A stretch of DNA of 34,009 bases, from positions 1-34,009 of the forward strand of contig JAAFIC010000029.1 of NCBI GenBank assembly GCA_013298565.1, given 5' to 3'. Every line of letters begins with the position of its first letter. The first letter of the stretch is position 1. Origin of the DNA: Alphaproteobacteria bacterium. Lineage in GTDB: Bacteria > Pseudomonadota > Alphaproteobacteria > Elsterales > Elsteraceae. The notes below the pieces were generated by a model. The model had not been told where the DNA came from and ran no database searches. It was given only the letters and a program-made list of their open reading frames with translations. This document shows, piece by piece, positions 1-34,009 of the stretch. The translations under genes and the position numbers were made by a program.

Positions 1-1
1 C

Positions 2-1090
2 CTGGGGAAAACCCGACCGGTGCTGCTGGAGGCGCCGGAAGATCTCGCCATTCACGGATTGCATCTATGGACTCTGCTGCCCTTAGAGCTTGAACGGCGG
101 GAGCGCAGCGCGGGCGTGAACGGCAAAGGGGCTGATTGGCCGTTTCCGGTTATGCACCCGCTGGGCAATCATTTTAGTGGGACCGGCAGCCGCCATCGGC
201 ATCGGGGCGCGCAGAATATCGGTCGCATGGTGTTTGAAGACACGAACCTAACGCCCGAAGACTGCCGCGAGATTGCGGCTTACGATTGTTTCCTCACACC
301 GTCGCGTTGGAATGCCAACCTGCTGCGGGCGGCGGGGGTGAGTGATGTTCGTATGGTTCATGAGGGTATTGACGATAGCGTGTTCTTCCCGGCCCCGCGC
401 CAAGGGCTTTGCCCAGGGCGGTTCATTATTTTCTCTGGCGGTAAGCTCGAATTTCGGAAGGGGCAAGATATCGTCATTGCCGCCTTCAAAATTTTTCAGC
501 GTCGCCATCCCGATGCGTTGCTCGCGATCAACTGGCAGAATTTTTGGCCGCAACTTGCCGCCGATGTTCATTTGGCGGGGAATGTTAAAACCGCACCGGG
601 GATTGATCAGAATGGGCGGTTGGCCCTCGGTGAATGGCTGGTGCGGGAAGGGGTGCCCGATGATGCCTTTGTCGATCTCGGCATGATTCCCCATCACATG
701 ATGGCGCAGGTGATGCGCGAGGCCCATGTAGCCGTATTCCCCAATCGGGCCGAAGGGGCGACCAATTTGGTGGCGCTGGAATGTATGGCGGTGAATGTAC
801 CCGTTATCCTGTCGGCGAATACCGGGCATCTCGATCTTATGTCCGACGACGCGCAAACCTGCCTGCCGTTAAAGCAGCAACGCCGCGTGAGGGAAGCGCC
901 GGGGATGCAGGGCCTGGACGGGTGGGGCGAAAGCTCGGTAGAAGAACTCGTGCAGGCGCTCGAACAACTCTACACCGATCAGGCTTTAGCCCAGAAAATT
1001 GCGCGCAACGGAACCCAACTTGCCCAAAGCCGCAGTTGGCTGACCCAAACGGATGCGGTTTTAACCGCCCTAGACGACGTACTTGATTAG
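2..1090 (+). CDS. GT4-type glycosyltransferase, 5' truncated by window edge
   Basis: Likely transfers a sugar from a nucleotide-sugar donor; acceptor unknown. The frame is open to the window edge (codons begin at position 2), so the GTG at 20 need not be the start and the N-terminal acceptor half is probably incomplete. Visible GT-B signs are the segment FSGGKLEFRKGQDI (donor-domain entry with the KG of GT4 enzymes) and, towards the C terminus, PNRAEGATNLVALECMA, the EGxTNLVAxE nucleotide-sugar-binding region, with eight residues between the two Glu instead of the usual seven. It ends in four bases of overlap with the convergent acetyltransferase gene. Nearby flagellar genes would allow a role in flagellin or surface-polysaccharide glycosylation, but that is inference only. 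Confidence 0.8.
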   Translation: MGKTRPVLLEAPEDLAIHGLHLWTLLPLELERRERSAGVNGKGADWPFPVMHPLGNHFSGTGSRHRHRGAQNIGRMVFEDTNLTPEDCREIAAYDCFLTPSRWNANLLRAAGVSDVRMVHEGIDDSVFFPAPRQGLCPGRFIIFSGGKLEFRKGQDIVIAAFKIFQRRHPDALLAINWQNFWPQLAADVHLAGNVKTAPGIDQNGRLALGEWLVREGVPDDAFVDLGMIPHHMMAQVMREAHVAVFPNRAEGATNLVALECMAVNVPVILSANTGHLDLMSDDAQTCLPLKQQRRVREAPGMQGLDGWGESSVEELVQALEQLYTDQALAQKIARNGTQLAQSRSWLTQTDAVLTALDDVLD

Positions 1091-2367
1091 CGCCGTTTCT
1101 GGGAGGCGATTTTCAGCCGGTCGATTTCTTCCAACTGGTCTTTTGCGAGTTTGATTAACTGCGCCGATAGGGCTGCGAGTTCAACTACGTTCATATTTTC
1201 GAGGTCTTTTTTATTGAACTCCATCAGGCTGTAACGGTCTATCGGCGGGAGCTTTACCCCCGGTAGCGACCCCATTTTTTCGCGCACGACGTTCAGAGTG
1301 GCTAGCAAGGGAATATCCTCTTCAGACGAAACGGGGGCGGGCAGGTCTGCGGGGGCAGGCGCAACCAGAGCCAGGGGCTGCGCCGCTTGGGCTTCCGGCT
1401 CCGCCCCTTTCAGAGTTCCAAACAACTCTCTCGCCAGTTGCTTGGCCCGCTGCTGGCGCGAGTCGGCCCCTACCGGAGTTGCCTTGCCGGAGAAATCAAT
1501 CGGCGGCGTTGGCAGAGACTTGGCGGCGTTTTGCGGCTTGGTGTCGGCGTAGGCAACGGCCTCGGCGGCGGCTTCTGCGGCAATGGGGAGGGTAGGCTCC
1601 ACTGCCGATGCGGGTATTTCCTCCGCTTCCGCCGGGGGGAATGCTGGCGCGGGCGGGGGTTCGGGTGCCGCTTCTACCGCAGGCGCGGGCGGGATTTCCG
1701 TTGCCGTCCCCTCAAGCGTGGGCGGCGACACTATGGGCCGTGGCGCGGGGCGGTATCCGGCGGGGAGGCGGTGCGAAACCTGCGTGGCTTGTTCTAGGGC
1801 TACCGTTTCCACCTCGTGCTCAGAGGAGGGGAGCAATAGCGGCACTGCAAAGCGCGGGGGCGGTGCCATGCCCGACAGGGGCTGCGCTTTGGCAGGCGTG
1901 AGTGTGGGCGCGGGCGCAGACGCAAGAGCGGCCCCTGGCCCGTTCGGTTTTTCCCAATAGACCCCATCGACCGCCTCGGCCTTCCGCTCAAAGCCGTTGG
2001 CTTTCAGCAGCGCCATCATCCGCGTGGAGGCGGGTTGGGTCGTCGAGCATAAAATGGCTGAGTCTTTCATCGGGCCGGACAGTAAAGCCCCGAAAAACAG
2101 TTTGCCGATCCCGTTGCCCTGCTGGGCCGGATCGACAAACATCATCATAATCTCGTGGCGGGTTGCGTCTTTTTTGCGAAGAATAGCATAGCCTGCTACC
2201 GCACCATTCTGTTCGTAAACAAATGAATTAACAGTCTTGTGCGTGGTGGTATTGGCAAAGAAAGCATTGATCTGCATCTTCGACTCGGAAAAATTTCCGT
2301 CCCGAAGGCCGATTTCATAGCCTTTGACCATAAAAGGAATATCAACGGATTTGGCGCGGCGCAGCAT
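1087..2367 (-). CDS. GNAT-family N-acetyltransferase with Pro/Ala-rich linker and C-terminal helical domain
   Basis: Residues 1-140 form a GNAT fold: VDIPFMVKGYEIG near the start, EIMMMFVDPAQQGNGIGKLFF carrying the acetyl-CoA pyrophosphate loop QxxGxG, and a final ANGFERKAEAVDGVYWEK strand. Residues about 145-340 are a low-complexity linker rich in Pro, Ala and Glu. The last 60 residues (DRYSLMEFNKKDLENMNVVELAALSAQLIKLAKDQLEEIDRLK, given here as overlapping pieces: MEFNKKDLENMNVVELAAL, then SAQLIKLAKDQLEEIDRLK) look like a discrete amphipathic helical domain. Single-domain GNATs are about 150 residues, so this is a three-part protein. The start has no good Shine-Dalgarno sequence. The acetyl acceptor is unknown; the gene lies just downstream of the flagellar operon in the same direction but behind a terminator. 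Confidence 0.75.
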   Translation of the reverse strand: MLRRAKSVDIPFMVKGYEIGLRDGNFSESKMQINAFFANTTTHKTVNSFVYEQNGAVAGYAILRKKDATRHEIMMMFVDPAQQGNGIGKLFFGALLSGPMKDSAILCSTTQPASTRMMALLKANGFERKAEAVDGVYWEKPNGPGAALASAPAPTLTPAKAQPLSGMAPPPRFAVPLLLPSSEHEVETVALEQATQVSHRLPAGYRPAPRPIVSPPTLEGTATEIPPAPAVEAAPEPPPAPAFPPAEAEEIPASAVEPTLPIAAEAAAEAVAYADTKPQNAAKSLPTPPIDFSGKATPVGADSRQQRAKQLARELFGTLKGAEPEAQAAQPLALVAPAPADLPAPVSSEEDIPLLATLNVVREKMGSLPGVKLPPIDRYSLMEFNKKDLENMNVVELAALSAQLIKLAKDQLEEIDRLKIASQKRR

Positions 2368-2460
2368 AGAATTCTGATGCTAACAGGGATTATTCAACAT
2401 AGACGCTTAGATAGCATAATTTTACAAAAGGTAAACCGTTAAGCACTTCACTCACAATCG

Positions 2461-2487
2461 GAGGGTGAGGTGAAGCACCCCACCCTC
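2461..2487 (-). terminator. Stem-loop after flgL
   Basis: Arms GAGGGTGAGGTG and CACCCCACCCTC flank a 3-nt loop, starting 9 nt after the flgL stop. In leftward RNA all 12 pairs form with one G-U; in rightward RNA the same position is an A-C mismatch, which argues for use on the minus strand. There is no strong U-tract, so the terminator may be weak or only stabilise the 3' end. Confidence 0.55.
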
Positions 2488-2495
2488 AGCAAATT

Positions 2496-4208
2496 TTAGC
2501 GCAGGAAGCTCTGAAGGTTCAGGCCTTGGATGCGCGAGTAGGAGTTGTAGGAGGCTTCCAGAATGGTCTGAAGGCTGGTGAGGGTCGCAATCGCCTCGGT
2601 TTTGTCCTGCTTGGCGAGATCGTCGAAGTTACTATTCGCGATCGACTTTTGCAGCTTGTTCTGTTCTTGGATGCCCAGGAGCGTCTTCTGATTGATGCCC
2701 GAGCTTGCGCGCAGACTGGTGATCTGTGTGCGGGCTTCGAGCAGGATTTTGCTGGCGGCAGTCACATCATCCTTATTCAAAGGCGACGTTTGCTGTTGCA
2801 AGAAGTTTAGCGTGTAGATCAGTCGGGCAAAAGCGGGGTTATCAGCGGATAAACCGTAATCGACCGTTGTATTGTCGGTAACTTGGACTTTTTGCGGGTT
2901 TAGGGTTTCTCGCGCGGCTTGGATATTGGTGTAATAGCCAGTGCTATTAGCACCAGCGGGCTGATCTGTACGATAATCAGCCGCAGCACCGATTGACTCA
3001 GAACCGCCGACGACGGCAGTCCCAACGGTAGAGTTGGATATATCGGTTGCGGCAGGACCAGTTATCAAATTGATGTTTCTACTGAGACCTGTCGGCGAAA
3101 GAGTCGCTCCCGCTGTTAATGGTCGCAATTTCAATACAGCGTTTGCAGTAGCTGTGGTCGATGGTTCAATTTCAGTGATGATATACCGATCAGCTAACAA
3201 CGGCCCCACCTGGACCGTAACTCCAGGACGCAAACTTGTTGGAAGCGCGCCATTGATCTGAACCGATTGGGTGTCGATATTAGCGTTACGAACGCCGCCA
3301 ATCATGGTGAACGTGCTCGTTGTAGCGGTTTCTACGTAGTTTGCCCCTGCCACTGTTAACTCATTCATTGTCAACGTAGCATCTGGAGCGAACGGTATTT
3401 CGTTCAGCAATTCAACGTAAACACGGCTCTTAGCCCCTGTCCCTGTGGGGGCTGGTGTTGTTGCGTAAATAACCCGCGCTTTTGCACCGTTTCCTGTTTC
3501 CAGAACACGTCCTATTTCTATCGCACTGCCCGTATCTTGACTGATTTCAATCGTCGTTAGGGGGGGTAGGCTTTGTTTATAGGATTGCAGAACGGTCGGG
3601 TTATCGGGATCGGGCCGGAAAAAGGTTTGCGTGACCGGGTCAAAGTTTGAGGCCGGGAATACCCCCCCAGATGGGAGCGGAAGAGCGGAGGCCGTTTGGC
3701 GCGGAGTCGTCGCATTCGTTAGGCTATTTGGAACCGCCGCTACCGTCGGCGCAACGCCGCTGCCTGCCGAGAGCGTCTTCACCGGGGCCGTGTTCACGCT
3801 CGATCCCGCAAACAAATAGCGCTCGCCATCGTTTACGCTGAGGAAATCCGTTACCTGATTGAGCAAATCCTTCGCAAGGCGCGGCACATTCGGTGGGGTG
3901 GTTGCGTCCGATAGTTGGGCTATGTAGCCGTTCAGCGTGCTGATCGACTTATCAATCGCACTCAGCGAGCTATCCATCAGCTTCATGCGGTTGCCGGCGA
4001 TCACGATGTTGCGATTGTACTGGTCGATCTTCTGCATCATCGCGCTGGACGAGATGATCGCGCCCGCGTCCGATGCCACGCCCGCAAAGGTTTGGGACTT
4101 AAAGCCCGTGACGATTTGCTCGTCGGTCATATACTGCCGCGTTTGAATGCGCTGCAAATAGCTGAGCTGCGAGCGAAAGAGCGCTTCAGTTCCGATCCGG
4201 CTGGGCAT
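2496..4208 (-). CDS. flgL: Flagellar hook-associated protein 3 (hook-filament junction)
   Basis: Structural protein of the hook-filament junction, exported through the flagellar type III system. The N terminus (SRIGTEALFRSQLSYLQRIQ, then QIVTGFKSQTFAGV) and the C terminus (KLQKSIANSNFDDLAKQDKT, then LTSLQTILEASYNSYSRIQ) match the conserved coiled-coil ends of the flagellin/FlgL superfamily, closing with the usual LNLQSFLR-type tail. At 570 residues it is much longer than enterobacterial FlgL (about 317); the extra length is a Thr/Ala/Val-rich central region (about residues 150-460) that probably forms surface-exposed domains. GAGGAG lies 9 nt before the ATG. It is the last gene of flgN-flgK-flgL, 23 nt after flgK. 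Confidence 0.93.
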   Translation of the reverse strand: MPSRIGTEALFRSQLSYLQRIQTRQYMTDEQIVTGFKSQTFAGVASDAGAIISSSAMMQKIDQYNRNIVIAGNRMKLMDSSLSAIDKSISTLNGYIAQLSDATTPPNVPRLAKDLLNQVTDFLSVNDGERYLFAGSSVNTAPVKTLSAGSGVAPTVAAVPNSLTNATTPRQTASALPLPSGGVFPASNFDPVTQTFFRPDPDNPTVLQSYKQSLPPLTTIEISQDTGSAIEIGRVLETGNGAKARVIYATTPAPTGTGAKSRVYVELLNEIPFAPDATLTMNELTVAGANYVETATTSTFTMIGGVRNANIDTQSVQINGALPTSLRPGVTVQVGPLLADRYIITEIEPSTTATANAVLKLRPLTAGATLSPTGLSRNINLITGPAATDISNSTVGTAVVGGSESIGAAADYRTDQPAGANSTGYYTNIQAARETLNPQKVQVTDNTTVDYGLSADNPAFARLIYTLNFLQQQTSPLNKDDVTAASKILLEARTQITSLRASSGINQKTLLGIQEQNKLQKSIANSNFDDLAKQDKTEAIATLTSLQTILEASYNSYSRIQGLNLQSFLR

Positions 4209-4231
4209 GGCTATTTCTCCTCGTCAGGGCT

Positions 4232-6019
4232 TTAAGCACCGATACCCAACAGGGTATCGAACATTTGATTGATGGTGGTCACAACGCGGGCGGAGGCCGA
4301 ATAGGCGTTCTGGTAAGTGACCAGATTGGCCATTTCTTCATCGACATTCACGCCTTCGAGTTCCGAAGCCTGGCTTTGCAGCGACCGCACAAACTCCACC
4401 TGGAAGCTCGAGTCGGCAGCGGCTTTGCTGGCCACGATGGCGTTTTGCGACACCATCGACTTGGCGTAACCGGAATAGCTGTAAGTACCCGCCGAAACCC
4501 CGCCGATGCTTTGACCGACCGACTGAACCGCCGCAAACGTATCTGAAAGCGTTTTAGCGAGGTTCTTCGTAAACGGATCGTTCGCCAAGGCCAGCAGCCC
4601 GGCGTTACCGCCTTTGCTGGGGTCGAGGCTAGGATGCAGGCCAATGCTGCTGGCGTTATCGCGCGACACGTAGCCGCTCGTCGCGCTAGTGTAATGGGTT
4701 AAATCGACATTGGCGAATAAACGGAAGCCATCGTCGATACCCGTCACATTGGCGGTATTCGCCGCAACCACGGTAGCCCCAATATTGGTGATCCATTGGT
4801 TTGCGGGCGAGGCCACAGTAAAGCCACCACCCAGTGCAGCAACCTTGAAACGTAAAGTGCCGCTTGCCGCATTTACGTCTACCGCGTCGATGCGGGCGGT
4901 CGCGCCGTTGTTGAACGTGATCGTATCGCCAATATTGAAATCAACCCCAAGCTGAAACGTGTTCGTACCCGTGCGAGTGATGTCGAGGTACGTCGGGCTT
5001 GTCACGGTGCCGCTGTTGTTATTCGGCGTCGTCGCCAAGCGACCAAAGGGGTAGGAGGGTGGGCCGATTTGGGCTTGGTCCACGACCCCCGTGGTGCGGG
5101 CCGAGTTGCCGTAGAGCGATTCTGCCAGTTGGTTCAATTGATTAGCCACGCCTTTCAGCGTGTTATCGACTGAACTAATCAGCCCGGCGATTTTGCCGTC
5201 GCGGAACTCCGACTTAATGTCGATCTGGGTTTGCCCATTGATCGAAATTGTGGGGACATTATCCGTCGTGCTCATGGCATTCGGCGTGCTGTAGGAAAGT
5301 TGCACGGCGGTACCATCGACTAAAATGCGCCCGGCCTTGGTGAACACTACCATTTCGCCGGTATCGCGGCGGAAGGTTTGGATGTCCATATTATCGGCGA
5401 TTTTGGAGAGCGCCACATCGCGCACGTCTTCGAGGTCGCCCGTGGGTTGGCCTAGGGCATAGGCGCGCGTGATCTGGCGGTTGAGTTCCTGCACTTGTTG
5501 CAGGTTTGTGTTCACTTCGCTAACCGCTTCGCCCACTTTCCGTGCCCCATCCAGGCGCAGGTCGCGCACTTGCAGGGCCATGTCGTTCAGGGTCGAGGTG
5601 AGGGTTTTGGCTTCTGCCACGGCTGAAAGCTGGGCTGAGACCGATTCTGGCGTCGTCGAAAGTGCGTTGAGGGCGTTATTAAAGTTGGTAATCGAGCTGC
5701 CGAGGCGGCCACCGTTCTCCGTCTTCCCGTACATCGTCTGAATTTGCTTCAGGAAGGTGTTCTCGATGGCGGTGCGGCCTTGGGTGGAGGTTTCCTTGCG
5801 GATCTCCCGGCGCATCAGCTCATCGGTCTGGCGATAAACGGTCTGGGAAATCACCCCCGCACCGCCCTGGCCAGGGTAGGCGAGGTTGGTTTGCGGTTGG
5901 ATTTTTTTGGTATAGCCAACCGTCTTCGCGTTCGAGACGTTGCTGGAAATGACCGCGAGCGAGTTCTGCGCCGCGCGAAGCCCGCTGAGAGCGTTATTGA
6001 GGGAGAGCGAGAGGCTCAT
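4232..6019 (-). CDS. flgK: Flagellar hook-associated protein 1
   Basis: First junction protein between hook and filament. The N terminus MSLSLSLNNALSGLRAAQNS followed by LAVISSNVSNAKTVGYTKK is the flagellar rod/hook N-terminal motif (SNNxANxxTxGY type). The C terminus GVNVDEEMANLVTYQNAYSA followed by SARVVTTINQMFDTLLG is the classic FlgK end. Length 595 residues, against about 550 in enterobacteria. The central part is Thr/Asn-rich and variable, as is usual. An AAAGG lies upstream of the ATG at moderate distance. It sits 74 nt downstream of flgN and 23 nt upstream of flgL, so one leftward transcript is expected. Confidence 0.95.
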   Translation of the reverse strand: MSLSLSLNNALSGLRAAQNSLAVISSNVSNAKTVGYTKKIQPQTNLAYPGQGGAGVISQTVYRQTDELMRREIRKETSTQGRTAIENTFLKQIQTMYGKTENGGRLGSSITNFNNALNALSTTPESVSAQLSAVAEAKTLTSTLNDMALQVRDLRLDGARKVGEAVSEVNTNLQQVQELNRQITRAYALGQPTGDLEDVRDVALSKIADNMDIQTFRRDTGEMVVFTKAGRILVDGTAVQLSYSTPNAMSTTDNVPTISINGQTQIDIKSEFRDGKIAGLISSVDNTLKGVANQLNQLAESLYGNSARTTGVVDQAQIGPPSYPFGRLATTPNNNSGTVTSPTYLDITRTGTNTFQLGVDFNIGDTITFNNGATARIDAVDVNAASGTLRFKVAALGGGFTVASPANQWITNIGATVVAANTANVTGIDDGFRLFANVDLTHYTSATSGYVSRDNASSIGLHPSLDPSKGGNAGLLALANDPFTKNLAKTLSDTFAAVQSVGQSIGGVSAGTYSYSGYAKSMVSQNAIVASKAAADSSFQVEFVRSLQSQASELEGVNVDEEMANLVTYQNAYSASARVVTTINQMFDTLLGIGA

Positions 6020-6093
6020 GGTGTTCTACCTTTCCCAAAACCGTAACATCTAAAAAAACTTAAAGGCTCACTCGGCAATTTTAGCCGCTACGC

Positions 6094-6582
6094 TTAGAGG
6101 GTTTGATCGAACGATCCGCTCGGCCCACCCGGCATATTTTTAACCACGCTCCCGCCCGCGCTATAAGCCCGCGCATCCTCGCTCGCCACATTGCGCGCGG
6201 TGTGGACCAGCGCGCTCACCAGACGAGAGGTTGCCCGCAGGGCTGCGCGCAACACGCGCTCGTTTTGCTCAGAGGCGTCTTTCAGCATCAAAACCGCATC
6301 AATCATATCGTCGCGGTCAGCGGCGATATCGGGGTCTTCGGTTTCGTAGAGCAGGTCGATAATCGGCTCAAGGCTGCCTGTTGCTTGGCGGATAGCCGCA
6401 GAAAGCCTGTTCTTTTCAACTTGCAACGGCTCGATTTCGGCAATGCGACCTTCATCAATCAGCGCAGTTTCCTCATCGAGGATCGCCGTTAGCCGATCGA
6501 CCAGTTCGGTTACTTCCCGCAGGTCGAACGACAGAGTTTCCAGAGCCGATTGGTCCTGAGCGTCGTCGGCGAATTCGGTCAT
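6094..6582 (-). CDS. flgN: FlgN-like flagellar export chaperone
   Basis: FlgN chaperones bind the C-terminal helices of FlgK and FlgL and deliver them to the export gate. This 162-residue protein is nearly all helical, with heptad-like stretches (TLSFDLREVTELVDRLTAIL, then EETALIDEGRIAEIEPLQVE, then KNRLSAAIRQATGSL) as in FlgN family members, which are typically 130-170 residues. A longer reading from ATG 6606 exists, but CAAGGGAG lies 5 nt before ATG 6582, so I choose the latter. Sequence identity to known FlgN cannot be tested here; position directly upstream of both clients is the strongest support. A sigma-54-type promoter lies about 180 bp upstream. Confidence 0.75.
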   Translation of the reverse strand: MTEFADDAQDQSALETLSFDLREVTELVDRLTAILDEETALIDEGRIAEIEPLQVEKNRLSAAIRQATGSLEPIIDLLYETEDPDIAADRDDMIDAVLMLKDASEQNERVLRAALRATSRLVSALVHTARNVASEDARAYSAGGSVVKNMPGGPSGSFDQTL

Positions 6583-6760
6583 GTCCGCTCCCTTGATCGC
6601 ATTCATCTTACCGCACCCATCCGCTCAAAGCTGGCAACGGTTTGGTTTCTGCACCCATCATAGCCTTCTGGCGGTCGCCAGAAAACCAATTATGACACGC
6701 GCTTAGCCAATCCATACCCGGCATGTTTCGCCTCTTGCGGCTGCTGTTCGCCTGAATGTT

Positions 6761-6776
6761 TGCGAATATCGTGCCA
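6761..6776 (-). promoter_or_regulatory. Sigma-54 type -24/-12 promoter for flgN-flgK-flgL
   Basis: On the minus strand the bases read TGGCACGATATTCGCA. This equals the consensus TGGCACG-N4-TTGCA except for one base in the -12 box, and the invariant GG and GC are separated by exactly 10 bases. It points at flgN, with an expected start near 6750. Sigma-54 control of late flagellar genes is established in several alphaproteobacteria such as Caulobacter. No enhancer site was identified. Confidence 0.65.
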
Positions 6777-6820
6777 AACGCGAGACTTATCTTTTAAGAT
6801 ATTGATCTATATCAGTCTTA

Positions 6821-6852
6821 CAAAGAAAATCGGCACCACGAAGGGCGCCGAT
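6821..6852 (-). terminator. Rho-independent terminator after the aminotransferase gene
   Basis: In leftward RNA the arms ATCGGCGCC and GGTGCCGAT (one G-U pair) enclose CTTCGT and are followed by TTTCTTTG. It lies 45 nt after the aminotransferase stop and just before the flagellar sigma-54 promoter, so it insulates the two units. Confidence 0.7.
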
Positions 6853-6897
6853 CTTAAGTATGTCGGCAGAAATTGCCGCAAAGGAGGTTAAGCCCGG

Positions 6898-8142
6898 TTA
6901 CGCGCCCGTATAGAAGCTCCGTACCGCCCGGATCACCCGTTCCACCTGACCATCGGTTAGTTCCGGGTACATTGGTAGCGACAGGATTTGCTCGGCCAGT
7001 TGCTCGGTCACGGGTAAGCGCACGTCGGCGCAACGCTCGGCCAAGGCTGGGTGGCGGTGGCAGGGGGTGGGGTAGTGGATACCCGCGTGGATATTCTGCC
7101 CGGTCAGATGGGCCTTTAGCCCCTCGCGCTGCGGCGTGCGGAGGACATAGAGATGATAGACGTTCAGGCACCCATCAATATCGCGCGGCAGGGTGAGGGG
7201 CAGATCGGCAAAGGCTTCGGAATAGGCTTTGGCAATCGCCCGGCGGCGGGCCGTCGTTGCATCGAGATGGCGCAGCTTTACCCGCAGAATGGCGGCTTGC
7301 AGTTCATCCAGGCGCGAGTTGAAGCCCGAGATTAGGCTGAGTTGCTTATCTTTCCAGCCATACTGGCGCAGCAGGCGCAGGCGGTCTGCTACGGCTTCGT
7401 CGCTGGTGATGATGATGCCAGCGTCGCCAATCGCGCCGAGGTTCTTGGTGGGGTACAGGCTGAAGCAACCAATTTTGCCGACAGTACCAACTTGGCGGCC
7501 TTGCCATTCGGCGGCATGGGCTTGGGCGCAATCTTCAATGATTTCGAGATTGTGGCGCGACGCAAGCTCCAGCAGCGGCCCCAAATCAGCCGGATGGCCG
7601 TAGAGATGCACGGGTAGAATGGCTTTCGTGCGCGGCGTAATCTTGCGGGCCACATCCACCGGGTCCAGCGTGTAGCGGTCGGCAGTGATGTCGGCGAACA
7701 CCGGGGTGGCCCCGCTCATCTCAATCGCGGCGACAGTGGCAATCGCGGTATGGGCTGTTGTGATAACCTCATCGCCATCGCCGATCCCGAGGGCGCGCAA
7801 AGCGAGATGCAGCGCATCGGTGCCGTTGGCGACGCCGATAGCGTATTTCGCGCCGGTGTAGGCGGCAAATTCGGCCTCGAACTGCCTCACGGCTTCGCCG
7901 AGGATATAAGTGTGCCCATCCAGCACCGACTGGATCGCCGCATCTATTTCACCGTGCATCGCCCGATATTGGGCACTGGGGCGGGCGAAATAAAGCGGCT
8001 CGCTATCGAGCGAGGGCAGCGTTGTAATGGTCGCAGAATTGGTCTGAACAACATCTGCCTGACCGGCAACCAGAACCGGGGTACGGGCGAGGGTCAGCGC
8101 ATTCTGCAAGCTGAGGATATTGGCAGCGGACACTTCGTTCAC
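6898..8142 (-). CDS. DegT/DnrJ/EryC1/StrS-family PLP-dependent sugar aminotransferase
   Basis: Family members transaminate nucleotide-linked keto-sugars (ArnB, PseC, WecE types). The sequence shows VANGTDALHLALRALGIGDG (cofactor phosphate site), the Asp of IIEDCAQAHA (D204, binding the pyridine nitrogen) and the Schiff-base Lys in SLYPTKNLGAIGDAG (K233). The catalytic domain normally begins near LYFARPSAQYRAMHGEIDAA, so about 45 N-terminal residues are extra; no in-frame start with a good ribosome site was found between, and the assigned start is GTG 8142 with a weak SD. It is divergent from the SMR pair (191 bp between) and close to flagellar genes, which would fit a surface or flagellin sugar pathway. 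The exact substrate cannot be told from the sequence. Confidence 0.88.
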   Translation of the reverse strand: MNEVSAANILSLQNALTLARTPVLVAGQADVVQTNSATITTLPSLDSEPLYFARPSAQYRAMHGEIDAAIQSVLDGHTYILGEAVRQFEAEFAAYTGAKYAIGVANGTDALHLALRALGIGDGDEVITTAHTAIATVAAIEMSGATPVFADITADRYTLDPVDVARKITPRTKAILPVHLYGHPADLGPLLELASRHNLEIIEDCAQAHAAEWQGRQVGTVGKIGCFSLYPTKNLGAIGDAGIIITSDEAVADRLRLLRQYGWKDKQLSLISGFNSRLDELQAAILRVKLRHLDATTARRRAIAKAYSEAFADLPLTLPRDIDGCLNVYHLYVLRTPQREGLKAHLTGQNIHAGIHYPTPCHRHPALAERCADVRLPVTEQLAEQILSLPMYPELTDGQVERVIRAVRSFYTGA

Positions 8143-8333
8143 CTAACAGATGGATAGACCGCCCCGCTGGTCGAGGCCCCGCATGTTCAACGAAAATTGG
8201 CTTTGCCTTATCCCGTCAAAAACATGATTCCGCTTTCTGGCCCCGAGTGCATCTTAAACTTCGGTAATGTAGTGCCGCGATGCCCGCACCGTCGTAGTCA
8301 ACCACCGTCCAGCGTGCTAGGAGCAGCGCTAAT

Positions 8334-8684
8334 ATGGCATCTGATTTCCTCACATATCTGCCGATTTATCTGCTCTACGCCGCTATCGGAACCGGGGCTG
8401 CCGCTGCTGCGAAGATTGCGATGGCGCACCTGTTAGCGCGGCGCTGGCGGGCGTCTCTGCCGTCCGGGGTGATTGCGGGGGGGTTGGTGAGTTGCAATTT
8501 CGCGCTGCTCGGTTTTTTGCTATCACGGATTGATATGAGCGTGGCGGCCCCAATGGCGATTGGCGTGAACCTGCTAATGGCGGCAGTGCTGGCGCGAATG
8601 CTGTTTCGTGAAACCCTCGACGGGTGGAAAATCATGGGAATGTTGGCCTTGCTCGCAGGCGTTGGCCTGCTGGCGTGGGCGTAA
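8334..8684 (+). CDS. SMR/EamA-like small membrane transporter subunit 1
   Basis: A 116-residue protein with four hydrophobic segments (about residues 5-30, 43-63, 70-88, 96-114), the size and layout of small multidrug resistance proteins and of ArnE/ArnF flippase subunits. It lacks the Glu in the first membrane segment that EmrE uses for proton-coupled drug export (residues there are LPIYLLYAAIGTGAAAAAK), which makes a drug pump less likely. AGGAG lies 10 nt before the ATG. The next gene starts 10 nt after its stop and encodes a second protein of the same class, so a heterodimer is likely. Confidence 0.7.
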   Translation: MASDFLTYLPIYLLYAAIGTGAAAAAKIAMAHLLARRWRASLPSGVIAGGLVSCNFALLGFLLSRIDMSVAAPMAIGVNLLMAAVLARMLFRETLDGWKIMGMLALLAGVGLLAWA

Positions 8685-8694
8685 GGGGGTAAGG

Positions 8695-9081
8695 ATGCGT
8701 GCGCTTGATTTGCTGCTGTCGCTCGCCTGTGCCGTGCTTACCACGCTGGGGATGATCTTGCTGAAAAGCGCGCTGCCGGGCGATATGAGCCTTGCTGCGC
8801 TGCTGGGTCAAGCCTTGCCGCTCATCGGGGCCGCGCTGGTCTATTTCACAGGCCTGGGCTTATGGGCGGTGGCGCTTGCCCGCAACGAACTCTCAACCGC
8901 CTATCCCATTGGCATCGGCCTGTCGCTGTTCAGCGCGACTCTGGGGGGGCATTGGGCGTTTGGGGAAGCCGTGAGCGTAGGTAAGATCGTCGGCGGCAGT
9001 TTTATTCTGCTGGGGGCTTTTTTGATCTCGCGCTCAAAGCCTCTCCCGCCGCCCCATTCTTACCCAGCGTCCTATTCTTGA
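8695..9081 (+). CDS. SMR/EamA-like small membrane transporter subunit 2
   Basis: A 128-residue four-helix membrane protein: segments about 3-20, 32-54, 64-85 and 92-112. The third and fourth segments carry AVALARNELSTAYPIGIGLS and GEAVSVGKIVGGSFILLGAF, the A/S-Y-P-x-x and G-E-x-x-x-x-x-x-G-x-x-L-I patterns of SMR and ArnE/ArnF-type proteins. The ATG at 8695 is chosen over longer readings because GGGGGTAAGG lies directly before it, and it follows the stop of subunit 1 by 10 nt. A Pro-rich tail follows the last helix. Paired with subunit 1, and opposite a DegT aminotransferase, a lipid-linked amino-sugar flippase is a reasonable but unproven guess. Confidence 0.72.
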   Translation: MRALDLLLSLACAVLTTLGMILLKSALPGDMSLAALLGQALPLIGAALVYFTGLGLWAVALARNELSTAYPIGIGLSLFSATLGGHWAFGEAVSVGKIVGGSFILLGAFLISRSKPLPPPHSYPASYS

Positions 9082-9138
9082 CAGAGAGGGCGAGCTTCGT
9101 TTCCTGTAGGCATAAGAACTGTCACAGGATTGGATGCG

Positions 9139-10221
9139 ATGACCCCGGCTAACTCCCCAACCTCTCTGACGATCCGCCGCCCCGACGATTGGCACGTACA
9201 TTTTCGCGATGGCGATATGCTTTCGGCGGTTGTGCCCTTTACGGCGCGGGCGTTCGGCAGGGCGATTGTCATGCCCAACCTCGCGCCCCCCCTGACGGCG
9301 CGGGCGGAAGTGCGGGCCTACCGCGACCGGATCATCGCGGCTGTTCCCAAGGGCGTTACGTTCGAGCCGCTCATGACCGCGTATCTGACGGATACGATCA
9401 CGCCTGCGGAGATTGCGGCGGGGTTTGCCGATAAAACTTGGGTAGCAGCCAAACTCTACCCAGCGAAAGCCACCACCAACTCTGATTTCGGTGTAACGAC
9501 CGTGCGCGGCATTCTGCCCGTATTGGAGAAAATGGCTGAGATTGGAATGCCTTTGCTCGTGCATGGTGAAGTGACTGACCCCAGCGTAGATATTTTCGAC
9601 CGCGAGTCTTTGTTCATTGATACAGTGTTAGCGCTGCTGTGCGATCGGCTGCCCGAATTAAAAATCGTTTTCGAGCATGTGACGACTGCCGATGCGGTGG
9701 CCTTCGTGAAATCCCGCCCGCAGAATGTGGCGGCCACGATTACGGCGCATCATCTCCACATCAACCGCAATGCCATGTTCCAAGGCGGAATGCGCCCGCA
9801 TTTCTACTGCTTGCCCGTGGCCAAGCGCGAAATTCATCGGCTGGCTTTGCGCGATGCCGCAACCTCTGGCGATCCGCGTTTCTTTCTGGGCACCGATTCG
9901 GCCCCGCATCTGGCGCGCGATAAGGAAAGCGCTTGTGGGTGCGCTGGCCTGTTCACCGCGCCCTCGGCGCTCGCGGCTTACCTTCAGGTGTTCGAGGACG
10001 AAAGCGCGCTGGACCGGTTCGAGGGGTTCGCCAGCTTGCACGGCCCCGCGTTCTATGGTTTGCCGATCAATGAGACGCGGATCACGCTTCAACGCACGCA
10101 GCCGGAGCGGGCAGAGCGGGTAGCGGCGCAAATCAGCGCGCGCGATCAACACATCATCCCGTTTTGGGCGGGGGAAGCGCTGCCGTGGGAAATGCGCGAT
10201 GAGGCCGTAATTCCGGCATAA
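9139..10221 (+). CDS. pyrC: Dihydroorotase (class II)
   Basis: Cyclises N-carbamoyl-L-aspartate to dihydroorotate, third step of pyrimidine synthesis. All metal ligands are visible: H19 and H21 in [10 protein letters not shown], the carboxylated Lys K106 in [14 protein letters not shown]143 in LLVHGEV, H181 in [10 protein letters not shown] and D254 in GTDSAPH. The substrate-binding MPNLAPP and [12 protein letters not shown] are also present. Length 360 residues, close to E. coli PyrC (348). A TTG at 9130 would extend it by three codons; ATG 9139 with AGGA nine bases upstream is preferred. It follows the SMR pair by 57 bp and precedes the amidase gene by 42 bp, in the same direction. Confidence 0.96.
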
Positions 10222-10263
10222 TCAGTTTTTATACCTGTGGGAAGTGCCAGTTTAGGAGTTTTT

Positions 10264-11625
10264 ATGCCGCATCGTCATCCCCCGCAACGCGCCCTTCACG
10301 ACCGTTCGGAAACCGCCGTTAGCTACCTTGCCGCTGCGCTGGACAGGATTGACGATACGGCAGGCGAAGGGGCCAAGACCTTCCTGGCCGTTCACCGCGA
10401 AACCGCGCGGGTTGCTGCCGACCATTCGGACCAATTGCGCGCGCGCGGGATTGTTCCATCGCCGCTATCGGGCCTCACGGTGTCGGTGAAAGATATGCTG
10501 GATGAAGCGGGGCAGATCACGCGCGCAGGTTCCGTGGTGCTAGACGATACGCCACCAGCCTATCAGGATTCGCCCGTAGTTGCGCGGCTGCGCGCGGCGG
10601 GGGCCGTGATTGTTGGGCGGACTACGATGACCGAGTTCGCTTTCAGCGGCCTTGGCATCAACCCGCATTACGGCACCCCGCGCAATCCCTTCGGGCGGGA
10701 GTTAGGGCCGGAAGCGGGCGGCCGCATTCCCGGCGGCTCTAGCTCAGGGGCCGCAGTCTCCGTTAGCGATGGCATGGCCCATGTGGCGATTGGGTCTGAC
10801 ACGGGCGGTTCGGTTCGGATTCCGGCGGCTTTCTGTGGTCTGGTAGGTTTCAAGCCCACCGCGCGCCGGGTTGCGTTGACGGGAGCCTTGCCGCTCTCCC
10901 CAACACTCGATTCGATTGGTCCGCTCGCCCGAACGGTCGATCTTTGCGCGCAAGCCGATGCGGTTTTAACGGGCGAGCCGAACGCCCCCTTGCCGACGCC
11001 GTTGAACCTTCACGGTCTGCGGCTGCTCGCCCCGACGACGATAGTGCTGGATGGAATGGATGCGACGGTTGCTGCCGTTTATGAGCGCAGCCTGTCCATC
11101 CTCGCGGCGGCAGGGGCAAAAATCGTTGAAGCCAGCCTGCCCATTCTGAACGATCTGCACGCCATTAGCGCGCGCGGCGGCTTCTCTGCCCCGGAAGCCT
11201 ATGCTTGGCACCGGGAGTTGCTTGCCCGCAGTGGTGCTCAATACGATCCGCGCGTCCGCTCTCGCATCGAAAAAGGCGCAACGCTGACAGCGGCGGACTA
11301 TATCGAAGCGCGCGGCCTGCGGGCGGCGTTCGTGGTAGCCATGACGGCGGCGCTCGCGCCCTTCGACGCGCTGATTATGCCGACCGTGCCCATCGTTGCC
11401 CCACTGTTTACCGAGGTCGAGAGCGACGATGATTACACGCGCCTAAACTTAATGACGCTCCGCAACCCCTCCATCGTTAATTTGGCCGACGGCTGCGCGC
11501 TTACCCTGCCGTGCCATCGCCCTGGTGAGCCGCCGGTGGGGTTAAGTCTCGTCGGTGCAGCCATGCACGATAGGCAGATACTCGCCTTGGGCCGAACGCT
11601 GGAGCCGCTGCTTCGGGCCAGTTAA
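10264..11625 (+). CDS. Amidase-signature family hydrolase
   Basis: A 453-residue amidase-signature enzyme with the Ser-cisSer-Lys triad: K76 in LTVSVKDMLDEAG, the cis-Ser in IPGGSSSGAAVSV (about S160) and the nucleophile S183 in GSDTGGSVRIPAAFCGLVG. The family includes GatA and many amide or carbamate hydrolases. No gatB or gatC is next to it, so it is more likely a catabolic or salvage amidase than the tRNA amidotransferase subunit. ATG 10264 is chosen because AGGAG lies 5 nt upstream. Lying just downstream of pyrC, it could act on a ureide or pyrimidine-derived amide, but this rests only on position. It overlaps the convergent rlmJ stop by four bases. Confidence 0.88.
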   Translation: MPHRHPPQRALHDRSETAVSYLAAALDRIDDTAGEGAKTFLAVHRETARVAADHSDQLRARGIVPSPLSGLTVSVKDMLDEAGQITRAGSVVLDDTPPAYQDSPVVARLRAAGAVIVGRTTMTEFAFSGLGINPHYGTPRNPFGRELGPEAGGRIPGGSSSGAAVSVSDGMAHVAIGSDTGGSVRIPAAFCGLVGFKPTARRVALTGALPLSPTLDSIGPLARTVDLCAQADAVLTGEPNAPLPTPLNLHGLRLLAPTTIVLDGMDATVAAVYERSLSILAAAGAKIVEASLPILNDLHAISARGGFSAPEAYAWHRELLARSGAQYDPRVRSRIEKGATLTAADYIEARGLRAAFVVAMTAALAPFDALIMPTVPIVAPLFTEVESDDDYTRLNLMTLRNPSIVNLADGCALTLPCHRPGEPPVGLSLVGAAMHDRQILALGRTLEPLLRAS

Positions 11626-12458
11626 GCACTCTCCGGTACCAGCCATTCAACAATCGTTTTTGCCTGGGGCCGGTTAAGCGCCACGGCGAGGGCATCCCCT
11701 AACGCCTGCAACTCTTCGTCCCACTGCCACGGCGGATTGATGACCGCAAGACCGCAGCCGAAGAAACTCTCCGGCGCCGCCGGGCCAATGTGAAACTCGG
11801 CGATCAGGGTTTTGGGAATGGCGAGGCTGGCCAGCACATCGTGAAAGCGTGCGACTTCGGTAAGGTCTTTCACCGGATACCAGACCACATAGGTGCCCGT
11901 GGACCATTTGGCATGGGCTTCCGCAAGCACCTCGATCAGCACTTCCCATTCATCGGTGCGCTCGAACGGTGGATCAATGAGAGCGACCCCGCGCCGCTCG
12001 AACGGGGGAATTTGCTTAATCAGCGTGGCGTAACCATCGGCAGGGCGGACCAGCACCTGCTTATCACCCTCGAACAGATGAGACAGAACGCGCCGATCCT
12101 GCGGGTGCAACTCTGCCACGATCAGCCGATCTTGCGGGCGCAGGAAATGCCGGGCAACCAAGGGGGAGCCGGGGTAGAAGCGATAGCCGCCGTTGGGGTT
12201 TAGCGCGGCAACCACCTTCCGCCACGGTGCCAGGATTGGCGTTTCCGCCGCGTGCATGACGGCGGCAACGCCATTTTGCCACTCCAGGGTTTTGCTGGCC
12301 TCAAAGCTGGAAAGATCGTAGCGCCCAATGCCCGCGTGGGTATCAATCACGCAGAAACCCTTGTCCTTCTTCTGCAAATGCTGAAGCAGTAGGGCAAGGG
12401 CGGCGTGTTTGAACACATCGGCAAAGTTACCGGCGTGGTAGGCGTGGCGGTAGTTCAT
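11622..12458 (-). CDS. rlmJ: 23S rRNA (adenine-2030-N6)-methyltransferase
   Basis: Methylates A2030 of 23S rRNA. The start MNYRHAYHAGNFADVFKHAA is the characteristic N terminus of RlmJ, followed by the SAM-binding VIDTHAGIGRYDL; the catalytic motif IV reads ALIDPPFE, the D-P-P-Y/F of N6-adenine methylases. At 278 residues it is the length of E. coli RlmJ (280). Longer readings upstream would run into the preceding gene, so ATG 12458 is preferred. It starts 5 nt after the stop of the ABC-F gene, so both are probably one transcript devoted to ribosome function. Confidence 0.93.
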   Translation of the reverse strand: MNYRHAYHAGNFADVFKHAALALLLQHLQKKDKGFCVIDTHAGIGRYDLSSFEASKTLEWQNGVAAVMHAAETPILAPWRKVVAALNPNGGYRFYPGSPLVARHFLRPQDRLIVAELHPQDRRVLSHLFEGDKQVLVRPADGYATLIKQIPPFERRGVALIDPPFERTDEWEVLIEVLAEAHAKWSTGTYVVWYPVKDLTEVARFHDVLASLAIPKTLIAEFHIGPAAPESFFGCGLAVINPPWQWDEELQALGDALAVALNRPQAKTIVEWLVPESA

Positions 12459-12463
12459 CGAGA

Positions 12464-14350
12464 CTAGGCAGCTTGAGCCGTGTCGAGCGCTTCCACGGCC
12501 TTTAGCCACGCGGCTTCGGCGGCGGCCAGCGCGTTGCCCAACTCGCCCTGCTGCTTTAGCAGCGCGTTCAACTTTTCCTTCGGGCCATCGTACAGGCCGC
12601 CTTCGGTGAGTTTCGCGTCGATCTTGGCCTTGTCGGCGGCAACTTTCGCCATCGCTTGTTCGGCGGCAGTGATAGCTTTCTTGAGCGGGGCAACAGCGGC
12701 GCGGCGTTCCACATTGGCTTTACGTTGTTCGGCCTTGGTAAGTGTAGCATCATAGCCTGCACCGCCCTTGCCGCCGGGCGCGGTGAGCGCGCCGGATAGG
12801 ATAAGTTTTTGATACTCATCCATATCGCCCTCGAACGGAGTGGCGGTGCCGTGCGCGACCAGCCACAGCCGATCCGCCACCATTTCCACCATGCGCCGAT
12901 CATGGGACACGAGAATCACGGCCCCACTAAACAGCGTTAAGGCTTCCACCAGCGCGGTGCGGGCTTCGATATCGAGATGGTTGGTCGGCTCATCGAGGAT
13001 TAGCAGATGCGGCGCGTCATAGGTAATCAGCGCCAGCGTTAGCCGGGCTTTTTCGCCCCCGGAGAGTGCGCCGATTTTGGTTTGCGCCTTCTCGCCGCCA
13101 AAACCGAAGGCTCCCAGGGCCGCGCGCACCTTTTCGGGTTTAACCGTGCTCGGCATCGCCCGCGTCATGGCTTGGATTGGCGTTTCGGTGAGGTTGAGTT
13201 CGTCCACCTGATGCTGGGCGAAATAGCCGACGCGCAGGCGGTTGGGGGCTACGCGCTCCCCATCCATCACCTCAAGCCTACCTGCGATCAGCTTTGCCAG
13301 CGTGGTTTTACCGTTGCCGTTCGCCCCCAGCAGGGCCACGCGATCATCGGGATCGAGCCGCAGACCGATGTTCCGCAGAATGGTTTTATCTTCGTAGCCC
13401 ACCGAGGCGTTATCGAGCAGAATCATCGGCGGTGCCAGCTCGTCTGGGTCGGGGAAGTTGAAGCGCACTTCCGGGTCGCGGTTAATGGCTTCGAGCGGCT
13501 CCATGCGCGACAGTGCTTTCACGCGGCTTTGCGCCTGCTTGGCCTTGCTGGCTTTCGCCTTGAAACGGTCGATGAAGGATTGCAGATGGGCGCGCACGGC
13601 AGCCTGCTTTGCAATCGCGGCTTCGGTTTGCGCCAACCGCTCGTTACGCTGCTTCTCGAAACTATCGTAGGTACCGGAATAAGCGAACAGGCCCAGGCGT
13701 TCTAAATGGACGATGCCGGTGACGACGACATTGAGGAAATCGCGGTCATGGCTAATAAGAATAAGCGTCTTCGGCCAAGACTTCAGGAAGCCTTCCAGCC
13801 AAAGCGCCGCTTCGAGATCGAGATGGTTGGTCGGCTCGTCCAGCAGCAGCAGATCGGGTTCAGAAAACAGTGCCGCCGCGAGGGCCGCGCGCATCCGCCA
13901 GCCGCCGGAAAAGGCCGAGAGCGGGCGGTTTTGCGCTTCGGCATCGAACCCCAAACCGTTCAGAATAATCGCCGCACGTGCCGGGGCCGCGTAAGCATCA
14001 ATATCCAGCAGCCGGGTTTGAATGTCGGATTGGCGGTGGCCATCGGTGGTAATATCGGCCTCGGCCAGCAGGGCCGCGCGCTCGGTATCCGCAGCGAGCA
14101 CATAGTCGAGGGGAGTGCCCTCGTCCCCACGCACTTCCTGCGCGACGACGCCGAGGCGCAGGCCGCGCGGCAGCGAAAGGCTGCCGCCGTCAGGCTCGAT
14201 CTCGCCGGTAATCAGCTTGAACAGTGTCGATTTTCCGGTGCCGTTACGGCCAATCAGGCCGATGCGGTGGCCTTCGGAAATACGAACGGAGGCATTGTCC
14301 AACAGAACACGCCCGGCGATACGATAGGTGAGATTGGTAATATCAAGCAT
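12464..14350 (-). CDS. ABC-F family ATPase, YheS-like
   Basis: ABC-F proteins act on the ribosome rather than in membranes. Two nucleotide-binding domains are seen: Walker A GLIGRNGTGKSTLFKLI (about residues 30-46), signature FSGGWRMRAALAAALF and Walker B LLLLDEPTNHLD in the first; Walker A LLGANGNGKTTLAKLI, signature LSGGEKARLTLALI and LLILDEPTNHLDIEA in the second. The linker helices contain RFKAKASKAKQAQSRVKAL, the P-site tRNA interaction motif region as in E. coli YheS. The C-terminal 90 residues are a Lys/Ala-rich coiled coil. Length 628 against about 637 for YheS, and the architecture is closest to YheS. The SD before ATG 14350 is weak; the upstream gene ends 10 nt before it. Confidence 0.92.
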   Translation of the reverse strand: MLDITNLTYRIAGRVLLDNASVRISEGHRIGLIGRNGTGKSTLFKLITGEIEPDGGSLSLPRGLRLGVVAQEVRGDEGTPLDYVLAADTERAALLAEADITTDGHRQSDIQTRLLDIDAYAAPARAAIILNGLGFDAEAQNRPLSAFSGGWRMRAALAAALFSEPDLLLLDEPTNHLDLEAALWLEGFLKSWPKTLILISHDRDFLNVVVTGIVHLERLGLFAYSGTYDSFEKQRNERLAQTEAAIAKQAAVRAHLQSFIDRFKAKASKAKQAQSRVKALSRMEPLEAINRDPEVRFNFPDPDELAPPMILLDNASVGYEDKTILRNIGLRLDPDDRVALLGANGNGKTTLAKLIAGRLEVMDGERVAPNRLRVGYFAQHQVDELNLTETPIQAMTRAMPSTVKPEKVRAALGAFGFGGEKAQTKIGALSGGEKARLTLALITYDAPHLLILDEPTNHLDIEARTALVEALTLFSGAVILVSHDRRMVEMVADRLWLVAHGTATPFEGDMDEYQKLILSGALTAPGGKGGAGYDATLTKAEQRKANVERRAAVAPLKKAITAAEQAMAKVAADKAKIDAKLTEGGLYDGPKEKLNALLKQQGELGNALAAAEAAWLKAVEALDTAQAA

Positions 14351-14360
14351 AGCAGCAGCG

Positions 14361-15806
14361 TCATAGCACAGGCGCGGTCAGCAACTCGACGGTGATAATC
14401 AGCGCATGGAACAAAAAAGCTGCAAAAAGCGCAAAAGCCCCGTTCCACTTATGCACAATCGTGCGCGGCGATACGTCCGCAAGATTGCCGAGAATGAGGG
14501 CGGAGGCCGAAAACGGCGACAGCAGCGTGAACATCGTCCAACTCGTTATCAAGGTTAACAGCAGCGCGAGCGTGGAAACCGGCATCGGGTGCATCTGCAT
14601 CATTGCCGCCCCCAGCAAGGGTACGGTGATGATGGGATTGAGGCTGACTTGCGCGCCGAGAACAACAACCCAGAACACCGCGAGGAGTAGGGCCACGGGT
14701 GGCAGGCCGAGATAGTGCAGCAAATCGCCCAATGCCCCTGGCGGAATGAGGGCCGCGACACACCCGCCGACGATCCCGCCGCAGGAGAGCGAGATAACCT
14801 CATAGCGGCTTTTCGGCAGGCGTTCGGCGGCGTGCCGGCCCACTTGGCGCAGGGTAATGCCAATGGCGAGGCGCAGGTTTCGCCGAATATTCTGCCAAAA
14901 CATCCAACCCATTGAGATCAGCGGCACCATGAGGATCACAACGCTTCCGAGCGGCCAGCCGGATATTTGCTGCGCGGTAATGATAATCCCGAGAACGGCA
15001 GCGACCAGCAGCCCGAGCGGCAGCAGCGTTTCCGTCACCGTCAGGTCAGTGTGATAGCTTAGGGCCACGGCTCTGGCGCGCGGCGGATGCTGGATGCGGT
15101 CTTGCAGATAGCCCGCGAACAGCAACAGCCCCGCCATCGCCAAACCAATCGGCAGAATCGTTAGCCAGAGGCCGTCAGGCACCAGCGTGAGGGAGACGGT
15201 AACGGTCAAGGTGGTGGGCGACCACAGGGTTGATGTGCTGAAACCGCGCAGCATCGCCATGCTCATTCGCTGAGAGCGGAGGCGCACGATCTCAGGATCG
15301 CCCCCCGCTTGGGTTAGTGTGTTGGCGCGGTGCATCATGCCGCCGAGCAGCGAGAGCGCGCCAAGGTTCAGCACAATGCCGAACAAATGCCCCCCAGCGG
15401 TCAGCGCGGCATAACGACGGCTGGGGCCTTGATTGATGAGAAATTCGCCACAACGATGCACCAAGCGCGAGTGACTGGCGGGAGCCTGAAGGAACCCCAA
15501 GGCCAGAATAAGCGAGGCGAAGCTAGCCCCCTTCGCCGCCGCACTAAGCAAAACGGAGCCTGGAGCTGGATGCAAAATCATGGCGGCCAATACCGACAAC
15601 CCAGCGACGATCACCAGTGGGGCTTCGCGTTTATGCAGGCTGGGCAGACTCATGCCGAGATACAGCAGGAGGCACAAAGCCGCCCCAATCCCAAACTCGC
15701 TCCGCCCCGAAATCGCCGCCAGAATGGTGAACAGCGGCAGGCCGCTCAGAAGCGCGATGTTGAGGCGGCGCGCGGCATGGGAAAGGGCTTCGGCGGGGGT
15801 GTGCAT
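14361..15806 (-). CDS. Polytopic membrane protein of unknown function (permease-like)
   Basis: A 481-residue very hydrophobic protein with roughly 12 membrane segments spread over the whole length. I do not recognise a family with certainty. Two internally similar halves may exist: each has a segment rich in Ser/Thr/Pro (RGFSTSTLWSPTTLTVTVSL and ITSWTMFTLLSPFSASAL), preceded by a helix-loop containing SLNPIITVPLLGA in the second. Broken-helix loops of this kind, S/T-P rich, recall ion-transporter superfamily (ArsB/NhaD/CitT-like) permeases; this is inference. It lies 10 nt upstream of the ABC-F gene. The start ATG 15806 has GGCGGA almost touching it, so the start is uncertain by a few codons. 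Confidence 0.6.
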   Translation of the reverse strand: MHTPAEALSHAARRLNIALLSGLPLFTILAAISGRSEFGIGAALCLLLYLGMSLPSLHKREAPLVIVAGLSVLAAMILHPAPGSVLLSAAAKGASFASLILALGFLQAPASHSRLVHRCGEFLINQGPSRRYAALTAGGHLFGIVLNLGALSLLGGMMHRANTLTQAGGDPEIVRLRSQRMSMAMLRGFSTSTLWSPTTLTVTVSLTLVPDGLWLTILPIGLAMAGLLLFAGYLQDRIQHPPRARAVALSYHTDLTVTETLLPLGLLVAAVLGIIITAQQISGWPLGSVVILMVPLISMGWMFWQNIRRNLRLAIGITLRQVGRHAAERLPKSRYEVISLSCGGIVGGCVAALIPPGALGDLLHYLGLPPVALLLAVFWVVVLGAQVSLNPIITVPLLGAAMMQMHPMPVSTLALLLTLITSWTMFTLLSPFSASALILGNLADVSPRTIVHKWNGAFALFAAFLFHALIITVELLTAPVL

Positions 15807-15888
15807 TCCGCCATTCTGAGCCGCCGAGTGTTACTCTGGCAACCGACCCGTCCTGCAAAGCTGGCGCGCGTGGCACGCGGGCGACAGT

Positions 15889-15924
15889 AACAATAAGCGG
15901 TGGCCCTTCGCGGGGGGCCACCGC
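15889..15924 (-). terminator. Stem-loop terminator after the TerB-like gene
   Basis: Arms GCGGTGGCCC and GGGCCACCGC form a perfect 10-bp GC-rich stem with an 8-nt loop, 8 nt after the stop at 15933; leftward RNA continues TTATTGTT. It would separate the TerB-like gene from the membrane protein gene. Confidence 0.65.
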
Positions 15925-15932
15925 CTTCAACC

Positions 15933-16448
15933 TTACCCTGCTTGGCCGGGCAGCGTAACCGAGAAGCCGGGTTGGTTCATCGGGTGGTTTTGATCGACGA
16001 AGACCGCGCGGTCGTTCTTCATCATGATGACTTGGAAATAAGGGCCGAAATCTTCGTCTTTAATGCCGAAGGATTTTTGCACCTTATCGAAGAAAGCGCG
16101 CTCCTCCGGTTCGGCTTCGCCATCGGCAAGCGCGCTATCGACGAGGTTCATCAGAATGCACAGGCGCTGGGCTGTGGTCAGCACGGGGGTGGCTTCTTCC
16201 AGAAACTGCTCGTGGCTGTGCGTGCGGGTGTATTTCATTGCCGAATTCAGCAGCGCCTGATTATTCGCGCCAACGCCAATCGTGCCGTTGCTGCTGCGGT
16301 CGCCCCCGATAACGGAGAGCAAATGGCCCACTTCTTCGGGGTCCATCTCGCCATCGGCAGCCATTGTATACATTAGGGCAATCGCGAAGGCTTTATGGGC
16401 GGTCATCTGCTCGCCCTTATCGCTTTTGAACATGGAAAATAGGCTCAT
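15933..16448 (-). CDS. TerB-like (tellurite resistance B family) protein
   Basis: TerB-fold proteins are small all-helical, acidic proteins thought to bind metal or the inner membrane face. Here ALMYTMAADGEMDPEEVGHL and LVDSALADGEAEPEERAFFDK are the two pseudo-repeated A-D-G-E-x-x-x-E-E motifs of the TerB domain, separated by a Ser/Asn-rich loop that may be a family insert. Length 171 residues. ATG 16448 is chosen because AAAGGGA lies 6 nt upstream. The gene stands alone, without other ter genes, so a tellurite function should not be assumed; many stand-alone TerB proteins are general envelope-stress or unknown proteins. Confidence 0.72.
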   Translation of the reverse strand: MSLFSMFKSDKGEQMTAHKAFAIALMYTMAADGEMDPEEVGHLLSVIGGDRSSNGTIGVGANNQALLNSAMKYTRTHSHEQFLEEATPVLTTAQRLCILMNLVDSALADGEAEPEERAFFDKVQKSFGIKDEDFGPYFQVIMMKNDRAVFVDQNHPMNQPGFSVTLPGQAG

Positions 16449-16490
16449 AACGGTCCCTTTCGATGGCACAACACGTCAGTGTCTTCTAAG

Positions 16491-16691
16491 GGTCCGATAG
16501 CGTGCCCGGACCTGAGACAGGACACAGGTGGGCCGGAGTAATCTGGCGTTCAAGCGGGGATCGTAAAATTTATGCGCTGGCTGGGGGGTATCTGTAGCAA
16601 TTAAGCTGTTTCACTTTATGATGAAGTGCGTTTAAGCCATATCACGGTAGCCAAGAGGGCTTGATAGATATACTTCATTGGGGTATCTGCA
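16491..16691. promoter_or_regulatory. Intergenic region between terB-like gene and the toxin-antitoxin pair
   Basis: It holds a hairpin (GGTCCG at 16491 and CGGACC at 16507) upstream of the TerB-like gene, a direct repeat GGGGTATCTG at 16585 and 16680, and an inverted pair ATGAAGT (16621) and ACTTCAT (16672). The last two sets flank the region where the toxin promoter must lie and could be operators for the antitoxin. No convincing -35/-10 pair was found. Confidence 0.35.
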
Positions 16692-17063
16692 ATGTCATTG
16701 ATTATCCCAAAAATTGCTACCTTAGCTATCACGATCCTTGAAATGCCCGCCTTCTCCGTCGATGCAGACGCGCTACTTAGCCCGAAAGAACTTGATGGTT
16801 TAAGAATTCAGTTAGCATTTTTCCCTAAAAGTGGCGATATTATTCCCGGAACGGGAGGCATTCGTAAATTAAGGATCGGTGTTGAAAAAAAGAATAAGGG
16901 GAAGCGCGGTGGTGCTCGTGTAATTTACTACTATCACGATGAAAACATTGCCCTTGCCTTGTTGGCAATCTACGCAAAAGGCGAAAAAATAGATCTGACA
17001 CCTCATGAGAAAAAAGAGCTGAAGAAACTGGTGGCGGATTATGGGGCACAGGCTATTCCCTAA
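16692..17063 (+). CDS. RelE/HigB-superfamily toxin of a type II toxin-antitoxin system
   Basis: Family members are ribosome-dependent mRNA nucleases. The core reads ITILEMPAFSVDADALLS, then DIIPGTGGIRKLRIG, GKRGGARVIYYYHDE and ALLAIYAKGEKIDLTPHEKK, which is the PGTGGxRKxR...GGxRVIYY...YAK pattern of the HigB/RelE branch. The conserved Arg and Lys residues and the terminal YAK stretch are intact, so it looks functional. ATG 16692 follows a GGGG at 9 nt and adds some 11 residues before the usual family start; no better start was found. The toxin-first order and the Xre antitoxin 37 nt downstream identify it as a HigBA-like module. Base composition is more AT-rich than the neighbours. Confidence 0.87.
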   Translation: MSLIIPKIATLAITILEMPAFSVDADALLSPKELDGLRIQLAFFPKSGDIIPGTGGIRKLRIGVEKKNKGKRGGARVIYYYHDENIALALLAIYAKGEKIDLTPHEKKELKKLVADYGAQAIP

Positions 17064-17100
17064 AAAAAGCTGTGAACGCTTTTTATCGAGGAGACAAAAA

Positions 17101-17394
17101 ATGACCGAGAGTAAGATTTTGAGCGGTATGCGACAAGCGGTTGCCTATGCTGAGGGGAGGGATATTCCCGTCCGTAAAACCATCATCAATGCGCCCCCTG
17201 CGGTGAATGTGCGGGATATTCGTGAGAAACTCGGCTTTACTCAAGAGGAGTTTGCACGCACCTTCGCTGTTTCGCCTTCTACGGTCCGCAACTGGGAACA
17301 GGAAACTCGCCGCCCTGACGGACCGGCTCGTGTTTTGCTCGCCGTCATAGCGAAGGAGCCTGAGGCTGTTATGAGAGCTTTGGCCGCTTTATAA
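17101..17394 (+). CDS. HigA-like Xre-family antitoxin
   Basis: A 97-residue protein ending in a Cro/C1-type helix-turn-helix: VRDIREKLGFTQEEFARTFA, then VSPSTVRNWEQETRRPDGPA (about residues 36-75). It would neutralise the preceding toxin and, through the HTH, repress the operon. The start is ATG 17101 because CGAGGAGA lies just upstream; a longer frame back to 17041 overlaps the toxin and lacks a ribosome site. It ends 9 nt before the convergent tgt stop. The pair sits between two housekeeping units, so it was probably acquired laterally, which fits its lower GC. Confidence 0.88.
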   Translation: MTESKILSGMRQAVAYAEGRDIPVRKTIINAPPAVNVRDIREKLGFTQEEFARTFAVSPSTVRNWEQETRRPDGPARVLLAVIAKEPEAVMRALAAL

Positions 17395-17403
17395 GCAATG
17401 CTC

Positions 17404-18534
17404 CTACGGCCACGGCTCCAAATCCCCCGCCGCTTGTTCCCGGTGGAACTCAGCCGCGAAAGCATCCAGCCGATCTTCTTCAATCGCTTTTCGCAGACCT
17501 GCCATAAGTTCCTGATAGTAATGAATATTGTGCCACGTCAGCAGCATCGCTCCCAAGATTTCCCCCGCGCGGGTGAGGTGATGCAGATAGGCGCGGGAAT
17601 AGCTGGAGCAGGCCGGGCAGGTGCATGACGGGTCCAGTGGGCGCGGATCATCCTGGTGGCGGGCGTTGCGGATATTCACTGTGCCGCGCCGCGTAAAGGC
17701 TTGGCCTGTGCGGCCCGAGCGGGTCGGCAGCACGCAGTCGAACATATCAATTCCGCGCTGCACGGCCCCCACCAAATCGGCGGGCTTGCCGACGCCCATC
17801 AGGTAGCGCGGCTTATCGATAGGCAGGCGCGGCGTGGTTTGATCGAGCACGGCGAACATGATCGGCTGGCCTTCGCCCACCGCAAGCCCGCCCACGGCAT
17901 AGCCTTCAAAATCCATCGGGATCAGCGCATCCATCGAACGCGCCCGCAAATCGGGATAGACGGAGCCTTGCACAATCCCGAACTGCCCGTAGCCGGGCCG
18001 CGCGACGAAGGCATTGCGCGAGCGTTCGGCCCAGCGCATCGAAAGCTCCATTGATGTTTTCGCGACATCCCAGGTAGCCGGGTAGGGCGTGCATTCGTCA
18101 AACGCCATCGTGATGGTGGCATCGAGCAGGTTTTGGATTTCGGTGGAGCGTTCCGGCGTGAGCGTGTGGGCGCTACCATCGAGGTGCGAGCGGAAGGTAA
18201 CGCCGTTTTCGGTCATTTTGCGGAGGGCGGTGAGGGACATCACCTGATAGCCGCCGCTATCGGTCAGAATGGGGCCGTCCCAATTCATGAACTTATGCAG
18301 ACCGCCTAGGCGCGCGATGCGTTCGGCAGTGGGGCGCAACATGAGGTGATAGGTATTGCCCAACACGATTTGCGCGCCGGTGGCCTTCACCGCGTCCACG
18401 GTCATCGCCTTCACGGTGGCGGCAGTGCCAACCGGCATGAAGGTGGGGGTTTCCACTGTACCATGCGCGGTAAAAATCCGCCCGCGCCGTCCGCGACCGG
18501 AGGTATTCAGAAGCTCGAACCGTAGCCGCGTCAT
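17404..18534 (-). CDS. tgt: tRNA-guanine transglycosylase
   Basis: Exchanges guanine-34 of GUN-anticodon tRNAs for preQ1. Motifs: [15 protein letters not shown], the substrate-binding [14 protein letters not shown] with the general-base Asp, the nucleophile Asp in [17 protein letters not shown], and the zinc site [17 protein letters not shown] (CxCxxC plus a distal His). Length 376 residues, normal for bacterial Tgt (370-380). It starts 2 nt after the stop of queA, so the two queuosine genes are one translationally linked unit. Downstream, the convergent antitoxin gene leaves only 9 nt, with no terminator visible. Confidence 0.97.
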
Positions 18535-18536
18535 TA

Positions 18537-19577
18537 TTATGCTCGCTCCAAGAGGCAGGCGTCGCCATACGAGAAAAAACGATATTCGGAGGCAATGGCG
18601 TGGTCATAGGCGGCACGCATCCGCGCCTGCCCGGCAAAGGCCGATACCAACATGAACAGCGTGGAACGCGGCAGGTGAAAATTCGTCAGCAGACGATCCA
18701 CGGAATAAATCGGCTTGCCGGGGTAGAGGAAAATTTCTGTGGACCCTATCAGCGGGCTAAAACTGCGATCCGGCGACACGGCGCTTTCCAGCGTGCGGAG
18801 CGACGTTGTGCCGCAGGCGATAATGCGCCCGCCGCCCGCGCGGTGAGCGTTCAGCCTTGCGGCGGTGTCTGGTGCGAGTTCGGCCCACTCGGCGTGCATC
18901 TTATGGTCTTCGATTCGGTCCACCTTCACCGGCTGAAACGTGCCTGCGCCGACGTGCAGGGTAACGGTTTCGGTGAGAACGCCGCGCGCTTTCAAAGCGT
19001 CCAGCAGCTTTGGCGTAATGTGCAGCCCGGCGGTAGGGGCCGCGACCGCGCCATCTTTGGCGGCGAAAATCGTTTGATAATCGTGCTTGTCCTGCGCGTC
19101 TTGCGCGCGCCGGATATAGGGGGGCAGCGGCATTTCCCCCACCTGCTCCAGAGCGGCAGTAAGCTCCGCCCCCGCGCGGTCGAACTGCACCAGCACTTCG
19201 CCGCTCTCGCGCTTCTCCAGCAGCGTCGCGCGCAAAACATCGCCCATGACGATAGTATCGCCGAGTTTCAAGCGCTTGCCCGGCTTGGCAAAAGCAGTCC
19301 AGGTGCCATCCCCCTGGCGCTGGTGCAGCAGCAGTTCGACCGGAACGCTAATCCCGCCTTCCTGCCGCGCTCGCACGCCATGCAGCCGGGCCGGAATGAC
19401 GCGGGTATCGTTGAACACGATCAAATCGCCTGGCCCTAGCAGCGCCGGAAGGTCGCCGATGATGCGGTCTTCCAAAGCCTCCCCAACGCAGAGCAACCGC
19501 GCGGCTTCACGCGGCTCTAGCGGGCGCTCGGCGATGAGGTGATCGGGGAGGTCGAAGTCGAAGTCGGCGATGTTCAT
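18537..19577 (-). CDS. queA: S-adenosylmethionine:tRNA ribosyltransferase-isomerase
   Basis: Transfers and isomerises the ribosyl moiety of SAM to preQ1-tRNA, giving epoxyqueuosine. The N terminus [20 protein letters not shown] followed by EPREAARLL, the [17 protein letters not shown] box, the [17 protein letters not shown] box, [25 protein letters not shown] (seen as GAGTFQPVK and HKMHAEW) and the end segment [19 protein letters not shown] are all QueA signatures. Length 346 residues, as in E. coli (356). It heads queA-tgt. Upstream the intergenic region holds two hairpin repeats and the end of the IS1595-type element, so any transcript formerly entering from purF-SDR is now interrupted. Confidence 0.97.
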
Positions 19578-19598
19578 GAAAACCCTGTGCTGTGCAAG

Positions 19599-19659
19599 GT
19601 TAGGGGCGCTGCCCCTAACAACCCTGATTAAGGGGCTTGCCCCTTAATAATCCTTTTTT
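19599..19659 (+). repeat. Double hairpin repeat (GGGGC/GCCCC type) upstream of queA
   Basis: Two adjacent perfect stems: GTTAGGGGC with GCCCCTAAC (19599-19619), and ATTAAGGGG with CCCCTTAAT (19627-19648), the second followed by AATCC and six T. The second unit matches in inverted orientation a unit at 24374-24414 on the other side of the transposon. Read on the plus strand it resembles a terminator, but no rightward gene ends here. Confidence 0.65.
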
Positions 19660-19669
19660 CAGATCGCAG

Positions 19670-19677
19670 GTCTTACG
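19670..19677. repeat. Target-site duplication, left copy (GTCTTACG)
   Basis: GTCTTACG directly abuts the left inverted repeat and recurs, in the same orientation, directly after the right one at 24356-24363. Eight bases is the duplication size known for IS1595-family insertions. Confidence 0.9.
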
Positions 19678-19702
19678 CGGTATTATGGCGCAAACGCCAC
19701 CA
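19678..19702 (+). repeat. Left terminal inverted repeat of the transposon
   Basis: 25 bp beginning CGGT and containing ATTATGGCGCAAACGCCACC; 24 of 25 bases match the right end in inverted orientation. The repeat itself contains a small palindrome, TGGCG-CAAA-CGCCA, a possible transposase recognition feature. Confidence 0.93.
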
Positions 19703-19740
19703 ATCGGCAAAGCTGATGGAGGCGTGAAATGAACGCGCTT

Positions 19741-20664
19741 TTAGCCGTCTTTTATTTTTTCGTCCATGTCGGATTCATGCTCGCTCCATCCCCCGTCTCT
19801 CCAAACCAGATTAGCGTCGGCGGGAGCGGAAGGTGCATACTCGAATTCGTAAGCGGCAGACCAACGTTTTTTGAAAGCGCCTTGGTATATGATAACGCCG
19901 GAAACAAGGATCTTCCCCGTCTCTTTCAAACTAGATATATGTTCCGGCAAATCGAAGTAGCCCATGCAGGCGTTTTGCTTGAGTTCGGCTCCGGGGGATA
20001 TTGGCCGCATGAGTTCTTTGAGCGGACGAAAAGGCTCGACTCCGGGAACGTTAATTTCGCAAGTATGCCGGACAAAGACCCCTATTCCTTTGCCGTAGTT
20101 AGCGAGATCGAACTTAACATCAACGTGAGTACGGTCTTCTCGGGGGGTCAAGCGAGCGTTAACTGGCAGCAAAAAGGGGCGTTCAGCGCGAATCGTGTTG
20201 AGCACAGCTTCTTCAGCGGCTTTTGCAGAGCGTCGAGTCTCCCTGAAAGTCCATACGAGCAGCGCCGCACCTCCTACGCTGACCCAGAAAGCAGCAACAG
20301 ACCAATAGAATTGCTTCCTAGCGTACATAGCTTGGATCTCGGTCGCTACAGCGCTTCTGCAAGAGAAGAAGTTTGCTTCTCTTTCACTATCATACTTACC
20401 GTCGTACTGTACATGTCCGCCGCAATAGTGATGAGTAGCGCCATAAGTAAGCGCAACACCAGCCACATTGCTTTGGCTGGCGTGTTTTACCCCTCCGCTT
20501 GCTATTGCATGTGGCACACTATGGAGTGGGGAATCGAGGGGTGCCAAAGTTGGTTCTTCTTTAACTATCTCACGAGTTAACCCCACCCCAGCACTCCCCA
20601 GAATGCAGGCAGCGGTTATCCATCCGACAACCGCAAAACGTGACAATCTATGGCTGTAAGACAT
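19741..20664 (-). CDS. Two-pass membrane protein of unknown function (transposon passenger)
   Basis: A 307-residue protein. Residues 10-29 form a first membrane helix (FAVVGWITAACILGSAGVGL). A loop follows with C81 and C102 in HHYCGGHV and NFFSCRSAV, placed outside. A second helix is at about 119-140 (FYWSVAAFWVSVGGAALLVW). Next come a basic/Ala-rich helical hinge, RETRRSAKAAEEAVLNTIRA, and a roughly 145-residue domain with beta-strand character. This is the layout of a widespread group of uncharacterised membrane proteins. The frame overlaps the end of the DUF6471 gene by 49 bp and its start has no SD, so translation may be coupled. A rightward 283-aa frame across the same DNA lacks domain-like features and is rejected. 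Function unknown. Confidence 0.75.
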   Translation of the reverse strand: MSYSHRLSRFAVVGWITAACILGSAGVGLTREIVKEEPTLAPLDSPLHSVPHAIASGGVKHASQSNVAGVALTYGATHHYCGGHVQYDGKYDSEREANFFSCRSAVATEIQAMYARKQFYWSVAAFWVSVGGAALLVWTFRETRRSAKAAEEAVLNTIRAERPFLLPVNARLTPREDRTHVDVKFDLANYGKGIGVFVRHTCEINVPGVEPFRPLKELMRPISPGAELKQNACMGYFDLPEHISSLKETGKILVSGVIIYQGAFKKRWSAAYEFEYAPSAPADANLVWRDGGWSEHESDMDEKIKDG

Positions 20665-20843
20665 TGCAGTAAAAACGCCGCTGTGAATCCACCGCGACTG
20701 ATCTTATTAGCGATGTTGCGCTCTGTCTCTCGTATTCCGAGCGTTTCCAGTTTTTCCGCTAACTCTCGGTATCCGACATTGCGTCGCTTAAGCTCCGCTT
20801 TCAGCAGGGCTTTCGCTTTTTCCGACCATTCTGTATCGGCCAT
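20616..20843 (-). CDS. DUF6471-family small HTH-like protein (transposon passenger)
   Basis: 75 residues: SEKAKALLKAELKRRNVGYR, then ELAEKLETLGIRETERNIAN, then KISRGGFTAAFLLQCLTAI. This matches my recollection of the DUF6471 family, whose K-R-x-x-x-Y-x-E-L-A...N-K-I-S-R-G pattern resembles a Cro/Xre-type helix-turn-helix. AGAGGTG lies 6 nt before the ATG. A minus-strand promoter with TTGTCA and TATGAT at 17-bp spacing lies directly upstream, among CATATTCGAT-like repeats. I infer it is a repressor that controls itself and the divergent transposase, but DNA binding is not proven for the family. Confidence 0.82.
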   Translation of the reverse strand: MADTEWSEKAKALLKAELKRRNVGYRELAEKLETLGIRETERNIANKISRGGFTAAFLLQCLTAIDCHVLRLSDG

Positions 20844-20853
20844 AAAACACCTC

Positions 20854-20949
20854 TATATTCGATGATAACACCATCATATCCGATATAAACATCCTTGACA
20901 ATGAGTCTGCTTGTCACCATATTCGATGTAAGAATATCGAATATGGTGA
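20854..20949. promoter_or_regulatory. Divergent promoters with coinciding -35 boxes and four operator-like repeats
   Basis: Rightward promoter: TTGACA (20895-20900), 17 bp, CATATT (20918-20923), towards the transposase. Leftward promoter: TTGTCA (20901-20896), 17 bp, TATGAT (20878-20873), towards the DUF6471 gene. The two -35 boxes lie on the same bases of opposite strands. Four copies of a C/T-ATATTCGAT motif lie at 20854, 20875, 20918 and, inverted, 20936-20945. The last two form a perfect 14-bp inverted repeat (20914-20927 and 20936-20949) covering the rightward -10; the second covers the leftward -10. This is the layout of a mutually repressed divergent switch. Confidence 0.7.
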
Positions 20950-20990
20950 TGAACGTGTCGCAACACTTCCTCCTCTCTGCCGCCGCTCGC

Positions 20991-21932
20991 ATGATCAGCC
21001 TGAAGGCAATCTTCTCGCTGAGCGATGCCGACGCCTGGACGGTCTTTCAGCGCCTCCGCTGGCCAGAGACGGACGGGGCGGCTGTGTGCTCGCACTGTGG
21101 GCATGATCGCTGCTATGACGTGACGCGCGGCGCGACCCCGCGTTTTCGCTGCTCGGCCTGCCGGAAGGACTTCAGCCCGACGAGCGGCACCCTGTTCGCC
21201 TATCACAAGCTGTCGATCCGCGACTATCTGGCCGCGATTGCGCTGTTCGTGAACGCGGTGAAGGGCGTCAGCGCCTTGCAGATGGGCCGTGACCTCGACG
21301 TGTCCTATAAGGCGGCTTGGGTGCTCTGTCACAAGCTGCGTGAGGCGATGGCGTCGGAAATGAAGGGCGCGGTGATCGGCGGCGAGGGCAAGACGGTAGA
21401 AGTCGACGGCATGTACACCGGCGGGCATATCCGCCCGGCCAATCTCAAGGAAGATCGCGTTGATCGTCGCCTCGCCAAACATCAGACCGGCAAGCGTCAG
21501 GTTGTCGTCGCTATCCGTGAACGCGATGGCCGCACGGTAACGGCAGTATTCAAGTCGGAAGATGCTTCGACCGACTTCATCAAGGCGCGCGTCGCTCGTG
21601 GTACGACCGTTCACACCGATGAGGCGGCTTCCTGGGAATCGTTGCGGGCGAAGTTCCGCGTGCGGACGATCAACCACAGCCAAGCCTATAGCCACGACGA
21701 CGCTTGCACCAATCAGGCGGAAAGCTACTTCTCGCGTCTGCGCCGGGCTGAGCGCGGCCAGCATCACCAGATCAGCGGCAATTACCTGGGGCGCTATGCG
21801 GCGGAAATGGGCTGGCGGGAAGATAATCGCCGCCAGCCCAACGGAACGCTATTCACCCGGATCGTCGGCCTTGCCGTTCGGTGCCGGGTCTCGGTCGATT
21901 TCACGGGCCGCTGGCAACGCCAAGCTGCGTAA
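20991..21932 (+). CDS. IS1595-family (ISXO2-like) transposase
   Basis: DDE transposase that acts on the flanking inverted repeats. An N-terminal zinc ribbon is seen (CSHC, then CSAC, in VCSHCGHDRCYDV and FRCSACRKDFSPTSGTLF). The catalytic domain begins near KTVEVDGMYTGG (first Asp), continues with TVHTDEAASW (second Asp) and ends with the TNQAESYFSRLRRAERGQHH block (acidic/Asn residues of the third position). I use ATG 20991, giving 313 residues, because MISLKAIFSLSDADAWTVF aligns with family starts at the usual distance from the zinc ribbon. ATG 20943 or 20949, inside the operator palindrome, are alternatives. None has a clear SD. The frame is intact. Its last 84 bp overlap an antisense small ORF. 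Confidence 0.93.
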   Translation: MISLKAIFSLSDADAWTVFQRLRWPETDGAAVCSHCGHDRCYDVTRGATPRFRCSACRKDFSPTSGTLFAYHKLSIRDYLAAIALFVNAVKGVSALQMGRDLDVSYKAAWVLCHKLREAMASEMKGAVIGGEGKTVEVDGMYTGGHIRPANLKEDRVDRRLAKHQTGKRQVVVAIRERDGRTVTAVFKSEDASTDFIKARVARGTTVHTDEAASWESLRAKFRVRTINHSQAYSHDDACTNQAESYFSRLRRAERGQHHQISGNYLGRYAAEMGWREDNRRQPNGTLFTRIVGLAVRCRVSVDFTGRWQRQAA

Positions 21933-22025
21933 GGCTAGTTGAGCCGCGAAGGCGTCGAGCACGGCTTGCGGCGGGTTGGGTAGCTCGGTGATGATCGGCT
22001 TCGACCAGCGCGGTTTCTCCAGCAC
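21849..22025 (-). CDS. 58-aa hypothetical protein, antisense to the transposase 3' end
   Basis: Begins GTG 22025, three bases after the TGA of the 50-aa membrane gene, and ends TAG 21849. The protein starts MLEKPRWSKPIITELPNPPQ, continues AVLDAFAAQLALRSLALPAA and ends in a polar RDPAPNGKADDPGE tail. The start W-x-K-P-x-x-T-E-L-P with a following amphipathic helix looks like a real peptide rather than chance reading. Codon third positions outside the overlap are GC-rich, as expected of a coding frame here. Its last 84 bp lie within the transposase gene on the opposite strand. Only GTG is available as start and the SD is weak (GAG), so coupling to the upstream gene is likely. Function unknown. 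Confidence 0.5.
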   Translation of the reverse strand: MLEKPRWSKPIITELPNPPQAVLDAFAAQLALRSLALPAAREIDRDPAPNGKADDPGE

Positions 22026-22028
22026 CGG

Positions 22029-22181
22029 TCAATGCTCGGGCTTCGAGACAAGAATATGCGTTAGGGCAATCGGCCAGATCGCAAAGCCGTAGAGGAACCA
22101 GAGGAAGAAACTGCGGTTTTTGCTGTTGGCGACGATCCCGACAACCACAGCCATAACGATCCAGATAACCAAAAATTCCAT
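22029..22181 (-). CDS. 50-aa single- or two-pass membrane peptide (transposon passenger)
   Basis: MEFLVIWIVMAVVVGIVANS, then KNRSFFLWFLYGFAIWPIAL, ending THILVSKPEH. There are two hydrophobic helices separated by a K-N-R turn; the second carries RSFFLWFLYGFxxWPIALxH, a motif I recall from many small uncharacterised membrane proteins of bacteria and phages. ATG 22181 has CGGGAG 6 nt upstream, so the longer reading from 22283 is not needed. It is followed, after 3 nt, by the 58-aa ORF, and lies between transposase and right-hand passengers. Function unknown; small membrane peptides of this kind on mobile DNA can be exclusion, toxin or anchoring factors, but nothing here decides that. Confidence 0.65.
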   Translation of the reverse strand: MEFLVIWIVMAVVVGIVANSKNRSFFLWFLYGFAIWPIALTHILVSKPEH

Positions 22182-22256
22182 ATCATGCTCCCGTGCAGCA
22201 AGGCCCGAGGCACCGTCGCTGGTGCCGGGCGGTTGGTCGCATGCGAACACGGGTAA

Positions 22257-22463
22257 GCAAGCCCCACATGTTTCCGCTGCCAATGCCGGGTTCCGGTATC
22301 GGACAGTGAGGGTGTTGTATTCTGTGGGCCGCCCGACTTAGCGGGAACCCGTGTTCATCACGCGAATGCGTATCGCGTTCCGGCGACCAAGCCAGAAAAC
22401 GACTCGGAGATTATGGCAGCGGAGATTGCGGGGGTCTATGGGAATCGCTTGAAACCGGGTTAG
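22257..22463 (+). pseudogene. Possible decayed small ORF
   Basis: A 68-codon open frame without a usable start, reading protein-like near its end (RVHHANAYRVPATKPENDSE, then IMAAEIAGVYGNRLKPG, stop TAG 22461). In the same frame an ATG at 22185 runs 23 codons to a TAA at 22254, so a single gene interrupted by a nonsense codon is possible. No family is recognised. Confidence 0.25.
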
Positions 22464-22903
22464 CCCTTGTTTTCTATAGGCATATTTGGTATAGTTGGGA
22501 ACTAAAATAGGGGTAAGGCGTTGATACTGCTATGAGGTAATGTCAACGAGGAGGATTGAGGAGGCGCTGTTGATTTGCTAGGTAGGCAATTTTTGCTGGT
22601 GTTGCCGCTACGTCACGCCACTTAAATGCGATAGCATCTCTTCCCGTAAACACCCTTGCAACTGCAAGCCCCATATGATCTGAGTATCCCTGTTAATATG
22701 AAATCAAACTACTATGTGCATAGTGGCACGTAGTTTCGGTGTTTGGTTTGGTTGCAACGTCAGAAGGCTAAGATCATGCAGACTATGATGACATTCGCGC
22801 CGCGCCGTTGCGTTTGGCAGCAAAGTTATCGCTGTCCATTCGCCGTGACGCCAAATCACACCGCTAACGCGGTTTAATAAGACAATCACCACGGAGACCC
22901 ACC
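22464..22903. other. AT-rich non-coding stretch within the transposon
   Basis: No supportable gene. It contains a nested palindrome at 22706-22736 (outer arms AAACTAC and GTAGTTT, inner TATGTGCATA) and a small stem ACCGC/GCGGT at about 22859. A 69-codon leftward frame here has no ribosome site and no recognisable domain. The stretch may hold the promoter and leader of the 64-aa gene at 22904. Confidence 0.5.
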
Positions 22904-23098
22904 ATGCCCACAAAACGCGAGGAGCTAATAACGCTATTGCTCGATAGAGCAGACGGGAAGAGATTGGTTAACGTAAAATTCTTTCCGAGACTTGACGGAG
23001 AAACCCCCTCGGAAGAAGAGCTTTGCGCTGCTGCCATAGCGATGTTCCGTCCCCAGCGTGACGGGGATATCGTCGGCTTTCCTGTTATTGAGGCGTAA
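22904..23098 (+). CDS. 64-aa hypothetical protein (transposon passenger)
   Basis: MPTKREELITLLLDRADGKR, then LVNVKFFPRLDGETPSEEEL, ending CAAAIAMFRPQRDGDIVGFP. It is polar at first, with a helix that includes ELITLLLD and a C-terminal half that may be beta. GGAGA lies 7 nt before the ATG, giving a good start. A 13-bp stem-loop (23101-23140) and a T-rich terminator (23171-23199) follow directly. No family is recognised. Its small size and position with the next gene suggest it could be a partner or regulator of the KExxH protein. Confidence 0.55.
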   Translation: MPTKREELITLLLDRADGKRLVNVKFFPRLDGETPSEEELCAAAIAMFRPQRDGDIVGFPVIEA

Positions 23099-23100
23099 CA

Positions 23101-23140
23101 ATGCCCCGGCATCTTTTGTGACATAATGATGCCGGGGTAT
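23101..23140 (+). repeat. Stem-loop after the 64-aa gene
   Basis: Arms ATGCCCCGGCATC and GATGCCGGGGTAT pair over 13 bp with one G-U, enclosing 14 nt. It starts 2 nt after the stop codon. No T-run follows, so it may protect the 3' end rather than terminate. Confidence 0.55.
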
Positions 23141-23170
23141 CTAGCAAAAGCCGTATATATGTACTAATTT

Positions 23171-23199
23171 ACCCGCTAGATAGCGGGTTTTCTTTTTTT
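23171..23199 (+). terminator. Rho-independent terminator, directly before the KExxH gene
   Basis: ACCCGCTA and TAGCGGGT arms (effective loop TAGATA) followed by TTTCTTTTTTT. Only 13 nt separate its end from the GTG start of the next gene, so it either ends the 64-aa transcript or acts as an attenuator in the leader of the next gene. Confidence 0.8.
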
Positions 23200-23212
23200 A
23201 AGGGGTGTTGAG

Positions 23213-23833
23213 GTGCTCGGTTGGAGAAAAATCGTCAATGAATTTTCCGGCAAAACAAATATTCCTATCAAGCTAGAAGACGTTGAGTCCGAGATCATAA
23301 AAACTGGCGCAGTGGCTAGGTTTGATGTTTTGGGTATTGAAACGGCGCACGACACTTTATTAGGCGGGTACATGGAGTATGCCGCGACAGGTGTTTATGG
23401 CGAACCAACGGTAGGCTGTGTTAGGTATAAGAAGGATTTGCACCCTTATTGGCAAAAATTAGTTTGCTGCAAAGAGATGCTCCACGCCCTTGATAAACAG
23501 CAATCTTTTGATGGTCGTGGAACGACTCAGACAGCAGATCAAATCAGCGGCTTAATAGCGTATTTTAGCAATGGAGAACATGAAGAAAATGGCGCAGATA
23601 AACTCCATACAGTTTTAGATAGGTGCGCGATTATTCCAGCTATCGCGATTCTTTTCCCGATAACGATGGTGCATCAGTACCGGCATCATGTCGCCAATAG
23701 CAAGAAAGATATAAAGAATATAGCGGGAGAAGTGCATCTCCCAGAAGAAATCGTAAAGGTTGTTTTGGACCCTCGATGGAACCCGAATAGGCTATTGAAT
23801 GTTTGGATTGCCGCCGAGCAAGAAGAGGAATAG
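23213..23833 (+). CDS. 206-aa protein resembling a degenerate ImmA/IrrE-type domain (KExxH)
   Basis: Start GTG 23213 follows AAGGGG at 10 nt. Residues 78-95 read HPYWQKLVCCKEMLHALD: hydrophobics and a K-E-M-L-H at 87-91 sit where ImmA/IrrE metallopeptidases carry H-E-x-x-H, the first His being Lys. Later, ADKLHTVLDRCAIIPAIAIL and NIAGEVHLPEEIVKVVLDPR resemble the second half of that family (an A-x-x-F/L-L-x-P helix, then an A-x-x-x-x-V-P-x-x-x-V segment). A single metal ligand change would make it inactive as a protease, or it is a different, related fold. AT-richer than the chromosome. The similarity is by eye, so function remains unknown. Confidence 0.6.
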   Translation: MLGWRKIVNEFSGKTNIPIKLEDVESEIIKTGAVARFDVLGIETAHDTLLGGYMEYAATGVYGEPTVGCVRYKKDLHPYWQKLVCCKEMLHALDKQQSFDGRGTTQTADQISGLIAYFSNGEHEENGADKLHTVLDRCAIIPAIAILFPITMVHQYRHHVANSKKDIKNIAGEVHLPEEIVKVVLDPRWNPNRLLNVWIAAEQEEE

Positions 23834-23860
23834 CTTATTTTAAGTTAAGAGGAATCTATT

Positions 23861-24286
23861 CTACGTCATTCCGTCTTCAACAATCCGCCAGACGGTTTCC
23901 CCGCTTTCGCCCACGGTTTCCACCCAACCCTTCTGGCGAAGGAGCCTTGCAGCGCCTCGGATTCGCTCATCGAACTTCCGCCGCATCTTAGTGGTCTCGA
24001 AGGTGAGATGCCGCGCTTCGGCAATCTTGGCGGCGACGGCGCTTATCGGCATCGGCTCCCCCGCGTCGCGCAAAATGTCCATGATCTCGCGCCCGTAGGT
24101 ACGACCGAAAGGCGTGTCTCGTTGCAGAACGTGACGGCCTTGGATTTCATAACCGGATAGCTTGAGCACCCGATCAACCGCAACCAAATCAGACCGTATA
24201 TCGCCGATCCGGTCTCGCAGCCGTTCGATCTCTCGGTTAAGCTCTTCCCGCTTCGATAGCAGGTTCGATATGAGGATGTTCGTCAT
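23861..24286 (-). CDS. Coiled-coil plus winged-helix-like protein (transposon passenger)
   Basis: 141 residues. The N-terminal 45 (ISNLLSKREELNREIERLRD, then RIGDIRSDLVAVDRVLKLSG) form a strong coiled coil. The rest, FGRTYGREIMDILRDAGEPM, PISAVAAKIAEARHLTFETT, then RIRGAARLLRQKGWVETVG, has a helix-helix-helix-strand layout like a winged helix: a DILRDAGEPMPISAVAAKI helix pair and an L-x-x-x-G-W-V-E wing. It is probably DNA-binding and perhaps dimeric. No SD is evident before ATG 24286. It lies 45 bp inside the right transposon end and reads away from it, converging on the KExxH gene with a 27-bp gap. Family name not recognised. Confidence 0.65.
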   Translation of the reverse strand: MTNILISNLLSKREELNREIERLRDRIGDIRSDLVAVDRVLKLSGYEIQGRHVLQRDTPFGRTYGREIMDILRDAGEPMPISAVAAKIAEARHLTFETTKMRRKFDERIRGAARLLRQKGWVETVGESGETVWRIVEDGMT

Positions 24287-24330
24287 GCCGACGAGTGTAG
24301 GAAATCAGCCGCTTACCCGGTACAGTGACG

Positions 24331-24355
24331 TGGTGGCGTTTGCGCCATAATCCCG
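24331..24355 (-). repeat. Right terminal inverted repeat of the transposon
   Basis: On the minus strand the sequence begins CGGG and then ATTATGGCGCAAACGCCACC, matching the left end at 24 of 25 bases. The single difference is the fourth base (G here, T on the left). Confidence 0.93.
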
Positions 24356-24363
24356 GTCTTACG
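24356..24363. repeat. Target-site duplication, right copy (GTCTTACG)
   Basis: Identical to 19670-19677 and in direct orientation, immediately outside the right inverted repeat. Confidence 0.9.
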
Positions 24364-24373
24364 AACTGATGTG

Positions 24374-24414
24374 ATGAAAAGAAATAGGATTCTCAAGGGG
24401 CGATGCCCCTTGAG
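24374..24414 (-). terminator. Hairpin repeat acting as terminator for purF-SDR
   Basis: In leftward RNA CTCAAGGGGC and GCCCCTTGAG pair over 10 bp with a 3-nt loop and are followed by AATCCTATTTCTTTTC. It lies 54 nt after the SDR stop codon. Seventeen of 21 bases, from GCCCC onward, match the hairpin unit at 19640-19660 read on the opposite strand, so both belong to one repeat family. Confidence 0.65.
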
Positions 24415-24467
24415 TGGGGTGCACCTGCGCGTTTGACGCGCAAAGCGCATCGGAGGCCAAGCCCCTG

Positions 24468-25199
24468 CTAGTGCAGCCGTAAGACCGTTCCGTTCTTGTC
24501 GCACTCCGCCGTCGCTAGATCGAGATACAGCGGCGCGATGTCGTCGGGCGGGGGGAACCCGCTGGCATCTTCCCCCGGAAATCCTTCGGCGCGCAGGCGG
24601 GTCGCTACGGTACCGGGATCGACGCAGTTGACGCGCAGTTTCGTTTTGGCGTTTTCCACCGCGTAGGTTTGCATCAGGCTGAGCAAGGCGGCTTTGCTGG
24701 CGGCATAGGGGCCAGTGAAATGCTCAGGGATCGCTGTGCCGGGGCCGCCAACGGTGGCGATGATGCGGCCCGCAGCGGAAGCGCGTAACAGCGGGTCGCA
24801 CGCGCGGATTAAGCGCCAGGGGGCCGCGAGGTTCACCGCCATCACCTTCTCGAAAATCTTCGGCGTCTGGTGGCCGACGGGGGAGAAACCACCGAGCATC
24901 CCTGCGTTCAGCACCAGGACATCGAGCCGCCCGAAGCGCTCGGCCAAGGCGTAGCCCAATTGCTCGATCTTTGCGCCATCGGCAAGATCGAGCGGCAGGA
25001 GGGTTGCCCCTGGGTGGCCGATAGCGCGGATAGCATCATCGACCTCTTCCAGCGCTCCAACAGAGCGGGAGACGAGAACCACTTGCGCGCCCTCGGCGGC
25101 AAACAGCTTGGCGACCGCCGCCCCAATACCGCGCGATGCGCCCGTGATGAGCGCGATGCGCCCCTCCAGCTTTCCTTGGGCTAGTTTTCCGTTACTCAT
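24468..25199 (-). CDS. SDR-family oxidoreductase lacking the usual catalytic Ser
   Basis: Rossmann-fold NAD(P)-dependent short-chain dehydrogenase. TGASRGIG at 19-26 is the cofactor glycine motif, VLNAG at 96-100 the structural NNAG box, and N123 in AVNLAAP the tetrad Asn. Y165 and K169 in GPYAASKAALL are the active-site pair. The Ser normally 13 residues before Tyr is replaced by Gly (G152, in ATVGGPGTAIPEHFTGPY), so the hydride-transfer site looks incomplete. Length 243 residues. The ATG follows the purF stop after one base (TAA-C-ATG), so it is translated with purF. Its substrate is unknown. Confidence 0.9.
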   Translation of the reverse strand: MSNGKLAQGKLEGRIALITGASRGIGAAVAKLFAAEGAQVVLVSRSVGALEEVDDAIRAIGHPGATLLPLDLADGAKIEQLGYALAERFGRLDVLVLNAGMLGGFSPVGHQTPKIFEKVMAVNLAAPWRLIRACDPLLRASAAGRIIATVGGPGTAIPEHFTGPYAASKAALLSLMQTYAVENAKTKLRVNCVDPGTVATRLRAEGFPGEDASGFPPPDDIAPLYLDLATAECDKNGTVLRLH

Positions 25200-25200
25200 G

Positions 25201-26652
25201 TTATTCCGCCAGCACGCTTACGCGGTTGTCGCTGGTGCCGTCGGTAAAGTCGGTCAGCGGGATGGGGTAGTCGCCCGTAAAGCAGGCGTCGCAGAAGCCG
25301 GGATTATCCTTCACGCGGCCTTCGGTACGGCCCATGGCGCGGTATAACCCGTCGATGGAGACGAATGCGAGGCTATCGGCCCCGATGAACTTGGTCATTG
25401 CCTCCAAATCCATCTGGCTTGCAAGCAGCTTATCGCGCCGGGGAGTATCGACCCCATAGAAACAACTATAAGTCGTTGGCGGCGACGCGACGCGCATATG
25501 CACTTCCGTTGCCCCGGCGGCGCGGACCATTTCCACGATTTTGGTAGAGGTAGTGCCGCGCACGATGCTGTCATCGACCAGAATAACGCGCTTGCCTTTA
25601 ATATGGGCACGGTTGGCGTTGTGCTTCAGCTTTACGCCCAAGTGGCGGATTTGGTCCGTCGGCTCGATGAACGTGCGGCCTACATAGTGATTGCGGATAA
25701 TGCCAAGCTCGAACGGAATTCCCGCCTCAGTGGCATAGCCAAGGGCGGCAGGTACGCCCGAATCCGGCACGGGAATGATGACATCGGCATCCACCCCGGT
25801 TTCGCGGGCGAGTTCGGCACCGATGCGCTTGCGGGCGTTATAAACGCTCTCGCCTTCCACAATGCTATCGGGGCGGGCGAAGTAGATATGCTCGAAAATG
25901 CAAAAGCGGCGGCTGGCTTTGGGAAAGGGGTGGCGGCTGGTTAGCCCATCACGGGTGATAATCACCATTTCGCCGGGTTCAACATCGCGGATAAAATCGG
26001 CCCCCAGAATATCGAGCGCGCAGGTTTCAGACGCCATGACATAGGCATCGCCCAAGCGGCCCAACACAAGCGGGCGCACGCCGTTGGGGTCGCGCACGCC
26101 GATAATGCCGTCGTCCATCAACCCGACGAAGGAATAAGCGCCGGAAATCTGCCGCAGCGCATCGGTCAAACGGTCCACCACGGCGGTGGCGAGCGCGGTG
26201 GCGATGAGATGGACCACGACTTCGGTATCGGTGGTTGATTGAAACAGCGACCCGCGCTCCACAAGGCGGCGGCGTAGGGCTTGATTGTTGGTAAGATTGC
26301 CATTGTGGGCAATAGCGAAGCCGCCAATAGCAAGATCGGCGAACAGCGGCTGTACGTTTCGCAACAGCGTGTCGCCCGTCGTGGCATAGCGCGTGTGGCC
26401 AATGGCGGCATGGCCCTTTAGGCGGTTTATCACATCCGGCTGGGCGAAGGTTTCGCCGACATGGCCCAAGGCACGGTGCGCGTTGAACTGTTTGCCGTCA
26501 AAACAAACGATCCCCGCCGCTTCCTGGCCGCGATGCTGAAGCGCGTGCAGGCCAAGGGCGGTATGGGCGGCGCTATCGGGCGTGCCATAGATGGCGAACA
26601 CCCCGCATTCCTCCCGCAGCTTATCGTCGTCAAACGGATGCGTGGTGAACAT
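25201..26652 (-). CDS. purF: Amidophosphoribosyltransferase
   Basis: First committed step of purine synthesis: PRPP plus glutamine to phosphoribosylamine. After a 15-residue propeptide the nucleophile C16 appears in EECGVFAIYG, followed by the glutaminase motifs QHRGQEAAGIV and GHTRYATTGDT. The phosphoribosyl-binding loop VILVDDSIVRGTTS is intact. Cysteines in RRFCIFEHIYFARPDS, YSCFYGVDTP and FCDACFTGDYP are the four ligands of the [4Fe-4S] cluster of the Bacillus-type enzyme, so it should be oxygen-sensitive. Start ATG 26652 (AGGGG 10 nt upstream); 483 residues. The gene lies 72 bp downstream of cvpA, and its stop nearly overlaps the SDR start. Confidence 0.97.
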   Translation of the reverse strand: MFTTHPFDDDKLREECGVFAIYGTPDSAAHTALGLHALQHRGQEAAGIVCFDGKQFNAHRALGHVGETFAQPDVINRLKGHAAIGHTRYATTGDTLLRNVQPLFADLAIGGFAIAHNGNLTNNQALRRRLVERGSLFQSTTDTEVVVHLIATALATAVVDRLTDALRQISGAYSFVGLMDDGIIGVRDPNGVRPLVLGRLGDAYVMASETCALDILGADFIRDVEPGEMVIITRDGLTSRHPFPKASRRFCIFEHIYFARPDSIVEGESVYNARKRIGAELARETGVDADVIIPVPDSGVPAALGYATEAGIPFELGIIRNHYVGRTFIEPTDQIRHLGVKLKHNANRAHIKGKRVILVDDSIVRGTTSTKIVEMVRAAGATEVHMRVASPPTTYSCFYGVDTPRRDKLLASQMDLEAMTKFIGADSLAFVSIDGLYRAMGRTEGRVKDNPGFCDACFTGDYPIPLTDFTDGTSDNRVSVLAE

Positions 26653-26724
26653 GCGGGCAATCCCCTTCAAAAAAACATAGGCTAAACCCGACCGTCTGGG
26701 GTGGGCCAAACACAAGGCGCCTCT

Positions 26725-27594
26725 TTACTGCTTATTTTTGATGAATGCATCAAGCGAGTTACGTTGCTGCTCGTCATAGCCGCCTCCTGCTTTTGCCGGG
26801 GCTGCTGCTGGGGCTGGTTTTCCACCAGAGTTTGTAGCGGGTGCGGCAGCGGGCGCCGTAGCGGGCTGTTGTGCCGGAGTAGCGGGCTGCGCGGGAACGA
26901 CGCCAGTTTTTGCGGCAGGCGGTGCGCCAATCGCGGGTGGAACAGCGGGGGCGGGCGCGGTTTGAGCCGGAGCGCTGGGCGGGGTAGGTTGCGGTGCCAC
27001 CGGACCCGCAGGCGGTGCTGTGAGGGTTTGCAGGTTCTTTTGAATTTCCAGCAAGGCTTCACCCTGGCGGCGTTTTTCCTCAATTTCGCGCGCGGCCTGC
27101 TCGCTCGCATCACGCGGCACGAAGACGGATACAATGTCGGCCCCGCGTAGGATAAGCGGGTAGGTTTTCGCCTTCGCCAGCCACTCCGGCGGCGGCGCAT
27201 TTTTGTTCATCAGTTGCGCGCTGAGGAAATAGGCGACCGCGATCAGCAACCCGCCGCGCGCCAGACCAAAGACGAAGCCTAAAGACCGATCCAGCGCATT
27301 CAGGCTGGTATCCTTAATCATATTGGCAATCGCGCCGCTGACGATGGAGAGGACAATCAGCGCGATGAGGAAGATAACCACCCAAGAGCCGTATTTGGCG
27401 ATCACCTCCATGCCGATCAGGTCCATCGCAAGGCCCATCGTGAGGGGCTGCACCTGCATAGCAATGAAGGCCGCGCCAATCCAGGCGGCAATGCCCAAGG
27501 CTTCCCGCACGAAGCCGCGCAGGAAGGCGAGCACACCCGAAATCAGCACCACGATCACGACCGCGATGTCGGTCATATGAAAGCCGCCGTCCAT
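26725..27594 (-). CDS. cvpA: CvpA-family membrane protein with Pro/Ala-rich tail
   Basis: Inner-membrane protein required for colicin V export in E. coli and linked to purine regulation by its purF neighbour. Four membrane segments (residues about 8-30, 40-60, 70-90, 110-130) carry the CvpA signatures FLRGFVREALGIAAWIGAAF and NALDRSLGFVFGLARGGLLI. From about residue 150 a charged helix (EQAAREIEEKRRQGEALLEI) leads into a 90-residue Pro/Ala-rich tail ending in YDEQQRNSLDAFIKNKQ. Total 289 residues, against 160-180 for many CvpA proteins. GAGAGGA 5 nt before ATG 27594 fixes the start, six residues before the more usual MTDIA. Confidence 0.88.
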   Translation of the reverse strand: MDGGFHMTDIAVVIVVLISGVLAFLRGFVREALGIAAWIGAAFIAMQVQPLTMGLAMDLIGMEVIAKYGSWVVIFLIALIVLSIVSGAIANMIKDTSLNALDRSLGFVFGLARGGLLIAVAYFLSAQLMNKNAPPPEWLAKAKTYPLILRGADIVSVFVPRDASEQAAREIEEKRRQGEALLEIQKNLQTLTAPPAGPVAPQPTPPSAPAQTAPAPAVPPAIGAPPAAKTGVVPAQPATPAQQPATAPAAAPATNSGGKPAPAAAPAKAGGGYDEQQRNSLDAFIKNKQ

Positions 27595-27659
27595 TTTATT
27601 CCTCTCGGTCCCCGTTTTGGTCCCGTGTTCACGCGCTAAACTTAGCAAACTCACTAAAC

Positions 27660-29072
27660 TTATTCAGGCAGCTTGCGCCGCCAGCTACTCTCGTCCGGTG
27701 GGGTGAGCCGTTCGACAAGATCGGCCAGCCGATCCACTTCCGTCAACTCCAACCCTAGGCCGCCACTGGTCGCCCCCGTCCGCCGCGCCGGGATCAAAGC
27801 CCGTCCAAAGCCCAAGCGCAAGGCTTCCTTCAGCCGCGCATCGGTTTGGCCGACCTGCCGAACCTCCCCGCCAAGGCCAACTTCGCCGAACACAACCATA
27901 TCAGATGGCACAGGTTCCCCGGAATAGGCGGAAACCAGGGCGGCTGCAACCGCAAGATCCGCCGCAGGCTCCGAAATCCGCAAACCGCCCGCCACATTCA
28001 AATACACATCTTGCGCGCCGATAGACAGGCCGCAGCGCGCATCGAGTACCGCCATCACCATCGCCAGCCGCCCGCTATCCCACCCAACCACCGCGCGGCG
28101 GGGGGTGCCGAAGCTGGTAGGGGCAACGAGGGCCTGAATTTCCACCAGCACGGGGCGGGTGCCCTCCATTCCAGCAAACACCGCCGCGCCCGACACATCG
28201 TCCCGCCGTTCGGCGAGAAACAGGGCGGAGGGGTTTGGCACTTCTTTTAAGCCCTTATCGGTCATCTCGAACACGCCGATTTCATCGGTCGGCCCAAAAC
28301 GGTTTTTAACGGCGCGTAAAATGCGGAACTGATGACCGCGCTCGCCTTCAAAATACAGCACCGTATCGACCATATGTTCTAGCACGCGCGGCCCGGCAAT
28401 CGCGCCTTCCTTGGTCACATGGCCAACGAGGATAAGAGCGAAACCGCGCTTTTTTGCGGCACGGATCAGTTCCTGCGCGCAAGCGCGCACTTGCCCGACC
28501 GTGCCGGGGGCGCTGTCGAGCGCATCCAGATACATGGTTTGGATCGAATCGATCACCACAATGTCGGGCGGATTCTCCCCCTCCAGCGCTGGCAGAATAT
28601 CGCGCAGGGCGGTGGCCGAGGCCAGGGCAACGGGAGCGGAGGCAATGCCAAGGCGGGCTGCCCGCAGGCGCACCTGATCGACCGCTTCTTCCCCGGAGAT
28701 ATAAGCGCAGCGGCTGCCGGTTTCGGCGAGGCGGGCGACCACTTGCGTCAGCAGCGTTGATTTCCCAATCCCCGGATCGCCGCCAATAAGAATGGCCGAG
28801 CCGGGCACGATACCGCCGCCCGTCACGCGGTCCAACTCATCAATGCCGGACGGGCGGCGCGGTGCGGGGGTGGATAGGCCGCCGAGATCGACGAAGGTAA
28901 GCCCGGAGCTACGGGACCGCTGCACCGCCGGGGCCTTCTTACCGCCGACCGACGGCGGGGCCGCCTCTTCGACCAAGGTATTCCACTCACCGCAGGCCGT
29001 GCATTGGCCCTGCCATTTTGCGTAGAACGCCCCGCAGGCTTGGCAAACAAACTGGCTCGTGCCTCGGGCCAT
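27660..29072 (-). CDS. radA: DNA repair and branch-migration protein RadA
   Basis: RecA-like motor that processes recombination intermediates. Domains in order: zinc ribbon FVCQACGAFYAKWQGQCTAC (two CxxC), RecA-like core with Walker A GGDPGIGKSTLLTQ and Walker B IVVIDSIQTMY, the RadA-specific KNRFG motif in AVKNRFGPTDEIGVFEM, and a C-terminal Lon-like domain ending in the FGRALIPARR region. Length 470 residues, close to the family norm of 450-470. Its ATG overlaps the TAA of the mlaF gene by one base (TAATG), so the two are coupled. It is followed by cvpA with a 65-bp gap. Confidence 0.97.
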   Translation of the reverse strand: MARGTSQFVCQACGAFYAKWQGQCTACGEWNTLVEEAAPPSVGGKKAPAVQRSRSSGLTFVDLGGLSTPAPRRPSGIDELDRVTGGGIVPGSAILIGGDPGIGKSTLLTQVVARLAETGSRCAYISGEEAVDQVRLRAARLGIASAPVALASATALRDILPALEGENPPDIVVIDSIQTMYLDALDSAPGTVGQVRACAQELIRAAKKRGFALILVGHVTKEGAIAGPRVLEHMVDTVLYFEGERGHQFRILRAVKNRFGPTDEIGVFEMTDKGLKEVPNPSALFLAERRDDVSGAAVFAGMEGTRPVLVEIQALVAPTSFGTPRRAVVGWDSGRLAMVMAVLDARCGLSIGAQDVYLNVAGGLRISEPAADLAVAAALVSAYSGEPVPSDMVVFGEVGLGGEVRQVGQTDARLKEALRLGFGRALIPARRTGATSGGLGLELTEVDRLADLVERLTPPDESSWRRKLPE

Positions 29073-29857
29073 TAAGCGCTCCGAACCTGAAGGGCAATCG
29101 GCCCCTGGGTTCGCCCGTGAATGAACTGATTAATGTAAGGGTTGCCGGAGGTATCGAGATCGGCAATCGGCCCCGACCAGATGAACTTGCCCTCGTAGAT
29201 CATCGCCACTTGATCGGCGATATGGCGCACGCTGGTCATATCATGAGTGATGGTGACTGCCGTCGCGCCAAGATCGGCGACGCATTGGCGGATAAGATCG
29301 TTAATCACGCCCGCCATAATCGGATCAAGCCCGGTCGTGGGTTCATCGAAGAACAATATCTCAGGTTCGCGGGCAATGGCGCGGGCAAGGCCAACACGTT
29401 TTTGCATTCCGCCAGAAAGCTCTGCCGGAAACAGGTCTGCCACATCGGGGCCAAGACCAACTTGGCCGAGCTTGGTGATGGCGATGGGTTTTGCGTCCCG
29501 CGCGCTCATCCGGTCGCCCTGCATTAGCCCGAAGGCAACATTTTCCCACACGCGCAGACTGTCGAATAAAGCGCCCCCCTGGAACAACATGCCAATTTTC
29601 TGACGAATATCGCGGCGCGATTGTGCGCCTTCTGCAAGAATATTCACTCCGTCGATCTCGATAGTGCCGGAATCGGGCTGAATAAGCCCCAGAATGCACT
29701 TGAGCAGCACCGATTTCCCCGTGCCTGAGCCGCCGATGATGACCGTGCTCTGGCCTTTGGGGATCAGCAAATCCGCCCCGCACAGTACCTGCTTGCGACC
29801 AAAGCTCTTGGTGACGTTGCGAACGGCGATTTTAGAGGGAGTCTGATCGGCGCTCAT
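29072..29857 (-). CDS. mlaF: Mla-type phospholipid ABC transporter ATP-binding protein
   Basis: Cytoplasmic ATPase of an MCE/Mla transporter that maintains outer-membrane lipid asymmetry. Walker A IIGGSGTGKSVLLKCILG, Q-loop MLFQGGALFDSLRVWENV (the GALFDSL form is typical of MCE systems), signature LSGGMQKRVGLARAIA, Walker B EILFFDEPTTGLDP and switch His in THDMTS are present. 261 residues. Four bases overlap mlaE upstream (start and stop interlock) and one base overlaps radA downstream. The MlaD, MlaC and MlaB partners are not in the window, so they lie elsewhere. Confidence 0.92.
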   Translation of the reverse strand: MSADQTPSKIAVRNVTKSFGRKQVLCGADLLIPKGQSTVIIGGSGTGKSVLLKCILGLIQPDSGTIEIDGVNILAEGAQSRRDIRQKIGMLFQGGALFDSLRVWENVAFGLMQGDRMSARDAKPIAITKLGQVGLGPDVADLFPAELSGGMQKRVGLARAIAREPEILFFDEPTTGLDPIMAGVINDLIRQCVADLGATAVTITHDMTSVRHIADQVAMIYEGKFIWSGPIADLDTSGNPYINQFIHGRTQGPIALQVRSA

Positions 29858-30627
29858 TTTGCGAAAAACGCCTCCGTCAGTAAATAATCGAACACGAGAA
29901 TGAGGATGGAGGCCGATACCACGGCATTGGTCGTGGCCGCCCCCACGCCTTGCGCGCCGCGCCCAGAGTTGAAGCCGTGGTAGCAGCCCATCAAGGTTAC
30001 GGTGAAGCCGAACACGGCGGCTTTCACAAGGCCCGACAGAACATCATCCATACTCACGAAATTCATCGTGGCTTGCAGATAGGCCGCGCCGTTGAAGCCC
30101 AGCTTCTGTTCGCCAACCAACCAACCGCCCATTACGCCGATAACATTGCCAATTGCCACCAGCGGCGGCAGGGCTAAGGTTCCGGCGAGCAAACGGGGAG
30201 CGACGAGATATTTCATGGGGGGGGTGGAGAGGGTATCAAGCGCGTCGATTTGCTCGGTTACGCGCATCGTGGCAAGCTCCGCCGCCATGGCGGCCCCAAC
30301 ACGGCCCGCGACCATCAGCCCCGCCATCACCGGCCCCAACTCCCGCGTGATCGCCAGCACAACAAGATTGGCAATCGTGCTTTCCGCATTGAACTGCGAG
30401 AAGCCAGTATAGGCTTGCAGCGCGAGCACCATGCCGGTGAACAAGGTAGTGAGACCAACAACCGGCAACGAGAAATAGCCGATTTCCACGATTTGCCGAA
30501 CAAGCTGGCGTCCGTAGAACGGCGGGCGGACCCAGTGGCTCATGGCTTCGAGCGCGAACAGCGTCACGCGGCCCGACGTTGCGAACAGGGCGAGGACAAG
30601 TTGACCCAGGGGGCTTAACAACGGCAT
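29854..30627 (-). CDS. mlaE: Mla-type phospholipid ABC transporter permease
   Basis: 257-residue MlaE/YrbE-type permease with about five membrane segments. Recognisable blocks are FYGRQLVRQIVEIGYFSLPV (the coupling region), VLALQAYTGFSQFNAESTIA, the strongly conserved LGPVMAGLMVAGRVGAAMAA continuing ELATMRVTEQIDALDTL, and MGCYHGFNSGRGAQGVGAAT. These are the family's GR and E-x-x-A-L-x-V hallmarks. It starts 3 nt after the alr stop and shares four bases with mlaF. Confidence 0.94.
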   Translation of the reverse strand: MPLLSPLGQLVLALFATSGRVTLFALEAMSHWVRPPFYGRQLVRQIVEIGYFSLPVVGLTTLFTGMVLALQAYTGFSQFNAESTIANLVVLAITRELGPVMAGLMVAGRVGAAMAAELATMRVTEQIDALDTLSTPPMKYLVAPRLLAGTLALPPLVAIGNVIGVMGGWLVGEQKLGFNGAAYLQATMNFVSMDDVLSGLVKAAVFGFTVTLMGCYHGFNSGRGAQGVGAATTNAVVSASILILVFDYLLTEAFFAK

Positions 30628-30630
30628 AGG

Positions 30631-31698
30631 TTAGGGTCCATAACGGCGCACGGAGCGCCGTCCGATACTGGTAAGAATTTCATAGCCCAGCGTGCCGCCA
30701 TCGGTCCCCGCCTGATCAATATCGCGTTTCGCGCCCAAAATTTCTACATCGGCCCCCGATAATACCCCCGAAATGCCCGTGACATCCAGCGTCATCAAAT
30801 CCATCGACACGCGCCCGACGACGGGGACCGGTTGCCCGCCGAGATGAAAAATCGCGCCCTCGGTCACGCGCGGCACGCCGTCGGCATAGCCGTAAGCCAC
30901 TGTGGCTATTCGGCTTGGAGTAGCGGAAACCCAGCGCGCGCCATAACCGACCGGGCGGCCTGCCGGAATGTCACGAACCTGGAGAATGGGGGTGGTCAGC
31001 GTTACCACGGCTTCCATCGGGTTCGGTTGCCCTGGCGTGGGGTTGCCGCCGTAGAGGGCATAGCCCGGACGCAACAGATCGAAATGGGCATCAGCCCCCA
31101 GAAAAATCCCGGAAGAGGCGGCTAAACTGCCCGGTACTCCCGGAAGCTGGCGCAGGGCCGCCACGAACCGATCAATCTGCTGGCGGTTCAGCGGGTGGTC
31201 TGGGGCATCAGCACAGGCGAAATGGCTCATCAGCAGCCTGAACGGGCGGCGGCGCAGCGCGGGGAGCAGTGCCTCGAACTCGGCGGCCTCTAGTCCCAAG
31301 CGGCTCATGCCCGTGTCGATTTGCAGAATAGCCGGAACGTCGGCGGGCCAGTCTTCCAACTGTGCCGGGCTGTTGAGCACGGGGACTAGCGCATGTTCCG
31401 CAAACTCAGGCTGTTCGCCCGGCAATAGCCCGTTGAGCACGCCGATAAACGGGCGCTGATCCGGGAAGCGCGCGGTAAGACCCACCCTAAGCGTAATGGC
31501 TTCGGCGAGATGGGCAACGAAAAACTCAGTACAGCCCGCTGCCAACAATGCCGCAGCAACCTCAACCGCCCCTAAACCGTAGCCATCAGCCTTCACAACT
31601 GCCGCACACCGCCCATGCGCGGCTTGCGCTGCCAAAAACCGCCAGTTGTTCACCAGAGCGGCAAGATGGACCGTTAGAAGTGTCGCAGGGGTGGGCAT
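30631..31698 (-). CDS. alr: Alanine racemase
   Basis: PLP enzyme making D-alanine for peptidoglycan. K36 in CAAVVKADGYGLG is the cofactor lysine, the catalytic Tyr lies in PVGYGARWVS, and VGRVSMDLMTLDVT is the conserved C-terminal signature. The N terminus begins MPTPATLLTVHLAALVNNWR, the usual substrate-cap lead-in. Length 355 residues (typical 350-370). It lies 31 bp downstream of cheZ and heads the alr-mlaE-mlaF-radA run with 3 nt to the next gene. A divergent or separate promoter in the 31 bp was not seen, so it may be read with cheZ. Confidence 0.96.
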   Translation of the reverse strand: MPTPATLLTVHLAALVNNWRFLAAQAAHGRCAAVVKADGYGLGAVEVAAALLAAGCTEFFVAHLAEAITLRVGLTARFPDQRPFIGVLNGLLPGEQPEFAEHALVPVLNSPAQLEDWPADVPAILQIDTGMSRLGLEAAEFEALLPALRRRPFRLLMSHFACADAPDHPLNRQQIDRFVAALRQLPGVPGSLAASSGIFLGADAHFDLLRPGYALYGGNPTPGQPNPMEAVVTLTTPILQVRDIPAGRPVGYGARWVSATPSRIATVAYGYADGVPRVTEGAIFHLGGQPVPVVGRVSMDLMTLDVTGISGVLSGADVEILGAKRDIDQAGTDGGTLGYEILTSIGRRSVRRYGP

Positions 31699-31729
31699 GT
31701 GGGGGCCAATAGTCGGAGGGCGAAAAACT

Positions 31730-32392
31730 CTACCGGAAGAAATCGTCGATTTCGGTTTGGCTGACTGCCGCGCCGGGAAGTTGCGGGCCGTTCAGCAGAT
31801 CGGCGTCCTCGCCTGCTGCCGCGCGCTCTTCCTCCGCAGCACCTGCGGTCATTTGGCCGATTTCGCTCGCGCCCCAAATGCGTATCATGTTTTCGATGCG
31901 GGTTTCTATATAGGTTAGCATCCGTACGATCTTGCGAATACGCTGGCCGGTAATATCTTGAAAGTTGCATGATTCGTAAATCGTCACGACTTCGTTATTG
32001 ATCTCGTCAATTTTGCCGGCGCGGGCGATGGGATCTTCGATCTCGGCAAGAGAATTGGAGAGCGTGCTAATATTCTCCGCCGCTGTCATGATATTATTAG
32101 TAGCATCTTCGGTTTGTTTAACGACCGCATCTAACTCGAAGTTAGCTGATTGAAAATTGCCACCATCGGTTTGCACTGAAATCAGCGCAATTTCCCGCTT
32201 AGTATTCAGAATATGATTGGATAGATCTTCAAGCTCGCGTGCCAGATGTTTGGCCTCCTCGAACTTCTTATCGTTGATCGTCAACGCAGCAACTTTAAGC
32301 GTATCGCGAAATTCCGAAAAATCCCTGTGCAACCCTGTCCCGATCTGAAGCAGGGAGCGCAGGATGTCCTCGTTCGTAATCGTCCGGCTCAT
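31730..32392 (-). CDS. cheZ: Chemotaxis phosphatase CheZ
   Basis: Dephosphorylates CheY-P. The active-site helix reads ESCNFQDITGQRIRKIVRML; Q145 corresponds to E. coli Gln147, with Asp146 beside it as in the FQDxTGQ signature. Long four-helix-bundle helices precede it (NEDILRSLLQIGTGLHRDFS, AVVKQTEDATNNIMTAAENI). After an Ala/Glu-rich flexible linker the C terminus ends QTEIDDFFR, the amphipathic helix that tethers CheY-P. 220 residues. ATG 32392 is preceded by AGAGGCAGAGAG; the longer reading to 32440 is not needed. It stands alone beside alr, apart from a che cluster. Confidence 0.93.
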   Translation of the reverse strand: MSRTITNEDILRSLLQIGTGLHRDFSEFRDTLKVAALTINDKKFEEAKHLARELEDLSNHILNTKREIALISVQTDGGNFQSANFELDAVVKQTEDATNNIMTAAENISTLSNSLAEIEDPIARAGKIDEINNEVVTIYESCNFQDITGQRIRKIVRMLTYIETRIENMIRIWGASEIGQMTAGAAEEERAAAGEDADLLNGPQLPGAAVSQTEIDDFFR

Positions 32393-32446
32393 TCTCTCTG
32401 CCTCTATCGGCGTTCTGCCGCTGGATAATGCGCTGCACATCGCAGC

Positions 32447-32477
32447 CTGTTGAAATTTCCGTACATGGAATCAACAG
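32447..32477. repeat. Stem-loop upstream of cheZ
   Basis: Arms CTGTTGA and TCAACAG (7 bp) with inner TTCC and GGAA pairing, in the 141 bp between the GGDEF-EAL gene and cheZ. No T-run follows on the minus strand. It could end the upstream transcript or lie in the cheZ leader. Confidence 0.3.
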
Positions 32478-32533
32478 TGTTAATCATAAGCCAAGCCGCG
32501 CCAGGGCGCATCCCGATTATTACAAGGGTTACG

Positions 32534-34009
32534 TTACAACACCACTTCCGGTTCTTCCCGCATCGGTAAAAGCAGCCGTTCGATGCTCATGGGATCGCGC
32601 GGGCGACCGAAATGATAGCCCTGGCCGTACATGCACCCCAGTTGCGCCAGCTTGATCACGTCGTTGGTGGTTTCAACGCCCTCGGCGATCACGTCGCATC
32701 CAAGCCCCCGGCCCAGTTCGGCAATCATGCGAATGATGAGGCCGTTTTCCGGCCTTTGCCGCATGGCCCGCACGAAAGATTGATCAATCTTGACGGCATC
32801 GAAGCGGAACTGGTGCAAATAAGAAAGCGAGCTATAGCCGGTTCCGAAATCATCAATCGCAAGCCGTAGCCCCATCGCCTTCAGGCGGCTGAGGATGGAC
32901 AACATACCTTCCACATCGTCCAGCACCACGCTTTCGGTTATTTCCAGTTTTAGGGCGTCAGTGGGGGTTTGGCGCAGCGCGAGAATTTCGGCGACACGCT
33001 CGACGAAATCCGCCTCCTGCATTTGCACACCAGACACGTTCACATTGATGAACAAGGCTCCGGCAAAAGGTAGCAACTGCCGCCAGCGGTTGACCTGCTG
33101 ACAGGCTTGATCGAGCGCAAACAACCCCATCGGGATAATCAGCTTGCTCTCTTCGGCCAGCGGAATGAAGCGCATCGGCGACACTAGCCCCATCGTGGGA
33201 TGATGCCAGCGCATGAGCGATTCAAACCCGACGAGCCGCCCGGAGACAAGATCGACAATCGGCTGATAATGCATTTGAAGCTGATCGCCCGCCTCGATGG
33301 CGATGCGTAAATCCTGCTCCAACGCCAACGGATCGACGGCATCATCCATACCGCCTGCGGCAAACATGGCCACGCTTTTTTCGGCATCGGTGCCAGGGCG
33401 ATTGAGGGCGCGGGAGGCGTCGCGCAGCAACTCTTCTGCCCGCTGGCTGCCGTTTGGCATAGCGGCACCGATCCGCACGGTTACATACAACCCTTGCGCG
33501 CCGGGTAATGTGATGGCGGCTTTCAGGGCAGTGTGAATAGCCAGCGCCCTATGCCCAACGGCGTTTTCTTCCGAAACGCCTTGCAGCAAAAACCCAAAGC
33601 TCGCGCCCTCCAACCGGGCTAGCGTATCGGACGCCACAACGGTTTGTGCCAGCCGCTCGCCCACTTCGCGCAGCAAATGATCTGCCTGCGTGGGCGTGAG
33701 CGAATTGGCAAGGCTGGCGAAGCGGCTTACTTCCACCACGATCACGGCACAGGAGGCGACTGACCCATCGGAGCGGCGTAGGGTTTGGGCGAGGCGATCC
33801 ATAAACAGCGCCCGGTTCGGTAAGCCCGTGGTGGCATCGTGGAAAGCATCGCGCAGCACTTGCTGTTCGGCCTGTTTGCGCTCGGTAATATCCGACTGCG
33901 AGCCGACGATGCGGGTGGCCCGATCCGAAAGCGGGTCGCGAATCGTCAGGCCGTGGCACAGCATCCAGCGTTCCGAGCCGTCGGTATGGCGGATACGGTA
34001 TTCAATTTG
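32534..34009 (-). CDS. PAS-GGDEF-EAL cyclic-di-GMP signalling protein, N terminus beyond window
   Basis: The frame is open to the window edge, and the 15 codons before the internal ATG 33964 read EYRIRHTDGSERWMLCHG, a PAS/PAC segment, so the true start is outside. A degenerate GGDEF domain follows: the active-site loop reads RLEGASFGFLL instead of R-x-GGDEF-x-x-x-L, so cyclase activity is unlikely. The EAL domain looks intact: GFESLMRW (ExL), NVNVSGVQM (metal Asn), LEITES, IDDFGTGYSSLSYL, KIDQSF and IAEGVET supply the metal ligands and catalytic Glu, Asp and Lys residues. It is therefore probably a c-di-GMP phosphodiesterase with a regulatory GGDEF, near cheZ and motility genes. Confidence 0.93.
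   Translation of the reverse strand, partial: QIEYRIRHTDGSERWMLCHGLTIRDPLSDRATRIVGSQSDITERKQAEQQVLRDAFHDATTGLPNRALFMDRLAQTLRRSDGSVASCAVIVVEVSRFASLANSLTPTQADHLLREVGERLAQTVVASDTLARLEGASFGFLLQGVSEENAVGHRALAIHTALKAAITLPGAQGLYVTVRIGAAMPNGSQRAEELLRDASRALNRPGTDAEKSVAMFAAGGMDDAVDPLALEQDLRIAIEAGDQLQMHYQPIVDLVSGRLVGFESLMRWHHPTMGLVSPMRFIPLAEESKLIIPMGLFALDQACQQVNRWRQLLPFAGALFINVNVSGVQMQEADFVERVAEILALRQTPTDALKLEITESVVLDDVEGMLSILSRLKAMGLRLAIDDFGTGYSSLSYLHQFRFDAVKIDQSFVRAMRQRPENGLIIRMIAELGRGLGCDVIAEGVETTNDVIKLAQLGCMYGQGYHFGRPRDPMSIERLLLPMREEPEVVL

Follow-up and report, generated by a model that had tools for sequence, protein, structure and literature searches.

Divergent control of a transposase gene or a phage gene by a repressor acting at operators is a known kind of circuit. 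In the lambdoid phage switches (434, lambda, P22), several operators for Cro/CI-type helix-turn-helix (HTH) proteins lie between divergent promoters, and in phage 434 the operators are 14 bp long with the outer 4 bp conserved. In the Tn3 family, tnpA and tnpR are divergently transcribed, and the regulator represses both genes from the region between them. The controller (C) proteins of restriction-modification systems (C.Esp1396I, C.BclI and C.Csp231I) regulate their own operon, and bind pseudo-dyad operators, often paired, that lie upstream of the regulated genes (PMC3758141, PMC4321490). Members of the IS1595 family of insertion sequences (ISXO2-like transposases) encode a zinc-ribbon and DDE transposase, produce an 8-bp target duplication, and have been described with a single transposase gene (PMC8101967).

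The locus described here lies within a window of 34,009 nt (the whole stretch of DNA that was analysed), and consists of an IS1595-type transposon in which the transposase gene is transcribed divergently from a small gene encoding a DUF6471 protein. This arrangement of transposase and small regulator gene is like that of tnpA/tnpR in the Tn3 family, but TnpR is a serine resolvase whose control region doubles as a recombination site, whereas DUF6471 has no match to a recombinase domain. As in the lambdoid switches, a protein predicted to resemble the Cro/CI type is combined with divergent promoters and several operators between them. Unlike those switches, only one regulator gene is seen, without a second, opposing repressor; the two promoters of the window use one common −35 box; and DUF6471, at 75 aa, is too small to contain an induction domain. 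With the C proteins it shares a small, single-domain HTH architecture of about 75 residues and a predicted similar fold. It differs from them in having no sequence match to them, in its target (a transposase rather than restriction or methylation genes), in the half-sites (CATC/GATG versus GACT/AGTC), and in the 20–22 bp, centre to centre, that separate its sites. The neighbours of DUF6471 are the transposase and passenger genes, among which Pfam and NCBIfam searches found nothing of a restriction or methylation type. Compared to IS1595 insertion sequences, the lineage adds DUF6471, an operator region and passengers. No papers on DUF6471 turned up in the literature library that was searched. 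What is new is the function proposed for it, from sequence comparison and a structural model, as the controlling module in a lineage of IS1595-type transposons, together with a putative residue-to-base code.

The extent of the transposon is given by its terminal inverted repeats and target duplication, and by an empty site in a congeneric genome, where both flanks are joined without the element (about 75% identity). Its main features are:

19678–24355: whole transposon, 4678 bp
19670–19677: target site duplication GTCTTACG, 8 bp, left copy
24356–24363: target site duplication GTCTTACG, 8 bp, right copy
19678–19702, + strand: left terminal inverted repeat CGGTATTATGGCGCAAACGCCACCA
24331–24355, − strand: right terminal inverted repeat CGGGATTATGGCGCAAACGCCACCA, 24/25 identical
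20616–20843, − strand: DUF6471 gene, predicted repressor, 75 aa, ATG at 20843 (PF20075, E = 4.7e-32)
20955–21932, + strand: IS1595-family transposase, zinc ribbon and DDE, 325 aa from GTG at 20955 (PF12762, E = 3.4e-38; PF12760, E = 1.1e-8; NF033547)
19741–20664, − strand: passenger ORF, 307 aa, downstream of DUF6471 and overlapping its 3′ end
23861–24286, − strand: passenger ORF, 141 aa, adjoining the right terminal repeat and resembling a gene at the same place in many such elements

Both 25-bp terminal repeats follow the form CGG(T/G)ATTATGGCGCAAACGCCACCA. The transposon is present as a single copy in its own genome, and the elements of relatives have ends of the same type, with exact 8-bp duplications in 29 of them. 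The hallmarks of the IS1595 family (inverted repeats, 8-bp target duplication, zinc ribbon and DDE) are all present in the window element, which departs from the usual, though not obligatory, state of a single transposase gene without passengers. With a length of 4678 bp, and with at least three ORFs besides DUF6471, it is therefore classed as an IS1595-family transposon and not as a simple insertion sequence. Residues D154, D225 and E259 of the transposase are near-invariant among relatives. Its start is most likely the GTG at 20955, a choice made by comparing related sequences, and an SD-like GGTGA is found at 20945–20949. The 307-aa ORF has no match in Pfam or NCBIfam. It is a putative membrane protein with only two relatives among the loci, and the passenger next to DUF6471 appears to differ from element to element.

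The match of DUF6471 to PF20075 scores 110.1 bits (curated cut-off, 26.8), and its gene is preceded by a Shine–Dalgarno-like GAGGTG at 20853–20848. An AlphaFold2 model (mean pLDDT 93.7) consists of four helices with an HTH, in which helix 3 (residues 41–50, within ETERNIANKISRG) is the predicted recognition helix. The nearest structures to the model are mainly restriction-modification controller proteins and XRE regulators, such as C.Esp1396I (Z 9.4, rmsd 1.8, 67 residues) and C.BclI (Z 9.3), where a Z of about 9 is no more than suggestive for a small helical domain and Foldseek E-values are weak (best 0.35). A search of the DUF6471 sequence against solved structures gave nothing meaningful, and in Pfam only DUF6471 itself and a sub-threshold match to Mu Gp27 were recovered, with none to the HTH_3 clan. 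Because of this last result, the protein is described as working like an XRE/Cro-type regulator, and is not classed as a member of that group; the model suggests an XRE/C-protein-like helix-turn-helix protein.

The region between the two genes contains both promoters and four copies of a repeated motif (O1–O4):

20873–20901, − strand: DUF6471 promoter, TTGTCA (20901–20896), 17-bp spacer, TATGAT (20878–20873), 10/12
20895–20923, + strand: transposase promoter, TTGACA (20895–20900), 17-bp spacer, CATATT (20918–20923), 10/12
20849–20866, + strand: operator O1, 18 bp ACCTCTATATTCGATGAT, contains TATATTCGAT (20854–20863), 16.2 bits
20870–20887, + strand: operator O2, 18 bp ACCATCATATCCGATATA, contains CATATCCGAT (20875–20884), 23.0 bits, covers the DUF6471 −10 box
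20913–20930, + strand: operator O3, 18 bp GTCACCATATTCGATGTA, contains CATATTCGAT (20918–20927), 24.6 bits, covers the transposase −10 box
20933–20950, − strand: operator O4, ATCACCATATTCGATATT on the − strand, contains CATATTCGAT (20936–20945, − strand), 23.3 bits
20914–20949: perfect 14-nt inverted repeat with arms 20914–20927 and 20936–20949 and an 8-nt spacer, corresponding to O3 and O4

Both promoters are sigma70-like and were the top two in the 3 kb scanned (7 found, 1.6 expected). The original prediction was that they share the same −35 bases on opposite strands, and five of the six positions do coincide within the heptamer TTGACAA (20895–20901). The start of transcription from the transposase promoter was placed by inference. 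Four operator-like repeats covering both −10 boxes had also been proposed; all four were located, with O2 and O3 overlapping the −10 boxes. One pair had been described as a perfect 14-bp palindrome: the perfect 14-nt arms are there, separated by the 8-nt spacer, and their perfection is a trait of the window copy. O1 lies between the predicted start point of the DUF6471 transcript and the DUF6471 ribosome-binding site, 21 bp from O2. Of the four it is the weakest match, and it shows the least conservation across loci. O4 is inverted relative to O3, and overlaps the predicted transposase leader and Shine–Dalgarno sequence.

When scored as a 10-mer of the CATATTCGAT type with up to one mismatch, the motif occurs 4 times in the 34 kb (2.04 expected), a number reached in 13 of 100 shuffles. 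The bare count was thus discarded as evidence, being within chance. All four sites fall within 92–96 bp, and as the 10-mer count alone is unremarkable, the case for them is built on this clustering and on comparison with relatives. With a site model derived from the family, the window intergenic region contains four sites, compared to 0.39 in shuffles (none of 300 reached four), and a scan of the 34 kb, with the window copy included in the training set, returned the four sites at 16–25 bits and nothing else above 12.4 bits. The operator unit is better read as a dyad of about 14 bp, CATC-N6-GATG, within the 18-bp site.

As a check, the original prediction asked whether the repeats are retained in related elements. 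Close relatives of DUF6471 are mostly divergent to an IS1595 transposase about 90–120 bp away, and 130 loci, including the window copy, were scored as divergent DUF6471-transposase pairs, mostly with gaps of 90–120 bp. The site model was built from 79 intergenic regions, and found 3.2 operator matches per region, compared to 0.23 in dinucleotide shuffles. Divergent pairs with sites too unlike the model (e.g., L008, L010, L121 and L159) were omitted from the counts, and site calls for later comparisons rested on the spacing model. The number, place, orientation and spacing of the repeats were all maintained: O1–O2 are 21–22 bp apart, O2–O3 43–44 bp and O3–O4 20–22 bp, in the usual order and orientation + + − or + + + −. 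These spacings are near whole helical turns, which would place the sites on roughly the same face of the helix. The three main sites were all present in 90 loci. In 74 of these the two −35 boxes coincide at an identical offset of 1 nt, and in 57 they overlap with both promoters at 9/12 or better. In a subset of sphingomonad-type copies the minus-strand −35 box is degraded.

The repeats accompany DUF6471 rather than the transposase. IS1595 transposase loci without DUF6471 showed scattered single matches at most and no array, while lone DUF6471 genes (L082, L086, L091/L110 and L115) retained a site just upstream. The bases of the sites also covary with the protein. Operator position 17, next to the GATG core, tracks residue 45 of the recognition helix; in O4, Arg occurs with C (30 loci), Ala with T (16) and Asn with A (10). 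Arginine–guanine and asparagine–adenine are classic protein–DNA contacts. At position 17 of O2 and O4, residue 45 ranked first among 57 DUF6471 and 236 transposase columns, with an association of 0.47 against 0.18–0.19 for the best transposase column. DUF6471 columns 6, 24 and 26 also scored high with operator bases, so that the associations are partly phylogenetic.

Seventeen pairs differing at residue 45, phylogenetically independent of one another on the transposase tree, were compared. The expected bases were present on both sides in 14 pairs for O2 and 12 for O4, and the reverse was never seen; for O3, five pairs had the expected bases and one was reversed. The fit is poorer at O3, a site under constraint as a −10 box. 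Where pairs at similar distance had the same residue 45, the O2 base was kept in 10 of 11. The pair test used the data from which the rule had been drawn, a circularity that is answered only in part by hold-out loci fetched once the rule had been seen; these obeyed it in 21/24 (O2), 25/32 (O3) and 24/28 (O4) cases. Residue 42 shows a second correspondence: of six scorable loci with Val42, five have a TTAC half-site in O4, and among other residues at this position the half-site accompanies just one, at a locus with Ala42. The proposal that DUF6471 is the candidate repressor, put forward originally as an inference, is supported by the predicted HTH fold, the covariation of residues 45 and 42, and the association of the sites with its gene.

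Distant lone DUF6471 genes outside this class (L114, L117, L118, L120, L122, L123 and L124) have no CATC-N6-GATG motif. Their upstream regions have another palindrome in common, like TGTGACTTATAATTTACA, suggesting that autoregulation may be general to the family, with differing specificities.

On these comparisons of sequence and the predicted fold, DUF6471 is quite probably an element-encoded, autoregulated repressor, acting in a repressor-operator switch that limits the IS1595 transposase. That the locus would be an on/off switch of the kind found in phages and transposons had been suggested from the window, and fits the conserved operators lying over both promoters and kept with the regulator. 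DUF6471 would bind the 14–18-bp CATC-N6-GATG sites in the promoter region common to both genes; at O2 it would block its own −10 box and at O3 that of the transposase, while O1 and O4, two helical turns further out, are predicted to cover the starts of transcription and translation. Since both promoters stand back to back on one −35 box, polymerase is probably unable to occupy both at once, and bound DUF6471 would exclude it from either, giving repression of the transposase together with autorepression. An element entering a repressor-free cell would produce a brief burst of transposase followed by self-limited repression, which would keep transposition and copy number low, and repressor from one element would cross-repress further copies of the same specificity. 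There is a strong case that DUF6471 binds the operator sites, and its binding likely represses both genes; cooperative binding at adjacent sites, as their spacing suggests, and a transposase burst on entry are plausible.

The main rival model is activation at low dose, as in the C proteins (PMC3115060, PMC3758141), with DUF6471 acting as a timer: activation of one promoter at low level would give way to repression at high level. This is unlikely, as protein bound at the two main sites, which cover −10 boxes, should obstruct polymerase, and both promoters are already near consensus (10/12). Some transposases regulate their own genes, and a site is found over the transposase promoter, so the transposase might bind the sites and autoregulate, with DUF6471 a bystander or otherwise employed. 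That is very improbable given the retention of a site at lone DUF6471 genes and the absence of the operator motif from the terminal repeats, and the transposase was rejected as the ligand because of its weaker association with position 17 and the lack of an array in loci without DUF6471.

Hairpins that mask the transposase start in read-in transcripts have been described for some insertion sequences, and the perfect 14-nt arms of O3/O4 in the window, the second of which holds the likely Shine–Dalgarno sequence, could form such a structure and hide the start region. Across loci, however, the within-locus identity of O3–O4 (74%) hardly exceeds that of O2–O3 (72%) or O2–O4 (71%), and O2 lies outside the hairpin; the predicted native transcript begins within the spacer, and so would not include the first arm. 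For the first of these reasons a hairpin is not favoured as the main function, for which the chances seem very small, although it could occur as a secondary effect. An Rfam search of the window found no known RNA family. The presence of −10 boxes inside two of the sites might also mean that the repeats are nothing but conserved, AT-rich promoter elements, or sites for a host protein. This is hardly credible, since O1 and O4 carry the motif without a predicted −10 box, and bases outside the −10 boxes covary with DUF6471 residues across distant hosts.

The proposed repressor-operator switch gives a testable function to DUF6471, a protein family previously without known function, and shows how one IS1595-type transposon lineage probably limits its transposase. 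It also yields a natural collection of about a hundred repressor-operator pairs in which a single operator base can be predicted from a single residue of the protein. A wider proposal, possible but doubtful, is that the DUF6471 family are transposon repressors with a readable code (residue 45 Arg, Ala or Asn for C, T or A; Val at residue 42 for TTAC), such that elements of the same code would cross-repress, the code would sort elements into compatibility groups, and transposition would occur mainly on entry into cells without that group. If confirmed, the switch would be a simple system for studying copy-number control by mobile elements and the mutual silencing of related elements.

Several other features of the elements and their surroundings were seen. 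In about 46 of 94 loci the terminal repeat on the side of the transposase is adjoined by a gene about 142 codons long, the start of which is coiled-coil-like (e.g., window 23861–24286, − strand; L061:561–992; L025:791–1222). It has no Pfam match, and may encode an accessory protein for transposition or regulation. Pieces of comM/yifB, encoding a Mg-chelatase-like competence helicase, flank the element in 22 of 94 relative loci (L003, L019, L020, L021, L025, L033, L039, L043, L047, L053, L057, L061, L064, L069, L073, L075, L076, L083, L088, L093, L094 and L096), with recurrent target duplications that are GAAGCGCT-like or GAATTCCA, and comM looks like a preferred target of these elements. Targeting of comM by Tn6022 and Tsy uses a TnsF selector (PMC10293859); no selector of this kind was identified in the present analysis. 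Either side of the insertion in the window, G+C-rich short repeats (about 19600–19650 and 24393–24460) match many places in the same genome and in congeners, and form a REP-like repeat family. Further upstream, at 16692–17394 (+ strand), a RelE-like ORF (just below the Pfam cut-off) is followed by an overlapping HTH ORF, and the two are likely to be a toxin-antitoxin pair.
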